The notes: a model not told the origin generated them from the letters alone. Shown: positions 1 to 64,000, counted from the first letter of the stretch. The stretch is DNA of 64,000 bases from Candidatus Cloacimonas acidaminovorans str. Evry (GCF_000146065.2 NC_020449.1:1898654-1962653), one strand, 5' to 3'. Made by a program: numbers and translations.

Positions 1-3000
1 ACATGGAAAGTAAGATAATATTCCGCACTATCTAAATGCCAAATATCGGCATTATAAGGATATTCTGTCCTATTATACCGACCAGGATTACTAGCTTTAT
101 CCCATGGTAAACGAACTATCAATATCGTATTTTCATTAGTAACAGTTCCCTCAAGTCCATTGATAGTTACGGTCAAATTAAATGTCTTATAACCAGTTGT
201 GGCATTCCCATTACCAGGAATAATATTAGTAATAGAAGCTGTAACAGGAGTTGTACCATTCATAAGTATAGTATTATCTTCTTTACGAACAAGAACATTC
301 CATCCAATACCACAAGTAGTATCACTAGGAGTAGGATCAATAGTAGCAGGAAGATATTCACTTGTATAGAGAGTAAACTGCAATGTTTTATCAAGTTGCG
401 TAACTACAGGAGTAGGTCCATCCAAAGTAATCTTTCTCTGAGTATCTATAGTTGTTCCCACACCACTAACTAATGTAGGATTCTGATTATCAATAGTCAC
501 TGCAGTTTTCGGTATAATATTTGGTGGAGCAATGTAACCAGGATCTCCATAAGGTTCGGGCTGAATAATAAGTTTCAAACTATCTGTTTTAACTTCTGTA
601 GCACCCGCTGCTAAACCATAATTTGAAGTTAATCCGTCCCAAATATATGTTGGATAGGTAAATCCATCAACAGTTGGAGGAATAGTTCCTAACCATTCAC
701 GGACAATTAGATCATTATCCATTACCCTTAACCACCAACTTATATTACGATTTGAAGGAGGAATGAAGAAGGAGAATTCAGTTGTATCCTTTACATTATC
801 ATTAGCAGGGTTCGTTCCTGCATCATAAGTGTATAAAGGATTTCCAGGTGAGAAAACAGGTTCAGAAACAGTAAGATTATAAGCAGATAGGTCTGTTGTA
901 GGCCATTGAGGTTTTTCCGGAATCACCAGATTGAAGTAATCCTCATCAGTAGCATCAAAACTGTAGCTCGTAGGAACACCATCAATAATATGCTCAATAG
1001 CGTAAGAGATAACTCTTATGTAATTTAGATCTATATCATCTCCACCGATTGCCCAGGTAGTTCCAACCGTTGAACCTGCAGCACTACCTATATTAGTAAC
1101 AGGTATACTCAATACATATTTATTATCCGTTGTAAAGTCGCTACGCTTCACCCAATAAGTTTGAAGAACTGTACCTCCCAACAGGTTTGTTTGAACTTCT
1201 ACGGCAGCAGTTTCTTTCAAGAAATCACGATTATTTACTACCAGCTCTATTTTCAGCGTATCTTTACTTACATAGTAATTTCCTGTATATGGTAGATCAG
1301 TGGATGAATAAGCCGATGTAAGATAAAAGTTCTTAATTCCACCTGTTAAGACAGGGAGACCGTTATCGCCAGGGATGTGCTCAGAGACAACATTAATATC
1401 AGTTATTAATGGAATATTCATATATATGTGTTTGATATTCACATTGATATTTTGGGATTTAGTTATGTTTCCAGCATTATCCTGTAGATAAGCATATAAT
1501 TTGTAATTTATACCTGTTGAATCATTACCAGGAAAAGTAATAACATCAGATATATTCCAACTAATATTTACCATATCTGAATATGTTGCTAGAGAATCGA
1601 AAGTAACTTCTAATTTATCTGTTTCTTGATCAAACAAATCTAAACCAGCCCAAGTGGAACCTGTCCAGAACCATTTTGTCGATGGTTCGGTTCCCAATTT
1701 CTCCAGCACAACCCAATATTTTTCAGATTCATGACGCAGAGGATTGGTGTCTACAGTATAGCTGCGTTGAGCTTGAAACTTGAATTCTACATTAGGAGTA
1801 GTTGAAACTCCTCCCTGATGAGTATAAATTACTGTTTCTCCGCTATCCCACTGGGAATTGTTATTGGCATCATTAATCATACGAATTATATTTGCATCAG
1901 CAGCATCCGTTAGAGCTAAATTTTGAGCATAAGTAGGAGCAAGATTATCAACTACAACATGAATGCGATTAATAATACTCTGACCTGTATGATCAGCACC
2001 ACTTTGGTGAATTTGAGCATGATTAGCTTCAATTGAAGCATCTGCATTAAAAGGAAATTCATCTCCGCTAATGTGACTGATAGTTGCAATATTACCAACT
2101 GCATCGCTAACTTCCCAAAGTGTGATACCGACTGTTACCATTGCATTAGGTGCAATAATATTTCCATTATTGTCCTTTCCATCCCAGGTTACTTTTAGAA
2201 TTCCCGATCCAGCAGGACTTTCTGTCACCGTTGCTGGTGAGTCAGTTACATTAAAGGTTCTGAAAAATTCAGTTCTATCTTCCGTAACAAAACGAAGTTT
2301 AAAAGAGGAAGCACCACCCGCGACAGCCCACTGGGGTAATTTCAAGTAGATATCAAATGTGTTTGGCTGAGTATTATAGTCATCTACTAAAGCATTATTG
2401 GGTGAAAATCTAAGGGGTAAAGTTGTATCATACCAAAGGTCCCATGCTCCAACCAATGAGGGAGGATTTAAATCAGCTCGGATTGCTTCCCCTAATTGGT
2501 TTTTAGATACATCTTTATAAAAAGAAGCATCGGAATAAAGTCCATTAGTGGATTTCATAGTTACTATTCTAATAGTTAAATCCAGAGTATAGGATAAGGA
2601 ACCTGCTTGAGGTTGATATGAAGCAGTTAGAGCTCCATTTACTACATCATAACCTGTTACGGGAGCACCAGCAAAAGTATGTCCCCAATCAATCCATACA
2701 GAATCAATATAGGTTTTGAAGGATGCTATCAGATTAATCGTATCTCCGATTTTTAATAATCGTAATGAATTATCTTCATTTACTCTTAATCGGGAAGCTG
2801 TAATATCTGTAGCATCCATAGGAGGTACGACATTAACAGTATATCCTGTTGGATATTGAACTGTAAGAGAACCATCTGCATTAGTTGCAGTTACAGAAAA
2901 CTTTCGGTTTGGAGCATTAATTGTACCGAGTTGAAGTGTATAAATAGCTCTCCATTCTCCAAAACCAGGTTCATTGGTAATTTTTGTCATTACTTGATTA

Positions 3001-3245
3001 GCAGGACCACCAAATTCAGAAAAGTCACAGGTGGCTGAGGTAAAGCCAGCTGCCTGAAGATTATGTAAATCAGCGACAGTAACTCTAACTACTGAACCAA
3101 CAACAAGCGATCCTCCAGGCCCAGTATTTTGGGTAATCACTGTAATATTACTTGCATCAAAACTGGGGGGATCGCCAAACAAAGAAGTGGCGGTAAGAAC
3201 GAATAACACTATAAGAAATAGTGTTGTGCGAAAATTGCGTTTCAT
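1..3245 (-). CDS. Large secreted Ig-like/FlgD-module protein (5' part; C-terminus beyond window)
   Basis: The minus-strand frame is open from the ATG at 3245 to the window edge (at least 1081 codons, no stop at the points I translated), so the 3' end is missing. The start has a good ribosome-binding site (GAGGTG, four bases upstream). The N-terminus is a Sec signal peptide: basic MKRNFR, a hydrophobic core, and a likely cut after LFG before DPPSF. The mature part is rich in Thr, Ser, Asp, Asn and Gly and looks like chained beta-sandwich modules. One near residue 350 carries a FlgD-like pattern (KVTWDGKDNNGN). No catalytic motif was seen. In T9SS bacteria such proteins are cell-surface or released cargo with a C-terminal sorting domain, which would lie off the left edge. 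Surface localisation is therefore inference; adhesion or matrix function is only a guess. Confidence 0.85.
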   Translation of the reverse strand, partial: MKRNFRTTLFLIVLFVLTATSLFGDPPSFDASNITVITQNTGPGGSLVVGSVVRVTVADLHNLQAAGFTSATCDFSEFGGPANQVMTKITNEPGFGEWRAIYTLQLGTINAPNRKFSVTATNADGSLTVQYPTGYTVNVVPPMDATDITASRLRVNEDNSLRLLKIGDTINLIASFKTYIDSVWIDWGHTFAGAPVTGYDVVNGALTASYQPQAGSLSYTLDLTIRIVTMKSTNGLYSDASFYKDVSKNQLGEAIRADLNPPSLVGAWDLWYDTTLPLRFSPNNALVDDYNTQPNTFDIYLKLPQWAVAGGASSFKLRFVTEDRTEFFRTFNVTDSPATVTESPAGSGILKVTWDGKDNNGNIIAPNAMVTVGITLWEVSDAVGNIATISHISGDEFPFNADASIEANHAQIHQSGADHTGQSIINRIHVVVDNLAPTYAQNLALTDAADANIIRMINDANNNSQWDSGETVIYTHQGGVSTTPNVEFKFQAQRSYTVDTNPLRHESEKYWVVLEKLGTEPSTKWFWTGSTWAGLDLFDQETDKLEVTFDSLATYSDMVNISWNISDVITFPGNDSTGINYKLYAYLQDNAGNITKSQNINVNIKHIYMNIPLITDINVVSEHIPGDNGLPVLTGGIKNFYLTSAYSSTDLPYTGNYYVSKDTLKIELVVNNRDFLKETAAVEVQTNLLGGTVLQTYWVKRSDFTTDNKYVLSIPVTNIGSAAGSTVGTTWAIGGDDIDLNYIRVISYAIEHIIDGVPTSYSFDATDEDYFNLVIPEKPQWPTTDLSAYNLTVSEPVFSPGNPLYTYDAGTNPANDNVKDTTEFSFFIPPSNRNISWWLRVMDNDLIVREWLGTIPPTVDGFTYPTYIWDGLTSNYGLAAGATEVKTDSLKLIIQPEPYGDPGYIAPPNIIPKTAVTIDNQNPTLVSGVGTTIDTQRKITLDGPTPVVTQLDKTLQFTLYTSEYLPATIDPTPSDTTCGIGWNVLVRKEDNTILMNGTTPVTASITNIIPGNGNATTGYKTFNLTVTINGLEGTVTNENTILIVRLPWDKASNPGRYNRTEYPYNADIWHLDSAEYYLTFH

Positions 3246-3409
3246 TTGCACCTCGCTTTTTTTAATAAGTTAATTTCATTTGTTTGTGGCAAAATACCGT
3301 TAAAGAAAGGTATATTACCGTTTAATTCAGATAAAATACAATGTGAATTGGGCAAATTACCTTGGTGTAATAATAAGGTAAATTTAGTTTTTCGTTTTTT
3401 GGGTTTCAT
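3242..3409 (-). CDS. Small 55-aa ORF overlapping the start of the large secreted protein
   Basis: A short frame starts at the ATG at 3409 with a strong Shine-Dalgarno (AAGGAG, six bases upstream). It stops at a TGA (3244-3242) that overlaps the ATG of the large secreted protein in an ATGA arrangement. A promoter-like pair lies about 40 bases upstream. The product is 55 residues, begins with a very basic stretch (MKPKKRKTK) and ends KKARCK. It has no signal peptide or recognisable domain. The overlap suggests translational coupling, perhaps a leader peptide controlling expression of the surface protein. It could also be chance, since the region is AT-rich. No family recognised. Confidence 0.45.
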   Translation of the reverse strand: MKPKKRKTKFTLLLHQGNLPNSHCILSELNGNIPFFNGILPQTNEINLLKKARCK

Positions 3410-3454
3410 TTTATCTCCTTGCGGAAAGCGCCTACAATGATTACGCCTTTCCTG

Positions 3455-3483
3455 TTTATATTGTTTTTGGGATTGATTTGTAA
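3455..3483 (-). promoter_or_regulatory. Predicted promoter for the small ORF and large secreted protein
   Basis: On the minus strand, TTACAA (3483-3478) and TATAAA (3460-3455) are separated by exactly 17 bases, a good sigma-70 spacing. The predicted start of transcription is near 3448, leaving a leader of about 40 bases to the ATG at 3409. Found by eye only. Confidence 0.4.
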
Positions 3484-4881
3484 GATTTTGGTTGTAGAAG
3501 GATAATTAAATAGTTTTTGCCAAGGGTATTTATTGACCGCGCAACTAACCATCAAATCCCCCTTGGAAGGGAATAAAGCCCGGTTAAAAATTTTGCAACT
3601 GTTTTCTCGGAAGCCAATACAGAACTATCTGTTAGCAGCAACCAGATTGTAGACCAAACATTCATTTTCATTTTAAAATTAACAAGTCCCCTTTTTACGA
3701 AACTAAAAGCTGCGGGTCTCATAGATGTTGCTTTACCACCTCAGCTGATAAGCGACAAAAAAATATGAAAAACATAATTCCTAATTTCCTTTCAAACTGA
3801 TTACTAACGCCTAAATCTACTTTTTGGCAGTATCAGTTTCTTTTGCTGAACTGCATTTGCACTCGTAAAAAAAATAAAACTTCGCATTCCTTTTTCCTAC
3901 TTTTCTGAATTTCAGAGCCAAGGAAAACTCCAACTCTATATCCAGTAAACAGCACGCAGATTATTTGTCAAGAAATTTTTTCTGCTAAAAGCGCATATTT
4001 TGTAACTGATAATATTTTCAAGATGTTACAATTACTATTTGGCAAATCTTTTTCGCTTTAATAAAACAACATTTTCTCTTCTACCACTTTTTTCCCGCAT
4101 TCCAATATTACTAATCCATTATGAAGATTAGGCAACAACTTTTTCGTTGAATTTTGTTTAACACTGAGAGCGCTATAGGAAACTGAGAACAACGGGATAT
4201 TTTTGAGAATTTTGTTTAAACAATATTAGATTCAAAATTAACAGTTATTTTCTACTTCAACAAAAGAATGCGTTTTTAGTTTTTGCCTTTTTCTTTATTA
4301 TCGTTGTCTCATTCTTAGAGCTTGGAAAGAAATTATTTTACTCAACCTTCAAAACCATCTCAACTTTTTTATCCTTCTATAATATATATACTGGAAAAAA
4401 ATACAAAGTAGTGACAAAAATGCCAAAAAGCTTTTATTCGGGCAAAAAAATTTCCAATTGAAGGACGCACTCTGCACCCTTCAGCAAGTTATAACAAAGT
4501 AACAACCAAGTAACAATTCCGTAACGAGACAACGGAAGTGTTACGGAAGTGTTACGGAGTCGTTACGCTATTGACTATTTAACAAGAAGTTATTTATGTT
4601 TTAACTCACAATTTTGAAATTCGGAATCAGTTTATTTCTCGGTTGGATAAGTATAAAATTGAAGAAAATAGTTTCTTTGATGGCAATGGCAAAATTGTAA
4701 GTCAAATCTCCCTCAATGATGGTGATGTAAGCCCCTCGTTAAATATATAATAAATTCTTTTCCCCTTAGCTCTCTGCCCTCTGCCCTCTGCCCTCTGCTT
4801 TCTGAAAAACATCTTGACAATAAAAGCCCTATAAAAAGCGTAAAAACGATTTGGAAATGGAAAAGTTATAAATGAATGGCA
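3484..4881. other. AT-rich gene-poor region
   Basis: I see no credible gene here on either strand. The stretch is AT-rich with many short stops. It contains one copy of the 78-bp GTTAC repeat (4489-4566), a fragment of the dispersed GTAAGCCCCTCGTT repeat near 4730-4742, and a run of CTCTGCC repeats at 4770-4798. A TTGACA at 4814-4819 could be the -35 box of the following gene, but no well-spaced -10 box is evident. Confidence 0.6.
4489..4566 (+). repeat. 78-bp GTTAC-type repeat, copy 1 (11-bp internal period)
   Basis: This block is nearly identical to the reverse complement of 22608-22685, with a few mismatches over 78 bp. Inside, the pentamer GTAAC or GTTAC recurs at about 11-bp steps, for example GTAACAACCAA then GTAACAATTCC, and later GTGTTACGGAA repeated. 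A period close to one DNA helical turn is typical of arrays bound by a protein on one face. The function is unknown. Confidence 0.8.
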
Positions 4882-4946
4882 GGATGTAGTTTCTCCGTAA
4901 GGTTGATGTTCTCATCAACCACTAAACTACAGGATTTAGTTTTTCC
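4882..4946 (+). repeat. Dispersed hairpin repeat upstream of the sugar dehydrogenase gene
   Basis: This contains a perfect 8-bp stem, GGTTGATG (4901-4908) and CATCAACC (4913-4920). It is flanked by two related halves, GGATGTAGTTTCTCC and GGATTTAGTTTTTCC. A similar sequence lies at 17836-17885, again just upstream of a plus-strand gene. The position in the 5' leader allows a regulatory RNA role, but it may only be a repetitive element. Confidence 0.6.
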
Positions 4947-4987
4947 AGTATCATTACTTTATATATATAAAGGAGTTAACAAAAAAT

Positions 4988-6529
4988 ATGTTAAAAGTTT
5001 CAATTGCGCCGGATGGAAAAGAATATCCTCTTCCGAGTGAAGAAGATGCACAAAAAGAAAGAGAAATATTAAAACAAATTACTGCCGAACAAAAAGCTTT
5101 AGGACGAAAAATAGTAGCAGTTCAAGGTTTAGGATTTGTAGGTTGTGTGATGGCTACTGTTGTTGCCGATGCTACAGATAAAGATGGCAACCCTTTTTAT
5201 TTTGTTCATGGTCATCAGCGTGCCTCACAAAGATCGTATTGGAAAGTTCCCGTTATCAATAGTGGCATTCCGCCTGTAAATTCTTCCGATCCCGAAGTTC
5301 CGGCAATATTTCATCGCACTGTGGTTGAGAAAAAAAACTTCCGTGCTACCAGTGAAGAAAGTGTTTATGGCTTAGTAGATATTGTGGTGGTAGATATTCA
5401 GCTGGATGCAACGAAACCCGCATTTGGAGATGCAGAAAAAGGTTATTGTGATATAACCGCTTTTCGGGAAGGAATTCGGACTTTGGGAAAACATATTCAG
5501 CCCGAATGTTTAGTTTTAGTAGAAACAACCGTTCCTCCTGGAACCTGTGAAAAGGTCGTTAAGCCCATTCTGGAAGAGGAATTTACCAAGCGGGGTATAG
5601 ATATAGAAAAGAATCCTCCCTTGATTGCTCATTCTTATGAAAGAGTTATGCCCGGAGCTCATTATGTGGCTTCTATTCGTGATTTCTGGCGTGTATTTTC
5701 CGGTGTTAACCCTAAAAGTATAGAACTCTGCCGGGAATTTCTTTCCCATGTTTTGGATGTGGAGAATTATCCTTTAACTCAATTGGACAGCACAAATGCC
5801 AGCGAACTTGCCAAAACAATGGAAAATTCATATCGTGCCGTAAATATTGCTCTCACTTTGGAATGGGCTAAATTTGCGGAACAGATTGGGGTGGATATTT
5901 TCAAAGTGCGCGATGCCATTCGCAAAAGAAAAGAAACGCATGATAATTTGTTGCGTCCTTCATTAGGTGTTGGCGGTTATTGTTTAACCAAAGACCCCGT
6001 TTTAGCTAATTGGGCAATGAAGTCACTTTTTGGTGTAGAGGGAAGTTTGGATTTTGCTATTAAAGCAGTTAATACGAATGATACAATGCCGCTACATACT
6101 ATTGATATCGTTAAAAGCGTTTATCCTGATTTAAAAAACTTGAAGATTGCTGTGTTAGGCGTTTCCTATTTGGAAGATGTAGGTGATACAAGACATTCTC
6201 CTTCCAAAACCTTAGTGGAATTTTTGCGGAAAGACCTGGCAATAGTGAAAACCCACGATCCTTATGTAGAAACCTGGCCTGAAATGGAGGAAAACCATAT
6301 TCAAAATGACCTGAATAATGTTCTTCCTGAATCCGATGTAGTTATTTTTGCGGTAGGACACAGTCAATATAGAAAACTTGACCCTAAGTATGTGGTTGAT
6401 TTATGTAAAACCAAACCCTTAATTGTGGATTGCTCCAATTTCCTTTCCGATGAAACCATCAATATATATAAAGATTTAGGATGCAAAGTGCGGGGTGTGG
6501 GAAAAGGACATATTGTGAATGAAAAATGA
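4988..6529 (+). CDS. Nucleotide-sugar dehydrogenase (UDP-glucose/UDP-ManNAc dehydrogenase family)
   Basis: The 513-aa product has the three-part UDP-glucose/GDP-mannose dehydrogenase layout. An N-terminal Rossmann fold carries a GLGFVG loop (about residues 48-53). The central domain has LVLVETTVPPGT and the catalytic cysteine in GVGGYCLTKDP, where most relatives have GGHC. The C-terminal UDP-binding domain contains KIAVLGVSYLEDVGDTRHSP. These enzymes oxidise the C6 hydroxyl of a nucleotide sugar to a carboxylate in two NAD-dependent steps, making precursors for surface polysaccharide. The substrate cannot be read from sequence; a WecC-like UDP-ManNAc dehydrogenase is the closest guess. The protein is about 70 residues longer at the N-terminus than typical. 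The start follows AAGGAG. It stands alone, but other polysaccharide genes occur at 49-62 kb. Confidence 0.85.
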   Translation: MLKVSIAPDGKEYPLPSEEDAQKEREILKQITAEQKALGRKIVAVQGLGFVGCVMATVVADATDKDGNPFYFVHGHQRASQRSYWKVPVINSGIPPVNSSDPEVPAIFHRTVVEKKNFRATSEESVYGLVDIVVVDIQLDATKPAFGDAEKGYCDITAFREGIRTLGKHIQPECLVLVETTVPPGTCEKVVKPILEEEFTKRGIDIEKNPPLIAHSYERVMPGAHYVASIRDFWRVFSGVNPKSIELCREFLSHVLDVENYPLTQLDSTNASELAKTMENSYRAVNIALTLEWAKFAEQIGVDIFKVRDAIRKRKETHDNLLRPSLGVGGYCLTKDPVLANWAMKSLFGVEGSLDFAIKAVNTNDTMPLHTIDIVKSVYPDLKNLKIAVLGVSYLEDVGDTRHSPSKTLVEFLRKDLAIVKTHDPYVETWPEMEENHIQNDLNNVLPESDVVIFAVGHSQYRKLDPKYVVDLCKTKPLIVDCSNFLSDETINIYKDLGCKVRGVGKGHIVNEK

Positions 6530-6570
6530 ACAATGCAGAATGTAAAAATGTAGAATTGAGAATAGTGTAA

Positions 6571-6678
6571 TGAATGATAGAATGCAGATAACTGGATAGA
6601 ATGGATTTACTGGATTATATTAGGAAAGTAATTATAAAATGAAATATCTGTGAAATCTGTGAGAGACATCTGCGTGCT
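6571..6678 (+). repeat. Direct repeat flanking the DPD-like gene, left copy
   Basis: From TGAATGATAGAATGCAGATA to ACATCTGCGTGCT this matches 9200-9316 almost base for base, apart from a 9-base extra CTATCTGTG in the right copy. The two copies are in the same orientation and bracket the gene at 6735-9188 on both sides. Confidence 0.8.
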
Positions 6679-6734
6679 CCTATCTTTTTCGGTGACTTCG
6701 GTGCTCTCGGTGGCTATGAATATTGGAGGATAAA

Positions 6735-9188
6735 ATGATTTTAACTGATGCCCAATTATTCAGTGAAATAAGTCGTTGTGAATTTTGTGAGAACAAGCCC
6801 TGCAAAAATGCCTGTCCCTGTGATTGTTCTCCTGCCGATTTTATGATGGCAGTTGCTAAAGGCAGACCTTCCGATTTTAAGCGTGCTGCAGGACTCATTT
6901 TAGCCAGCAATCCTTTAGGGGGAATTTGCGGAAATGTTTGTCCCGATGACCATTGCGTAAATGCCTGTGCGCGTGAAAATTTTGACACTCCAATTCAAAT
7001 TCCTGCCGTTCAGGCAACAATAATTCGTAAAGCCAGAGAATTAAATATGGTGCCAGAATTTACTCCTTCCTTTTCCTTAAATAAAAAAATTGCCATTATC
7101 GGTGCAGGACCTTCTGCTATCGGAGCTGCCGTAACTTTAACCCAATTTGGTTATCAGACGGTAATGTTTGATCCTGAACCTTTAGGAGGTCAGGTAAATT
7201 TAATTCCGGAAGAGCGTTTGGAGAAAATTGACTTGCTGGATGACCTGAAATTCCTGGCAGAAACATTCAAGATAGAACATATTCGGAAAAAAATAGAAGA
7301 ACCCCAAACATTATTAAATGATGACTTTGAAGCGGTAATTGTGGCAGGAGGATTAAATAAGCCCATTCACTTAAATATTCCTGGTGATGAAACAGCTATT
7401 TACGGTTTTGACATTCTAAAAAACCCTTCCCCATACAATTTTACTGGTAAACGCGTTGCTCTTGTTGGTGGAGCAATCGCTGCTGATATGGCATTGCTGA
7501 TTGCTAAAAATAATGCTGCTTATGTGGAAATGATAACCCTGGAAAATTTCACTGAAATGCCCTTAACGGAACCGGAAAAGGCAACTTTGATTGAGGCAGG
7601 AATTGAATTCTCGCCTCGCACCAGGATCACGGAAATAGTTAATGAAGGTAATCAGATTAAAGGAATAAAGACGAAAAAGGTCTATCTTCCTAAAGGAGAG
7701 AAGTTTGCTCCAAATTTGATTAGGGACGAAGCAGGAACCACAGAATCCTTTCGTCCTTTTGATATGGTTATTATTGCTATCGGCAACAGACCTCCTTTTG
7801 ATGTTAATAAATTAGAGACCCTTTCAGACCGTCTTTTTTGCTGTGGAGATATGATAAATGGTCCTACAACGGTGGTGGAAGCAGTTGCCTCAGGTAAAAA
7901 TACCGCTTTAAAAGTTCATTCTCTATTAAGCAAAAAGGATATCAGTGAACCCGAAAAGGCAACTAAAAGCTGTTTCCCTGTTTGGGGCTGGAAAAAATAT
8001 CCTGTTTCACTTGAAACCGATTTCTTTGGGAGAAAAATGGATTCCCCTTTTATTCTTTCTGCTGCTCCTCCTTCCGATGGCTATGAACAAATGAAAAAAG
8101 CATATCTTGCTGGCTGGAGCGGTGGAATTATGAAAACAGCTTTTGATAATGAAGATATTCATATTCCGGGTGAATATATGTTCACCTTTGGTGATAAGAA
8201 AAAGACCTTTGCCAATTGTGATAATGTTTCAGAGCATCCTTTAGATAGGGTTTGTTCCGAAATAGCTCTTTTAATAAAGGAATTTCCTGATCGCTTAACT
8301 ATGGCTTCAACAGGCGGTCCTGTTACCGGTGATGATATTAATGATAAAAAGGGCTGGCAAGCCAATACTATAAAACTGGAAAAAGCAGGCGCAATGGGAA
8401 TTGAATACAGTTTATCTTGTCCTCAGGGTGGAGATGGAACAAAAGGTGATATTGTGGCTCAAGACCCTGCGTTAACCGCTAAAATTATTGATTGGGTGAT
8501 GGAAATTAGCAACCCTGAAATACCCAAACTGTTTAAACTAACCGGTGCTGTAACTTCTATCTATCCTATTCTTTCCGCTGTTAAAAGTGTCTTGGACAAA
8601 TATCCTGGTAAAAAAGCCGGAATAACTTTGGCTAATACCTTTCCTGCTTTAGCTTTCAGAGAAAAAGAAAAACCCTGGGACGAAGGAATCATAGTTGGTT
8701 TAAGCGGTGAAAGCATTTTGCCAATCAGTTATTTGAATTTAGCCCGAGCCGGAAATAGCGGAATTTTCATCTCCGGAAACGGAGGTGCAATGAACTATCT
8801 GGATGCAGCAAACTTTTTAGCTTTGGGAGCCGGAAATGTTCAATTCTGCACAATTGTGGAAAAATATGGCTATGGTATAATTGATGAATTGAAAATGGGA
8901 CTTTCCTACCTCTTGGAAGCAAAGGGCTTAAAAAGCGTTGCCGAACTTATTGGAATCGCTCAGCCAAAACCCATTACGGACTTTCTTGATCTGCCCACAA
9001 AGACAAAAAGTTCTTCCTTAATTAAAGAATTGTGCCTAAAATGCGGAAACTGCACCCGCTGTCCTTACCAGGCAATAGAATTAGATGAGGATTGCTATCC
9101 TAAAATTGACCCGGATAAATGTGTTGGATGCTCGCTGTGTACACAATTGTGCTTTGCCGGAGCGCTGGAAATGAAGAATGAAAAATGA
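6735..9188 (+). CDS. Dihydropyrimidine-dehydrogenase-like fusion flavoprotein (PreT-PreA type)
   Basis: I chose the ATG at 6735 because GGAGG (6725-6729) is correctly spaced; an in-frame TTG at 6723 precedes that site. The 817-aa product joins four parts. First is an N-terminal cysteine-rich Fe-S domain (CEFCENKPCKNACPCDC, later CGNVCPDDHCVNAC). Second is an FAD/NAD(P)H disulfide-oxidoreductase unit (IGAGPSAIGAA near residue 120, and ALVGGAIAADMA). Third is a dihydroorotate-dehydrogenase-like FMN barrel with the catalytic motif YSLSCPQGGDG. Last is a C-terminal two-cluster ferredoxin tail (CLKCGNCTRCPYQAI, CVGCSLCTQLC). This order is that of eukaryotic DPD and of bacterial PreT plus PreA, which reduce uracil and thymine with NAD(P)H. 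Thymidine phosphorylase at 18.9 kb would supply thymine. The fusion could instead serve amino-acid or other redox chemistry. Confidence 0.85.
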   Translation: MILTDAQLFSEISRCEFCENKPCKNACPCDCSPADFMMAVAKGRPSDFKRAAGLILASNPLGGICGNVCPDDHCVNACARENFDTPIQIPAVQATIIRKARELNMVPEFTPSFSLNKKIAIIGAGPSAIGAAVTLTQFGYQTVMFDPEPLGGQVNLIPEERLEKIDLLDDLKFLAETFKIEHIRKKIEEPQTLLNDDFEAVIVAGGLNKPIHLNIPGDETAIYGFDILKNPSPYNFTGKRVALVGGAIAADMALLIAKNNAAYVEMITLENFTEMPLTEPEKATLIEAGIEFSPRTRITEIVNEGNQIKGIKTKKVYLPKGEKFAPNLIRDEAGTTESFRPFDMVIIAIGNRPPFDVNKLETLSDRLFCCGDMINGPTTVVEAVASGKNTALKVHSLLSKKDISEPEKATKSCFPVWGWKKYPVSLETDFFGRKMDSPFILSAAPPSDGYEQMKKAYLAGWSGGIMKTAFDNEDIHIPGEYMFTFGDKKKTFANCDNVSEHPLDRVCSEIALLIKEFPDRLTMASTGGPVTGDDINDKKGWQANTIKLEKAGAMGIEYSLSCPQGGDGTKGDIVAQDPALTAKIIDWVMEISNPEIPKLFKLTGAVTSIYPILSAVKSVLDKYPGKKAGITLANTFPALAFREKEKPWDEGIIVGLSGESILPISYLNLARAGNSGIFISGNGGAMNYLDAANFLALGAGNVQFCTIVEKYGYGIIDELKMGLSYLLEAKGLKSVAELIGIAQPKPITDFLDLPTKTKSSSLIKELCLKCGNCTRCPYQAIELDEDCYPKIDPDKCVGCSLCTQLCFAGALEMKNEK

Positions 9189-9199
9189 AAAATGTAGAA

Positions 9200-9316
9200 T
9201 GAATGATAGAATGCAGATAACAGGATAGAAAGGAGTTACTGGATTATATTAGGAAAGTAATTATAAAATGAAATATCTGTGAAATCTGTGCTATCTGTGA
9301 GAGACATCTGCGTGCT
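9200..9316 (+). repeat. Direct repeat flanking the DPD-like gene, right copy
   Basis: Partner of the repeat at 6571-6678, same orientation, with an additional CTATCTGTG unit. It is followed by a tail of GTGTGAAATCCGTGTAATCTGTG type that belongs to a wider dispersed family. Confidence 0.8.
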
Positions 9317-9362
9317 TATATTTTTTTATCCGTGTGAAATCCGTGTAATCTGTGCGAGGTAT

Positions 9363-10115
9363 TTAATCAATATATTCCCTGATAATGTTTTCCAATTCTC
9401 CGCTATCTTTTAATTCCTTCAATGCCTTATTTATTCTGGTATTAATTTCTTTACCTGCTTGCATAGCCAATCCGTATTGTTCATTCGTTTGAATCGTGTA
9501 AACAATCTTAATCTCCTGTTGTTGGGAAAAATCCTTGGCTACCCATTCATCAAAAACCATCAGGTCTATTTTGCCATTAAGAAGTTCCCCCAAGGTTTCT
9601 ATAACAGTAGGATAAAGTTTCAGCTTATTTTTGGGCAGGAGGTCTTTTTCCATCAGGTTTTCGGTTAAATATTGATGGCTGGTAGTGTTGCTTTGGCAGC
9701 CCACGATGTATTTTCCGAGGTCCTCAATCTTTTCTACTTTTACAGGAGAATTGGATTTGGCTACAACAGCCAGGTCTGTTTCAAAATAAGGAATAGTAAA
9801 ATCCATCGTTTGTTTACGTTTCGGGGTAATGGTAATAGCAGAGGCGGCAATATCAATTTTGTTAAGTGCTAAAGCAGAAAACAGTTCATCAAACTGGAAT
9901 TTGGTAATTTGTAATTGCATATTCAATTTATCCGCTATGCGTTTACAGATTTCTATATCAATGCCTTTGAATTCACTACCTTCCTGATAAGTAAAAGGTG
10001 GATTTTCAGCATCGGTTCCTACCCTCAATATCTTCTTTTGTTTCGGAGAACAAGATAAAGAAAAGAAGACAATCAGTGCGACACCCAAAGCAATAAATAT
10101 CCTGCGTAATTTCAT
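9363..10115 (-). CDS. Amino-acid ABC transporter substrate-binding lipoprotein
   Basis: The start is the ATG at 10115, preceded by AAAGGTAAG and followed at once by a lipoprotein signal (MKLRR, a hydrophobic core, then lipobox FSLSC with Cys22). The 250-aa product is a family-3 periplasmic binding protein: KILRVGTDAENPPFTY, GIDIEICKRIA, DIAASAITITPKRKQTMDFT and GLAMQAGKEINTRINKAL are all family landmarks. These proteins bind polar amino acids outside the inner membrane and pass them to an ABC permease. No permease or ATPase gene is adjacent. It is the intact member of a duplicated pair; the truncated copy is at 11891-12355, with about 85-90% identity in the shared region. Upstream lies a fragment of the SIMPL gene. 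Confidence 0.88.
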   Translation of the reverse strand: MKLRRIFIALGVALIVFFSLSCSPKQKKILRVGTDAENPPFTYQEGSEFKGIDIEICKRIADKLNMQLQITKFQFDELFSALALNKIDIAASAITITPKRKQTMDFTIPYFETDLAVVAKSNSPVKVEKIEDLGKYIVGCQSNTTSHQYLTENLMEKDLLPKNKLKLYPTVIETLGELLNGKIDLMVFDEWVAKDFSQQQEIKIVYTIQTNEQYGLAMQAGKEINTRINKALKELKDSGELENIIREYID

Positions 10116-10217
10116 TTTCTTACCTTTACTATATGGTTTTATATAAATTATAATCCCCATTGGATAAATTACAAGTATTTTATCCGTAAAATTACAAGCA
10201 GGTTTGTGGAAAAAAAT

Positions 10218-10388
10218 CTACTTTAACTTAAAAATAGCAGTTAAAGTAACGGAAATGCTTTTACTGCGAGTGCTGGTGTTATAAATTCCATAATCCGAAA
10301 CCTCTGTAGAATAGGGCTCCGTAATTTGAAAAACACCTGCACGCGCTTCTCTTAATTTACCCAATTTGGTATTTCCGCTCCCGGTAAT
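10218..10388 (-). pseudogene. 3' fragment of the SIMPL-domain gene (duplicate)
   Basis: These codons encode the last ~56 residues of the SIMPL-domain protein (from GSGNTKLGKLREARAGVF to AIFKLK). They are identical in protein sequence to the end of the full gene at 12458-13240. Upstream of about 10388 the similarity stops abruptly and no start codon with a ribosome-binding site follows. The fragment and its 3' spacer into the next binding-protein gene are nearly identical to the other copy. I read it as a remnant of a tandem duplication, not a gene. Confidence 0.85.
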
Positions 10389-10554
10389 ATTTTTTGCATA
10401 AAACCCGGCACGACAATTACAGATCATACAGGAATTAGAATACGGCGAAGATGTGGCTCTACCCCAGCGCTCAATTCTAAAAAAATCAGTTGCTTCCCAA
10501 AGCTCGCATCTTCCGGTTATTCAATTTTTTTATTCCCGATAAAATAAATGTTAG

Positions 10555-11910
10555 TTATTCCATCAGAATCATCTTCCGTGTTGTGGAATACGATCCCGAC
10601 TTTATTTTAAAAAAGTAAACGCCTGCCCCTAATTTCTCCCCTTGGTCATTTTTGCCGTCCCAGGTAATAGAATATTCACCCAAGATAGGCTGGGGATCTA
10701 AAAGGCGGCGCACTAATTGCCCCTTCACATTATAGACAGCCACAGTAGTTAGACTGTGGTCTGCCCCCTGTTTCAGGGTTAAAGTAGTATTGTCCCGAAA
10801 AGGATTAGGATAACATGATACCTCTACGGGAACTACTGGCGCCACGTCATCGTTATTGGCCACGGGCGGACCAACGTGCAAGCGATAAATACAAGCATTA
10901 AAGCTTATATATATGTACTCGTCCCAATAAACTATGCCGTAAATCTGTCCAGATTGATCTGGCATCTCCGCTGGCAATACCAGCCACTGCCAGCTTGCCC
11001 CGTTATTAAGTGAACGGACAATCCCGGGATATAAGTCGTTACTATCAACACGAATACTACCAATCGCATAAATATTCCCGTTAATACCCGTCATGCCATT
11101 AGGAGTCAACGACCCACAGGCGTTAAAATCAGCACCCAGCTGACTGACATCTGAATTAGTCCAAGATATGCCCTGGTCATCAGAATATACTAAAGATGGA
11201 TAAGCTATAGTTATTATTCTAGACCCGCTGACTATTATATGCACGATACAACTTATTAGATCTGGTGGATCTGTCCCCTCTTGCCAGGTCTGACCATCAG
11301 GACTGGTAATTATAAATGGAGATAATCCTCGTCCCACGGCCTTTAAGTTGGGCTGAAAATCAGCACACGTCGGCCAACTGCTCTCTGACTCAAAAACAAT
11401 ACTCCAGTCTTGGCCGGCATTTGTGGTTTTATAAATCCTGATGTCCCAAAAATCAAACTGCATCACCACATAACCCTCCTGGGGAGAAACGAACTGAATA
11501 TGTTTTAACCAACATCTGTTTCTTTCCAGTTGATAAGTTCGGGTCCAGCTCTGACCGCCATTAACAGTTTTATAGAGCACTGACCTATACAAATTATTAT
11601 CTGACAACACAAAACATCCACAGCAATAGCCAACCGCCGAGGTTAACATAAATGCTGAACACAGCCGAAGAGAGTCACAGTTGGCCACCACATACTCCTG
11701 ATAGTTCACACCGTCGGGAGATATAATAAAATAACGATTAGTAACTCCGTAAAACACACCTCCAGAGACCATGAGCATATGGGGAATCATTCCGGTTTGA
11801 GTGCAGTATTGCAACTCCCACACCGGACTTGCCATCACGGGTGAGGGCGCCATCGATATTATAAACCCTATAAGGGCTATAATTATGAGCCTAATTTGCG
11901 CGGTTTTCAT
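10555..11910 (-). CDS. Secreted protein with BNR/Asp-box-like repeats and T9SS/FlgD-type C-terminal sorting domain
   Basis: The start ATG (11910) follows AGGAGG. The 451-aa product has a Sec signal peptide (cut near VMASPVW). It then has a beta-propeller-like body with repeated Asp-box patterns such as SVLYKTVNGGQSW, IYKTTNAGQDW, FIITSPDGQTW and LVYSDDQGISW. It ends in a C-terminal module with CYPNPFRDNTTL, VAVYNVKGQLVR, WDGKNDQGEKLGAGVYFFKI and a basic end KMILME. That last module matches the FlgD-Ig/T9SS type-A sorting domain, so the protein is probably exported by T9SS and attached to or released from the surface. It is rich in Cys in the N-terminal half. A sampled line (11281) has 29 G+C of 60 against 22 in the neighbouring binding-protein gene (9841). 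The gene sits inside a broken duplication, so it may be an insertion. Ligand unknown. Confidence 0.85.
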   Translation of the reverse strand: MKTAQIRLIIIALIGFIISMAPSPVMASPVWELQYCTQTGMIPHMLMVSGGVFYGVTNRYFIISPDGVNYQEYVVANCDSLRLCSAFMLTSAVGYCCGCFVLSDNNLYRSVLYKTVNGGQSWTRTYQLERNRCWLKHIQFVSPQEGYVVMQFDFWDIRIYKTTNAGQDWSIVFESESSWPTCADFQPNLKAVGRGLSPFIITSPDGQTWQEGTDPPDLISCIVHIIVSGSRIITIAYPSLVYSDDQGISWTNSDVSQLGADFNACGSLTPNGMTGINGNIYAIGSIRVDSNDLYPGIVRSLNNGASWQWLVLPAEMPDQSGQIYGIVYWDEYIYISFNACIYRLHVGPPVANNDDVAPVVPVEVSCYPNPFRDNTTLTLKQGADHSLTTVAVYNVKGQLVRRLLDPQPILGEYSITWDGKNDQGEKLGAGVYFFKIKSGSYSTTRKMILME

Positions 11911-12355
11911 GAAAACCTCCTAAATATTTAATTGTTAAAGATCTTATGTTATTATTATTAACACATAAAATAAGATTTGTCAATAGCTTTATATTATAGA
12001 CGGCGGTTTGGTTAATGGTATCAAAATAGGGCTCGGTAAAATCAACTGTCTGTTTGCGTTTCTCGGTAATGGTTATGGAGGACGCGGCAATATCTATTTT
12101 ATTTTGTGCCAAAGCTGAAAATAAATCGTCAAATTCAAACTTGCTAATCTGAAGTTGCATATTCAGTTTTTTGGCTATTCTTTTACATATTTCTATATCA
12201 ATGCCTTTGAATTCACTACCTTCTTGATAAGTAAAAGGTGGATTTTCAGCATCGGTTCCTACCCTCAATATCTTCTTTTGTTTCGGAGAACAAGATAAAG
12301 AAAAGAAGGCAATCAGTGCGACACCCAAAGCAATAAATATCCTGCGTAATTTCAT
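11891..12355 (-). pseudogene. Truncated amino-acid-binding lipoprotein gene
   Basis: The frame begins exactly like the intact binding protein (MKLRRIFIALGVALIAFFSL, lipobox SLSC). It follows that protein to about residue 113 (EPYFDT, near base 12017), then runs into about 40 unrelated residues overlapping the start of the secreted-protein gene. The second lobe is missing, so it cannot form a normal two-lobe binding site. The first ~60 residues are almost identical to the intact copy, while residues 60-113 differ at about one position in five. It has a good ribosome-binding site and may still be translated. Confidence 0.85.
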
Positions 12356-12457
12356 CTTCTTACCTTTACTATAAGGTTTTATATAAATTATAATCCCCCT
12401 CGGATAAATTACAAGTATTTTATCCGGAAAATCACAAGCAGGTTTGTGGAAAAAAAT

Positions 12458-13240
12458 CTACTTTAACTTAAAAATAGCAGTTAAAGTAACGGAAATGCTT
12501 TTACTGCGAGTGCTGGTGTTATAAATTCCATAATCCGAAACCTCTGTAGAATAGGGCTCCGTAATTTGAAAAACACCTGCACGCGCTTCTCTTAATTTTC
12601 CCAGTTTGGTATTTCCGCTCCCGGCAATTTCTTGAGCACGGGCAACTGCATCTTTGGTTGCTTCGGAAAGCAACTGTTTTTTCAAATCCGGCAGTTTAGT
12701 ATAAAGATATGCCAGGTTGGAATTTAACAATAAGATTCCGCGTTCCGCAAAAAAATCCGGTTTTAATGCCAAGGTCTCAATTTTGGGTATATCGGAAGAG
12801 ACCACAAAGATATTTTGATTCAAGGCATAACCAGTTGGATTGCCATAATTATCGTTAGTTTGATAACTATTTATGGGTTGGATGCTGATATCCTTTTCCG
12901 GAATTCCCTGTTCTTCAAGGTAATTCTTGAAAGCATTTACATCATTGCTCATTTTGTTGTAGCCATCTTTCAAACCATCATGGCTTACATTGCGTTGCAT
13001 TGTGAGATTCCATTTTACCAAATCGGATTCAAAGAGTTTGCTGGCATATCCAACTACCCGTAAACTGGTTGGTGTTTGACGACTTTGCATAAAGAAATAG
13101 CCAAAAACCGTCAAACCGATGATAAAGGATAAACCAACAATTCCCCAGGTGCGGGCAACTACTTTATCCTTGGTGAAAATAAGCCAGATTATACCTGCCG
13201 CAATTGCGATACAGATGATTACTAATAGTGCTGTGATCAT
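12458..13240 (-). CDS. SIMPL-domain (DUF541) membrane-anchored protein
   Basis: The 260-aa product starts at the ATG at 13240 after AAGGAG. It has two hydrophobic segments near the N-terminus (about residues 2-20 and 35-50), then a periplasmic domain of the SIMPL/DUF541 family. Landmarks are LRVVGYASKLFESDLVKW, a central region with YALNQNIFVVSSD, and the C-terminal ARAQEIAGSGNTKLGKL plus SKSISVTLTAIFKLK. The family (BP26/OMP28-like) forms ring-like periplasmic oligomers of unclear function, sometimes linked to stress. It lies 17 bases after tsaE and about 100 bases before the truncated binding-protein gene. Its 3' end is duplicated at 10218-10388. Confidence 0.85.
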   Translation of the reverse strand: MITALLVIICIAIAAGIIWLIFTKDKVVARTWGIVGLSFIIGLTVFGYFFMQSRQTPTSLRVVGYASKLFESDLVKWNLTMQRNVSHDGLKDGYNKMSNDVNAFKNYLEEQGIPEKDISIQPINSYQTNDNYGNPTGYALNQNIFVVSSDIPKIETLALKPDFFAERGILLLNSNLAYLYTKLPDLKKQLLSEATKDAVARAQEIAGSGNTKLGKLREARAGVFQITEPYSTEVSDYGIYNTSTRSKSISVTLTAIFKLK

Positions 13241-13257
13241 TTTTTGCTCCTTAAAAC

Positions 13258-13692
13258 TTAAAAATATGGAGAATGCTCTTTATCGGGAATAATATCCACC
13301 CAGCGTTTTTTCCCATCAAAGTGGAATTCCAATTTCAATGTCTGATAGGGTAAAAGATCATTTACCAAAAGAGGCCATTCAATAACGGTTATTCCTTGTT
13401 CCAAGATATCAAACAAACCCAGGCAATATATTTCTTCTTTATTTCTCAGACGGTATAGGTCTAAATGATACAGGGGAAGGCGTCCACCGGAATATTCCTT
13501 CATTAAAACAAAAGAAGGACTGTCTATTTCTTCTTCAATTCCCAGTGCCTTGCCAAGCTGTTTTACAAAGAAGGTTTTGCCGCTACCCAAATCGCCAAAA
13601 AGAGTTATAATATCCCCTTCCTTTAATAACGGTGCAAGGTATTTGGCAAGGTCTATAGTGTCCTGCTCAGTAGATAAGTTTAGGGTTTTCAT
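13258..13692 (-). CDS. tsaE: tRNA threonylcarbamoyladenosine biosynthesis ATPase TsaE
   Basis: The 144-aa protein has the size and motifs of TsaE: the Walker A loop GDLGSGKT (about residues 33-40), the switch region SPSFVLMKEY, HLDLYRL, and VIEWPLLV near the C-terminus. TsaE is the small ATPase that works with TsaB and TsaD to transfer the threonylcarbamoyl group to A37 of tRNAs decoding ANN codons. No tsaB or tsaD is in this window. The ribosome-binding site is weak. It is followed after 17 bases by the SIMPL gene, so the two are probably co-transcribed. Confidence 0.93.
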   Translation of the reverse strand: MKTLNLSTEQDTIDLAKYLAPLLKEGDIITLFGDLGSGKTFFVKQLGKALGIEEEIDSPSFVLMKEYSGGRLPLYHLDLYRLRNKEEIYCLGLFDILEQGITVIEWPLLVNDLLPYQTLKLEFHFDGKKRWVDIIPDKEHSPYF

Positions 13693-14162
13693 CTCAGCTT
13701 AAAAAGAAGGAAGAATGAATATAGTGAGATGGAGAATTTGTCATTCCTACGAAAGCAGGAATCAAAATATCTGCAATTCCCCTATCAAACCTATCGGAAA
13801 AGAGAAAAGAAAAAGTTTGCCAAGGTCTTACCTTTGGGTAACGGCATTTTGATAGGGAAAGCATACTGTTAATAAACATTTTCTGTGTATTCTACCTTTA
13901 ATCTCTTTTCTCTTCGTCAGGAGTCATATATTTTTACACCTAAATCACGGAGGACAGTGTTCCTCTGTGACAAAGAAAGATTTGGAATTTGCGGAGCTCC
14001 GGCTATACAATTTTTCTGCACTTCTGACTTCATTTTACATTTTATCTTTCTTTCCCGTCACGCGTCCTCTTCGCTAAACTAATTTGAGATAAGGGTTAAA
14101 GATATATAAGCGATGACGACTCCTGACTTCCTTCATTCTACATTCTTTCTCTTTATAAACAA
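13693..14162. other. Intergenic repeats between porX and tsaE
   Basis: No gene is supported here. There is a GTCATTCCTACGAAAGCAGGAATC hairpin-type repeat near 13740-13763. An inverted pair CCCTATCAAA (about 13780) and TTTGATAGGG (about 13850) is present. One copy of the GAGTCCTCACTGC-type inverted repeat lies at 14062-14127. Short open frames on the plus strand lack ribosome-binding sites. Confidence 0.6.
14062..14127 (+). repeat. Dispersed inverted repeat with CGACTCCTGAC end, copy 1
   Basis: The left arm GCGTCCTCTTCGC and the right arm GCGATGACGACTCCTGAC can pair imperfectly. Related copies are at 25281-25346 and 45985-46050, each with arms about 50 bases apart and the same GACGACTCCTGAC end. 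Confidence 0.65.
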
Positions 14163-15722
14163 CTATCTTCTTTTGGTGCGGCAGGTAGCAATCGGTAGAA
14201 TCATTTCTTCCATAGAGACACCACCGTGTTGAAAAGTACCGTTAAACTGTTTCTGATATTGATGATAGGCATTGGGATACACGAAATAGTAATCATCCTT
14301 GGCAAAGATAAAGTTATCCACAATGCTTTTGGAGGGCAGTCCAAAGTCCCCGGGTTTTTTTACAAACAGAGCGTGGCGTTCATTCACGGAAAGATTTTTT
14401 CCTTCTTTATAACGGACTGTTATGGATGTTTCTTTATCACCGATTACTTGAGTTGCACGGTTCACTTTTATAGAACCGTGGTCTGTAGAAAGAATTACAA
14501 TCGCATCTTGTTTGGCAATCTGTTTCAAAGCTTCATAGAGCGAAGAATGCAAAAACCAGTGTTTGGTAAAAGCACGCAGACCTTCTTCATTGGGAATGGT
14601 TTCCTGTAGAATTTGATCCCGACTGCGATGATGAGCTAACAGATCAAGGAAGTTATAAACCAGAACAATGAGATTTTCCTTGTTCCAAGTTTCAATTTTG
14701 CGCAGGACAAAATTGCCTTCTTCCATATTGAAGATTTTTACATACTTGCTGGTAGGATCAAGTTTAAAGCCAAGCTCTTCAATATGTTCATCCAGCAATT
14801 GATGTTCATTGCGATTACGGCTGTTATCCATTTCACTGGAAGTTACCCAATAATCGGGAAAGCGTTTAGCAATATCAATAGGCATTAAACCGCTGAAAAT
14901 GGAATTTCTGCTATAGGGAGTGGCAGTTGGCAAAATGGAATAGTAGAGGTCAAGTTCTTCTTCAAAAAGTTCCTTGATGTAGGGTTGAATAGCCAGATAC
15001 TGATCCAGACGCATACAATCAATGATAATAAAATAGATAGGCAGGTTTTCTTCAAAGTGCGGAGCTATGTATTGGGAAATAAGGTCAAAACTTAAATTGG
15101 GGCGTTCATCACTTTTCAGCCAGTTACCATAATTGCGTTCTACATAGTTGGTAAATTCAGTATTACAGTTGCGTTTTTCCAGAAAATGGGTTTGGCGTAA
15201 ACCTTCATCGTTAACCTGATCTATTTGTAATTCCCAATAGCTCAGTTCTCGGTAAATTTGGCTCCATTCATTCCAATCGGGATTGGCAAAAAGTTTTTGA
15301 TTCAGTTCTGCAATATAGCGGGTATATTGTTGACCTATTTGATTGGCACGAATTTCATCTGCTTGGAAAATCTTTTTGATAGCCATAATAATCTGATTGG
15401 GATTGATGGGTTTAATCAAATAATCCGAAATTTGAGAAGCAATTGCCTTATCCATCAAGCCCTCTGCTTCACTTTTAGTAACCATTACAATAGGCAAGGC
15501 AGGATTGATACGCTTAATTTCCTGTAAAGTTGCCAAGCCATCCAAGCCGGGCATCATTTCGTCTAAAATAACGAGGTCATATTTATTCTCTACTACCTTT
15601 TCAATAGCGTCGGTTCCATTATTACAGGTTTCAACATTATATTTTCTCTCTTCCAGGAAGAGAATAAAGGGTTTGAGAAGGTCTATTTCATCGTCAACCC
15701 AGAGTATTTGCATTTGTTTCAT
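14163..15722 (-). CDS. porX: PorX-like response regulator with PglZ domain (T9SS regulator)
   Basis: The 519-aa product begins with a CheY-type receiver: acidic pocket WVDDE, phospho-acceptor Asp54 in LVILDEMMPG, and conserved Lys in DYLIKPINPNQ. After a helical linker comes a PglZ/alkaline-phosphatase-superfamily domain with YFIIIDCMRLDQ, TATPYSRNSIFSG, and metal-site motifs VYNFLDLLAHH and LSTDHGS. This receiver-PglZ fusion is the architecture of PorX, which in Bacteroidota controls T9SS gene expression and cleaves cyclic oligonucleotides. T9SS-type cargo in this window fits that role. The start has AGGAG upstream. A conserved hypothetical gene lies only six bases upstream and is probably co-transcribed. 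No PorY-type kinase is adjacent. Confidence 0.88.
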   Translation of the reverse strand: MKQMQILWVDDEIDLLKPFILFLEERKYNVETCNNGTDAIEKVVENKYDLVILDEMMPGLDGLATLQEIKRINPALPIVMVTKSEAEGLMDKAIASQISDYLIKPINPNQIIMAIKKIFQADEIRANQIGQQYTRYIAELNQKLFANPDWNEWSQIYRELSYWELQIDQVNDEGLRQTHFLEKRNCNTEFTNYVERNYGNWLKSDERPNLSFDLISQYIAPHFEENLPIYFIIIDCMRLDQYLAIQPYIKELFEEELDLYYSILPTATPYSRNSIFSGLMPIDIAKRFPDYWVTSSEMDNSRNRNEHQLLDEHIEELGFKLDPTSKYVKIFNMEEGNFVLRKIETWNKENLIVLVYNFLDLLAHHRSRDQILQETIPNEEGLRAFTKHWFLHSSLYEALKQIAKQDAIVILSTDHGSIKVNRATQVIGDKETSITVRYKEGKNLSVNERHALFVKKPGDFGLPSKSIVDNFIFAKDDYYFVYPNAYHQYQKQFNGTFQHGGVSMEEMILPIATCRTKRR

Positions 15723-15728
15723 TGGATT

Positions 15729-16349
15729 TTACTCCTTTTTGTTTTGTGTTTCAAGTTCAAAGAGGCGTTGGCGCTCTTTAATGATCTTTTTAATGTTGTC
15801 CAGATCGGCATCTTGAAAATAAAGGGCGAGCTTGAAATTAAGCTCTTTGCGGGAACAATTGAACCATCCTGTCATCTTCTCCCAAAATTGTTCAATATAG
15901 ACCTCTTTCAGGTCTATGTTTGATTCTTTTTCTTTTTGTTTCAGTTCTTTTATGTGTTCGCGGAGTTCCTTAAAAGGCATTTCTTCCGCTTTGTGAATCC
16001 ATTCATCACGCACATTCCAGTCCGCATTTTTCATAAAGGGTTTAATCATCTGCAGACGATCAAAACCGATTTCTTTAACCTCGGTTTCGTCTATATCCAT
16101 TTCTTCAATAAACAGATCAAAGGTAGACATAAGTTTTCCTGCCAGGGTTCCGGAAAGTTGATATTCCATTTCCACAAAGTCCTTAAAATTCTCATAGCCC
16201 TTATAAAGGTATAATTTTGAACGCTTGATTTCGGAAAGCAACTGACCGAGAGAGATAAAGTTATCTTCCAGTTTATCTTTCAGATTGGCAAGTGCATTAA
16301 ATTTTTCTTCGGCACTCATTGCCTCAGGTGGCACTGTTTTTGGGGGCAT
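15729..16349 (-). CDS. Conserved hypothetical helical protein upstream of porX
   Basis: The 206-aa product is cytoplasmic by composition, with no signal peptide or TM segment. It is strongly helical and charged, with a likely coiled coil around residues 125-145 (LREHIKELKQKEKESN) and an acidic/basic tail (IKKIIKERQRLFELETQNKKE). I do not recognise the family. The stretch YKGYENFKDFVEMEY followed by LMSTFDLF resembles helical segments of DNA-binding or partition-type accessory proteins, but this is weak. The ribosome-binding site AAGGA is good, and the stop lies six bases before the porX start. It may be a partner or regulator of PorX. Confidence 0.75.
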   Translation of the reverse strand: MPPKTVPPEAMSAEEKFNALANLKDKLEDNFISLGQLLSEIKRSKLYLYKGYENFKDFVEMEYQLSGTLAGKLMSTFDLFIEEMDIDETEVKEIGFDRLQMIKPFMKNADWNVRDEWIHKAEEMPFKELREHIKELKQKEKESNIDLKEVYIEQFWEKMTGWFNCSRKELNFKLALYFQDADLDNIKKIIKERQRLFELETQNKKE

Positions 16350-16363
16350 CTTTTTATCCTTCT

Positions 16364-17194
16364 TTATTGTTGAATGAGGGGGTAATAAATATTTTCAGGA
16401 GCGGGGAAAACTCCGTTTTTAACTTCCTGGGAAAAATTTTCCACCGCTTCTATAATATTATTATTCAAATCGGCATAGCGTTTTACATATTTTGGCTGGA
16501 GATCTGAATAACCAAGCAGGTCGTGATAAACTAAAACCTGTCCATCGGTAAATCTTCCGGCTCCGATTCCGATTGTGGGAATGCTTACCGTTTCAGTTAT
16601 TTCTTTGCCTAAAAGTTCAGGAATGCCTTCCAGAACAAGCATAAAGGCACCTGCTTTGGCAACTTCCTCTGCTTGCTTTAATAGTTCTTCCTGTTCAACC
16701 GGTTTCTTTCCCTGAACTTTATATCCGCCAAATTTACGAATGGACTGTGGTGTTAAACCTAAATGGGCACAAACAGGTATTTCCATATCCACAATGGCTT
16801 TTATAGCATCAATACGAGATTTTGAGCCACCTTCCAGTTTAACGGCATTAACTTTACCTTGCACAATAAGCTTTCCTGCATTTTGCCTGGTTTGCTTTTC
16901 GGAAAGATGAAAGCTAAGATAGGGCATATCAGCTATAATAAAAGAATCCGGTGCACCCCTACGAACTGCAGAACAATGATAAATCATATTTTCCAAAGTT
17001 ACCTGCAGGGTATCTTCATAGCCCAAAACTACCATCCCCAAAGAATCACCTACTAGGATGATATCTACGGAAGTGGCAGAAACACATTTTGCCATCGCAT
17101 AATCGTAGGCAGTAAGCATACAGATTTTTTCTTGGTGATGTTTCATTTCCTTAAAAACAGCAATATCTGTTTTATTATTCTTGACTTTGGTCAT
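16364..17194 (-). CDS. panB: 3-methyl-2-oxobutanoate hydroxymethyltransferase (ketopantoate synthesis)
   Basis: The 276-aa product is a complete PanB. It shows MLTAYDYAMAK, the metal-site motif ILVGDSLGMVVLGY, ADMPYLSFH, AVKLEGG, HLGLTPQSI, and the closing GIGAG plus VYHDLLG. PanB transfers a hydroxymethyl group from 5,10-methylene-THF to 2-oxoisovalerate, the first committed step to pantothenate and CoA. panC and panE are not nearby. The start at 17194 is preceded by GGAGAAGG and lies inside the end of the MORN-protein gene (20-base overlap), so the two are likely translated from one message. Confidence 0.95.
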   Translation of the reverse strand: MTKVKNNKTDIAVFKEMKHHQEKICMLTAYDYAMAKCVSATSVDIILVGDSLGMVVLGYEDTLQVTLENMIYHCSAVRRGAPDSFIIADMPYLSFHLSEKQTRQNAGKLIVQGKVNAVKLEGGSKSRIDAIKAIVDMEIPVCAHLGLTPQSIRKFGGYKVQGKKPVEQEELLKQAEEVAKAGAFMLVLEGIPELLGKEITETVSIPTIGIGAGRFTDGQVLVYHDLLGYSDLQPKYVKRYADLNNNIIEAVENFSQEVKNGVFPAPENIYYPLIQQ

Positions 17195-17741
17195 TATCGG
17201 GACCTTCTCCTTCCCTATCTTCTATTTCAGAACTTGCACGGCTTGCATCTTCATCAAAAAGATTATCACCAGCATAAGTTCCCCTGTTAATCATTAAATC
17301 ATAAATAACACTGCCATTATTATACCAGCCCAGAAAACGCCCTTGTAAATAACCATTTACAAAATTGGCACTCATTTGGGGACTGCCATCAGGATACCAC
17401 ATCAGCATAGGACCGTTCTGTTTACCTTTTACAAAAGTTGCTGCCCGTTGTAAAAAACCATTGGGATAGCGTTCTATGGCAATTCCTGTGAAGGGTTTAT
17501 CTTTATAAAGATAAATACTGTCTTGCAAAACAAGTTCCTTAAAAGGAACCGCATTTTTCGGTTCCTTCCAAGTTTTAACCTCTAAATATTCTTCACTTTT
17601 ATTCTGTGCAAAGGCAGTGCCAAAAGCAAGGGAAAATATAAAAATGAATAGCAATAAAGGCATTACCGGGCAGTTTATGAAGCCGGTTTTTTTGGGGACA
17701 CAGGATAAGGAACACATATTATTTATCACTTGAGGACACAT
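17175..17741 (-). CDS. Secreted MORN-repeat protein
   Basis: I place the start at the ATG at 17741, which has GGAG seven bases upstream; a TTG 24 bases earlier lacks a site. The 188-aa product has a cysteine-rich N-terminus, then a hydrophobic signal segment ending FGTAFAQNK. Two MORN-variant repeats follow (IERYPNGFLQRAATFVKGKQNG and MWYPDGSPQMSANFVNGYLQG, split here by GPML), plus GWYNNGSVIYD. The C-terminus is acidic (EDREGEGPDNDQSQE). MORN-variant proteins are common in T9SS bacteria and usually exported; function unknown. It overlaps panB. Confidence 0.8.
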   Translation of the reverse strand: MCPQVINNMCSLSCVPKKTGFINCPVMPLLLFIFIFSLAFGTAFAQNKSEEYLEVKTWKEPKNAVPFKELVLQDSIYLYKDKPFTGIAIERYPNGFLQRAATFVKGKQNGPMLMWYPDGSPQMSANFVNGYLQGRFLGWYNNGSVIYDLMINRGTYAGDNLFDEDASRASSEIEDREGEGPDNDQSQE

Positions 17742-17835
17742 TTTTATCTCCGATAGGTTAGTCAATCTTTTTCTTCTCTTTTTAACTGAAGCTTTTTATT
17801 ATATAAGATAAACCAAATTATCTTAAAGTCAACCA

Positions 17836-17885
17836 GAAGGTTGATGTCCTCATCAACCACAAAACGACAGGAATGTTGTTCTTCC
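17836..17885 (+). repeat. Dispersed hairpin repeat upstream of the permease gene
   Basis: This contains the perfect stem GGTTGATG (17839-17846) and CATCAACC (17851-17858) plus the downstream ACAGGAATGTTGTTCTTCC. It is the second copy of the element at 4882-4946. It lies 48 bases before the following plus-strand start. Confidence 0.6.
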
Positions 17886-17932
17886 GGAGTTTTTTTCCTT
17901 GACCTAATAAATCACTATGTAAAAATTGCTTT

Positions 17933-18904
17933 ATGGTGAAGAAACTAAAAATATTGGGTATTGAATATGCCCTCTGGTTATACATAGTTGCCTGTATCTG
18001 CTGGTTTTTATTTCGGGTTTTCAGTATTTCCGCCAGTAGCTATATTATTTTTATCAGTCCGTTATTCATAGCATTTCTTTTGTCTCAATGCAAAAATAAT
18101 ATAGGAGCAAAAATAATCATCTCGGAAGAGACAGGTTCACTGTGGAAGATTGAGCTGGCAATAGTAATCCTTATTACTTTCATTATGGCTTGGGTAATTG
18201 TAGATGTAAAGCCAATCGCGTTTTTTACTCAGGCAGCCAATACAAAGTCCATTATCAGTGGAATATTTAACCCGAATTTGAGACAGCTTGTTCCGATGCT
18301 TAGTGCTTTAGTAGAAACTATTTATCTGGCTTTACTGGCAACCGTTTTTGCTATTCCTTTTGCTTTTGTGCTTTCCTTTTTTGCTGCCAAGAATCTGATG
18401 TTCAGTTCTTTTATCGGCAGGATAGTGTATATTATTATCCGAACGATTTCTACTGTCTTCAGAAGTATTGAAGCAATTGTGTGGGCAATTATTTTTTGTG
18501 TTTGGGTTGGTATTGGTCCTTTTGCCGGAATGTTAGCTTTATGGATACATTCCATAGCTGCTTTGATAAAATTATACAGTGAGCAGATTGAAAATATTGA
18601 TCCGGGTCCTGTGGAAGCCATAAAAGCAACGGGTGCTTCAACTTTACAGGTATGGCGTTATGGAGTTACTCCTCAAATTTTGGCACCCTATTTGGCTTTT
18701 ACAATTTACCGTTGGGATATGAATATCAGAATGGCTACAGTTGTAGGTTTTGTAGGTGGCGGAGGAATTGGTTTGGCTTTATATCAGGAACAGCAAATGC
18801 TTGCCTGGAGAAATGTAGGTTTAATAATGTGGTTAATTGCTTTAATTGTTTGGGTAATGGATATGTTAAGTGGTTACCTTCGTTCCAAACTTGTTACCTA
18901 TTAG
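17933..18904 (+). CDS. PhnE-like ABC transporter permease
   Basis: The 323-aa product is hydrophobic with about six or seven TM segments. It contains the permease EAA loop (EAIKATGASTLQVWRYGVTP, about residues 223-242) and MATVVGFVGGGGIGLAL, which match the PhnE family of phosphonate/phosphite permeases. Neither the ATPase (PhnC) nor the binding protein (PhnD) is adjacent, so the substrate is uncertain. The next gene, 11 bases on, is thymidine phosphorylase, making a nucleoside or related substrate a speculative alternative. The ATG at 17933 has no Shine-Dalgarno. A TTGACC at 17899 and TAAAAA at 17920 (15-base gap) would start transcription very near it, so it may be nearly leaderless. Confidence 0.8.
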   Translation: MVKKLKILGIEYALWLYIVACICWFLFRVFSISASSYIIFISPLFIAFLLSQCKNNIGAKIIISEETGSLWKIELAIVILITFIMAWVIVDVKPIAFFTQAANTKSIISGIFNPNLRQLVPMLSALVETIYLALLATVFAIPFAFVLSFFAAKNLMFSSFIGRIVYIIIRTISTVFRSIEAIVWAIIFCVWVGIGPFAGMLALWIHSIAALIKLYSEQIENIDPGPVEAIKATGASTLQVWRYGVTPQILAPYLAFTIYRWDMNIRMATVVGFVGGGGIGLALYQEQQMLAWRNVGLIMWLIALIVWVMDMLSGYLRSKLVTY

Positions 18905-18915
18905 GAGATTGCAGA

Positions 18916-20235
18916 ATGAATAATTTTAATCCGGTTGAACTGTTAATCAAAAAGCGTGATGGTTATTCTCTTGCTCCGGCGGAAATTTCCTGCTTCGTAA
19001 ATGCCTATTTAAAAGGAGAAATTGCCGATTACCAAATGAGCGCTTTTTTAATGGCTTGTTTTCTGCAAGGTCTGAATAAACAGGAAATAGAGGCATTAAC
19101 CAAGACCTATATTGATTCCGGAGGCACTATTAGTTTTGCAGAAGGTCTGCCTGTTGCCGATAAACATTCTACCGGAGGCGTAGGAGATAAAATCAGTTTA
19201 ATGCTGGCTCCTATTGCCGCTTCTTTAGGATTGATGGTGCCAATGATTTCAGGACGCGGTTTGGGTCATACAGGCGGTACTTTAGATAAACTGGAATCCA
19301 TTTTAGGATTTAGAACTTCCTTTTCTCTGCAGGAATTTAAGGAGCTGGTAGAAAAACATAGTTTTGCTTTAGCAGGTCAATCTGAGGAACTTGTTCCTGC
19401 CGATAAAAAAATATATGCCTTAAGAGATGTTACCGCTACGGTAGAAAGTCCGGGTTTGATTACTGCCAGCATAATGAGCAAGAAAATTGCCGAAGGGGCA
19501 AAGCATCTGGTTATTGACTTAAAAATAGGCAGCGGTGCTTTTATGCCTAATATCAATAAAGCAAAAGAACTGGCTGAATTATTGATGACAACAGGAAAAA
19601 GTTTCGGGCAAAAAGTGACCGTGGTCTTTTCCAATATGAATTCTCCTTTGGGACACGCTGTGGGAAATGCTTTGGAAATGATTGAGGCAATTGAATACCT
19701 GAAAGGAAACTATTTACCCGATACTTATGAACTTACTACTGTTTTAACCGCTCAAATGCTCATCAGCACTGGCAAGGCAAAGGACTTTGAACAGGCAAAA
19801 AAGATGATTGATGAAGCAGTTGTCAGCGGAAAAGCACTGGAAAAATTCCGGGAAATAATTATTGCTCAAGGGGGAGAACCAAAAGTGCTGGAGGATTATT
19901 CCCTTTTTGCCTCTTCACCTGTAATTTATCCCATCATAGCTAAACAAAATGGTTGGGTGCATAAAATTGACTCCAGGGCTATTGGCTATGCCTTAGTTCA
20001 TATCAAAGCAGGCAGAAAAAAAGTTACGGACACCCTTGATTATGGAGCCGGTGCTTTACTTTATCCTAAAATTGGCGATGCAATAAAACAAGGAGAAAAA
20101 ATAGGAGAAGTGCATTGTGCCTCTAAAAATGAGGCGGAAAAAGTAGCAGAACTAATTTTGAATGCCTATAAAATAGCGGATACCCAAAAAGATAAAGAAG
20201 ACCTCATCCTGGAAATCGCTTTATCTGAAGAATAA
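18916..20235 (+). CDS. deoA: Thymidine / pyrimidine-nucleoside phosphorylase
   Basis: The start is the ATG at 18916, eight bases after AGGAG; the open frame extends farther upstream but only through the permease gene in another frame. The 439-aa product carries the family signatures ADKHSTGGVGDKISL and SGRGLGHTGGTLDKLESI, an active-site region LRDVTATVESPGLI, and LKIGSGAFM. It cleaves thymidine or uridine with phosphate to the free base and (deoxy)ribose-1-phosphate. Length and motifs do not decide between DeoA and the broader Pdp. With PpnP (21.1 kb) and the DPD-like enzyme (6.7 kb) it outlines pyrimidine nucleoside breakdown. Confidence 0.93.
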   Translation: MNNFNPVELLIKKRDGYSLAPAEISCFVNAYLKGEIADYQMSAFLMACFLQGLNKQEIEALTKTYIDSGGTISFAEGLPVADKHSTGGVGDKISLMLAPIAASLGLMVPMISGRGLGHTGGTLDKLESILGFRTSFSLQEFKELVEKHSFALAGQSEELVPADKKIYALRDVTATVESPGLITASIMSKKIAEGAKHLVIDLKIGSGAFMPNINKAKELAELLMTTGKSFGQKVTVVFSNMNSPLGHAVGNALEMIEAIEYLKGNYLPDTYELTTVLTAQMLISTGKAKDFEQAKKMIDEAVVSGKALEKFREIIIAQGGEPKVLEDYSLFASSPVIYPIIAKQNGWVHKIDSRAIGYALVHIKAGRKKVTDTLDYGAGALLYPKIGDAIKQGEKIGEVHCASKNEAEKVAELILNAYKIADTQKDKEDLILEIALSEE

Positions 20236-20445
20236 ATCATATTAGAAAGGAAAAGTCGTTTGTCATTCCTGCAAAAAAAGTAATCTCTTTGTCATTTCTG
20301 GGCAAGTAGGAATCCAGATAAAATATTACAAATTGACTGCTTTTTCAAGACGATAACTATTCATTTATATAAAAGCTGTAAAAATAATTTGCTTTTTCCC
20401 TGCTCTTGCTATATAATATAAATAGCACAGTATTAGGAGGTTAAT

Positions 20446-20817
20446 ATGACTGCCAAACGTTTTTACATCGCCGTTTTAATGGGGATCATATTGGGAATTA
20501 TTGCCTGCTTAATAGCAGGAGGAGTAAGCCCTGACCCCTTAGCTAAGAAAGTGCTTGCCAATATTTTCGTAAGCCGTGTTTTAATTGGTTTTGTGATTGG
20601 AATTAGTGCCTGGAAAATGGGCTGGTTTTTACATGGAGTTTTAATGGGACTGATTGTTGGCTTGCCTTTTTCCTTAAGTGCTATGGCTATGCAAGTTCCA
20701 GGTATGGGGAAATGGGGAATATTTTTCCTGACTTGGGCTTTGGGAGTTGTATACGGATTTATCATTGAGCTGGTAACCAGCGTTTTCTTTAAGGCAGAAC
20801 AACCCTCGGCAAAATAG
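20446..20817 (+). CDS. Small multi-TM membrane protein
   Basis: The 123-aa product starts after AGGAGG and has four likely TM segments (about residues 6-26, 40-58, 62-84 and 90-112). Glycine-rich turns (GIILGIIACLIAGG, GVLMGLIVGLPF) lie between them. It has no known motif and no signal cleavage site. The gene stands alone between thymidine phosphorylase and tRNA-Asn. Function not recognised. Confidence 0.75.
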   Translation: MTAKRFYIAVLMGIILGIIACLIAGGVSPDPLAKKVLANIFVSRVLIGFVIGISAWKMGWFLHGVLMGLIVGLPFSLSAMAMQVPGMGKWGIFFLTWALGVVYGFIIELVTSVFFKAEQPSAK

Positions 20818-20927
20818 ATAGCGAATTTAGTTCATTTCCCCAAGAGTAGCCAGAGGAAGCCATTCCTCCGCAAAAAAATCACTAAAAAAGCGGAGCTTCA
20901 GCGAGCTGGCTACAAAAAAAATTTGGA

Positions 20928-20959
20928 TTGACAAAAATCACGACCTTAAAAATTAGGTA
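20928..20959 (+). promoter_or_regulatory. Predicted tRNA-Asn promoter
   Basis: TTGACA (20928-20933) and a TAGGTAT sequence (20954-20960) lie 20 bases apart, with weaker alternatives at shorter spacing (AATTAG at 17). Transcription would start a few bases before the tRNA. A similar TTGACA/TAAGGTATT pair precedes the gene at 43153. Confidence 0.4.
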
Positions 20960-20973
20960 TTCTTGAAAAGTGT

Positions 20974-21048
20974 TCCGGAATAGCTCAGCGGTAGAGCGGG
21001 TGGCTGTTAACCACTAGGTCGGGGGTTCGAACCCCTCTTCCGGAGCCA
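20974..21048 (+). tRNA. tRNA-Asn (anticodon GTT)
   Basis: All arms fold. The acceptor TCCGGAA pairs with TTCCGGA. The D arm is GCTC AGCGGTA GAGC. The anticodon arm is GGTGG CTGTTAA CCACT with anticodon GTT, and the T arm contains GTTCGAAC. The 3' CCA is encoded (21046-21048), and a T-rich run follows directly, fitting termination. Confidence 0.97.
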
Positions 21049-21119
21049 CTTTTTTTATAACCGGAATGTAAGTGTTGGATAAGTGGTGCAATCAAAAAAA
21101 GAGTATTAAGGAGACAAAA

Positions 21120-21404
21120 ATGCTAACTGTAAACGAATATTTTGAGGGCAAAGTAAAGTCCATTGCTTTTCAAAACGAACAAGGCAACTTCACCGTAGGA
21201 GTAATGGATATTGGGGAATTTGAATTTGGCACTAATACAATTGAAAGAATGACCGTTATTTCCGGAGAACTTACCGTCCAATTACCCGAAGAAGAAACCT
21301 GGAAAAAATTTACTTCCAACGAAACATTCACCGTTCCTGCCCATAAAAAATTCCGGGTAAAAGTGCAAGAACAAACAGCATATCTTTGCCGTTATGAATA
21401 TTAA
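21120..21404 (+). CDS. ppnP: Pyrimidine/purine nucleoside phosphorylase PpnP (UPF0345)
   Basis: The start ATG at 21120 follows AAGGAG; an upstream in-frame ATG at 21072 has none. The 94-aa product is a single cupin with landmarks EYFEGKVKSIAFQN, TVGVMDIGEFEFGTN, MTVISGELTVQLP and FTVPAHKKFRVKV. PpnP phosphorolyses a broad range of nucleosides to base and ribose-1-phosphate. It starts shortly after tRNA-Asn and is followed after 11 bases by a TPR-protein gene. Confidence 0.93.
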   Translation: MLTVNEYFEGKVKSIAFQNEQGNFTVGVMDIGEFEFGTNTIERMTVISGELTVQLPEEETWKKFTSNETFTVPAHKKFRVKVQEQTAYLCRYEY

Positions 21405-21415
21405 GGATTAATAAA

Positions 21416-22057
21416 ATGAAAAAATATGTATTTATCACATTGGGATTGTTGGCGTTAGCTTTCTGTTTCGCAGAGGAATCACCGGTCACTTTATACCTGC
21501 AAAATCAAAATCTGGAGACCTATCAGCAGGCAGTTAATTATCTCATCAAAATTGATCAGGAAGGCGAAAGCGGAATGCAGGCAAAACTGAATCTTGCCTA
21601 TATCGGCAATTTGGAATCTCTCCGGCTAATGGAATTGGCAAAAGCGGATATTGAGAATTTGAAACCCGGCGAACGCTTTGCCCTGGCAAATCTTTATCTG
21701 GAAATGGATAAATATGACGATGCTATTGATATTTATAATCTTTTGAACGAAGCAACACCAAAATGGAGCTGTCCCTGGCGTCATAAAGGAGAAGCCCTTT
21801 ATAAAAGCGGAAATTATGAAGCCGCTAAAAAGTCACTGGAAATGGCAATTGAAACCAATAAAGAACATTACGATGCTTACCTCTGGTATGCCAAAACCCT
21901 CTACGAATTAAAGGACTATAGAAACGCTCTTAATGCTCTGGAAACCGCTTTTGACTTAACTGAAGAACTTGAAGATAGCGGATTTGATCAGGTAATTCCG
22001 GAAGAAGAAATCAATCAACTTTATCAGGAACTGCAGAAATTAACCCAAAATAAGTAA
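21416..22057 (+). CDS. Secreted TPR-repeat protein
   Basis: The 213-aa product has a Sec signal peptide (MKKYVFITLGLLALAFCFA, cut before EES). It is then almost entirely TPR-like helical hairpins, for example RFALANLYLEMDKYDDAIDIY, PWRHKGEALYKSGNYEAAKK and AYLWYAKTLYELKDYRNAL (residues about 75-180). Such proteins are periplasmic scaffolds. It lies 11 bases after ppnP, so probably the same transcript. No specific role recognised. Confidence 0.8.
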   Translation: MKKYVFITLGLLALAFCFAEESPVTLYLQNQNLETYQQAVNYLIKIDQEGESGMQAKLNLAYIGNLESLRLMELAKADIENLKPGERFALANLYLEMDKYDDAIDIYNLLNEATPKWSCPWRHKGEALYKSGNYEAAKKSLEMAIETNKEHYDAYLWYAKTLYELKDYRNALNALETAFDLTEELEDSGFDQVIPEEEINQLYQELQKLTQNK

Positions 22058-22121
22058 TACCATTTCTGCCAAAAAATACATTGTCCTTCCTGAACAAGCA
22101 GGAATACAGAAATGTTTGTAA

Positions 22122-22202
22122 GTTTGAGAGGGTTGATAAGGTTGAGAAGGTTGAGAAGGTTGAGAAGGTTGAGAAGTTTGAGAGGGTTGATAAGATTGAG
22201 AT
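22122..22202 (+). repeat. GGTTGAGAA tandem array (9-bp unit)
   Basis: About eight units related to GTTGAGAAG or GTTGAGAGG/GTTGATAAG follow each other without gaps. Short versions recur at 22292-22320, 26800-26838 and 43003-43018. The 9-bp unit keeps reading frame and creates meaningless Leu/Asn-rich or Arg-rich open frames. Confidence 0.85.
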
Positions 22203-22238
22203 GCTCTCTGCCCTCAGCTCTCTGCCCTCTGCAAAAAA

Positions 22239-22475
22239 AGCCCGGAGGGCGACGCAATGATAGCGATGGTGGCGTAAGCTCCTCGTTGAAAAAGGTTTAG
22301 AAGGTTGAGAAGGTTGAGATTTCATCAAAGCCCGGAGGGCGACACAATGATAGCGATGGGTGCGTTAGCCCCTCGTTAAATGTAAGCCCCGACTTCTTTT
22401 TTCTTTTCTTCTTCCCATTTTCCAAAAGCCCCAAAGGGCGACACAATCATAGCGATGGTGGCGTAAGCCCCTCGT
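22239..22475 (+). repeat. Three copies of a 48-bp GGGCGACACAATGATAGCGATG repeat
   Basis: Copies lie at 22239-22286, 22329-22376 and 22427-22475, each running from AGCCC(GG)AGGGCGAC to GCCCCTCGT. Spacings are 42 and 50 bases and the separating sequences are unrelated, except for GGTTGAGA units. A decayed partial copy is near 4715-4742. The repeat has inverted ends (AGCCC / GGGCG and GCCCCTCGT), fitting a small dispersed hairpin element. Confidence 0.85.
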
Positions 22476-22607
22476 AAAAAATTAAGAAACAACCATCTAT
22501 CTTTTTCCACTGTTCCCCTGAATAAATATCCTGAAAATCCCTGTTACCCCATTCCTCAAGGAGCTAATAAATCTTGATAGTTATTTGCTTGATACATAGT
22601 AAATTCT

Positions 22608-22685
22608 GTAACGACTCCGTAACACTTCCGTAACACTTCCGTTGTTTCGTTACAGAGTTGTTACTTGGTTGTTACTTTGTTATAA
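22608..22685 (-). repeat. 78-bp GTTAC-type repeat, copy 2
   Basis: Reverse-complement partner of 4489-4566. The core ACGGAAGTGTTACGGAAGTG and both flanks are conserved, with changes confined to a few positions in the middle and at the ends. Confidence 0.8.
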
Positions 22686-22854
22686 GAAGATGAAGCAAGC
22701 TGAAAAAGATAATAAATTAAAGGCGAAGCAATTAACAGGAGTGCGGTAAATGATAATATTCTTCCCTTTGGGTTAATCGGGATTCGGTAACTCCATAATG
22801 AAATAATATTATTTTTATATTTAATCTTCTTATTGAAGTAAAAATTATTAGTAT

Positions 22855-23206
22855 CTGTCGTTCCTACGGAACTCTTTCTGATACAAGGTGTTATGTTGAT
22901 TATTTACACTCATTTCGCCGGGTTAAAACCCGTCGTTAATACCTGTCGTTCCTACGGAACTCTCTCGGAAAAAAGGAGATATGTTGTTTGTATTTACTCT
23001 TTTCGCCGGGTTGAAACCTGTTGTTATTATCTGTCGTTCCTACGGAACTCTTTTTGACACAAGGAGATATGTTGTTTTTATTCACTCTTTGCAGCGGGTT
23101 AAAACCCTTCTATATTATCTGTCATTCCTACGGAACTCTTTCTGACACAAGGAGATATGTTGTTTATTTACACTCTTTGCGCCGGGTTGAAACCCTTCTA
23201 TATTAT
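22855..23206 (+). repeat. Tandem array of four 88-bp units
   Basis: Units start at 22855, 22943, 23031 and 23119, exactly 88 bases apart. Each begins CTGTCGTTCCTACGGAACTC (the fourth has CATTCC), continues with CACAAGGAGATATGTTG and ends with a CGGGTTGAAACCC core. GTTCC-TAC-GGAAC and GGGTT-GA-AACCC are small hairpins present in every unit. A fifth unit is cut after CTGTC (23207-23211), where the MITE begins. No open frame spans the array. Confidence 0.95.
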
Positions 23207-23211
23207 CTGTC

Positions 23212-23349
23212 GGGGCTGTCTCACAACCTTCCAAAAGTCCATTTTTTGCCATTTTTAGGTATACAAAGATGTATCCTAAAGAGGAGATTGTTCCTTAAAA
23301 TGACTTATATTTACTGTCTCAAAACTAAGTTTTAGTTTCGGGACAGCCC
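23212..23349 (+). mobile_element. 138-bp MITE-like element, copy 1
   Basis: The element starts GGGGCTGTCTCAC and ends TTCGGGACAGCCC, so its termini are inverted repeats (GGGGCTGTC). It has no coding capacity. An almost identical copy is at 41498-41636. The inverted ends resemble those of some IS1182/IS1380-like insertion sequences, but I cannot assign the parent. No clear target duplication is visible. Confidence 0.8.
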
Positions 23350-23400
23350 TATTGAAAAGAGAAAAATAAAGCCAAAAGACAAAAAATTTTTAATTTGCGC

Positions 23401-23427
23401 TTGACAGAATTTCGGCTATAATAATAT
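23401..23427 (+). promoter_or_regulatory. Predicted groEL promoter
   Basis: TTGACA (23401-23406) and TAATAT (23422-23427) lie 15 bases apart, with TATAAT at 23417 as a too-close alternative. The -10 region abuts the CIRCE operator, the usual arrangement for HrcA repression. Confidence 0.55.
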
Positions 23428-23453
23428 TAGCACTCAATTGTATTGACTGCTAA
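23427..23453 (+). promoter_or_regulatory. CIRCE operator (HrcA binding site)
   Basis: TTAGCACTC-N9-GACTGCTAA matches the CIRCE consensus TTAGCACTC-N9-GAGTGCTAA at 17 of 18 positions with exact spacing. HrcA binds CIRCE to repress chaperonin genes until heat shock. It lies 43 bases before the groEL start. Confidence 0.93.
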
Positions 23454-25124
<1,671 letters not shown>

Positions 25125-25146
25125 TATAATCCCGTCTAAAATAAAG

Positions 25147-25180
25147 AAAAGGGCTTTTCCGAAAAGGAGAAGCCCTTTTT
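25147..25180 (+). terminator. groEL terminator
   Basis: AAAAGGGCTT (25147-25156) pairs with AAGCCCTTTTT (25170-25180) around a short loop, ending in T5, 22 bases after the groEL stop. Confidence 0.85.
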
Positions 25181-25461
25181 GGATGAACGGTTGAAGGGGA
25201 AAAGGTGAAACAGGGGATAGAAAAAGAAAAGGCGAACTTATTATAATAAAATCCACGAAATCTGCGTGCTAAATCGTTATGAGTCCTCACTGCCAAATAA
25301 AATTGAGGGATGTGTAAAATTATTGAAGGTAGTGACGACTCCTGACTTTTTCCCTCTCCAGACCTCTTAACCTCCAGGCCTCTCTACTAACAAAAACATT
25401 GACAATAACTTATCATTAAATAAGAAAGCAATTATAGAAATTTAAGTATGGGAAAAACAAG
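25181..25461. other. Intergenic region groEL-fic with dispersed repeats
   Basis: This contains a GGGGAAAAGGTGAAAC stretch, one GAGTCCTCACTGC-type inverted repeat (25281-25346) and CCTCTTAACCTCC/CCTCTCTAC repeats. A likely -35 TTGACA at 25399 with a weak -10 TAAGAA at 25421 (16-base gap) could serve the Fic gene. No gene seen. Confidence 0.6.
25281..25346 (+). repeat. Dispersed inverted repeat with CGACTCCTGAC end, copy 2
   Basis: The left arm GAGTCCTCACTGC and the right arm GTAGTGACGACTCCTGAC pair over about 12 bases. It corresponds closely to 45985-46050. Confidence 0.75.
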
Positions 25462-26556
25462 ATGAAACCTTTTAAGCCGGAAAAGCTTCCTCTTTCCTGT
25501 ATTGATTGGGAAAGACAGATAAGTTTTATTAGCCAAGCTCATAATTTGTTAGGTAAATATGAAGGGATGTTACAAACAATGGTAAATCCCAATCTGTTAT
25601 TATCTCCTCTCACTACTCAGGAAGCAGTTTTATCTTCTAAAATTGAAGGCACACAGGCAACTTTGGATGAGGTCTTGCGCTATGAAGCAAATCCTAAAAT
25701 GACACTATCTCCTGAAAAAAATGCTGATATTCAAGAGATATTAAATTATCGGAAAGCAATTAGTTATGCAGTTGAGCGGTTAAAATCCATACCTCTATCC
25801 TTAAATTTGATCAAAGATGTCCATTCCATTTTGATGAACAGCGTTAGAGGAATGAATAAAACTCCGGGAGAATTTAGAAAAGTTCAAAATTACATTGGTC
25901 CTCCAGGTGCAGATATTTCCCAGGCAACCTATATCCCTCCCTCTCCCGAAGAGGTGATGCCTGCTATGGATAATCTGGAAAAATACATCCATTATGAAGA
26001 AAAAGATACAATCGTTCAATTGGCAATAATCAAAGCACAATTTGAAATAATCCACCCTTTCCTGGATGGAAATGGAAGAATAGGAAGAATTCTCATCCCT
26101 CTCTTTCTGTTCTATAAAAATATCATAAGTAAGCCGGTATTTTATTTAAGCACTTACCTGGAAAAACATAGAGATGAGTATTATCAGCATCTGAATAATG
26201 TTACTGCAAAAAATGACTGGAACGGATGGATTTCTTTTTTCCTGAAAGCAGTTATTGAACAAGCAAAAATGAATATTGAAAAAGCAGGAGCTATCCAAAA
26301 TTTGTATGATCAAATGAAAATTACAATTCCTGAAATTACTGGTTCCAAATATTCAATGCAGCTGACTGAAGCGCTTTTTATATCACCGCTTTTCAGTATT
26401 AACGGTCTTTCCATAGCTTCAATGATTCCTAAAGCAACCATCATAAGAATAGTAAATATATTAAAAAATAAGAAAATCGTGATAGAAATCCAAAAGAGCA
26501 GAGGACCAATGCCAGGATTGTTTATGTTCAAAGCTCTTTATAACATTGTTAAATAA
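25462..26556 (+). CDS. Fic/DOC-family protein (AMP transferase) with autoinhibitory motif
   Basis: The 364-aa product carries the Fic active site HPFLDGNGRIGR (residues 198-209; catalytic His198). Upstream is a class II inhibitory helix, SSKIEG (S58...E62-G63), whose glutamate blocks ATP binding. An N-terminal Fic_N region precedes it, and the C-terminus (about 300-364) looks like a winged helix-turn-helix (LSIASMIPKATIIRIVNILKNKK). Family members add AMP to protein Ser, Thr or Tyr; the target is unknown here. No small antitoxin gene is adjacent, as expected for self-inhibited Fic proteins. Confidence 0.92.
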   Translation: MKPFKPEKLPLSCIDWERQISFISQAHNLLGKYEGMLQTMVNPNLLLSPLTTQEAVLSSKIEGTQATLDEVLRYEANPKMTLSPEKNADIQEILNYRKAISYAVERLKSIPLSLNLIKDVHSILMNSVRGMNKTPGEFRKVQNYIGPPGADISQATYIPPSPEEVMPAMDNLEKYIHYEEKDTIVQLAIIKAQFEIIHPFLDGNGRIGRILIPLFLFYKNIISKPVFYLSTYLEKHRDEYYQHLNNVTAKNDWNGWISFFLKAVIEQAKMNIEKAGAIQNLYDQMKITIPEITGSKYSMQLTEALFISPLFSINGLSIASMIPKATIIRIVNILKNKKIVIEIQKSRGPMPGLFMFKALYNIVK

Positions 26557-28235
<1,679 letters not shown>

Positions 28236-28250
28236 GATAAAAAAACCTTG

Positions 28251-28278
28251 CCGGAGCTGTTATAATTGACAGCTCCGG
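28251..28278 (+). terminator. Enolase terminator
   Basis: A perfect 10-bp stem CCGGAGCTGT / ACAGCTCCGG with an 8-base loop is preceded by an A6 run and followed by TTTGG, 16 bases after the eno stop. Confidence 0.85.
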
Positions 28279-28543
28279 TTTGGTATTGAACAAGCAATTA
28301 TTTTACTATTGGGTATAGTTTTCAGATTGTAAAGACATTTAGTTTATCCGAAAACAATGCAGTTTAGGAAAAATGGGTTGGTAAATTCATTCTTTGCCAA
28401 AAAGTTCACAAAACTCTGAAAAATAAATGCTCTCAATTTATGGCAAATCTGAATTCAGCAAACCAAATACCTAATTTCACTTTTTACTATTTAATACTCC
28501 TCGTAGTGTAAATTCTCTGGACAAGAACAACCACTTCCCTACA
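28279..28543. other. Intergenic region before the MFS gene
   Basis: Plain AT-rich sequence. I see no gene, repeat or convincing promoter. Confidence 0.5.
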
Positions 28544-29959
28544 ATGAATAATATGAGTATAAAAAAGATGCGCAACATAGATAAAAAGCAGAAACATAGT
28601 CGTCTTAGAATTAGTTTTCAGACCTCTGTAACAGAAGGTATTTTTGCTCAGATTTACGGAAACCTGTCTGCAATCGGTTCTTCCTTTATTGTAAAGCTGA
28701 TGGTAATTTTGGGTGCTTCACCAATGCACTACAGTTTATTAAGCGCTATAGGACAGGTTTCTGCTCTTTGGCAACCTTTGGGAATAGCTATTACTCATAA
28801 ACTGAAGGAACGTAAATCTGCCTGTATTAAAATTACTGCTATAGGCAGGTTTTTGACCATTTTTTTAGGGCTGTCTTTGCTGTTTAATAATCATTTACAG
28901 GGAATCTGGTTTGTGCTTATACTGCTATTTTTTAGTGCAGGTTTACAATCTTTGGGAGCAAATATCTGGATTGCCTGGATAAGTGATTTGATTCCTCTTT
29001 CCATTCGGGGACGCTTTTTCTCCAGGCGCAATCAAATTTTGATTGGAATAGGATTGATAGTAAGTTACATAGTCAGTTTTCATATAGACCTTTTTGAATC
29101 CGCCAAAGGTGCTTTCAAACTTGGCTACATAAAGCTTTTGAGAGCAGAGAAATTCTTTCTTCCTCAAAATCAGCCCTTGTTTTTAGCCGGGGTTTTTGTG
29201 TTTGCTTCTCTTATTGGTTTAATTGGTTTATTTTTTCTAAACCGTCAACCTGAAAGACCCTTGCGTCCTGTTCCTGAACAGCGTTTACGGGAGCGTTATT
29301 CAGCTCCCTTTAAGGATAAAAACTTCCGTCTGCTTTCCGTTTTTGGTATTTGGTGGATGTTAGCCATTGGTGTAGGCAGTCCTTTTTGGGGACCTTTTAT
29401 GATGAAGAAACTTTCTATGAGTTTGTTTGAAATCCAAATCTATAATACTTTGAGTGTGTTTTCCTCACTTTTATCTTATCAATTCTGGGGTCGCTTTATA
29501 GATAAAAATGGCAATAAAACAGCTATGCAGATTTGTATTGCCTTGGGAGGATTAAATCCTATGTTGTGGCTTTTTACCAGTGCTGGAAACTATTCCATTT
29601 TGTGGCTGGAAGCACTAAGTTCGGGTTTTATGTGGGCTGGAGCAGGAATTATAACTACCAATTTTATTCTTTCCGTAGCTGAAAAAGGGAAAGAACAGGT
29701 TTATTCGGGAATTTACGGAGCCATAACCGGTTTGGCAATGATGTTTTCAACCCTTGCCTGTGGTATTTTTTATCCTTCCTCACTCACAATTGGTAAAAAG
29801 ATTTTAGAACCGGAACAGGTGATTTTCGGTGTAGGTGGAATTATGCGTTGGCTAAGTTTTATTCCTTTGTTTTTTGTGGTGGAAAAAAGGACTGTACCTC
29901 TTCCTCAAGCATTAGTTTCTCTTTTCCAGAAAAAAACGAATAGGTCGCTTAAGAAATAA
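28544..29959 (+). CDS. Major facilitator superfamily transporter
   Basis: The 471-aa product has about 11-12 hydrophobic segments, with the MFS loop between helices 2 and 3 degenerate (GIAITHKLKERKSACIKIT). A second-half loop, GRFIDKNGNKTAMQICIALGG, matches the G-x-x-x-D-x-x-G-x-(K/R) pattern. IPLSIRGRFFSRRNQILIG is typical of a bacterial MFS group without a known substrate. A basic N-terminal tail precedes the first helix. No Shine-Dalgarno is seen at 28544 or at the next in-frame ATG (28553), so the exact start is unsure. It converges on the next gene with a 9-base gap. Confidence 0.82.
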   Translation: MNNMSIKKMRNIDKKQKHSRLRISFQTSVTEGIFAQIYGNLSAIGSSFIVKLMVILGASPMHYSLLSAIGQVSALWQPLGIAITHKLKERKSACIKITAIGRFLTIFLGLSLLFNNHLQGIWFVLILLFFSAGLQSLGANIWIAWISDLIPLSIRGRFFSRRNQILIGIGLIVSYIVSFHIDLFESAKGAFKLGYIKLLRAEKFFLPQNQPLFLAGVFVFASLIGLIGLFFLNRQPERPLRPVPEQRLRERYSAPFKDKNFRLLSVFGIWWMLAIGVGSPFWGPFMMKKLSMSLFEIQIYNTLSVFSSLLSYQFWGRFIDKNGNKTAMQICIALGGLNPMLWLFTSAGNYSILWLEALSSGFMWAGAGIITTNFILSVAEKGKEQVYSGIYGAITGLAMMFSTLACGIFYPSSLTIGKKILEPEQVIFGVGGIMRWLSFIPLFFVVEKRTVPLPQALVSLFQKKTNRSLKK

Positions 29960-29968
29960 TTGAACGAT

Positions 29969-30616
29969 TTACTCTTCTATGTCAGGAGGAGGGACAGTTT
30001 GTTCTTCATAAGGAGCTTCAATTATTACCTGAGGTGCTTCTTCTACTCTGATTTCATGATAGAAAATTGCATTAGCAGTGTAAATGTAACTGCCCAACCA
30101 CAGGAAACCTATGCCGAACGATAAGACACTAAGTAATATCCAACCAATAAAAGAAAGCTCCAGCAAAAAAAGGTCTGTTTTATGACCTCTCATCATTTCT
30201 TTGCGGGCTTTAATTGCTTCATTGGCTGAAAGATTTGGATTATCCGCCATTATGAAAAAAGTCATTGCATAGGAAAATGAGGCAATGATTCCAGGAATAA
30301 TCAAAAGTAAAGACCACAAAAACACATAAATGAAGATTAATAATCCTGCCGTTAAACTACGAGTAAAATCCTTAAAACCTGCAAATATCATTTCTACACT
30401 AATTTCTTCACCGCGAACCAGTTTGAGAAAAATAATTGCCATTCCCAACGCTAAAGGTCCTGAAATAAGGAGAGAAACAACCGAACCAAGATAAGGAATG
30501 GCAGAAACTCCTAAATTAATAATCGCTAAAATAAGAAATATCAAAGCACAGGGATTGTTCCATTTCCCTTTTAAATACTCTCTGGCATTATAACGAATTT
30601 CATTATAGGTTAGCAT
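29969..30616 (-). CDS. DUF975-family membrane protein
   Basis: I choose the ATG at 30616, which has GAGG five bases upstream; a GTG six bases earlier overlaps that site. The 215-aa product has six hydrophobic segments and the DUF975 landmarks YNEIRYNAREYLKGKW at the N-terminus, AGFKDFTRSLTAGLL, and PNLSANEAIKARKEMMRGHK before the last pair of helices. The C-terminal tail is acidic and proline-rich. Family function is unknown. Confidence 0.8.
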   Translation of the reverse strand: MLTYNEIRYNAREYLKGKWNNPCALIFLILAIINLGVSAIPYLGSVVSLLISGPLALGMAIIFLKLVRGEEISVEMIFAGFKDFTRSLTAGLLIFIYVFLWSLLLIIPGIIASFSYAMTFFIMADNPNLSANEAIKARKEMMRGHKTDLFLLELSFIGWILLSVLSFGIGFLWLGSYIYTANAIFYHEIRVEEAPQVIIEAPYEEQTVPPPDIEE

Positions 30617-30730
30617 AATCACCTCACTATTTTCTTTTCTTTATCCTTTTTTGTAGAGGCAACTTAAGTCAAGTTATTTTTTGGAGTATGACAAAAAATG
30701 TAACCGCTCACAAATATCACAGATTACACA

Positions 30731-30941
30731 GATAAAAATAATTGTTTCCCGCAGATTTCGCAGCCCAAAAATAAGGATTCCGAATTTGTTCTTAGTTCTT
30801 CGCTAATAATAAAAAATAACGCGCAAAAAACAAATCCAATTAATCCAGTCAATTCATTTATCTGTGTTCTCTTATTCAATCAACGAAAAAAACTTTGCAC
30901 TCCCGCACTACGAACTAAGAACTATAAAATCACCCTCTCAT
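30731..30941 (+). repeat. Long direct repeat at the downstream side of the accessory operon
   Basis: This matches 41685-41925 in the same orientation, about 90% or better by eye, except for a ~29-base expansion of the GCAGATTACACAG unit in the other copy. Inside are perfect inverted arms GTTCTTAGTTC and GAACTAAGAAC about 140 bases apart, so the unit may itself be a dispersed hairpin element. Confidence 0.9.
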
Positions 30942-31016
30942 AAAACTATTTTAAAGATATGCTATTATCTAATAAAAATCATAATTAAAAGAAGATATTA
31001 AGTCCTTTAACTATCC

Positions 31017-31213
31017 CTATTCTTTAGGATGAGTCCTAAACCATTCATTAACCCTATTTTGCACCTCTTGCTTTTGTTGATATGTCAGTTGATTTTCTAT
31101 ACTTTTTACCTCTTGTTCTGCATCAGTATAACCATTTCTGGAAGCAATTAGATACCAATAATAAGCTTCCTTATAGTTTTGTATTACTTCTTCTCCATTT
31201 TTGAGGTGTCCTG
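31017..31213 (-). pseudogene. 3' remnant of a Sel1-repeat protein gene
   Basis: On the minus strand a frame reads about 60 codons to a TAG at 31017-31019. It encodes a Sel1/TPR-like repeat (NYKEAYYWYLIASRNGYTDA) and a charged tail ending NEWFRTHPKE. No start codon or ribosome-binding site precedes it. The frame is cut near 31204, where TGTCCTGAAAATAGCGGAC begins, followed by AAGGAGAAAGGA and ATG GAT AAA GAT TAA on the plus strand. This looks like the end of an insertion sequence with a truncated first gene, though that part is uncertain. Confidence 0.6.
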
Positions 31214-31332
31214 AAAATAGCGGACTAAAATTAAGGAGAAAGGAATGGATAAAGATTAAGTAGGGTTATTCTCATATATTGATGGCAAATTTAGAATATG
31301 AATTACTATTTAACTTATTTGCCTGCTAAATT

Positions 31333-32088
31333 TTAAATGGCTTTTCCATTATTAGTAATGAAATTTGTGTCATCAGAAGAGAAACAAACTAAAGAATTAT
31401 ATTTAACATCATACAAATTTGTGCTATTCATAAGGGCCCAGATTCCGAGTTTCTCAGCTTTTGCTTGAGCTGCTAATTTTCTAAAATAATGCAACTGTTC
31501 AAAGGAATACTTTTCATACTCCTGACTGAAACCCATTCTCATCATCTGAGCATTAACAAAAAGATTATCAGAAAAACGGTAGACATAGGCTAATAATCTG
31601 CCGAATTTATCCAGATGCATTGACTTTTCATTAAAATGGTCCAGTTGCAGATAGATAAATTGATTTAGAATTAATGAGCTAAGATAATCTTTCGCTTGAT
31701 TGGCAAGATTTCTTAAAATAGGATTTTTTTCATTCATTTCAGGAGTGTCTATGCCTATCAATCTTACTCTAATTTCATGCGTGCCATCAGAAATAGTTAT
31801 AGTATCACCATCATAGATTTTTATAACTTTAAATTTTGCCTTCTGAAGTTCAGTATTATTTAAAACAAAAATCTGATTTAAGGAATAACTGCCACTTTTA
31901 ATCACTTTTTGAGAATCAAGAATAGATTGTGCTTGAGGTTGTTTATAGATAGCAATTTTATTCTGATCGGAAGAGTTATGAGTTTTACAAGAACAAACCA
32001 GCAAAAGGGAAAAAATTAAAAATAGTTCAATTAATCTTTGAGGATTCATCAAAATATTAAAATGAAAAGGTATTTTAGATTTATACAT
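31333..32088 (-). CDS. Thermonuclease-family (SNase) lipoprotein
   Basis: The 251-aa product has an N-terminal lipoprotein signal (hydrophobic FLIFSLLLV, lipobox VCSC). It then has a staphylococcal-nuclease domain from about residue 85: KVIKIYDGDTITI, RVRLIGIDTPEMNE (carrying the equivalents of catalytic Arg35 and Glu43 of S. aureus nuclease), and KFGRLLAYVYR (equivalent of Arg87). The C-terminal helix is AQAKAEKLGIWA. It should be an active Ca-dependent DNA/RNA nuclease tethered outside the inner membrane. It is the last gene of the accessory operon, seven bases after the MotB-like gene. Start: ATG at 32088 or 32049, neither with a clear ribosome-binding site; coupling to the gene before is likely. 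Confidence 0.85.
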   Translation of the reverse strand: MYKSKIPFHFNILMNPQRLIELFLIFSLLLVCSCKTHNSSDQNKIAIYKQPQAQSILDSQKVIKSGSYSLNQIFVLNNTELQKAKFKVIKIYDGDTITISDGTHEIRVRLIGIDTPEMNEKNPILRNLANQAKDYLSSLILNQFIYLQLDHFNEKSMHLDKFGRLLAYVYRFSDNLFVNAQMMRMGFSQEYEKYSFEQLHYFRKLAAQAKAEKLGIWALMNSTNLYDVKYNSLVCFSSDDTNFITNNGKAI

Positions 32089-32095
32089 TATCTAT

Positions 32096-32701
32096 TTATT
32101 TAGACATTATCTGTTGCATTGTTCCGATAAATTTGGGGACAATTCTTATTACTACTCGCCTATTTTTCTTATTAATGGTATTATCAGGTGTCGGCACTGC
32201 CAATTTTGATTCTCCAAAAGCAGCTGGAATCAAATCTATATCTGGATCTCTAAAAAAGTCATCTTCTTTAAATTCCTTAATCAAACTCAGTGAACGATCT
32301 AAAGATAATTTATAATTATAATTTTTATCTCCAACGGTATCTGTATGTCCTTCTATAATTATGCAATATCTTTTTTTTCTATCTCCTACCTGCATATAAT
32401 TTTTAAGCTTTTTTCTGAATTGCCGGATTTTAGGAAGATTATCACTTTTTAGTTCGCTTTTATCAAACTCAAAAAGAATATCGGCTGGTATAATTATTTC
32501 ATTATTTTCTTGATTTAATTCCAAATCAAGAGATTTAAACATTGATTTGAAATCATCAATATCTTTTTGATCTGCCTCTACTCTTTTGCTATAATTAAAA
32601 TAGAAGATAGAAAATAAAATGAAGAAAATAAAGAATAAAGAAGAAAAAATGTCAGCAAAACTGGGCCAATAATTTAACTCATCTCGATTGTCTGATTTCA
32701 T
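32096..32701 (-). CDS. ZorB/MotB-like protein: single TM plus OmpA-type peptidoglycan-binding domain
   Basis: The 201-aa product has a short cytoplasmic start and one TM segment (about residues 16-36). An aspartate sits at the membrane edge (FADIFSSLFFIFF, Asp17), the place of the proton-carrying Asp of MotB and ZorB. An OmpA-like domain follows: FEFDKSELKSD (about 77-87), IIIEGHTDTVGD (115-125) and NRRVVIRI (180-187). In MotB, PomB, TolR and ZorB this protein pairs with a MotA/ExbB-type channel and anchors it to peptidoglycan. Here its ATG overlaps the stop of the MotA-like gene by four bases, strong evidence that the two form one complex. Confidence 0.88.
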   Translation of the reverse strand: MKSDNRDELNYWPSFADIFSSLFFIFFILFSIFYFNYSKRVEADQKDIDDFKSMFKSLDLELNQENNEIIIPADILFEFDKSELKSDNLPKIRQFRKKLKNYMQVGDRKKRYCIIIEGHTDTVGDKNYNYKLSLDRSLSLIKEFKEDDFFRDPDIDLIPAAFGESKLAVPTPDNTINKKNRRVVIRIVPKFIGTMQQIMSK

Positions 32702-34242
32702 CTTTTATGTTTCCTGTTGTTTTTCTTCTTTCTAATGAAGCCAAAAACTCTTAGGGAATCAATTTCTTGATTAAACCGATTAAGATTTTCTTCCAGAGAA
32801 CGAGAATACTTTATCATAGAATCAATCATAGCATTATTCTTCTCTGCAATAGCATTAAGTTGTGATATAGATTCAGGGTCATAATAATAAAAATCTATCT
32901 TTTCTTTTTTAGGAATTGTTTGACCAAAAAGAGTTCTTAATTCCCGATCATAATCTTTAAAACTCGTTGTCATAGTTTCACTAAATATCTGAGAGCTACT
33001 GATGAACTCAGTTAAAAGTTTATCTAAATTCTCTTTAAAATTGTCAAATTCTCGGGTAACGCTATGCACGTTATCACCTACAGAACTAAAAGTATCAAGC
33101 TTATTATTCAAGGCAGTTAGATAATTCTGGACTGAACTGGTATAGGATGGAATAATATTAATGTTTTCCAGGAGTTTTTTCATCTCATTAATAATCCCTT
33201 CATTTACTCTGGTAATTTCCTCTTGCTTTTTAATGATATTATTCAAGGGTTCATTCATTTCTCCTATATTAGTCTTCATCTCAGAACCCAAATTAACGAA
33301 TTCATTTAAGTTCTCAGTAGCAAGTTTAATACTTTGTTCCATAGAAGAACTTGCATCTTTTAACTTTTCTGTGATATCGGAATATGAATTAATTTGTTGT
33401 GCTTGTTGATTTGATATCAGTTTAATTGTTTCATAATCTTGATTTAACCGAGTAGCAATATCTTCCATAGATTTAAGAGTTTCTTCATTTGTTTGCTTCT
33501 GATTTTCAATAAGGGGCTGAAAATTGTTGATAAATCCAATTAGTTTCTCATCTAAACTGTTAACAAATTTATTTATGGTATTATTTAGTCTCATTACTGT
33601 TTTAGCAAAACGGTCTTCTGTGGATTTAGGTGATATATAAGGAATATAATCTACTACCAGAGCTTTCATAGCGCTATCAATTACTTCATCCGATATATTT
33701 CTTTCCTTTCCAAAATACGATTTTAATAAAAAAGCACAGATTAAAGCACATAAGCTGCTGGAAAAAGCAAGACCAGCTGAAAAAAGGAGGGGAATAATAC
33801 TTTCGGCTAAAATAAAACTATCTGGATTTATATTCTTTAATTGACTTATGTTGTGTCCAGTTGCACATACACCTATTATAATACCCAGAAAAGTTCCCAT
33901 TAGTCCAATGATTGGTAATTGATTCATTATAGAGTTTATATTATAAAAAGCAGTGTTCGTCTTTGAAATTAGTAATTCTTTAAAGTTTTCCACATCTATT
34001 TGTTGACCTGTTTGAGCACAGGTAGCAAGATAATCTAAAGCTGGATATTTTCTTTCTTCTTCACTCAGATTAATAAATAAATCCTCATTTTTTGCTTTGA
34101 TAACTTCTCTTGTACTATTTATCAATATATTCTCAGATCTTATGATCTTAAATGTTTTATTTCGATTATATATAGATAGTCCGATTTCAATAATAATAAA
34201 AACTATTATAAAAAATAATGTTAAAACAATGGTAGAATTCAT
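32698..34242 (-). CDS. ZorA/MotA-like proton-channel protein with long coiled-coil tail
   Basis: The 514-aa product has a TM segment at residues 4-23 and two more at about 109-127 and 147-173. The MotA/TolQ/ExbB signature is present: MNQLPIIGLMGTFLGIIIG and IIPLLFSAGLAFSSSLCALI. The remaining 300 residues are a polar, heptad-rich helical tail (about 205-480; for example INKFVNSLDEKLIGFINNF and MEDIATRLNQDYETIK) with a very basic C-terminus RKKKNNRKHKR. A MotA-like membrane unit with a long cytoplasmic coiled coil is the hallmark of ZorA of the Zorya phage-defence system. Unlike Zorya, no zorC, zorD or zorE follows. It is nine bases from the preceding gene and overlaps the MotB-like gene. Confidence 0.85.
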   Translation of the reverse strand: MNSTIVLTLFFIIVFIIIEIGLSIYNRNKTFKIIRSENILINSTREVIKAKNEDLFINLSEEERKYPALDYLATCAQTGQQIDVENFKELLISKTNTAFYNINSIMNQLPIIGLMGTFLGIIIGVCATGHNISQLKNINPDSFILAESIIPLLFSAGLAFSSSLCALICAFLLKSYFGKERNISDEVIDSAMKALVVDYIPYISPKSTEDRFAKTVMRLNNTINKFVNSLDEKLIGFINNFQPLIENQKQTNEETLKSMEDIATRLNQDYETIKLISNQQAQQINSYSDITEKLKDASSSMEQSIKLATENLNEFVNLGSEMKTNIGEMNEPLNNIIKKQEEITRVNEGIINEMKKLLENINIIPSYTSSVQNYLTALNNKLDTFSSVGDNVHSVTREFDNFKENLDKLLTEFISSSQIFSETMTTSFKDYDRELRTLFGQTIPKKEKIDFYYYDPESISQLNAIAEKNNAMIDSMIKYSRSLEENLNRFNQEIDSLRVFGFIRKKKNNRKHKR

Positions 34243-34251
34243 TATTTCTCC

Positions 34252-34860
34252 TTATTTTATTGATATTTCACCTTTTGCTCGGAATATATAGTAATTTCCC
34301 TGTTTTTCATATATAGGATTTTTCTTCAATACTATTTGGTCATTTATCTGAATATTAGCAGGGAAATCAATAATTTCCCTATATAACCTCATTGTATCAT
34401 TGATATTTTCCTTATAAAGATTATCCAGATGTAAAAGATATTTTGTCCCATCTTTAATTAGATAAAGACCTTTGGGATTGCTAACTGGTTCAAGTTTTTT
34501 TAATCCTTCTTCAGATCTCCAAACCCAGATTCTATTATCTTGATTTGGTTCTTCTTTTGGAGGAAGAATTTCAATTGGCGGATTAATCATATTCTGTGGT
34601 TCAGATTTATTGATATGGTTTAATTGATTCAATCTATTTTCCAGTTGCTTAACTCGATCTTCAAGTTCCTCAATTTTTTCCAATTTACCTCTAATTGAAT
34701 TGAGCATTGAATAAAGTTTCTGGATTTGTTCATCATCACTACTATGTCTATGATGTTCTTTGGCAGTTTCCAGATCCTCCAATTTTTTACGAAATTTAAT
34801 AATAATCCAAGCTAAAACAGCACCTTCTAAAATTACTAAAATTAAAATTACCCATCTCAT
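34252..34860 (-). CDS. Membrane-anchored coiled-coil protein of the accessory operon
   Basis: The 202-aa product begins with one TM helix (about residues 2-22). A charged coiled coil follows (about 23-85, including LEKIEELEDRVKQLENRLNQLN), then a proline-rich linker (about 90-108). A C-terminal globular domain of predicted beta structure (IWVWRSEEGLKKLEPV ... GNYYIFRAKGEISIK) completes it. No known family recognised. Its position between the Hsp70/actin-like ATPase and the ZorA-like channel suggests a linker between cytoplasmic ATPase and membrane complex; a GrpE-like exchange role is conceivable but unsupported by motif. Confidence 0.8.
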   Translation of the reverse strand: MRWVILILVILEGAVLAWIIIKFRKKLEDLETAKEHHRHSSDDEQIQKLYSMLNSIRGKLEKIEELEDRVKQLENRLNQLNHINKSEPQNMINPPIEILPPKEEPNQDNRIWVWRSEEGLKKLEPVSNPKGLYLIKDGTKYLLHLDNLYKENINDTMRLYREIIDFPANIQINDQIVLKKNPIYEKQGNYYIFRAKGEISIK

Positions 34861-34879
34861 TTTCTATTATATCCTAATT

Positions 34880-37800
34880 CTATTGATTTTTTGAAAGATA
34901 ACGATGTAATCTATTAATTGTAATCTGCATTCCAAGAATAAATACTGAGCTGGAAATAGAATTATAATTTTTAATATTATCTTCTATAACTCCTCTCAAT
35001 TCACCAATGAACTTACCCCCATCGCCAATTAATATATTTTTTATACTTTCAAGATTAGATAAAGCACTATTATTTTTCAATCTATCCCTATAAAGATTAC
35101 TTTTTGCGAGTACCTCAAAGAAGGTGTTATGGAACTTGACTATTTCAGATTTATTTTGGTCCAGATGTATATTATGTCCATTCTGTAAAATTAGTTCATT
35201 AAATTCATCTATTGTCATATTAGAGAGGTCAGAGTTCGCTTCAATAAATACTTTTTCCGCAATTATTTGTTTTTTACTTGCTTCTTTTGCTCTGAGTTCT
35301 TCATTACCTCTACAAAGTCCTATGGCTACTTCTCTTTTCTTATCCTGAGCAGAAGAAGTGTGAATTTCTACCTCTTTATCAAAAGAGATAGCTTTTTTAA
35401 TTACTTGTTTATAAATCTCTTGTTCCTGTTCATCTATTTTATCCACTGCTCCACTGCTCCAGCAGGCAAATCGTGAACCATTACCAGCCAGGTATAGGTT
35501 GATTTTTTTGATATTATCCATATCAATTGCTCTACTCTGGATTCCAATTTCATATAGTAGTGCACTATAGAAATAGAGAATTATAAAGCGAATTTTATAG
35601 AAAGAATCTGACCTTGCAAGATTACTCAATGTGGTTTCATCTAATGAATATAGAATATAATTCAACTGATTTTGAAACCCTTTAATATTTTGAAAAATAT
35701 CTCTTTTAGTAGAAGGTAAATTAATGACGGCGTCATAAATTATTGAATATATTACATTATCTTTTTCAAATCCAACCAGATTCATTCCAGCCCAGAGAGA
35801 ACTGTAGAGCATATGGATTTGACCATCTTGCCAGATAGAAATATCAGATGAACCGCCTCCTGTATCAATAATTATTGAGATATCTGGAGTGTTACGAGGA
35901 AGAATTCCTTTATGGTCAAAATATAGTAAAGCAGCTTTACTTTCATCCGTAATTTTATATCCTTCTCCTACTAATTCACGCCACATTTTTTTATAATCAT
36001 TGATTAAAGTTTCAGAAAAAGATTTAGGAAAAGCCCAGTGATATTCTACTTTTTTTAAATCAACTCCTCGTTTAATTAATTCATACTTTAACAAGAGCAG
36101 TAATATCCTGAGATATTCTTTTGATGCTTGTTGTTTTATTAATTGAGGTGCCCATTTTAAATTGGTTTGTTGAACATAAGTTTTTTTAATTGTCCTTCCA
36201 TCTAAATCATAATTGAAAAATCCAACATCATCTTTAGAGAAAGCAATAGAGGTATTTAATAATGCTTTATAAGAATCAGTATCACCTTCAATTAATATCA
36301 TAGAAGGAAGAGGCATATCAACAGATTGATTATTATGAATCTCACTTAGTGAATTAGGTAAGAAATATTGTTTTAAATAATTATAAATCAAATTAGGAAT
36401 TTGTTCTCTTCCTAATTCTGGTTCAGAAAATCTTATGAGGGTGATAAAATCATTATCATTCAGATTTTTACCTGAAAATTCAGAACTATATTTCAGCACT
36501 TCTGGCTCGGAATTATCAATTGTAATAGCAATATTAGTATGGGAAGTTCCAAAATCAATACCAACTTTTGCAGATTTTTCCGGATTCATTACTGTGGTCA
36601 GGAATTTATGATTGAGAATTAATAAACCCTTACCATTGGAAGCAATATCAGAAATCACAATATAAGTAGGAAGTTTTTCTAATTGGAATATTTCTATTTT
36701 ATCAGCTTTGCGAGATCTCTCATAATTTATATCTTTAAAATCCTGGTCTTTAAACTCCAGAGGCACCATTTCTTCCTGATTTATACCATCTTTGTATCTT
36801 TTCCCATAAACAAAAGCATAATAGCTATCTTTCCAGTTTTCAGGATGTAGTGGAGGCCAAATCATTATATGTGGAAGAGGTGTATCAATATCCCGGTCAT
36901 CATAATTTATAATACGATTTTCTTTGCTATTAGTTAAGTCTTGAAAATAATCCCGTTTAATTTCTATATAATCTCCATTCTGGATAGGAATTTTTAATGT
37001 AACTCTAACTGTTTTATCACTTATTTCTTGGATGCTTAACATATCCTGTACATCATCATAGTTAAAATAGGAGAAAAATGTATCAGTTAGAGGAAGTGCA
37101 TATTTCATATCGCTGCTATCTTTGTAAGAACCGAGTATAAGTCTATTATTATTGAGCCGATATTTATACTTAACCAGAACCGGTTGGAAAAAATCTTCTT
37201 GGGGTAATATCCAGGGATATTTTATGTTTTCACCTGGCAGAAAATCTCTGTTGCTATCTTTTAATTCTTCATATTTGAAATCTTGTAGATAGTTATAACC
37301 ATTGTAATACTCACTACCATATAAACTTTTGGAAGTGTCAATAACCAGAGGGGGTATTTCATTTTCCTTAAGATGTTTCAACAGATATGAACTGGATATT
37401 CTTTTTATATTAATTTTTTCCAGCAGGTTTGACAGAGAGGATTCCAAGAGAAAATCACAAGTAAGTAAAATGTCCTCCTTTAACGATTCTTTTAAACTTT
37501 CTGCACATATACCTTCATCATCAGATAAAGCTTTAACTAAATCAGGATAGTTTCCATCTTTTCGTAGTTTAGTGAGAAAGTTAGAATTTATCCATCTTTG
37601 AAAATCCTGTGGACGTTCTTTAAGAGGGACAGGTTTTTCTCTAAAATATCTTGGGAAAACTATATTACCTTCTTTATGCTTTAAATTCATAGGTGTGAAT
37701 AAAAGAGAAAAGGGACTGGTTCCTGCTAAAACGAATTTATCATTTGAATCTCTGCTGGCAATTAATAAACCAATGCTGACAACATCATTTATCTTTAGTT

Positions 37801-38158
37801 CGTCCGGACTGAGGTCATACAGTATTTTTAGAAACTTATTTTTCTCGTCATTCTTTATTTTAATCTCTTTATACTCAATATTAATATTCATCAATTCATA
37901 ATAGAAGATTATCTCCAGAACATCCAGGATATTGGACATAGCTTCTTTGTGCATAAGATGATTAGTAGATTTAATAGCTTCTTTAAAAAGTAACATTCTT
38001 GCCCAAGGTGAAGGAATAGAAGTAACATTAATTTTGGAATCCGGTGAAACTTCCATTTCATTAACAAAAGTAGTAAATTCAGTTGGAGATAATTCTTTCC
38101 ATTGACCAGGTGTGGTCTGAGGTAAAGATTGTTGTTTTGGAAGCAAGTAACGTGCCAT
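34880..38158 (-). CDS. Large protein with C-terminal Hsp70/actin-type ATPase domain
   Basis: The 1092-aa product has a novel ~500-residue N-terminal region (no motif recognised; MARYLLPKQQ start, several IWPPLHPENW-type aromatic clusters). From about residue 530 an actin/Hsp70 fold follows. Its phosphate-1 loop is KVGIDFGTSHTNIAITI (531-547), with helper motif EYHWAFPKSFSE (705-716) and ESKAALLYF (739-747). The phosphate-2 loop is IIIDTGGGSSDISIW (762-776) and the adenosine motif INLYLAGNGSRFA (886-898). A helical C-terminal region (about 950-1092) ends it. It should bind and hydrolyse ATP. It is not DnaK: the peptide-binding domain is absent and the N-terminal extension is unique. SrfB-type proteins are one comparison to test. 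It lies three bases after the tubulin-like gene. Confidence 0.85.
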   Translation of the reverse strand: MARYLLPKQQSLPQTTPGQWKELSPTEFTTFVNEMEVSPDSKINVTSIPSPWARMLLFKEAIKSTNHLMHKEAMSNILDVLEIIFYYELMNINIEYKEIKIKNDEKNKFLKILYDLSPDELKINDVVSIGLLIASRDSNDKFVLAGTSPFSLLFTPMNLKHKEGNIVFPRYFREKPVPLKERPQDFQRWINSNFLTKLRKDGNYPDLVKALSDDEGICAESLKESLKEDILLTCDFLLESSLSNLLEKINIKRISSSYLLKHLKENEIPPLVIDTSKSLYGSEYYNGYNYLQDFKYEELKDSNRDFLPGENIKYPWILPQEDFFQPVLVKYKYRLNNNRLILGSYKDSSDMKYALPLTDTFFSYFNYDDVQDMLSIQEISDKTVRVTLKIPIQNGDYIEIKRDYFQDLTNSKENRIINYDDRDIDTPLPHIMIWPPLHPENWKDSYYAFVYGKRYKDGINQEEMVPLEFKDQDFKDINYERSRKADKIEIFQLEKLPTYIVISDIASNGKGLLILNHKFLTTVMNPEKSAKVGIDFGTSHTNIAITIDNSEPEVLKYSSEFSGKNLNDNDFITLIRFSEPELGREQIPNLIYNYLKQYFLPNSLSEIHNNQSVDMPLPSMILIEGDTDSYKALLNTSIAFSKDDVGFFNYDLDGRTIKKTYVQQTNLKWAPQLIKQQASKEYLRILLLLLKYELIKRGVDLKKVEYHWAFPKSFSETLINDYKKMWRELVGEGYKITDESKAALLYFDHKGILPRNTPDISIIIDTGGGSSDISIWQDGQIHMLYSSLWAGMNLVGFEKDNVIYSIIYDAVINLPSTKRDIFQNIKGFQNQLNYILYSLDETTLSNLARSDSFYKIRFIILYFYSALLYEIGIQSRAIDMDNIKKINLYLAGNGSRFACWSSGAVDKIDEQEQEIYKQVIKKAISFDKEVEIHTSSAQDKKREVAIGLCRGNEELRAKEASKKQIIAEKVFIEANSDLSNMTIDEFNELILQNGHNIHLDQNKSEIVKFHNTFFEVLAKSNLYRDRLKNNSALSNLESIKNILIGDGGKFIGELRGVIEDNIKNYNSISSSVFILGMQITINRLHRYLSKNQ

Positions 38159-38161
38159 TTT

Positions 38162-39628
38162 TTACCTTCCTTTAGTTATTTTTGCCAAGGACATTGCTTC
38201 TACCATATCACCTAATAAGTTATTTTGATTGGTTTTCTTATCATAAAGTTTGGTATCCAGATGGCTTATATGATATCCTTTATATTTATCAGGATTATTA
38301 GTTAGAAGATTATCAAGTTTGAGTTCATAATCCATTATATTTAATTTTGCATAATTATTATGATTTTGATAAATCCATTCTCGGAAGGAATCCATTAATT
38401 CTTTAAGAGAAGAAAGTTCAGTTTTTTTATCAATTATATCTCTTGCTCTAACTTTTTCATTGTCAATCTTAAGGTCTCTTAACCAAGCTATTTTATCTAA
38501 AAGTCTAACATTGTTTTTATCAATAAGTTCAAATAATTCATTTATATGATGATAGAGTAGAGCAAACTTTTCAAATGGTTTTCCTTTATCTTTATGAGGA
38601 ATATCTTCATCAACTACATCGGTAGTATCATCATTATTTTTATCAGGATTTTTCACCTGTATTACATAGAATGGTTTGAAGTTACCGCTTCCTTTATTGA
38701 AGAAATCTATAGCAGCATAAGCTGCCATAAGTTCCAGCATATGAGCATCATTTTTTTGCTCAGTGCTTCCTATAGCATAATTTTCGTACTGTTTACAGTG
38801 TTCAAAGTCATCACCCAGAAAATAATTAGAGTCAATCTGAGAATAATTATTTTTATAGAATTCACAAGCAGTTTTAGCATTAATCATAAAACTTTTTGAA
38901 TTTGGCATTATCTTTTCTTGTTTGAGGCTTTCTTGAAATTTCTGCAAGTTTTCAGGGTCTTTAAGCTTAAAATAGGGAAGCATTAAAACACCACCAACTT
39001 TAGTAGATGGAGATGCATTTTTGATTAATTTGCTGATAACTGGATATCCTGAAGCTCCAGTACCTCCAAATAACGATGCAAAAATAAAAACTCTGGAAGC
39101 AGTATCTTCTTCCAATCTACCTTTTAATTCTGTCCAGAAAGCTTGATTTTGAATATCGGTCATTAAGATAGAGCCAATAGAAGGAATACCTCTATATCCA
39201 GCACTCATATCCATATTTAATTCTTCTTTACTGAATAAAAGGTCAGCCAGGAATTTATATTCTGTCCCCTGAAGTTTCGTTTCATATTCAATAAAATGGG
39301 AAAGTTTATTTTGAGAAGGGTCTAAACCAGAGTTGGGGTTATATAAATTAGGAATTATAACTCTAGTATCAAGTACATTTTCTTCATCACAATATATAAT
39401 CTCTGTATTGAATAAATAATCTTGGGATGGTCTTGGTAAGTGTTCTCTAATGAGTTTATATTTTTGAATTAGACTTAAAGTTCTGGTGATATTTCCATTA
39501 CTCTGGTCAGGATCAACAAATATAGGAAATAGAGGCTGGTCTAAATGAATTCCCATAGCACATAAATAAATAAGTGATTCCAGGCATCTTGCACCTGTTC
39601 CTCCAATAGAAAATACATAGTAAGGCAC
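38162..39628 (-). CDS. Tubulin/FtsZ-like GTPase
   Basis: The 488-aa product has an N-terminal glycine loop FSIGGTGARCLESLIYL (residues 6-22), in the place of the FtsZ/tubulin T1 loop. PIFVDPDQSNGN (35-46) resembles the T3 region. The T4 signature is FASLFGGTGASGYPVISKL (183-201), close to the GGGTGTG/GGTGSG of FtsZ and tubulin. It is far from FtsZ in the rest of the chain and has no membrane segment. It best fits the Pfam 'Tubulin-like' (Tubulin_2) group of accessory tubulins, which is my recollection of family naming. GTP binding and polymerisation are inferred. Neighbours are three and eight bases away. Confidence 0.8.
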   Translation of the reverse strand: MPYYVFSIGGTGARCLESLIYLCAMGIHLDQPLFPIFVDPDQSNGNITRTLSLIQKYKLIREHLPRPSQDYLFNTEIIYCDEENVLDTRVIIPNLYNPNSGLDPSQNKLSHFIEYETKLQGTEYKFLADLLFSKEELNMDMSAGYRGIPSIGSILMTDIQNQAFWTELKGRLEEDTASRVFIFASLFGGTGASGYPVISKLIKNASPSTKVGGVLMLPYFKLKDPENLQKFQESLKQEKIMPNSKSFMINAKTACEFYKNNYSQIDSNYFLGDDFEHCKQYENYAIGSTEQKNDAHMLELMAAYAAIDFFNKGSGNFKPFYVIQVKNPDKNNDDTTDVVDEDIPHKDKGKPFEKFALLYHHINELFELIDKNNVRLLDKIAWLRDLKIDNEKVRARDIIDKKTELSSLKELMDSFREWIYQNHNNYAKLNIMDYELKLDNLLTNNPDKYKGYHISHLDTKLYDKKTNQNNLLGDMVEAMSLAKITKGR

Positions 39629-39636
39629 TATTCCTC

Positions 39637-40032
39637 CTATTTAGCTTTGAGTATATATTCATGAAGTCTGCAAAAATATTTTTTTGCTCTAAGAGCAGGA
39701 CTTGCCAGGTAAAACAGTAAAAAGTCCCACACTGCCATAGCAATCATAAAATTGAGGATATAGATAAACCTGTAACTATCCGTCACCATCTCACTATCTA
39801 TCTTAATCGTAGTAAATATGATATAAATCAGATTAATAACCATAGAGACTATAAAAGTCATCCAGAATCTTTGGCTTTCTTTTTCTCTACGGTAATGCAA
39901 AGCAGTATAGATAGCGATAAAAATTATATTAACCATTAACCCAATAACAATGCTTTTTGCCATTTCATTACGCCAATTCTCAATGTAAATTGAAGGCCAG
40001 AAGAACCAAAAAAATAAGATATTAAGTAACAT
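39637..40032 (-). CDS. Small four-TM protein of the accessory operon
   Basis: The 131-aa product is very hydrophobic, with likely TM segments at about residues 2-16, 26-45, 57-76 and 88-111. Between them is a basic loop (HYRREKESQRF). The cytoplasmic tail is basic (RAKKYFCRLHEYILKAK). No family recognised. It starts at the base before the VWA gene's stop codon, so translation is probably coupled, and it may anchor the tubulin-like or VWA protein. Confidence 0.75.
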   Translation of the reverse strand: MLLNILFFWFFWPSIYIENWRNEMAKSIVIGLMVNIIFIAIYTALHYRREKESQRFWMTFIVSMVINLIYIIFTTIKIDSEMVTDSYRFIYILNFMIAMAVWDFLLFYLASPALRAKKYFCRLHEYILKAK

Positions 40033-41274
40033 TTATTTCCTCTCTATTTGTAGATAATAACGAGTCGTAGTTAAAAATTTATAGTCCTCAAAGTTATCCA
40101 GAATAAATTGCATCCAATTAGCAAGATGATAGGTTTTAGTCTGTAATTCAGGCTTTGAATCATCATTCGTGCTCCACTCTTTTATCCAGGAGGGTAAGGT
40201 TTTACGAAAAGATAAGAGAATGCGGTAGGTACCTGGATTATCTTCTTCAAAAGGAATTTTAAAAGTTATTTTATCTGTTCTTGCAAGCTTATTTGCTTTA
40301 ATAGTTCCTCTTTTATCTTGCAATTCAATGAAATTAGGATTTTTTTTCGCTTGATAGGCAACTGCATAATCTATGGTAGTACCGAATCTATCTTCATAAC
40401 CTTTTAAATTAAATTTCAGATATTGAAAATGACCCTTTCCTAAATTAAAATATGCCACCGGCAGTTTTTCATCATTACTTATATGGACAAGTTTTTCAGG
40501 CTCATTTTTCCCTGATTCATCCTGTGTATATTTTAGATGATTTGGTAGAACGACTCCAAAATCAAAACAATTATCAAAAAGGTCTCTAATTTTCTTCTGG
40601 ACAAAATCCGCATATTTACGATTTCCGAAGGCAAGACAATATATGGGACGTTTTCCTCCTGGTTCAATATCAATATATTTTCTGGCATATTCAGAAAAAT
40701 AGGACCCTTCAAAAGGAACTTGTTTTCCCATCAAAGCAAAGAAGCCGTTTCCTTCCAGATATTGATTTAGTTCTTTAGCAAAGATAACATAATCTTCTTG
40801 GGAATGTTGAGTTGATTGCACACCATCAGTGAGGATTATATTTACAGAATTTTTATCTTCTCTAATCAAGTTGAAAGGTTTAGTAAGATCAGTTCTGGAT
40901 TCTTTATAAAAATCTCGTCTGGATAATTTATATAGATTGGCTCTTAAATTTCCCTCCATCTTGAGCGAGCCTTGTCCAAAACTATAAAAGTTGATTTTAG
41001 CATCCTGAGGAATTTTTGCTATTATTGTATTAAGTAAATTGAGAAAACCACTATTTTTGCCCGTAAAACCATACATACTTGCACTGGCATCAACGATGAT
41101 ATTAAAACTTTTAGGAATAGCAGGTTTCTCGGAATGGGGAATACCAAAAGGTTTTTCCAATTCTTCCAAATTTTGGGGTTTCGTAGTGTCACTACTGCAA
41201 GAAAAAAGACCCAGAAATACAATAATGCTAATGAATATAAATATAAGAAAAGGCATTAATACTTTGTTCTTCAT
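40033..41274 (-). CDS. VWA-domain lipoprotein, first gene of the accessory operon
   Basis: The 413-aa product has a lipoprotein signal (hydrophobic core, lipobox LFSC, Cys26). A von Willebrand A domain starts at about residue 56 with the MIDAS motif DASAS (Asp62, Ser64, Ser66), a Thr-bearing stretch SRTDLTKPF, and the third MIDAS element ILTDGVQST. An Ig-like beta domain follows (about 290-370). VWA domains bind protein ligands through a metal ion. A lipidated extracytoplasmic VWA could sense or bind something at the cell envelope. The ribosome-binding site is GAGGT, and a promoter is predicted about 130 bases upstream. Confidence 0.87.
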   Translation of the reverse strand: MKNKVLMPFLIFIFISIIVFLGLFSCSSDTTKPQNLEELEKPFGIPHSEKPAIPKSFNIIVDASASMYGFTGKNSGFLNLLNTIIAKIPQDAKINFYSFGQGSLKMEGNLRANLYKLSRRDFYKESRTDLTKPFNLIREDKNSVNIILTDGVQSTQHSQEDYVIFAKELNQYLEGNGFFALMGKQVPFEGSYFSEYARKYIDIEPGGKRPIYCLAFGNRKYADFVQKKIRDLFDNCFDFGVVLPNHLKYTQDESGKNEPEKLVHISNDEKLPVAYFNLGKGHFQYLKFNLKGYEDRFGTTIDYAVAYQAKKNPNFIELQDKRGTIKANKLARTDKITFKIPFEEDNPGTYRILLSFRKTLPSWIKEWSTNDDSKPELQTKTYHLANWMQFILDNFEDYKFLTTTRYYLQIERK

Positions 41275-41497
41275 TTAAACCTCAATTTTTTGTTGAGTCC
41301 CAAATGTTGGTGTAAATTCCAACTCGTTGTTTCTCAGGTTCTTTGAGTGCATCTGTTATCTCTCATTACTCACAATCTATGTATGGACAAGCGACCAATT
41401 TCATTCTTTTTATCTTATAAATCCTTGTCAAGTTCTTTTTTAAAATAAGCTACCTTGCTGAGACGGGCTGGAGACCTGTGGAGGAGGCGTAGCCAAC
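41275..41497. other. Leader and upstream region of the accessory operon
   Basis: This holds the minus-strand promoter (41403-41431), the ~120-base leader, and, beyond it, GGGCTGGAGACC/GAGGCGTAGCC sequence abutting the MITE at 41498. No gene seen. Confidence 0.5.
41403..41431 (-). promoter_or_regulatory. Predicted promoter of the accessory operon
   Basis: On the minus strand TTGACA (41431-41426) and AAGAAT (41408-41403) are 17 bases apart. The next gene on that strand is the VWA lipoprotein, about 120 bases downstream. The -35 box is perfect; the -10 box matches 4 of 6. Confidence 0.45.
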
Positions 41498-41636
41498 GGG
41501 GTTGTCTCACAACCTCCCAAAAGTCCATTTTTTGCCATTTTCAGGTATACAAAGATGTATTCTAAAGAGGAGATTATTCCTTAAAATGGTTTATATTTAC
41601 TGTCTCATAACTAAGTTTTAGTTTCGGGACAGCCCC
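41498..41636 (+). mobile_element. 138-bp MITE-like element, copy 2
   Basis: This starts GGGGTTGTCTCACAAC and ends TTCGGGACAGCCCC. It differs from the copy at 23212-23349 at fewer than ten positions and has the same orientation. It sits between the accessory operon's promoter and the long direct repeat at 41685. Confidence 0.8.
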
Positions 41637-41684
41637 AGCCCGTCGCGGGTTTTAAAGGTTTGGGTAAGAACTTATAATTACCCT

Positions 41685-41925
41685 GATAAAAAATAATTGT
41701 TTCCCGCAGATTACACAGATTTCGCAGATTACGCAGATTACACAGCCCAAAAATAAGGATTCCGAATTTGTTCTTAGTTCTTCGCTAATTATAAAAAAAA
41801 TAGCGTGTAAAAAACAAATCCAGTTAATCCAATCAATTCAGTTATCTGTGTTCTCTTATTCAGTCACCGAAAAAAACTTTGCACACCCGCACTACGAACT
41901 AAGAACTATAAAACCACCCTCTCAT
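41685..41925 (+). repeat. Long direct repeat at the upstream side of the accessory operon
   Basis: Partner of 30731-30941, same orientation. It carries extra GCAGATTACACAG/GCAGATTACGCAG units near its start. The remaining ~170 bases match at most positions, including the GTTCTTAGTTC / GAACTAAGAAC arms. Confidence 0.9.
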
Positions 41926-41993
41926 CCTTCACAATTTCTCTTGCCAAAAAAACAGAACAGGAATATCAGGGCACAAATAGAAAGGAGAGAAAA

Positions 41994-42938
41994 ATGACCT
42001 ATTTATATGTAGTAATCGTGTTTGCAATCTTAATCCTTGTTTTTATCTCAAGGGGAATGATTATCGTGCGTCAAGCAAGTGTGGTAATTGTAGAACGCTT
42101 AGGAAAATATTACCGGACTTTGGATTCCGGAATTCATATTATTATTCCTATTTTTGATAAAACGCGTCCTATTCACTGGCGTTATAACAAACTTGACTAT
42201 CGTGGAAATGTAGTTGTGGTCAATAAAGTGGAAGATAGAATTGACTTAAGGGAAAATGTGTATGATTTTCCCCGGCAGAATGTTATCACCAGTGACAATG
42301 TTTCTATTAATATCAATGCATTACTTTATTTTCAGATTACAGACCCCTATAAGGCAGTTTATGAAATAGGCAATTTACCCGAGGCGATTGAAAAACTAAC
42401 TCAGACCTCACTACGAAATGTAATCGGAGAATTAACCTTGCAGGAGACCCTCACTTCCCGGGATGCTATTAATGCCAAATTGCGTGATATTTTAGATGAA
42501 GCAACCGATAAATGGGGTGTGAAAGTTAACCGCGTAGAAATGCAGGAAATTTTACCTCCCGAAGAAATTAGAACAGCTATGGAAAAAGAAATGCGCGCCG
42601 AACGCGATAAACGAGCCAGAATTCTACAGGCAGACGGTGAAAGAGAATACCAAATAAGAGTTGCAGACGGTGAAAAACAAGCTCGTATAGCGAGAGCAGA
42701 AGGTGAAGCACAAGCAAAAAAACTCGTTGCGGATGCTGAAAGGCAAGCTATTATGTTAATTGCCGAAGCAGTAAAAGACAGCGGAACCGACCCGGCTCAA
42801 TATCAAATTGCGCTTAGATATGTGGAGGCCTTTAAAGAGATTGTAAAACAAGGAGATAAGACAGTTGTTCTGCCTTATGAATCATCTGCCCTTTTAGGCA
42901 GTGTAAAAACATTAGGAGACATTTTCCAGAAGTCGTAA
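41994..42938 (+). CDS. SPFH/band-7 (stomatin-like) membrane protein
   Basis: The 314-aa product has one N-terminal TM helix (about residues 3-20). A band-7 domain follows: RQASVVIVERLGKYYRTL, GIHIIIPIFDK, RQNVITSDNVSININALLYF, KWGVKVNRVEMQEILPPEEI. An Ala/Glu-rich helix (about 200-255, RARILQADGEREYQIRVADG) and a tail VLPYESSALLG complete it. It matches the QmcA/stomatin group, which forms large cage-like oligomers on membrane microdomains. No NfeD partner is adjacent. The start has AAAGGAGAG upstream. Confidence 0.93.
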   Translation: MTYLYVVIVFAILILVFISRGMIIVRQASVVIVERLGKYYRTLDSGIHIIIPIFDKTRPIHWRYNKLDYRGNVVVVNKVEDRIDLRENVYDFPRQNVITSDNVSININALLYFQITDPYKAVYEIGNLPEAIEKLTQTSLRNVIGELTLQETLTSRDAINAKLRDILDEATDKWGVKVNRVEMQEILPPEEIRTAMEKEMRAERDKRARILQADGEREYQIRVADGEKQARIARAEGEAQAKKLVADAERQAIMLIAEAVKDSGTDPAQYQIALRYVEAFKEIVKQGDKTVVLPYESSALLGSVKTLGDIFQKS

Positions 42939-43073
42939 GAGATAGTATATAGTTGTTTAGCCCAATAATGCAGTGGAAATAATTGATAGACATATTGAGT
43001 AATTGGGTTGAGAGGGTTAGAATTATTTTCTCAAGAACCCTAAACCTCAAGACCTCTCTACCTAATTCAAACC

Positions 43074-43103
43074 TTGACAAAATAATTCTAATTCAGCTAA
43101 GGT
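43074..43103 (+). promoter_or_regulatory. Predicted promoter for the NTF2-like lipoprotein gene
   Basis: TTGACA (43074-43079) and TAAGGT (43098-43103) lie 18 bases apart, about 50 bases before the gene. Confidence 0.45.
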
Positions 43104-43152
43104 ATTTTCTTGGAAGCAGAACGAAAACAACCAAATAACCGCTTCTGGAGGT

Positions 43153-43635
43153 ATGATGAGATACTATTCTATTTTCGCCTTGGTGTTACTGCTACTTTTT
43201 TGTGCCTGCAATCCGAAAACAGCAGAAAAGACAGAAACACCTGTTGATCCATCAGCTCTTATTACAGAAATTGATACTATAATGAAGGAATTATTAACCG
43301 ATGCTGAAAATCTGAAGACCGGCGTTCTGGAAAAATACCTGAGCAATGATCCCACAGATATGTATTATCTGGGTTCAAATGTTTACACCGGAATGGATTT
43401 AATCAGCGCGTTAAAGCAGGAATATGCATCCATAGCTAATCAAAAATTGGAAATCCTGCAACAGAAGACCTATATTTTAGGAAATGAGGCAGCCGTCTGG
43501 ATTGCCAACATTCGGGGAATTGCTACCAACAAAGATAAAAAGACCATTGAAACAATTTACACTGAAACCTGGTTGTGGCAGAAAGTTAATAATGAATGGA
43601 AAATAACCCATTGCAACAAATCCTGGCAGATGTAG
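43153..43635 (+). CDS. NTF2-like (SnoaL-fold) lipoprotein
   Basis: The 160-aa product has a lipoprotein signal (hydrophobic core, lipobox FCAC, Cys near 19). The following ~125 residues fit an NTF2-like cone: an N-terminal helix pair (EIDTIMKELLTDAENL), VYTGMDLISALKQEY, then paired strands ending ETWLWQKVNNEWKITHCNKSW. The last segment is a strong SnoaL/DUF4440-type feature. Enzymatic or binding role unknown. Two ATGs (43153, 43156) share the GGAGG site; the second is better spaced. Confidence 0.78.
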   Translation: MMRYYSIFALVLLLLFCACNPKTAEKTETPVDPSALITEIDTIMKELLTDAENLKTGVLEKYLSNDPTDMYYLGSNVYTGMDLISALKQEYASIANQKLEILQQKTYILGNEAAVWIANIRGIATNKDKKTIETIYTETWLWQKVNNEWKITHCNKSWQM

Positions 43636-43753
43636 CAATATTCCTATTTTATTATTTAAATCAGTTCTTGAAGGAAAAGTCCTTTGTTATTCCGGCTAAA
43701 GCAAGAATAAAAAAGTTATATGCATTTCCCAACAGAAATTCAGAAGATAAATT

Positions 43754-44953
43754 ATGATTCAAGATATGCATCAGGATAGAGAGTTTTACGCTTCAGAACT
43801 GAAAGAACTGCTAAGAGAAACATTAAAACACTCTATTGCAGGTGAATTTTCTGCTCATTCCGAAGACCCTTATTTTTACACCCAAAAAGAATATCCCCTG
43901 CAAACAGAAATTGAGGGTTTAGCTCTTTATCCTGAATTTATTCCGGAGGTTTTGCTCAATTGGGCAAACCTGGATACAAGCAAAGAACGGAAGAAAGAAG
44001 ACATCCTGATTTTGGATTTGGAAACAACCGGTTTACGCAGTAATGGCATATTTGCTTTTATGATCGGTTTGGGTTATTATGTAAATGAGCAGTTTATTGT
44101 GGAGCAAATTTTTCTTCCCGATCCCGAAGCGGAAGTGAATTCTTTTGATCGCCTGCTGGAACTGGTAAACGAAAAGTCCCTACTGATTACTTTTAACGGC
44201 AAGACCTTTGATATTCCTGTTTTGGAATCCCGTTTGCTGTATCATCAAATCTGGCTGAATTTACGAGCAATGGAACATTTGGATTTACTTCATCTTGCCC
44301 GTCGTTTATGGAAAAACAAGCTTCCTTCCTGTGCTTTGGAGACCATAGAGTTTTATATTCTGGGTCAAATTAGAGACATGGAACTGGATATTGAAGGTGG
44401 CGAAATTCCGCAGACCTATTTCAGTTTTTTGTTAAATGGCAATCCAGAGCTTATGCAAAGGGTTTTTCTGCATAATCATACGGACATTTTACATACGGCA
44501 GCTCTTTTTACACTTATTTGTAACAGTATCAGTTATCCTCCTCAAGGGGGAATGGACAGTAGAATTGATTATCATTCTTTGGCAATGTTGTATCAAAGTC
44601 AGAACCGCATTGATATAGCTAAAAAAATTTTAGAGGATATGCTTTCAGCTGGAATAACAGATAAAGATGTTCTGAGAGACCTGGGCTTTATTTATAAAAA
44701 GGAAAAGGATATGGAATCCGCTTTAAAGTGTTTTAATATTGCCTCTTCCTTAAATTGTCCCGTTTCAATGCACGAGACCTGTATCATTCTGGAAAAATAT
44801 TATAAACGCTATGGAGAAGCCCTTGTTAATGCCGAAAAATTAAAGTCCTATTTAATTAGCCGACCTATCGTTAATGACCAAAAAGTAGCCACTATAGATA
44901 AACGCATTGCCCGGCTTAAGCTTAAGCTAAATAAAATAAATGAGGTAATATAA
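43754..44953 (+). CDS. YprB-type RNase H-like exonuclease with TPR tail
   Basis: The 399-aa product has a DEDD/RNase H-like domain at about residues 75-260. It begins with ILILDLETTGL (first two acidic residues); FNGKTFDIPVLESRL and HLDLLHLARRLW follow, then a late HNHTDILHTAALF carrying the last Asp. This matches the YprB/RNase_H_2 exonuclease group. The C-terminal third has two TPR-like units (LAMLYQSQNRIDIAKKIL, LRDLGFIYKKEKDMESALKCF). Substrate (DNA or RNA) is not known. The stop touches the start of the next gene. Confidence 0.85.
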   Translation: MIQDMHQDREFYASELKELLRETLKHSIAGEFSAHSEDPYFYTQKEYPLQTEIEGLALYPEFIPEVLLNWANLDTSKERKKEDILILDLETTGLRSNGIFAFMIGLGYYVNEQFIVEQIFLPDPEAEVNSFDRLLELVNEKSLLITFNGKTFDIPVLESRLLYHQIWLNLRAMEHLDLLHLARRLWKNKLPSCALETIEFYILGQIRDMELDIEGGEIPQTYFSFLLNGNPELMQRVFLHNHTDILHTAALFTLICNSISYPPQGGMDSRIDYHSLAMLYQSQNRIDIAKKILEDMLSAGITDKDVLRDLGFIYKKEKDMESALKCFNIASSLNCPVSMHETCIILEKYYKRYGEALVNAEKLKSYLISRPIVNDQKVATIDKRIARLKLKLNKINEVI

Positions 44954-46000
44954 ATGGATTCAGTTAGTTTTGGCTCGGATAATCACAGCGGAATACATCC
45001 CCAAGTTTTAGCAGCCATCCAAAAAGCTAATGAGGGATTTTGTCCGGCTTATGGAGATGATCCTTTAACAGTAAGTGTTTTAAACGAAATTAAAGAACTT
45101 TTCGGAGGAAATTGTGATGCCTGGTTCGTAATTACCGGAACTGGAGCTAATATATTATGTTTGCAGGCAGTTATGCACTCCTATAATGCCATTTTCTGTC
45201 CCCAAAGCGCTCATATCAACACAGACGAATGTGGTGCTGTCCAAAAATTTACCCAGGGACGATTACTGCCCATAGAAACAGCGGAGGGAAAACTTACTCC
45301 GGAACTCATTGCACCTCATTTATTGGGAAATCGTGATCAACATCATTCCCAGGCAAAAATAATTTCCCTCTCTCAAAGCACGGAATATGGAACTTTATAT
45401 ACTTTGCAGGAATTGCAGAGGTTAGCTGATTTTGCTCATCAAAACAATATGTTTTTACATATTGATGGAGCCCGTTTGGCGAATGCGGCGGCAGCTTTGA
45501 ATTGTTCCCTGAAAGATATGACTAAAGATATTTCTGCCGATATTGTCAGTTTTGGAGGCACCAAAAATGGTCTACTTTGTGGAGAGGCAATAATTAGTTT
45601 TCGTCCCGAATTAACTTCCGCTATGCGTTTTTACCGTAAGCAGGCAAGTCAGCTTTTAAGTAAAATGCGTTTTATTGCTGCTCAGTTTCAGGCATATTTG
45701 GAAGATGATTTATATTTGAAGAATGCCAGAACTGCAAATGCAATGGCAAAACTATTGGCAGAGCGATTAAGAGAAATACCGGAATTAATTGTTACCCAAG
45801 AAGTTGCTGTTAATTCTGTGTTTGTAATTTTGCCCCGGCAGATAATTGAACCACTACAACAAAAATATCATTTTTACACTTGGAATGAGGCATTAAACGA
45901 AGTTCGCCTAATGTGCAGTTTTAATACAACCGAAACGCATATTGAGAGTTTTATTCAAGACCTGAAAGCTCTACTAATCGCCACGAGTCCTCACTGCTAA
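44954..46000 (+). CDS. L-threonine aldolase family PLP enzyme
   Basis: The 348-aa product is a complete low-specificity threonine aldolase: SDNHSGIHPQVLAAI, the glycine loop ITGTGANILCLQA, LHIDGARLANAAAAL (Asp and Arg for PLP), and the PLP lysine in SFGGTKNGLLCGEA. It cleaves threonine or allo-threonine to glycine and acetaldehyde, fitting an amino-acid-fermenting lifestyle. It starts directly at the previous stop with GAGG upstream. Oddly, the last few codons (TSPHC and the TAA) lie inside the dispersed inverted repeat 45985-46050, so the repeat supplies the C-terminus. Confidence 0.93.
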   Translation: MDSVSFGSDNHSGIHPQVLAAIQKANEGFCPAYGDDPLTVSVLNEIKELFGGNCDAWFVITGTGANILCLQAVMHSYNAIFCPQSAHINTDECGAVQKFTQGRLLPIETAEGKLTPELIAPHLLGNRDQHHSQAKIISLSQSTEYGTLYTLQELQRLADFAHQNNMFLHIDGARLANAAAALNCSLKDMTKDISADIVSFGGTKNGLLCGEAIISFRPELTSAMRFYRKQASQLLSKMRFIAAQFQAYLEDDLYLKNARTANAMAKLLAERLREIPELIVTQEVAVNSVFVILPRQIIEPLQQKYHFYTWNEALNEVRLMCSFNTTETHIESFIQDLKALLIATSPHC

Positions 46001-46050
46001 ACAAAATAGAGAATACTGCAAAAGTTATTTCAGCAGTGACGACTCCTGAC
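45985..46050 (+). repeat. Dispersed inverted repeat with CGACTCCTGAC end, copy 3
   Basis: GAGTCCTCACTGC (45985-45997) and GCAGTGACGACTC (46033-46045) are complementary over 13 positions with one mismatch. The left arm overlaps the end of the threonine aldolase gene. Confidence 0.8.
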
Positions 46051-46130
46051 TTACAGTGTAAAAAAACCCTCATAAAATAAAATCTGTGCTATCTGTGTTA
46101 TCTGTGAGAGTATAAAATTATCTTCCGCTC

Positions 46131-46158
46131 TTGCCAAGTTGGATTTTCCAGTTAATAT
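46131..46158 (+). promoter_or_regulatory. Predicted wrbA promoter
   Basis: TTGCCA (46131-46136) and TAATAT (46153-46158) lie 16 bases apart, about 35 bases before the start codon. Confidence 0.5.
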
Positions 46159-46193
46159 ATCCATAAAGCTTAATAATAAGGAGTTAACCTAAA

Positions 46194-46802
46194 ATGAAAG
46201 TATTAGTCCTCTTTTACTCTGCCTACGGTCACATTTACAAAATGGCGGAAGCGGTTGCAGAAGGTGCAAGAAAAGTAGAAGGAATGGAAGTGGAAATAAA
46301 GCAGGTTCCGGAAACCCTCAGTCCTGAAATTCTGGATAAAATAGGAGCAACGGAAGCAAAAAAGGCATTTGCTCACATTCCTATTGCCGAAATTAACGAT
46401 TTAACCACAGCGGATGCTATAATTTTCGGTTTTCCCACGCGTTTTGGCAGTTTGCCTTCTCAAATGAAGACCTTTATTGACGGAACCGGTTCTTTATGGG
46501 CAAAAGGTGCTTTAATAGGTAAAATTGGCAGTGTTTTTACCTCTACTTCAGCTCAGCATGGGGGGCAGGAATCCACGATTTTAGGTTTTTATCCTGTTCT
46601 TTTGCATCACGGTATGTTGATAACAGGTCTACCCTATTCTTTTCAGGGGCAGGGAACTATGGATGAAATTTCCGGTGGCTCTCCTTATGGAGCTTCCACA
46701 ATTGTTGGAGATGGCAATAGAATGCCTTCGGAAAACGAATTGGAAGGAGCTCGGTATCAGGGTTGGTATGTGGCTTCTCTGGTGGCAAGAATGCATAAAT
46801 AG
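46194..46802 (+). CDS. wrbA: NAD(P)H:quinone oxidoreductase WrbA
   Basis: The 202-aa product is a standard-length WrbA flavodoxin-like protein: the FMN phosphate loop VLFYSAYGHIYKMAEAVAEG, the middle loop FGFPTRFGSLPSQMKTFID, and FTSTSAQHGGQESTI followed by GGSPYGASTIVG. It reduces quinones by two electrons using NAD(P)H. The start follows AAGGAG. It is monocistronic, with its own promoter and hairpin terminator. Confidence 0.96.
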   Translation: MKVLVLFYSAYGHIYKMAEAVAEGARKVEGMEVEIKQVPETLSPEILDKIGATEAKKAFAHIPIAEINDLTTADAIIFGFPTRFGSLPSQMKTFIDGTGSLWAKGALIGKIGSVFTSTSAQHGGQESTILGFYPVLLHHGMLITGLPYSFQGQGTMDEISGGSPYGASTIVGDGNRMPSENELEGARYQGWYVASLVARMHK

Positions 46803-46825
46803 GAACTTTATAACTATTTCCTAAT

Positions 46826-46858
46826 GCGAGGTATCTGTTCCAGTGGCAGATACCTCGC
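46826..46858 (+). terminator. wrbA terminator hairpin
   Basis: A perfect 12-bp stem GCGAGGTATCTG / CAGATACCTCGC with a 9-base loop lies 23 bases after the stop. The following T-tract is short (TTATTG), so termination may be partial. Confidence 0.7.
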
Positions 46859-47275
46859 TTATTGTGTTGCCTCTATCAAGACCGTAATAACAGTTTTTTT
46901 GCTCCTGCTTGTTCCCGTTTATACCAATTTTTTGTTTGATTATCTTAACCGCTATATTTATCAATATATTCCCATAACTTTCCCGTATCGCGATATGGGA
47001 ACGATATGGGAATCATATCGGAAGCATAAGGGATAGGATTATGGATTTTGTGGTGTCCTAAAAAAGTAGACACGGAATCCTAAAAAAAGGGAAAAAGGTG
47101 ATTGACCGGGAGGTCAACCTTGCGGGATTTAATCCTCTCTACTTATTAAACCTTTTTTCTCCGTCTTTTTCCGTAAAATCAGAATTTGAAGTCCCCGCTA
47201 AAAGAAAAATACTTGACCTAATATGCAAATTAAAATTTGAGTGATAAAAAAGATTGAAAGAAATGAGGTATGCTA
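46859..47275. other. Intergenic region wrbA-tpiA
   Basis: This holds the GATATGGGA repeat (46983-47045) and a GTGTCCTAAAAAAGTAGACAC sequence (about 47052-47072) resembling the end of an insertion sequence. An open frame crossing the terminator and repeat is not credible as a gene. Confidence 0.6.
46983..47045 (-). repeat. GATATGGGA repeat, copy 1 (11-bp period)
   Basis: The units GATATGGGAAC, GATATGGGAAT, CATATCGGAAG and CATAAGGGATA follow each other at 11-bp steps. The block is the reverse complement of 63741-63804 with few changes. Confidence 0.8.
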
Positions 47276-48058
47276 ATGCGGAAGATATATATTGCCGGTA
47301 ACTGGAAGATGAACAAAGGTTTACAGGAAACAAAGAATTTTTTGGAGACAGTAATTCCTGAACTTAATAAGCTTAAATTGGAAAATGTAATACCTTTAAT
47401 TGCACCGGCTTATCCCTTTCTGGAAGAAGCACTGAAGGGTTCTTATGGTTCCTGTATGCAGGTTTCTGCTCAGGATGTTTCCGTTCATTCTGAAGGTGCT
47501 TACACCGGAGAGGTCTCAGCAGGAATGCTGGCATCTTTGGGCTTGAAATATTGTATTGTAGGCCATTCTGAACGCCGTCAATACCATAATGAAACAGATG
47601 CAACCGTAAATGCTAAAATACTAAAGCTTTTTGAAAATCATATAACTCCTCTTGTTTGTATCGGAGAAACATTGCAACAACGGGAAGAGGGGAAAACAGA
47701 AAATGTTATTTTAAGCCAGCTTTCGGGTTGTCTGAAAAATATAAAACTGCTTAGTGGTGAGGAAATAATTTTGGCTTATGAACCCGTTTGGGCAATTGGA
47801 ACTGGAAAAACTGCCACTCCTTCGCAGGCACAGGAAGTGCATAATTTAATTCGTAATTGGCTAAAAAGCAATTATAGCGATAAGGTTGCCGAAAAACTCT
47901 CCCTTCTCTATGGCGGAAGCATAAAACCCGGTAACCTGCAAGAACTTTTGGATTGCGAAGATATTGATGGAGGACTAATTGGAGGTGCTTCCTTAAAAGA
48001 AGAGGATTTTCTGGAAATGGTGCAAATTGGAAGGAAAAGTAAAGGACAAGAATGTTAG
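47276..48058 (+). CDS. tpiA: Triosephosphate isomerase
   Basis: I choose the ATG at 47276, seven bases after GAGG; the ATG at 47270 is only one base from it. The 260-aa product has AGNWKMNK (catalytic Lys/Asn), VGHSERRQ (His), AYEPVWAIGTGKTATP (catalytic Glu) and LYGGSIKPGN. It interconverts DHAP and G3P. The stop overlaps the serS start by seven bases. Confidence 0.97.
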   Translation: MRKIYIAGNWKMNKGLQETKNFLETVIPELNKLKLENVIPLIAPAYPFLEEALKGSYGSCMQVSAQDVSVHSEGAYTGEVSAGMLASLGLKYCIVGHSERRQYHNETDATVNAKILKLFENHITPLVCIGETLQQREEGKTENVILSQLSGCLKNIKLLSGEEIILAYEPVWAIGTGKTATPSQAQEVHNLIRNWLKSNYSDKVAEKLSLLYGGSIKPGNLQELLDCEDIDGGLIGGASLKEEDFLEMVQIGRKSKGQEC

Positions 48059-49311
48059 ATATTAAGTTTATTCGTAACAACATAGAACTCGTTAGGCAGG
48101 CAATCAGCAATAAAAATGAAAAGGCGGATTTGGATAAACTGCTGGAAATTGATGAACAAAGACGCCAACTGCAATTTGAATTTGATTACTTAAAGGCACA
48201 TCAAAACAGCGTTTCTGCCCTCATTGCCCAAAAGAAAAAGACAGGGGAAAACATTGAAAATGAACTAAAGGCAATGACCAAAACAGCGGAAGAAATAAAA
48301 GCACTCTCCGCTCAATTGAGCATTGTAAACGGCGAACTGGAAAAATTGCTGCTAACCATTCCCAATATTCCACAAGAGGATGTTCCCGTGGGAAAAGATG
48401 AATCAGCCAATAAAATCATAAAAATTTGGGGTGAACCGAAACAATTTTCCTTTACTCCCAAAGACCATCTGGAACTGGCTATACAAAATAAACTGTTGGA
48501 TTTACCCCGGGGAGCAAAAATCAGCGGTAGCGGTTTTCCCCTTTATACAGGTGAAGGTGCTCGCATAGAACGCGCTCTCATAAACTTTATGCTGGAATTT
48601 CATCTGCAGAAACATAATTACACTGAACTGATGGCTCCCGTAATTGTAAACCGGAAAACGATGACGGGAACAGGACAACTTCCCAAACTTGAAGAAGATA
48701 TGTATCGGATTGAAAAGGATGATTTGTTTCTGATTCCCACTGCAGAAGTTCCGGTTACCAATATTTTTGCTGATGAAGTGCTTTCCTACAAAGACCTGCC
48801 CCAAAAATTTGTAGCATACACTCCTTGCTTTAGAAGAGAAGCCGGTTCCTACGGAAAAGAAACAAAAGGTTTGCAACGCCTACATCAATTCAATAAAGTA
48901 GAATTAGTTCATTTTACAGAGCCGGAAAAATCTGCCGAGGCACTGGAACAAATTCTCTCCGATGCCGAAGATATTTTACAGGCATTCAATTTGCATTATA
49001 GAGTTGTAGCCCTTTGTACCGGTGATTTATCTTTCGCCTCTCAAAAAACATACGATTTAGAGGTTTGGGCTCCTGGAACAGGAAAATACCTGGAAGTGAG
49101 TTCAGTTAGCACTTTTGGTGAATTTCAAGCACGCCGCGCTAATATTCGTTATAAGGATAAAACCGGAAAAGTGAAACACCTGCATACCTTAAACGGTTCC
49201 GGAGTTGCTACTCCGCGTTTGCTGATTGCCATTTGGGAAACATATCAACAAGAAGATGGAACTATTAAACTGCCAGCTGTTTTGGACCCCTTTCTCGGTA
49301 TAACAATTTAG
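48052..49311 (+). CDS. serS: Seryl-tRNA synthetase
   Basis: The 419-aa product has the N-terminal tRNA-binding coiled coil (residues about 25-105). The class II catalytic core follows, with motif 2 AYTPCFRREAGSYGKETKGLQRLHQF and motif 3 NGSGVATPRLLIAIWE. Active-site TAEVPVT is present. It charges tRNA-Ser. Its start lies within the end of tpiA. Confidence 0.97.
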   Translation: MLDIKFIRNNIELVRQAISNKNEKADLDKLLEIDEQRRQLQFEFDYLKAHQNSVSALIAQKKKTGENIENELKAMTKTAEEIKALSAQLSIVNGELEKLLLTIPNIPQEDVPVGKDESANKIIKIWGEPKQFSFTPKDHLELAIQNKLLDLPRGAKISGSGFPLYTGEGARIERALINFMLEFHLQKHNYTELMAPVIVNRKTMTGTGQLPKLEEDMYRIEKDDLFLIPTAEVPVTNIFADEVLSYKDLPQKFVAYTPCFRREAGSYGKETKGLQRLHQFNKVELVHFTEPEKSAEALEQILSDAEDILQAFNLHYRVVALCTGDLSFASQKTYDLEVWAPGTGKYLEVSSVSTFGEFQARRANIRYKDKTGKVKHLHTLNGSGVATPRLLIAIWETYQQEDGTIKLPAVLDPFLGITI

Positions 49312-49382
49312 TTTTTAAGAGAATTATGAACCTTTCCGGGCAGGAGAGAAAAAAATTTTAAGACCTCATAAGAGGATGGAAA

Positions 49383-50570
49383 ATGAATAAAAATGAATTA
49401 GGACTGCTGGATATTATTCTGGTAATTGCCAAACGCAAAACTTTGGTTATAAGTATTTGCCTCCTTGTAGCTATTGGTGCTATCATCTATTCACTGGTAG
49501 TTCCTCAATATTGGGAATCCAAAGCAACCTTGATGCCTATTGCGGAATCGGGAAGTTTAGGTTCTTTAGGAGGAGGCTTTATGGACCTTTTAGGCAGTGG
49601 TCTTCTCCAAACCGATAAATATGATATGGCAGTGGATTTCATTTACATAATGCAAAGCCGTAAATTTCAGGAAGAGGTGATTAGAAAGTTTAACCTGATA
49701 CCCTATTATAAAATAAACGAACCTGATACCCTCAAAGCTATGGAACTGGCTGTAAAAAAATTAAGCGAATCCACAATGCAGATATTTTACGACCAGAAAA
49801 CATACCTGGTAAATATCATAGCCGAAACCAAAAATAAAGAACTCTCCCGCCAAATCGTTCAATATCATTTGGATTCTTTGAATAAATACATTCTGCACAG
49901 TAAAATGAGCAAAGGACGCCAAAAACGGGAATTTTTGGAAAAACAGGTGGATAGTCATCTGCAAGCAGTTTATTCTCTATCCGAACAAATAAGAGATTTT
50001 CAAAAGAAAAACCGCTCTATTGATATTACTCAACAAACGGAAGCCCAACTGGAACTCTATAGTGATATTGTGGCTGAATATATGCAAACGGAAATTGAAC
50101 ATTCTCTTGCGTTATCCCAATACTCTGCTGATTCTCCGGTAGTTATTAATCTTGCTGAAAAACTGCAGTTATTGAAGAAAAAAATAAAAAGTTTGGAAAA
50201 AAGCGGAAGTGACCTAGTGCCGGAATATATCGTCCAAATAGATAAAATACCTGATTTGGCAATGCAATATGCCCAAATGATGTTGAACCTGGAAATAGAA
50301 AAGAAAATAATTGAATACCTTTACCCTCAATTTGAGCTTGCCAAACTGGAAGAGGTGAAGGACCTGCCTACTTTTGAGGTTTATGATGCACCTCAACTTG
50401 CGGGTATCAGGTCTAAACCCAAAAGAGCTTTAACAGTAGTTATAAGTACTGTAGCCGCTTTTATTCTATCTTGCCTTCTTGCTTTGATAATTGAAAGCTT
50501 GCAGGGGGAAAATAAAGAAAAAACACAGGCAATTAAAGCGGCTCTTTTCGGAAGAAAGAAGGCCTCCTGA
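49383..50570 (+). CDS. Wzz/GNVR-type polysaccharide chain-length or co-polymerase protein
   Basis: The 395-aa product has TM helices at each end (about 20-40 and 348-368) and a long periplasmic coiled-coil region between, as in Wzz/BexD-like PCP proteins. The N-terminal flank LDIILVIAKRKTLVISICLLV and the pre-TM2 sequence APQLAGIRSKPKRAL fit the family's Pro-rich motif. A Gly-rich SLGSLGGGFMDLLGSGLL stretch follows the first beta region. No kinase domain is fused. It likely sets polymer length for the O-antigen pathway; a ligase gene follows. Confidence 0.85.
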   Translation: MNKNELGLLDIILVIAKRKTLVISICLLVAIGAIIYSLVVPQYWESKATLMPIAESGSLGSLGGGFMDLLGSGLLQTDKYDMAVDFIYIMQSRKFQEEVIRKFNLIPYYKINEPDTLKAMELAVKKLSESTMQIFYDQKTYLVNIIAETKNKELSRQIVQYHLDSLNKYILHSKMSKGRQKREFLEKQVDSHLQAVYSLSEQIRDFQKKNRSIDITQQTEAQLELYSDIVAEYMQTEIEHSLALSQYSADSPVVINLAEKLQLLKKKIKSLEKSGSDLVPEYIVQIDKIPDLAMQYAQMMLNLEIEKKIIEYLYPQFELAKLEEVKDLPTFEVYDAPQLAGIRSKPKRALTVVISTVAAFILSCLLALIIESLQGENKEKTQAIKAALFGRKKAS

Positions 50571-50671
50571 ATTCCGCAACTTTAAGCGTTCCTTACAATA
50601 ATATCAGATTAGGCAACCTGATAACTCCCTTTCTGCTAATAAGTTTCGTTCTGGAATGCTTTCCGGTAGCA

Positions 50672-51847
50672 ATGGGAATTAACAATATGTATTTTTTGTT
50701 TGTTGCCTGCCTGTGTGTAATCTACGCTTTGATAAATCCGGATTTAATCGTTATCAACAAGATAAATTTCCTTCCTGCAATGTTTATGCTGGCTTGGACA
50801 AGTTATTCCTTTTTAAGTTATAATTGGTCTTTCGTGAAACAGGTCTCGGTTGTTCATTCCATACTGATATTGAAAAAAGCAATGCTTTTCATTATAGTAA
50901 GCATCTTCTGCCGCCATCAGACGGTGAAAAAATATGCTCCTTGGTTCTGGTTTTCCGTGATTTTGGTTTATATTGTAATTGCTTTATGGGAAATGCTTAC
51001 CTGGCAACATCTGCCTCAATCGCTTTATTATAATAAGACCAATTTTGTTCCTACTGGTCCTTTTTACGGACCTAATCAGTTAGCTGCCGCTTTTAATCTG
51101 TTACTTCCTTTTATCCTGTTTCTTCCGGAAATAAAAAAGAGCAAGTTTTGGGGGGTAATTTCCCTGCTTTGTTTTTTCACTATTATGGGCATTATAGTCA
51201 TTGAAGGTGCCAGAATTGCTATTATTGCCTGTTCCTGTTTGTTTCTGTTTGCCTTTATTTTTCTTTATTCTGCACGAATGAGAAAATTAAGTTTATTCCT
51301 GATGGCTTTAATAATTGTCGGTTTGGTAATTTTTGCCAAACCCCTCGTTTCCTTTGGCACAGAAATGTTTGCCGAAGAAATAAGCAGTATCGGACAGGAA
51401 TCAAAGTCCTTCACAATGAGCAGCATTAAAATACGCACCCGCTTAATTCCCCAAAATTTGGAAATATTGGCTGAAAGCGGTTTTAAGGGTGTTGGAGCCG
51501 GAAATGTGGAACATTATATGCTCGCAGGAAGAATGTATAAAACAGGCGGAATTTCCAATTCCCATAATTTCTTTCTGGAACTGCTTACCAATTACGGCAT
51601 TGTTTTCTTTCTGGGTTTTGCTTATCTTTATGTGCTGTGGTTTTACAGATTGTGGCGTGCCATAAAAATGAACCCGGAAAACAGACATTATTACGAAATG
51701 TATTTCTTTGCGCTTTTGATGTTCCTGCCAACTTCTATTCTACCCAGTTCTATTATTTGGGAACATCATTACTGGATACTTTTTGCTATTATTAACGAAA
51801 TTTCGCATCCCGATAACTGGATGCCGAGGCAATATGAACAAATTTGA
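50672..51847 (+). CDS. O-antigen ligase (WaaL-like) family membrane protein
   Basis: The 391-aa product has 10-12 TM helices and a large periplasmic loop. Landmarks are GPFYGPNQLAAAFNLLLPF, VIEGARIAIIA and the ligase-type loop ESGFKGVGAGNVEHYM ... NSHNFFLELLTNYGI. These are the Wzy_C/WaaL pattern, for joining or polymerising glycans at the periplasmic face. The ATG at 50672 lacks a ribosome-binding site. The same frame is open back to about 50537 and encodes a further hydrophobic helix (PFLLISFVLECFPVAM) but no ATG or GTG, so the true start may be a rare codon near 50567. It overlaps mazG by 14 bases. Confidence 0.82.
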   Translation: MGINNMYFLFVACLCVIYALINPDLIVINKINFLPAMFMLAWTSYSFLSYNWSFVKQVSVVHSILILKKAMLFIIVSIFCRHQTVKKYAPWFWFSVILVYIVIALWEMLTWQHLPQSLYYNKTNFVPTGPFYGPNQLAAAFNLLLPFILFLPEIKKSKFWGVISLLCFFTIMGIIVIEGARIAIIACSCLFLFAFIFLYSARMRKLSLFLMALIIVGLVIFAKPLVSFGTEMFAEEISSIGQESKSFTMSSIKIRTRLIPQNLEILAESGFKGVGAGNVEHYMLAGRMYKTGGISNSHNFFLELLTNYGIVFFLGFAYLYVLWFYRLWRAIKMNPENRHYYEMYFFALLMFLPTSILPSSIIWEHHYWILFAIINEISHPDNWMPRQYEQI

Positions 51848-52601
51848 ACAACTGGTAGAAATAGTAGCTACCTTAAGAACTCCCGCCAAAGGTTGCCCCT
51901 GGGATTTGAAACAGACCCGCGAGTCCTTAGTTCCCAATTTCATTGAAGAACTGTATGAAGTAGTGGAAGCAATTGAAAATAAGGATTATGATGCTTTAAA
52001 AGAAGAATTAGGCGACCTGATGCTGCACATTGTTATGCAGGCACAGATTTCTAAAGAACAGGGTTTATGGAATATAGACGATGTCCTGGAAGAAATTAGC
52101 AGTAAACTTATCCGCCGTCATCCTCATATTTTTGGTGACCTCCATTTAACCGATGCTGATGAAGTTAAACAAAATTGGGAGCGCTTAAAAAAAGCGGAAA
52201 AAACTGAACGGAAAAGTGTTTTGGAAGGAATTCCAAAATCACTGCCTGCGCTTATTCAGGCACAAAGAACTCAGGAAAAAGCTGCTTCCGTTGGTTTTGA
52301 CTGGCAGGATATAAAACCCATTCTGGAAAAACTGGATGAAGAAAGGGATGAACTTGCCGAAGCGCTGAATAGTAATGAGCAAGATGCCATTAAAGAAGAA
52401 CTGGGAGATATGATTTTTACTTTGGTAAACATGGCAAGAAAGTTACATATAGATGCAGAATCCGCTTTGAAGGAATGCATCCGTAAATTTACCCGCAGGT
52501 TTAATACAATTGAAGAACATTACCTTAAAAACGGAGAAGACATTAATGAAGCCGGTCTTGAAGAACTCGATTCTCACTGGGAAAGAACCAAAAAGCACTA
52601 A
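51834..52601 (+). CDS. mazG: Nucleoside triphosphate pyrophosphohydrolase MazG
   Basis: The start is the ATG at 51834 (after GAGG), inside the end of the ligase gene. The 255-aa product has two MazG halves. The first carries CPWDLKQTRESLVPNFIEELYEVVEAI and EELGDLMLHIVMQAQI; the second EERDELAEAL and EELGDMIFTLVNMAR. These supply the EExxE/ExxD metal sites. It hydrolyses (d)NTPs to NMP and PPi, cleaning the pool or lowering ppGpp. Its end overlaps the kinase gene. Confidence 0.95.
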   Translation: MNKFEQLVEIVATLRTPAKGCPWDLKQTRESLVPNFIEELYEVVEAIENKDYDALKEELGDLMLHIVMQAQISKEQGLWNIDDVLEEISSKLIRRHPHIFGDLHLTDADEVKQNWERLKKAEKTERKSVLEGIPKSLPALIQAQRTQEKAASVGFDWQDIKPILEKLDEERDELAEALNSNEQDAIKEELGDMIFTLVNMARKLHIDAESALKECIRKFTRRFNTIEEHYLKNGEDINEAGLEELDSHWERTKKH

Positions 52602-54099
52602 TCTCTTCAATCGTCTTCGGTTTATCCTGATTTTCGGCAGCTTGGCAATCTTTATTTTCTTTGCCGTCTATATTCAGTTTCTCCTGAAACAGGCAAAAAA
52701 GGAACAGGAATATATTCCGCGCATTTTCGCCCAGTATATTGCTTACACCGATAGATATTTAAGAGAAGCGGAACGCAATGCCCAATTAATTACCGAAATA
52801 AGTTCCAAATATTTGCAATTTACTACTTCCAGGGACTTTAAACAAGACCTCTGGGATTATATCAGCACTGAATTTATGCAGGATAATCCGGTTCCCGTAA
52901 TCATTACCGATCAAAATTTTCAACCCCTGCTGTGGAAAAATGTTGGTGTGCCTACAGATACCCTTTTTCACGAGCTTTCCCCTGAAAATCAGAAAAAATT
53001 GGAAAACTTGATGAAGACGATGGTTCAAATGCCTTTAACGGATGATGGCAGAATTAGCGGTTATGCCTATTACAGTAAACCCGTTTCTTTTGCCGAGTTC
53101 ATTAAAAATGTAGATTGTTCAATTATCGTGACCGACCACTATAAACAACCCCTCTTCTGGAGAAATGTCGGTATTCCGGAAACAGCCAATTACTATGAAA
53201 TCTCTACGGAAGAACAGCAAAAGCTGGCTCATCAGATTAAAACGATGGATGAAATTCCGCTTTCTAATGCTGCAGATAGTTTGGGCTATATTTATTTTTC
53301 CACTCCCAAATCCCTTTCCTATATACGCTACATCGTTATTTTGGAATTGATTTTGGCTTTAATGGTTGTTTTCTTTGGCATTTATGGCTTGTTTTTACTA
53401 AGCAGAACCGAAAAAGATACCCTCTGGATTAGTTTAGCCAAAGAAACTGCTCACCAGTTTGGAACCCCCATAACTTCTTTAATGGGATGGCTGGATTACC
53501 TGAAAGAACCTTCTCCAGATGGCTGTGTGCGCGATATAGATCAAATTGTGCAATATATGACTGCCGACCTGGAACATTTGAAAACAATCGCTTCCCGCTT
53601 TGGAAAAGTAGGCAGTATCACTAAACTGGAACCGCAAAATCTGGACCGGATTATTTCTGAAACAGTAGAATACTTTCGGGAAAGAATGCCTCACCTGGGA
53701 CACAAGATCAATATTCATTACATCAGCAAAATTGAAGGAGTTATGGTACTTATGGATAAAGACCTCATTAAATGGTCATTGGAAAATCTGATTAAAAATT
53801 GCGTGGACGCTATGAGCCAAAAAGGCGGAAATATCATTATTACCGCTACCCATAAAAATCCCTGGATTTATATTCATATCCGTGATGAAGGAAAAGGTAT
53901 TCCTCATCGCCAATGGAAACGCATTTTTGAACCTGGAGTTACTACTAAAACCCGGGGTTGGGGTTTGGGTTTAAGCTTGGCTAAACGCATTATTGAAGAA
54001 TACCATAACGGACATATAAAAGTTCTGCAAAGCACAATTGGCGAAGGCACTACTTTTGAAATAAAACTTCCTGTTCAGGAAACAAATAAGGAGAAATAA
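52546..54099 (+). CDS. Sensor histidine kinase with duplicated extracytoplasmic module
   Basis: I choose the ATG at 52546 (GGAG upstream); a TTG at 52510 also opens the frame. The 517-aa product has TM helices at about 25-45 and 270-292. Between them are two related ~85-residue modules, one starting PVIITDQNFQPLLWKNVGVP and the other SIIVTDHYKQPLFWRNVGIP, each with a following ...QKLE or QQKLA helix and a G(Y)xYYS/IYFS end. The kinase core has the phospho-His in KETAHQFGTPITSLMGW, N-box LENLIKNCVDAM, G1 RDEGKGIP and G2 TRGWGLGLSLAKRI. No response-regulator gene is adjacent. PorX at 14 kb is a conceivable but unproven partner. The stop overlaps the next start (TAATG). Confidence 0.9.
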   Translation: MKPVLKNSILTGKEPKSTNLFNRLRFILIFGSLAIFIFFAVYIQFLLKQAKKEQEYIPRIFAQYIAYTDRYLREAERNAQLITEISSKYLQFTTSRDFKQDLWDYISTEFMQDNPVPVIITDQNFQPLLWKNVGVPTDTLFHELSPENQKKLENLMKTMVQMPLTDDGRISGYAYYSKPVSFAEFIKNVDCSIIVTDHYKQPLFWRNVGIPETANYYEISTEEQQKLAHQIKTMDEIPLSNAADSLGYIYFSTPKSLSYIRYIVILELILALMVVFFGIYGLFLLSRTEKDTLWISLAKETAHQFGTPITSLMGWLDYLKEPSPDGCVRDIDQIVQYMTADLEHLKTIASRFGKVGSITKLEPQNLDRIISETVEYFRERMPHLGHKINIHYISKIEGVMVLMDKDLIKWSLENLIKNCVDAMSQKGGNIIITATHKNPWIYIHIRDEGKGIPHRQWKRIFEPGVTTKTRGWGLGLSLAKRIIEEYHNGHIKVLQSTIGEGTTFEIKLPVQETNKEK

Positions 54100-55649
54100 T
54101 GGCTTATGTTTTTACACCCTCACAAATGAAAACCCTGGATGAAAATACCATCAATTGTTTCGGCATCCCAGCTTCTATTCTAATGGAAAATGCCGGAAGG
54201 GGCTGTGCCGATTTTCTGATTAAGAACTATCCGGAAGAAACAAAAGGGGTTATTATTATCCTGCATGGTGAAGGAAATAACAGCGGAGATGGCTTTGTCC
54301 TTGCTCGTTGGCTCCAAAATTACGGAAAACAAGTCATTCTCTTACAAGTTCAGAAGGGAGAAATGACCGAAGAAACTCGCCACAATTTTAAACTTTGTAA
54401 AGCTCTAAAAATACCTACTTTTGAATTAAACAAGGAATATGATAACCTGGATATCTTAGAAAATGTACCAGGTGTTACAATGATTATTGATGCTGTCTTC
54501 GGAACGGGATTTAAGAGTAAATTGCCTTCATCTCTGAAAAAAATATTTCAAAGTGTTGATGATAACTCTGCTCTCAAAGTAGCTATTGATATACCTTCCG
54601 GACTAAATGGCGCAACTGGAGAAGGAGAAGATGCCTTTCGGGCAGATGTAACCTTAACCCTTCATTCTTATAAAATGGGGTTCTTTTTACGAGAAGGAAA
54701 AATTAAATGCGGAAAGGTCTATACTATCCCCATCGGAATTCCCGAGCATTATAACGATGCCTTTTTTACTCCGGCTATTTTTATTGATAATAAAACATTT
54801 CGCTTGCCCGAACGCTATTATTATGCTAACAAAAGCAACTACGGCAGGGTTTTTATAATCGGAGGAAGTTACGGTTTATTAGGTGCCGCAGCTTTGGCTA
54901 CAAGAGCTGCGCTACGTGCAGGAGCCGGTTTGGTCTATTTAATCAGTCGTGAGGAAAATAAGTATTTCTATAATGCCAATCCTGCGGAATTTTTATTTAT
55001 CGGTATCCCCAGAATTGAAGGAACATTAACTCCCGATCTCAAGTTATTTACTACCCTTTTTAAAACAGCCGATAGCGTTGTTATAGGTCCCGGCTTGGGA
55101 TTTGATAATTATGGCACCTATATGCTGGAATATATTTTAAGAACATCTACAGTTCCTACAGTTGTAGATGCCGATGCTCTACGCATAATTGCCAAAGACC
55201 CTTCTCTGCAACAATATCTTAAAAAACCTAATATCCTGCTGACACCTCATTTGGGAGAATTCTGCACCCTGACAGATATGGATATGGATAAACTGGTTAA
55301 AGATATTCCTACCGCCTTGGAAAATTATATTAAAAAGACCGGGGCAAAAGTCCTCCTGAAAAGCGATACTACAATCTTTAGCGACGGGAAAAGAATGTTT
55401 ATTAATATCAGTGGTAATGATGGACTTGCTACAGGCGGCAGCGGAGATGTTTTAGCCGGTATTATCGGTTCCTTTTGCGGACAAAAAATGGAACTGGGAG
55501 AAGCAGCTATCAATGCTTCTTTTATTATGGGTAAAACAGCTGAAGAACTTGCCAAACAACGCTATTTCCCTTCTATCCTTCCTACGGATATCATAGAAAA
55601 CCTGTTTATGCCCCTAAAAGATGAAAGTTTATCTTCTCCAGAAAGTTGA
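54099..55649 (+). CDS. nnr: Bifunctional NAD(P)H-hydrate epimerase / ADP-dependent dehydratase
   Basis: The 516-aa product joins two repair enzymes. Residues 1 to ~215 are the NnrE epimerase (MENAGRGCADFLI, GEGNNSGDGFVLARWL, DAVFGTGF). Residues ~230-510 are the NnrD dehydratase (NYGRVFIIGGSYGLLGAAAL, VVIGPGLGFDN, TPHLGEF, NISGNDGLATGGSGDVLAG). Together they restore hydrated NAD(P)H. The start overlaps the kinase stop by one base, with AAGGAG upstream. Confidence 0.96.
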   Translation: MAYVFTPSQMKTLDENTINCFGIPASILMENAGRGCADFLIKNYPEETKGVIIILHGEGNNSGDGFVLARWLQNYGKQVILLQVQKGEMTEETRHNFKLCKALKIPTFELNKEYDNLDILENVPGVTMIIDAVFGTGFKSKLPSSLKKIFQSVDDNSALKVAIDIPSGLNGATGEGEDAFRADVTLTLHSYKMGFFLREGKIKCGKVYTIPIGIPEHYNDAFFTPAIFIDNKTFRLPERYYYANKSNYGRVFIIGGSYGLLGAAALATRAALRAGAGLVYLISREENKYFYNANPAEFLFIGIPRIEGTLTPDLKLFTTLFKTADSVVIGPGLGFDNYGTYMLEYILRTSTVPTVVDADALRIIAKDPSLQQYLKKPNILLTPHLGEFCTLTDMDMDKLVKDIPTALENYIKKTGAKVLLKSDTTIFSDGKRMFINISGNDGLATGGSGDVLAGIIGSFCGQKMELGEAAINASFIMGKTAEELAKQRYFPSILPTDIIENLFMPLKDESLSSPES

Positions 55650-55963
55650 TGTTGAGTAATGACTAAGAATGAAGAAAGAAAAATGATTGAATTGATCCGG
55701 GAAATATGGACTATCAATAAGCCCAAAGATACGGTTTTATCCGTTCCTATACATTCCATTCCTGTCCCTATTAAGTCCGTTTCATCCGTGTAATCTGTGG
55801 TCTATTTTTTTTCGGTGTCCTCTGTGTTTTCCGTGTTTTCGGTGTAAACAAAATCTGCTTACTCTGCGTGAGCCAAAAAACCAATTTTACCATTTTGCTT
55901 GACACAAACAGCACTTTCATAGGTTGGTAACTAAATTGCAGATAACAAAAAGGATACTAATTG
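55650..55963. other. Intergenic region before lepB
   Basis: Contains a dispersed GTGTAATCTGTGG / TCGGTGTCCTCTGTG repeat tract (about 55785-55870). No gene is supported, although the frame after nnr stays open briefly. Confidence 0.55.
55899..55925 (+). promoter_or_regulatory. Predicted lepB promoter
   Basis: TTGACA (55899-55904) and TAGGTT (55920-55925) are 15 bases apart, about 40 bases before the start codon. Confidence 0.4.
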
Positions 55964-56890
55964 ATGAAGGAAAAAATCACTCCCAAGCGTGACAAAACAA
56001 AATCTGACAACCTGCCTTACACTTTAACTCCTCCTCCGGAGGGGAAAAAGTTTCATAAACGCAAACCCGGTTTGCAGGATTGGATGGAAGCAATTCTTTT
56101 TGCTTTTGTGGTAGCAATGATCATCCGCAATTACACTTTTGAAAATTTTCTGATCCCTTCTTCCTCAATGGAAAAAACGCTTTTAGTGGGTGATTACTTG
56201 ATTGCCAACAAAATAAAGTATTTTTTTAACGATCCCAAGCAAGGTGAAATAGTCACTTTTCGCTATCCTAAAATAGAAGAAGGCACTCCTGAACACGAAG
56301 ATTATAAAGATGATTTTATAAAAATCTTTCCCCCTATCTATATTAATAAAAGGCATAGTTTTGCTAAACATCCTTTCACTGCCTTTCATATCTGCTATTA
56401 TGCCCGCAGAAATGTAGTGAAAAGAGTTATCGGTATGCCTGGAGACATAGTTGAAATCAAAGACAAAATTGTTTATGTAAACGGTAAAGAATACACCGGC
56501 GGTTTTGAAAATTACGGTGTTGCCATTCCCAGTCCACCTGCCGCTCCGGAACGAATTGAATATTTTACCTATCCGGAAAACAGCTTTGATTATGTTTCAA
56601 TGAACCCTTGGTATGAACCCTACAGAGTAAAAATTGAAGGTGATTCTTCAGCTGTGCGGAAAATATTTAACCGTGACTGGTTTGGTCCTGTCAAAGTTCC
56701 GGAAAAGAGTTACTTTGTGATGGGTGATAATCGTGATGTTAGTGAAGATAGCCGTTATTGGGGTTTCCTGGAACGAAAATACATTACTGGAACTCCCTGG
56801 CTGATTTTCTTCAGTAGAGGTATTGAATTTAACAAACTCTATGACGAACCTCATATCCGATGGAACAGGATTTTCCGTCATCCCCGTTAG
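55964..56890 (+). CDS. lepB: Signal peptidase I
   Basis: The 308-aa product has an N-terminal TM helix (about 33-50). Box B carries the catalytic serine (LIPSSSMEKTLLVGDYLIANK). Box D carries the catalytic lysine (NVVKRVIGMPGD), and Box E is VMGDNRDVSEDSRYWGFL. It removes Sec signal peptides, such as those of the secreted proteins here. It is longer than the minimal family, with an insertion around residues 95-140 (KDDFIKIFPPIYINK). The end overlaps hemW by 31 bases. Confidence 0.96.
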   Translation: MKEKITPKRDKTKSDNLPYTLTPPPEGKKFHKRKPGLQDWMEAILFAFVVAMIIRNYTFENFLIPSSSMEKTLLVGDYLIANKIKYFFNDPKQGEIVTFRYPKIEEGTPEHEDYKDDFIKIFPPIYINKRHSFAKHPFTAFHICYYARRNVVKRVIGMPGDIVEIKDKIVYVNGKEYTGGFENYGVAIPSPPAAPERIEYFTYPENSFDYVSMNPWYEPYRVKIEGDSSAVRKIFNRDWFGPVKVPEKSYFVMGDNRDVSEDSRYWGFLERKYITGTPWLIFFSRGIEFNKLYDEPHIRWNRIFRHPR

Positions 56891-57984
56891 GACTGTATAT
56901 CCATATTCCTTTTTGTCTTAGCCGTTGCGGATATTGCAGTTTTTTCAATGTGCCTTATCGTAACAGTGTTTTAAATGAATATGTTGACTATCTGGAAAAG
57001 GAAAAATCCCTTTACCTCAATAAATTAAACCGTCCTTTAGCCACAATTTACTTTGGCGGTGGAACTCCTTCTTTGCTAAATGCTGAGCAAATTAGGCATA
57101 TTTTAAGCGGACTGAATATGCTTCCCGAGGCGGAAATTACTTTGGAAATCAATCCTTTACAAATAACCCCAACCTATCTGCAAGCACTTAAAACAACACC
57201 TATCAATCGGTTATCTATCGGACTCCAAAGTATGAATCAGGAAGAACTGAATTTTCTGGAAAGACATCATAAACCGGAACAAATTCAGGAAAAAATAGCT
57301 CTCTGCCGTCATTTTGGCTATGAAAATCTTTCCTTAGACCTGATTTACGGTTTGCCTTATAGCACTCTTCAGACCTTGCAAAGGACAGTGGAAAAATACT
57401 TGGAACTGAAACCGGAACATATTTCCTGCTACCTCTTAACTTTGGATGCGGATTGTAAACTGGCAAAAGAGAAAAATAATTTGCCCAATGAAGAAATTCA
57501 GGCAGAGCAATATGCTTTCCTTTGTAACTATTTGGAAAAAGAGGGCTATATACACTATGAAATTTCCAATTTTGCCCTTCCGGGTTATACCTCTCAACAC
57601 AACTTAAGATATTGGCATAATGATGATTACTTAGCTTTAGGTGCCTCTTCTGCAGGTTGGATTTCTCCTATTCGTTATCAAAATTCTGCAGACCTGAATC
57701 TCTATTATCAAAGCATAGAAAAAGGTGAAACATTCCCACAGAAAGAAGAACTTTCCCAGCAAAGAATAATTCAGGACTATCTTATGATGGGTTTGCGTTT
57801 AAAAGAAGGTATTGGTCTGGATGAATTTTACAACCGTTTCCAAGTTAAGCTTACCGAACTATATGGAGAAAGAATATTAAAACTGCAACAGATAGGAATG
57901 TTGAATTTAACAGAGCATAATTTGGAATTAACCGAAAAAGCATTATTTGTTTCCAACAGCGTTATCGGGGATTTAATTCTATGA
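56860..57984 (+). CDS. hemW: Radical SAM HemW-like protein
   Basis: The 374-aa product starts inside lepB. The radical-SAM cluster motif is the HemW-type C-x3-C-x2-C in FCLSRCGYCSFF. IYFGGGTPSLL, ITLEINPLQ (usual NP), RLSIGLQSMNQEELNFLERHH and DLIYGLPY follow, and the C-terminal HemW domain (QDYLMMGLRLKEGIGLDEF) is present. HemW is a heme-binding chaperone, often misnamed coproporphyrinogen III oxidase. The stop overlaps the next start (ATGA). Confidence 0.92.
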   Translation: MEQDFPSSPLGLYIHIPFCLSRCGYCSFFNVPYRNSVLNEYVDYLEKEKSLYLNKLNRPLATIYFGGGTPSLLNAEQIRHILSGLNMLPEAEITLEINPLQITPTYLQALKTTPINRLSIGLQSMNQEELNFLERHHKPEQIQEKIALCRHFGYENLSLDLIYGLPYSTLQTLQRTVEKYLELKPEHISCYLLTLDADCKLAKEKNNLPNEEIQAEQYAFLCNYLEKEGYIHYEISNFALPGYTSQHNLRYWHNDDYLALGASSAGWISPIRYQNSADLNLYYQSIEKGETFPQKEELSQQRIIQDYLMMGLRLKEGIGLDEFYNRFQVKLTELYGERILKLQQIGMLNLTEHNLELTEKALFVSNSVIGDLIL

Positions 57985-58694
57985 ACTTGAAGGAATTGCG
58001 TTTATTTCTCAGAGAGCTAATTCAGGACAGTGAATTTGCTGATAAAAGTTATTTTGCCGGTGGATGCGTTAGGGACTTTATCTTAGACCCTGATGCAACC
58101 CTAAAAGGTGATGTAGATATCTGTGTGGAACTTCCTGAAGGAGGAATTGCCCTTGCCCAATATTTGCAGAACCGATTGCAGGCAAGTGAATTAGTGATTC
58201 ATAAAAGTTTCGGAACTGCCTCCTTACTCTATAAAAACTTGCAACTGGAATTTGTGGCTACCCGCAAAGAACAATATTTCCCCAATAACCGCTATCCGAA
58301 AGTGGAATTTGGAACTTTAGTAGATGATGTTCTCAGAAGGGATTTTACTATCAATGCTTTGCTGATGGCTATTACAACAGGTGAAATTTTGGATTTATGC
58401 CAAAAAGGACTGAATGATTTGCAACAGGGAATTATCCGCACCGTAAAAGACCCGAACTTAAGTTTTACGGAAGACCCTTTAAGGATGCTGAGAGCCCTGC
58501 AATTTGCTATGCGCTTTAATTTTTCTATTGAAGAAAAGACCTTTAAGGCAATGCGGAAAAACGCTCCTGCCTTAAAAATTCTTTCCCATAGAGCTATTCA
58601 AAACGAACTGCAAAAAATTCCGGAAAGCCAAAAAAGCAAAGCTAAACAGCTGATTGCTAACCTTGGATGGGAAATAATATTGCCTCTATTTTGA
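57981..58694 (+). CDS. Short class II tRNA nucleotidyltransferase / poly(A) polymerase-type protein
   Basis: The 237-aa product has the class II nucleotidyltransferase head: FAGGCVRDFIL, the catalytic pair in KGDVDICVEL, the RRDFTINALLMAI motif, and the neck EDPLRMLRALQFAMRFNFSIEE. It ends soon after the neck, while CCA-adding enzymes are usually 400 residues or more, so body and tail domains are reduced. It could be a CC- or A-adding enzyme or a minimal form. No frameshifted remainder is visible downstream. tRNA-Asn here encodes its own CCA, so repair may suffice. Confidence 0.82.
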   Translation: MNLKELRLFLRELIQDSEFADKSYFAGGCVRDFILDPDATLKGDVDICVELPEGGIALAQYLQNRLQASELVIHKSFGTASLLYKNLQLEFVATRKEQYFPNNRYPKVEFGTLVDDVLRRDFTINALLMAITTGEILDLCQKGLNDLQQGIIRTVKDPNLSFTEDPLRMLRALQFAMRFNFSIEEKTFKAMRKNAPALKILSHRAIQNELQKIPESQKSKAKQLIANLGWEIILPLF

Positions 58695-58749
58695 ATTTAC
58701 CGTAATATTATTAAAACTGATCTGGATTTCTGCTTTTGCAGGGATGCTA

Positions 58750-58783
58750 AATGGCTTTTATTTAAGAAATATAAAAAGCCATT
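58750..58783. terminator. Bidirectional terminator between the tRNA nucleotidyltransferase and flippase genes
   Basis: AATGGCTTTTAT pairs with ATAAAAAGCCATT around a short AT loop. Both strands give A/T runs, fitting the convergent genes on either side. Confidence 0.65.
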
Positions 58784-58816
58784 CTTCTCGGTGTTCTCAG
58801 TGTAAATAAACTCGGG

Positions 58817-60244
58817 CTACTTTTTTATCAGAGACAGCACTTCTTTCAGTGTATCCCTTTCTGCTATCCAAAGATATATTCCGTAACCTATAAGCACAAC
58901 CAGCGGAAAAACAATAGAGAATTTCCCCATATACAGGCATCCCAACGCAAGCACAAGCAACACAGGAAGATAAGTTAAAATATCAATAGTTATCTGCCAT
59001 AAATCCGCTTTTAACAAAGCTAAGGACATATAGTAAAAAGCAAAGTGCATAACTGCACTAACTAAACAAAACAGCAGGATAGCAAAGGCAAAACTTACCT
59101 GCAAACCCAAATACAGAACTAAAATACGCAAACCAAGAGTAATTATATTCCACAGCAATTCCCATTGCGGTTTGCGGCAAATAAATGGTATTCCGCTAAT
59201 CGGATTATGCAGCATACTGGTTCCATAATAGATTACCAAATAAAGAATTAACGGCATTGCCGCCAGCCATTTATCACCCCAAATTACAGGAACAAGATAC
59301 TGTAAAAGAAGAGCATAAACAATCAAAGCAGGAATGCCTATTTTTAAAACCAGAGAAGTATAATGCCTTATTCCTACAACACTTGCGGACTTTTCACTCT
59401 GAGCTAAAACCGGAAAGAAAACCTGAGCAAAAGAGGTATTCAACATCCCTACGGGAATAGCAATCAATTGTGAAGCAAAGAAATAAACACCCATTAAAGC
59501 CGGTTCCACCAAAGTCCCCAAAAAAAGAATTGGAGCATTGATAGAATATGCCTGCAACAGGTCTATGGCATTAACCATAAGCAGGAAATTACTATTACGG
59601 GAAAAAAGTGCAAGCGTCTTTTTCAGCCACTTAAAGCTAAAAACCCTTTTCAGTAAAGATAGAGGCAAGCGCGGCAGTTTAACACACAGATAAACTAATT
59701 CAGCCAGATTACCTATATAAAATAGCACAATAAACAACCAAGCATAACGCCAAAAATAGATAAGTGCAAGGCAAAGAACAGAATAGATAATAACATTTAT
59801 CGTTTCTGCCAAAGCCAGGTCTTTAAACTGAAACTTCTTTTGCGCATAAACACGCACAATCCTACGCAGAGATTCAATAAAAATCAAACCTCCGCCATAA
59901 GAAAGAACTTTGCCCAGTTCTGCACTATGATAATAGGCACCAATGTTTTTACCAAAAACAGCCAATAAAACAGTTATAATAGCAGAAACAAGAAGTCCCG
60001 TCTGCAAAAGAGCCAGAAAATTTACCCTTTCTTTTTGTCTGGAAACAAGATACAGATAATCCAACCCCAAATGAGTAACATAAGTTAGCAATGCCAAAAT
60101 AGCGGAAAAACTGCGGTAAATGCCAAAATCAGTTTGAGTTAGCCATTTTGCCAGAAAGATAAAAAGGATTAAACTAATAGCTCTTCTTAAAATAGTTGTA
60201 GAAAGAGTCCAGCGAATGCCTGAAATCACTGTTTTTGTGTGCAT
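58817..60244 (-). CDS. Polysaccharide (O-antigen) flippase, Wzx/MATE-like
   Basis: The 475-aa product has about 12-14 TM helices and the polysaccharide-export start SGIRWTLSTTILRRAISLILFIFLAKWLTQTDFGIYRS (split: WTLSTTILRRAISLI then TDFGIYRSFSAIL). The paired central motif is GVYFFASQLIAIPVGMLNTSFAQVFFPVLAQ. It probably flips lipid-linked sugar repeats to the periplasm, working with the Wzz- and WaaL-like proteins at 49-52 kb. It is the last gene of a minus-strand run starting at 62758. Confidence 0.88.
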   Translation of the reverse strand: MHTKTVISGIRWTLSTTILRRAISLILFIFLAKWLTQTDFGIYRSFSAILALLTYVTHLGLDYLYLVSRQKERVNFLALLQTGLLVSAIITVLLAVFGKNIGAYYHSAELGKVLSYGGGLIFIESLRRIVRVYAQKKFQFKDLALAETINVIIYSVLCLALIYFWRYAWLFIVLFYIGNLAELVYLCVKLPRLPLSLLKRVFSFKWLKKTLALFSRNSNFLLMVNAIDLLQAYSINAPILFLGTLVEPALMGVYFFASQLIAIPVGMLNTSFAQVFFPVLAQSEKSASVVGIRHYTSLVLKIGIPALIVYALLLQYLVPVIWGDKWLAAMPLILYLVIYYGTSMLHNPISGIPFICRKPQWELLWNIITLGLRILVLYLGLQVSFAFAILLFCLVSAVMHFAFYYMSLALLKADLWQITIDILTYLPVLLVLALGCLYMGKFSIVFPLVVLIGYGIYLWIAERDTLKEVLSLIKK

Positions 60245-60253
60245 TTGCCTCTG

Positions 60254-61270
60254 TTAAAAAATCTCTGTCTGCGCGGAGGCAGGAGTTAAACCTAAGTGCT
60301 TGTATGCTTTGAAAGTAACTTTTCTGCCCTGGGGACTGCGTTCCAGAAAACCCTGCTGCACCAAATAGGGTTCAAAAATTTCTTCTATGGTTCCGGAATC
60401 TTCTCCAATGGCAGTAGCGATTGTTTTAATGCCTACAGGGCCTCCATTATAATTTTCAATAATCGTCGTTAAAATGCGTTTATCCATTTCATCCAAGCCG
60501 GCATTATCCACCTGCAGCATTTGTAAAGCAGACAAAGCAATATCTAAAGTTATAATTCCTTCCCCTTTTATTTGAGCATAATCTCGCACTCTTCTAAGTA
60601 AACGATTAGCAATACGAGGAGTGCCTCTACTGCGTCTGGCAATTTCTTGAACGCCATCATCTTCCGTTGGAATATTTAACAAGCGTGCACTTCGGCGAAT
60701 AATTTGGGCAATGGACTCCTGATCGTAATAATCCAAACGCAGAATAATACCAAATCTATCACGCAGAGGAGGAGTAAGCAAACCCGCTCTGGTAGTAGCT
60801 CCAACAAGAGTAAAATGTTCCAGAGGAATTTTTAAGGTGCGGGAATTGGGACCGCTATCCAGAATGATTTCCATTTCAAAATCCTCCATAGCGGGATAGA
60901 TATATTCTTCAATAATATGGGAGAGACGATGAATTTCATCTATGAACAGTGTTTCGTGACGCTGGAGATTAGTTAAAATGCCTGCTAAATCCGAGGGTTT
61001 TTCAATAACCGGACCACTGGAAACAGTTATATTAACTCCCATTTCGCGAGCAATAATTCCTGCCAGGGTTGTTTTTCCCAAGCCAGGAGGCCCGTATAAA
61101 AGGATATGATCAAGCGATTCCCCACGCAGTTTGGCTGCCTTAATACTGATATCCAAAAGTTCCTTGATATGAGTTTGCCCGATAAATTCCTTTAAGGTTC
61201 TGGGACGTAGGGCTCTATCCAGCTCTACATCTTCATTTAATTTATCGGGATTATTGATTCTTTCCAGCAT
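60254..61270 (-). CDS. ruvB: Holliday junction branch-migration ATPase RuvB
   Basis: The 338-aa product is a full RuvB: RPRTLKEFIGQ, Walker A YGPPGLGKTTLAGI, Walker B LFIDEIHRL, sensor GATTRAGLLTPPLRDRFG, arginine finger region, and the C-terminal winged helix (GPVGIKTIATAIGEDSGTIEE, GFLERSPQGRKV). It drives Holliday-junction branch migration with RuvA, which is not in this window. It lies nine bases before the flippase gene. Confidence 0.98.
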   Translation of the reverse strand: MLERINNPDKLNEDVELDRALRPRTLKEFIGQTHIKELLDISIKAAKLRGESLDHILLYGPPGLGKTTLAGIIAREMGVNITVSSGPVIEKPSDLAGILTNLQRHETLFIDEIHRLSHIIEEYIYPAMEDFEMEIILDSGPNSRTLKIPLEHFTLVGATTRAGLLTPPLRDRFGIILRLDYYDQESIAQIIRRSARLLNIPTEDDGVQEIARRSRGTPRIANRLLRRVRDYAQIKGEGIITLDIALSALQMLQVDNAGLDEMDKRILTTIIENYNGGPVGIKTIATAIGEDSGTIEEIFEPYLVQQGFLERSPQGRKVTFKAYKHLGLTPASAQTEIF

Positions 61271-61289
61271 TAGTTACCTGTTATTTTCG

Positions 61290-62006
61290 CTATTTCAGCA
61301 ATCCCAAAATTTTCATAACTTCCAGTCGCCAAACCATCCAGGCAGCTTCCCAAACGATTTTTCGGCTCATTTTAGAGACGCCGTTTTTGCGTTCCGTAAA
61401 GACAATTGGGATTTCTTTGATGTGAAAACCTTTCACCCAAGCTCTAAAATTCATTTCTATCTGAAAGGCATATCCATCGGAGAGGATTTTATCCAAATCA
61501 ATATTTTCCAGAACCTTACGCTGAAAACATTTGAATCCGCTGGTTGGGTCTTTAACAGGCATCCTGGTAATTGTGCGGACATATTTACTGGCAAAGTAAC
61601 TGATTAGCAATCTTTTGATAGGCCAGTGAATAATATTTACACCTTCACAATAGCGACTACCAATTACTAAATCGTATTTTTTGGCAGCATTTAGCAAGAG
61701 AGGAATATCTTCAGGATTATGAGAAAAATCGGCATCCATCTCCATAATGTAATCATAGTCCCTTTCCAACGCGTATTTAAAACCTGTAACATAAGCAGAA
61801 CCAAGACCCATTTTTCCTGGACGCTCCAGTAAATGAATGCGGGGTTCGGAACTTTGCATAAATTTAACTCTTAACGCAGTGCCATCTGGAGAGTTATCAT
61901 CAATCACCAGCACTTCAATTGTTTCGCTTTTGGCTAAAACCTGTTCCAAGAGCTTTTCAATATTGTCTATTTCGTTATAAGTTGGTATAATTATTAGTGT
62001 TTTCAT
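61290..62006 (-). CDS. Family 2 glycosyltransferase (polyprenol-phosphate mannosyltransferase-like)
   Basis: The 238-aa product lacks TM helices. It carries the GT-A motifs of the Dpm1 group: LIIIPTYNEIDNIEKLLEQV, VLVIDDNSPDGTAL, MEMDADFSHNPEDIP (metal-binding DxD equivalent), VIGSRYCEGV, RMPVKDPTSGFKCFQR and FTERKNGVSKMS. Such enzymes move a sugar from its nucleotide to polyprenyl phosphate. Its start overlaps the stop of the upstream acyltransferase gene by four bases. Confidence 0.92.
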   Translation of the reverse strand: MKTLIIIPTYNEIDNIEKLLEQVLAKSETIEVLVIDDNSPDGTALRVKFMQSSEPRIHLLERPGKMGLGSAYVTGFKYALERDYDYIMEMDADFSHNPEDIPLLLNAAKKYDLVIGSRYCEGVNIIHWPIKRLLISYFASKYVRTITRMPVKDPTSGFKCFQRKVLENIDLDKILSDGYAFQIEMNFRAWVKGFHIKEIPIVFTERKNGVSKMSRKIVWEAAWMVWRLEVMKILGLLK

Positions 62007-62758
62007 TGTTTATCCAGATTATTTTCCAGCAATTGGGGTTCGGGAACTTCGCTAAATGGCTTTGCCGGATTTCCTGCCACGATTGTTTTAGCGGGAACAT
62101 CTTTGGTAACAACCGCTCCCCCTGCAACAGTTCCATCACTATGAATTGTCTTTCCTGGCAGGATTGTAGCGTTAACTCCTATCCTGGAACCAGTCATCAT
62201 CGTTACTCCTTTGAAATGTTTAAAGCGTTCTTTATCGCGACCCATATAATTATCGTTACTTGTTGCTACACAAGGAGCTATAAAACAATAGTCACCAATT
62301 TCCGAATAGGCAGTAACATAGCAGTTTGTTTCCAGTTTATTTCTGTTGCCTATATGCACAAAGTTCTCAATTGTAACATTTCTGCCGACTATGTTTAAAT
62401 CGCCTAAAGTAACATTTTCCCGAATAGTTGCCAGATCAGCAATCAAATTACGGTTACCGATTGTGCATTGACAATAAATAATTACATTGCTGCCAATCTG
62501 GCAAAAATCCCCTATTTCTGTGCCTTTCAGGTCTGTTGGCACTTTAAAAATACTGCGTGGAGAGGAAAGCGGTTTTTTGCCAATTATGGTTCCATCATCT
62601 ATCCGGCAGGCATTTCCGATTTTTGTATCCGGATGAATAATAACATTATGCCCTATCAGACAGTCATTTCCAATCTGGACTCCTGCCATAATAACGACAT
62701 TATTGCCCAAGGTTACATTCATTCCAATTTTAGCACTTTCGTCAATAAACCGGTTCAT
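62003..62758 (-). CDS. Left-handed beta-helix (hexapeptide) acyltransferase, LpxA/LpxD-like
   Basis: The 251-aa product is built of hexapeptide repeats from residue 5 to about 140 (IGMNVTLGNNVVIMAGVQIG and onward). A histidine-bearing segment NFVHIGNRNKLETNC and a second block (MTGSRIGVNATILPGKTIHSDGTVAGGAVVTKDVPAKTIVAGNPAK) follow. Its size approaches LpxA (about 260), but the C-terminal pattern is that of sugar O/N-acetyltransferases, so lipid A synthesis is not established. Its stop overlaps the glycosyltransferase start. Confidence 0.85.
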   Translation of the reverse strand: MNRFIDESAKIGMNVTLGNNVVIMAGVQIGNDCLIGHNVIIHPDTKIGNACRIDDGTIIGKKPLSSPRSIFKVPTDLKGTEIGDFCQIGSNVIIYCQCTIGNRNLIADLATIRENVTLGDLNIVGRNVTIENFVHIGNRNKLETNCYVTAYSEIGDYCFIAPCVATSNDNYMGRDKERFKHFKGVTMMTGSRIGVNATILPGKTIHSDGTVAGGAVVTKDVPAKTIVAGNPAKPFSEVPEPQLLENNLDKQ

Positions 62759-62829
62759 TCGTCCTCCCTTTTTTTACTTAATACCATTTTTTGCTTGATA
62801 AGTTTTAAGGCAAGAAAAAAAATGGATTT

Positions 62830-63726
62830 ATGGAAAAATATATAGCTGATTTCTGCAATTATCTTGCTTTGGAAGGTAAATCGCCCAGAACGATTACTGC
62901 CTATAAGCTGGATTTGGAACAATTCCATTCATTTATTCAACGCTATTTTGAAAATGGCGAAGTGGATATAAAAGGAATTACCGTTCTTAATATTCGGGAT
63001 TTTTTCCGCTTTCTTAATGAAAAACCTGATTGTAACCGCTCTTTAGCGCGTAAAAGTGCTGCCTTAAATTCCTTTTTCCGCTATTGTAAAAGAAGCGGTT
63101 TTATTCAGAATAACCCTATGGAAAAAATTAAGCGTCCCAAATATGAAGTTCCTCTTCCCAAATGTTTTACCGAAGAAGAAGTGCGCACTTTGCTTTCTAT
63201 TCCGGATACCGATAGTCCCTTCGGAATAAGGAATAAGGCAATTTTGGAGACCTTATATTCTTCCGGATTACGTATTTCCGAACTGGCAGGAATCCGTTTG
63301 CAGGATATTGATTTGAAAAGAGGATTAGTAAGGGTTACAGGAAAAGGCAATAAACAGCGTATTGTGCCCCTTGGTTCTTATGCTATTGAAGCAATAAATA
63401 ACTATTTAAAGGTGCGTCCCCAATTTATGCGAGAAAATAGTCCCGATTTGCTCTTTTTAACTAAAAGCGGTAAAGCATTTGACACAAAACAGCTGGATAT
63501 TATTCTAAAACGCTATTTTGAACTCGTTGCCAAAGCTAAGGGCTATTCTCCTCATTCTTTAAGACACAGTTTTGCTACCCATTTGCTTTCCAGAGGAGCA
63601 GATTTAAGAGCCATCCAGGAACTTTTAGGACACTCTCTGCTCTCTACTACAGAGACCTATACCCACATTTCCCTGGAAGATATTAAGGAAGCATATAAAA
63701 AGGGCCATCCCCGAAGCAAGGAATGA
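62830..63726 (+). CDS. Tyrosine recombinase XerC/XerD
   Basis: The 298-aa product has an N-terminal SAM-like DNA-binding domain (YLALEGKSPRTITAYKLDLE). The catalytic domain holds all core residues: Arg in YSSGLRISELAGI, Lys in TGKGNKQRIVPLG, HSLRHSFATHLL (His, Arg), LGHSLLSTTETYTHIS (His, and Tyr in TYTH). Size and sequence fit the chromosome-dimer resolvases. Nothing mobile lies beside it, so I see it as housekeeping. The start has only a weak GGA before it. Confidence 0.92.
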   Translation: MEKYIADFCNYLALEGKSPRTITAYKLDLEQFHSFIQRYFENGEVDIKGITVLNIRDFFRFLNEKPDCNRSLARKSAALNSFFRYCKRSGFIQNNPMEKIKRPKYEVPLPKCFTEEEVRTLLSIPDTDSPFGIRNKAILETLYSSGLRISELAGIRLQDIDLKRGLVRVTGKGNKQRIVPLGSYAIEAINNYLKVRPQFMRENSPDLLFLTKSGKAFDTKQLDIILKRYFELVAKAKGYSPHSLRHSFATHLLSRGADLRAIQELLGHSLLSTTETYTHISLEDIKEAYKKGHPRSKE

Positions 63727-64000
63727 ACCCGATTAAAAAATCCATAATTCTATCCCTTATGCTTCCCATATCATTCCCATATCGTTCCCATATCGCAATA
63801 TGGGAATCAATTGGGATGGTTAAATGCGATATAGGGTTGAAAACAAGGAGAAAAAGCAGATTTTTCTTGAAGATTTAAGTTAGAAATTATAGCACGCAAC
63901 TGACTGGAGCCATTGGAGCTACCGGATTAAATTCAGGCGTAATTAACGGTCTAATAAATAATCTTATTATTATCTTCTCGGTGCTCTCCGTGTTTTCAGT
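63727..64000. other. Intergenic region at right edge
   Basis: Contains the second GATATGGGA repeat at 63741-63804 and, at the end, CTCGGTGCTCTCCGTGTTTTCAGT of the dispersed CGGTG family. No gene seen before the window ends. Confidence 0.6.
63741..63804 (+). repeat. GATATGGGA repeat, copy 2 (11-bp period)
   Basis: CTTCCCATATC, ATTCCCATATC and GTTCCCATATC run head to tail with an exact 11-bp step, then GCAATATGGGAAT reverses direction. The block matches 46983-47045 in reverse complement, including the outer flank TATCCCTTATG. It lies 14 bases after the recombinase gene. Confidence 0.85.

What the first reader, a model, noticed from the sequence alone, without database searches (positions are those of the whole stretch)
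31333..41274. Eight-gene operon combining a tubulin-like GTPase, an Hsp70/actin-like ATPase and a ZorAB-like proton motor
Seen: eight minus-strand genes with gaps of 19 bases or less and one 4-base overlap, from a VWA lipoprotein through a four-TM protein, tubulin-like, Hsp70/actin-like and TM coiled-coil proteins, a MotA/ExbB-like channel with coiled-coil tail, and a MotB/OmpA-like protein, to an SNase lipoprotein. Known: MotA/MotB-type pairs use an ion gradient to move a coupled part; ZorA/ZorB are the defence version; FtsZ/tubulin and actin/Hsp70 folds polymerise or switch on nucleotide. Inference: one envelope-spanning machine with two cytoplasmic NTPases, an ion-driven stator-like core, an outside ligand sensor (VWA) and an outside nuclease. 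Defence against phage or incoming DNA is the leading idea; surface motility or DNA uptake are alternatives. I know of no described system with this set.
Basis: partly seen in the sequence, partly recalled or inferred. Interest (0 to 1): 0.92.

Follow-up and report, generated by a model that had tools for sequence, protein, structure and literature searches.

The report
Mobile tubulin–actin–motor envelope operon
A mobile block of eight bacterial genes appears to build one machine across the cell envelope, combining relatives of the two cell-division skeleton proteins (FtsZ and FtsA) with an ion-driven motor like that of the Zorya anti-phage system; related gene sets occur in other bacteria, and its job, perhaps defence or envelope repair, is untested.

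Summary
The eight-gene operon is real, and its first seven genes keep the same order in the other four Cloacimonadota genomes that carry it (5 of 125). Its core order, vWA-like lipoprotein, small membrane protein, tubulin-like GTPase, actin-fold ATPase, recurs at about 20-25% identity in Bacteroidota and on cyanobacterial plasmids. In three genomes the GTPase and ATPase are fused. In 395 Bacteroidota genomes every strong full-length ATPase hit (9) lies in a GTPase-carrying genome. The set therefore travels as a unit.

In Cloacimonadota and several Bacteroidota the core is joined to a ZorA/ZorB-type pair with the motor aspartate conserved. Elsewhere the motor is replaced by other membrane anchors. 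The nuclease is accessory (3 of 5).

In this genome the operon is an 11.25 kb low-GC island between direct repeats, missing from two congeners. A copy in another genus is too similar for vertical descent.

Defence is plausible, but a flank test showed no defence-gene enrichment. I rate it a new variant of a known kind, function unproven.

The parts
30683..41934 (.). 11.25 kb accessory island carrying the operon (GC 30.8% against 38.0-38.4% in the 10 kb on either side)
   Evidence: In two congeners without the operon (L073, L074) sequence matching window 30682 is separated from sequence matching 41935 by under 100 bp; GC; operon absent from all 8 congeners searched
30750..30941 (+). left imperfect direct repeat at the island edge
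   Evidence: 81- and 131-nt segments 89% and 92% identical to 41732-41925; the only near-full second copy in the genome is the right one
41732..41925 (+). right imperfect direct repeat at the island edge
40033..41274 (-). gene 1: vWA-like lipoprotein, 413 aa; MIDAS-like DASAS at 41077-41091
   Evidence: Foldseek vWA matches to a low-confidence model
39637..40032 (-). gene 2: small membrane protein, 131 aa, 3 clear TM segments plus hydrophobic N-terminus
   Evidence: conserved position in Bacteroidota and cyanobacteria
38162..39628 (-). gene 3: tubulin/FtsZ-like GTPase, 488 aa, GTG start; GGTGASG loop at 39047-39067
   Evidence: PF00091 1.1e-5; family PF13809 2.2e-10; alignments A1, A7
34880..38158 (-). 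gene 4: actin-fold (FtsA/MreB-like) ATPase, 1092 aa, with about 520 aa N-terminal region of unknown fold (SIPSPWAR motif at 37997-38020); phosphate-1 DFGTS at 36542-36556, phosphate-2 GGG at 35852-35860
34252..34860 (-). gene 5: single-TM coiled-coil protein with C-terminal domain, 202 aa
   Evidence: positional equivalent in Bacteroidota, similarity only weakly above decoys
32698..34242 (-). gene 6: ZorA/MotA-like motor subunit, 514 aa, 3 TM and about 335 aa cytoplasmic coiled-coil tail
   Evidence: PADLOC ZorA1 1.5e-9; best solved-structure profile hit is Zorya ZorA 8qyk, E 9e-4
32096..32701 (-). gene 7: ZorB/MotB-like subunit, 201 aa; TM with conserved Asp17 (32651-32653), OmpA-type peptidoglycan-binding domain
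   Evidence: PADLOC ZorB1 6.9e-27; Pfam OmpA; Asp in all aligned homologues
31333..32088 (-). gene 8: SNase-family nuclease with lipoprotein-like signal, 251 aa; catalytic motifs DGDT, R..GIDTPE and FGR present; accessory
   Evidence: Pfam SNase 2e-17; motifs; present in 3 of 5 Cloacimonadota copies

Best explanation
It is a horizontally transferred accessory machine spanning the cell envelope. SHOWN: a co-inherited set of a tubulin-like GTPase, an actin-fold ATPase, a small membrane protein and a vWA-like lipoprotein, here joined to a ZorA/ZorB-type pair. INFERRED: the GTPase and the FtsA/MreB-like ATPase form an NTP-driven assembly on the inner face of the membrane, as FtsZ and FtsA do in division. 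The membrane proteins and the ZorA tail dock to it. ZorB clamps the cell wall. The vWA lipoprotein binds a ligand outside. When the envelope is breached (phage injection or wall damage) ion flow turns the motor, and the tail switches assembly of the cytoskeletal pair, which seals, remodels or shuts down that site. The exported nuclease, where present, would cut DNA outside the inner membrane. Likelihood by step: one complex 0.75; motor mechanically coupled to the NTPases 0.6; role in defence or conflict 0.45.
For: Same gene order at 20-25% identity across three phyla. GTPase-ATPase fusions in three genomes. Mirror-tree r = 0.98 between the two, 0 of 10,000 permutations as high. All 9 strong ATPase hits in 395 Bacteroidota genomes lie in GTPase-carrying genomes (Fisher p about 2e-14). 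ZorB Asp and the ZorA GT loop conserved. ATPase nearest FtsA/MreB. Non-ZorAB versions carry single-TM proteins, one with a bacterial SH3-like domain. Purifying selection in all eight genes, dN/dS 0.12-0.62. Mobile and patchy: 5 of 125 genomes, empty sites, direct repeats, 93% identity to a copy in another genus against 81% for a core gene. A type I R-M and TIR neighbourhood in G023. Zorya is proposed to sense envelope perturbation through ZorB and to act through the ZorA tail (PMC11890865).
Against: No experiment. The ATPase structure model was poor (mean pLDDT 43). No enrichment of defence families near the loci. The core occurs without ZorAB, so motor coupling is not general. No recognised cytoplasmic effector enzyme.
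Confidence: 0.5

Rival explanations
1. A division-like envelope remodelling or repair machine with no role in defence: the FtsZ-like/FtsA-like pair bends or seals the inner membrane, and the motor with its OmpA-type clamp works on the wall as Tol-Pal does in division.
For: Nearest relatives of the two NTPases are FtsZ and FtsA/MreB. Makarova and Koonin 2010 (PMC2875224) proposed membrane remodelling for FtsZ-like 1 + vWA + OmpA operons. No defence-gene enrichment in the flanks.
Against: Patchy, mobile distribution and recent horizontal transfer are unusual for a housekeeping envelope system; one copy lies beside R-M and TIR genes.
Confidence: 0.28
2. An accessory surface-motility, secretion or DNA-uptake machine driven by the 5:2 motor (compare GldL/GldM and the Ton system), the SNase processing DNA outside.
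For: 5:2 motors of this superfamily power gliding, type 9 secretion and Ton uptake (PMC11890865).
Against: No adhesin, outer-membrane channel, pilin or DNA-translocase gene recognised in the conserved set; SNase not conserved.
Confidence: 0.1
3. Two independent modules in one operon: a cytoskeletal core and a ZorAB pair that do not interact, brought together by recombination.
For: Core occurs without ZorAB in cyanobacteria, Prevotella and L047, L053, L054.
Against: ZorAB stays beside the core, same strand, in all 5 Cloacimonadota copies and in at least L048, L049 and L051 at low identity. The fused-core loci L059 and L060 also have ZorA-like and ZorB-like genes downstream.
Confidence: 0.08

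Closest known systems
FtsZ-like 1 (FtsZl1, Pfam Tubulin_2) operons of Makarova and Koonin 2010 (PMC2875224)
   Same: tubulin-like GTPase related to PF13809, vWA-domain partner, OmpA-type peptidoglycan-binding partner, several membrane proteins
   Different: no P-loop GTPase or protein kinase in this operon; tubulin-like protein is 488 aa without the long coiled-coil region; that paper's main text names neither an actin-fold ATPase nor a MotA/ZorA partner (its supplements could not be read)
Zorya anti-phage system, ZorAB (PMC11890865)
   Same: ZorA-like 3-TM subunit with long cytoplasmic tail; ZorB-like TM with conserved Asp and OmpA-type domain
   Different: no match to ZorC, ZorD, ZorE, ZorF or ZorG in the operon; instead a tubulin-like GTPase, actin-fold ATPase and vWA lipoprotein; tail about 335 aa
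FtsZ-FtsA pair of the divisome and the Tol-Pal motor
   Same: tubulin-fold plus FtsA/MreB-like actin-fold partners, with an ion motor and a wall-binding OmpA-type domain in the same operon
   Different: accessory and mobile; ATPase has about 520 extra N-terminal residues
GTPase-centred conflict systems with tubulin, HSP70 and vWA parts (PMC7159879)
   Same: combination of tubulin, HSP70-superfamily and vWA components in accessory operons
   Different: those are defined by TRAFAC GTPases (GAP1), absent here; no MotA/ZorA-type motor is named there

Membership tests
Zorya | ZorA/ZorB motor pair | tested here: met
   PADLOC ZorB1 6.9e-27, ZorA1 1.5e-9; ZorA best PDB hit 8qyk; Asp17 conserved
Zorya | cytoplasmic effectors ZorC+ZorD (type I), ZorE (II) or ZorF+ZorG (III) | tested here: not met
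   no match of any of the 8 proteins to these PADLOC families at E <= 1
Zorya | phage protection | not testable with these tools
   needs an experiment
FtsZl1/vWA/OmpA system (2010) | FtsZ-like 1 GTPase (PF13809) | tested here: inconclusive
   window protein 17.7 bits, below the 27-bit cut-off; 7 of 8 family members match, best 2.2e-10
FtsZl1/vWA/OmpA system (2010) | vWA-domain partner | tested here: met
   MIDAS-like motif and lipobox conserved; vWA folds among top Foldseek hits of a low-confidence model; no Pfam match
FtsZl1/vWA/OmpA system (2010) | OmpA-type partner (some genomes) | tested here: met
   Pfam OmpA 6.4e-10
FtsZl1/vWA/OmpA system (2010) | P-loop GTPase or Ser/Thr kinase partner (frequent, not universal) | tested here: not met
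   none in the operon by Pfam
GTPase-centred conflict systems | TRAFAC GTPase (GAP1) | tested here: not met
   no P-loop GTPase family match in the operon
Hsp70 chaperones | HSP70 family match and substrate-binding domain | tested here: not met
   HSP70 in 1 of 8 members at 0.1; FtsA in 6 of 8 and MreB in 5 of 8; HSP70 folds also appear among Foldseek hits, so only the shared actin fold is common

The most novel reading that the evidence does not exclude
A new class of immune or envelope-guard machine in which an ion-driven ZorAB-type motor, triggered by perturbation of the cell wall, drives the assembly of an FtsZ/FtsA-like filament pair at the membrane, instead of recruiting a nuclease.
Probability: 0.3. 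Interest if true: 0.92.

Novelty: new variant of a known kind. Interest (0 to 1): 0.72.

Why it matters
If true, it would link two worlds kept apart so far: ion-driven 5:2 motors (flagellar, Ton, Zorya) and tubulin/actin-type cytoskeletal polymers, in one mobile operon. It would give the 15-year-old prediction of FtsZ-like 1 'membrane remodelling' operons a concrete motor and a partner ATPase. It would also extend the modular logic of Zorya (same motor, exchangeable cytoplasmic output) to a cytoskeletal output. It names a compact gene set that can be tested in a laboratory host.

Tried and rejected
Zorya membership: rejected, no ZorC-G. Hsp70/DnaK assignment: FtsA/MreB nearer. Phage origin: no hits in IMG/VR for GTPase or ATPase, none in phage records for the GTPase. 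Cross-phylum transfer suggested by contigs binned as Bacilli (L012), Caldisericia (L010) and Fermentimonas (L014): L012 is 100% identical over its whole 11,746 bp to a Cloacimonadota contig, so it is probably mis-binned; the other two are short and not used as proof. Defence-island enrichment: 128 flanking and 128 control proteins hit 123 and 115 PADLOC families at 1e-10, no clear excess; only family totals are returned, and the controls happened to include a CRISPR locus, so this is a weak negative. AlphaFold of the ATPase and the vWA protein with five sequences gave low confidence; their Foldseek matches are used only as support. Common origin of the gene-5 coiled-coil protein across phyla: not established (profile score only slightly above decoys). 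Promoter and terminator scan: no more than shuffles. Literature (open-access library, no preprints): no paper with this gene set found in ten searches.

Full report
Observation. The operon lies in a 2,246,820 bp single-contig genome. That size is the one I remember for Candidatus Cloacimonas acidaminovorans, and the closest named relative found is Candidatus Syntrophosphaera thermopropionivorans W5, so the host is very probably that organism.

The island. GC is 30.8% in the island against about 38% around it. None of 8 congeners has the ATPase. In two of them (G003 as L073, G008 as L074) the sequences that flank the operon here are separated by under 100 bp, which gives island borders at about 30683 and 41934. 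Imperfect direct repeats of about 190 bp (30750-30941 and 41732-41925) mark both edges. They are the only two near-full copies in the genome, other matches being short pieces of a dispersed repeat. A copy in another genus, G027, shares 93% ATPase identity and 91.5% DNA identity over 9.9 kb, whereas the neighbouring stomatin-like core gene is 81% identical to its G027 counterpart. This implies recent horizontal transfer. dN/dS between the two copies is 0.12-0.62 for the eight genes, so all look functional.

Conservation near home. In five Cloacimonadota genomes from three genera the order vWA, small TM, GTPase, ATPase, coiled coil, ZorA, ZorB is the same. In G023, ZorB is present but overlapped by the ORF caller's SNase start. 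In G039 the coiled-coil slot was not recognised by the search, although a related contig, L014, has it. SNase follows in the window, G027 and G023 only. The IMG/VR scans (GTPase and ATPase) and the phage-record search (GTPase) gave no relative.

Conservation far away. tblastn against plasmid records found the GTPase next to the ATPase in Prevotella oral taxon 299 and in Picosynechococcus plasmids, and the GTPase on a Gloeothece plasmid. Reading those loci shows the lipoprotein, a small TM protein, GTPase and ATPase in the same order, except that in Gloeothece the lipoprotein gene runs the other way. A scan of 395 genomes from the phylum of the Fermentimonas bin (Bacteroidota) found the GTPase in 16. 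Their neighbourhoods show: L048, L049 and L051, with ZorA-like and ZorB-like genes downstream; L050 with ZorA-like; L057 with a ZorB-like gene upstream and a MotA/ExbB-like protein downstream; L055 and L056 with OmpA-domain proteins and TerD-like proteins (Pfam TerD 2.8e-68 for the one tested); L047, L053 and L054 without ZorAB but with single-TM proteins, one carrying an SH3-like domain; and L058, L059 and L060 with GTPase and ATPase fused in one 1615-1686 aa protein, ZorA-like and ZorB-like genes following in L059 and L060. One copy (L052) is decayed.

Is it one unit? Besides the fusions, pairwise distances of GTPase and ATPase correlate at r = 0.98 over 17 representatives, with 0 of 10,000 permutations as high. 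In the same 395 genomes the only strong full-length ATPase hits (nine genomes, E < 1e-20) are all in GTPase carriers. The other, weak matches are mostly hits of about 40 residues in ORFs of 420-500 aa, the size of FtsA (Fisher p about 2e-14). Related genomes are not independent, so these numbers are descriptive, but the neighbourhood is plainly conserved.

What the parts are. The GTPase carries GGTGAR and FGGTGASG loops and belongs with Tubulin_2. The ATPase has actin-fold phosphate-binding motifs. Its family matches FtsA best, then MreB, and hardly Hsp70. Its first 520 residues are unknown, with a strongly conserved SIPSPWAR motif. The lipoprotein keeps the lipobox Cys and D/E-x-S-x-S, so in several relatives the first metal ligand is Glu. 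ZorB keeps its TM aspartate in every homologue aligned. The solved protein closest to the ZorA profile is the Zorya ZorA. The nuclease has the SNase catalytic motifs.

How it works. The best reading is a mobile envelope machine: a tubulin/actin-type pair on the cytoplasmic face, coupled to a wall-anchored membrane module, here an ion-driven ZorAB-type motor. That the same core is joined to ZorAB in some lineages and to other anchors elsewhere suggests that the core is primary and the motor a drive or sensor option. Function stays open. Defence is favoured by mobility, patchiness, the Zorya likeness and one R-M/TIR neighbourhood. Membrane remodelling is favoured by the FtsZ/FtsA likeness and the 2010 prediction. 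The flank test gave no support for defence islands in general.

Known or new. The 2010 paper predicted operons of FtsZ-like 1, vWA, a GTPase and OmpA proteins. Its main text does not mention MotA, TolQ, Hsp70 or FtsA. The 2020 conflict-system survey lists tubulin, HSP70 and vWA parts with TRAFAC GTPases. The searches found no paper joining ZorAB to a tubulin/actin pair. The library holds open-access papers only and no preprints, and supplements could not be read. I therefore file it as a new variant of a known, experimentally unexplored kind.

Noticed in passing
L058:11096-16141, L059:548-5395, L060:8158-13218: Tubulin-like GTPase and actin-fold ATPase fused in one 1615-1686 aa protein in three genomes of the Bacteroidota draw.
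   Followed up: yes
L056:986-5627 and L055:7016-8455: TerD-family genes (Pfam 2.8e-68 for the one tested) sit with the GTPase/ATPase core and an OmpA-domain protein; the OmpA proteins share an N-terminal motif with the TerD proteins beside them (FNLSK-like, TLKRK).
   Followed up: partly
L008:124-3816: Type I R-M methylase and specificity genes and a TIR-type PADLOC candidate (PDC-S35) lie 3 kb upstream of the operon in G023.
   Followed up: yes
window 31020-31200, minus strand: Remnant reading YKEAYYWYLIASRNGYTDAEQEVKSIENQL, like the end of a Sel1-repeat protein, just downstream of the SNase gene; judged by reading only.
   Followed up: no
L012 (JAQUEG010000008.1): Contig binned as a Bacilli MAG is 100% identical over 11,746 bp to a Cloacimonadota contig (L007): probably a binning error in a public genome set.
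   Followed up: yes
L007:15992-16543: A protein that looks like a macro domain lies next to the vWA gene on the same strand in G040; judged by reading only.
   Followed up: no
L052:6924-12413: A decayed copy: stop inside the GTPase gene, ATPase missing, truncated ZorB-like ORF.
   Followed up: partly
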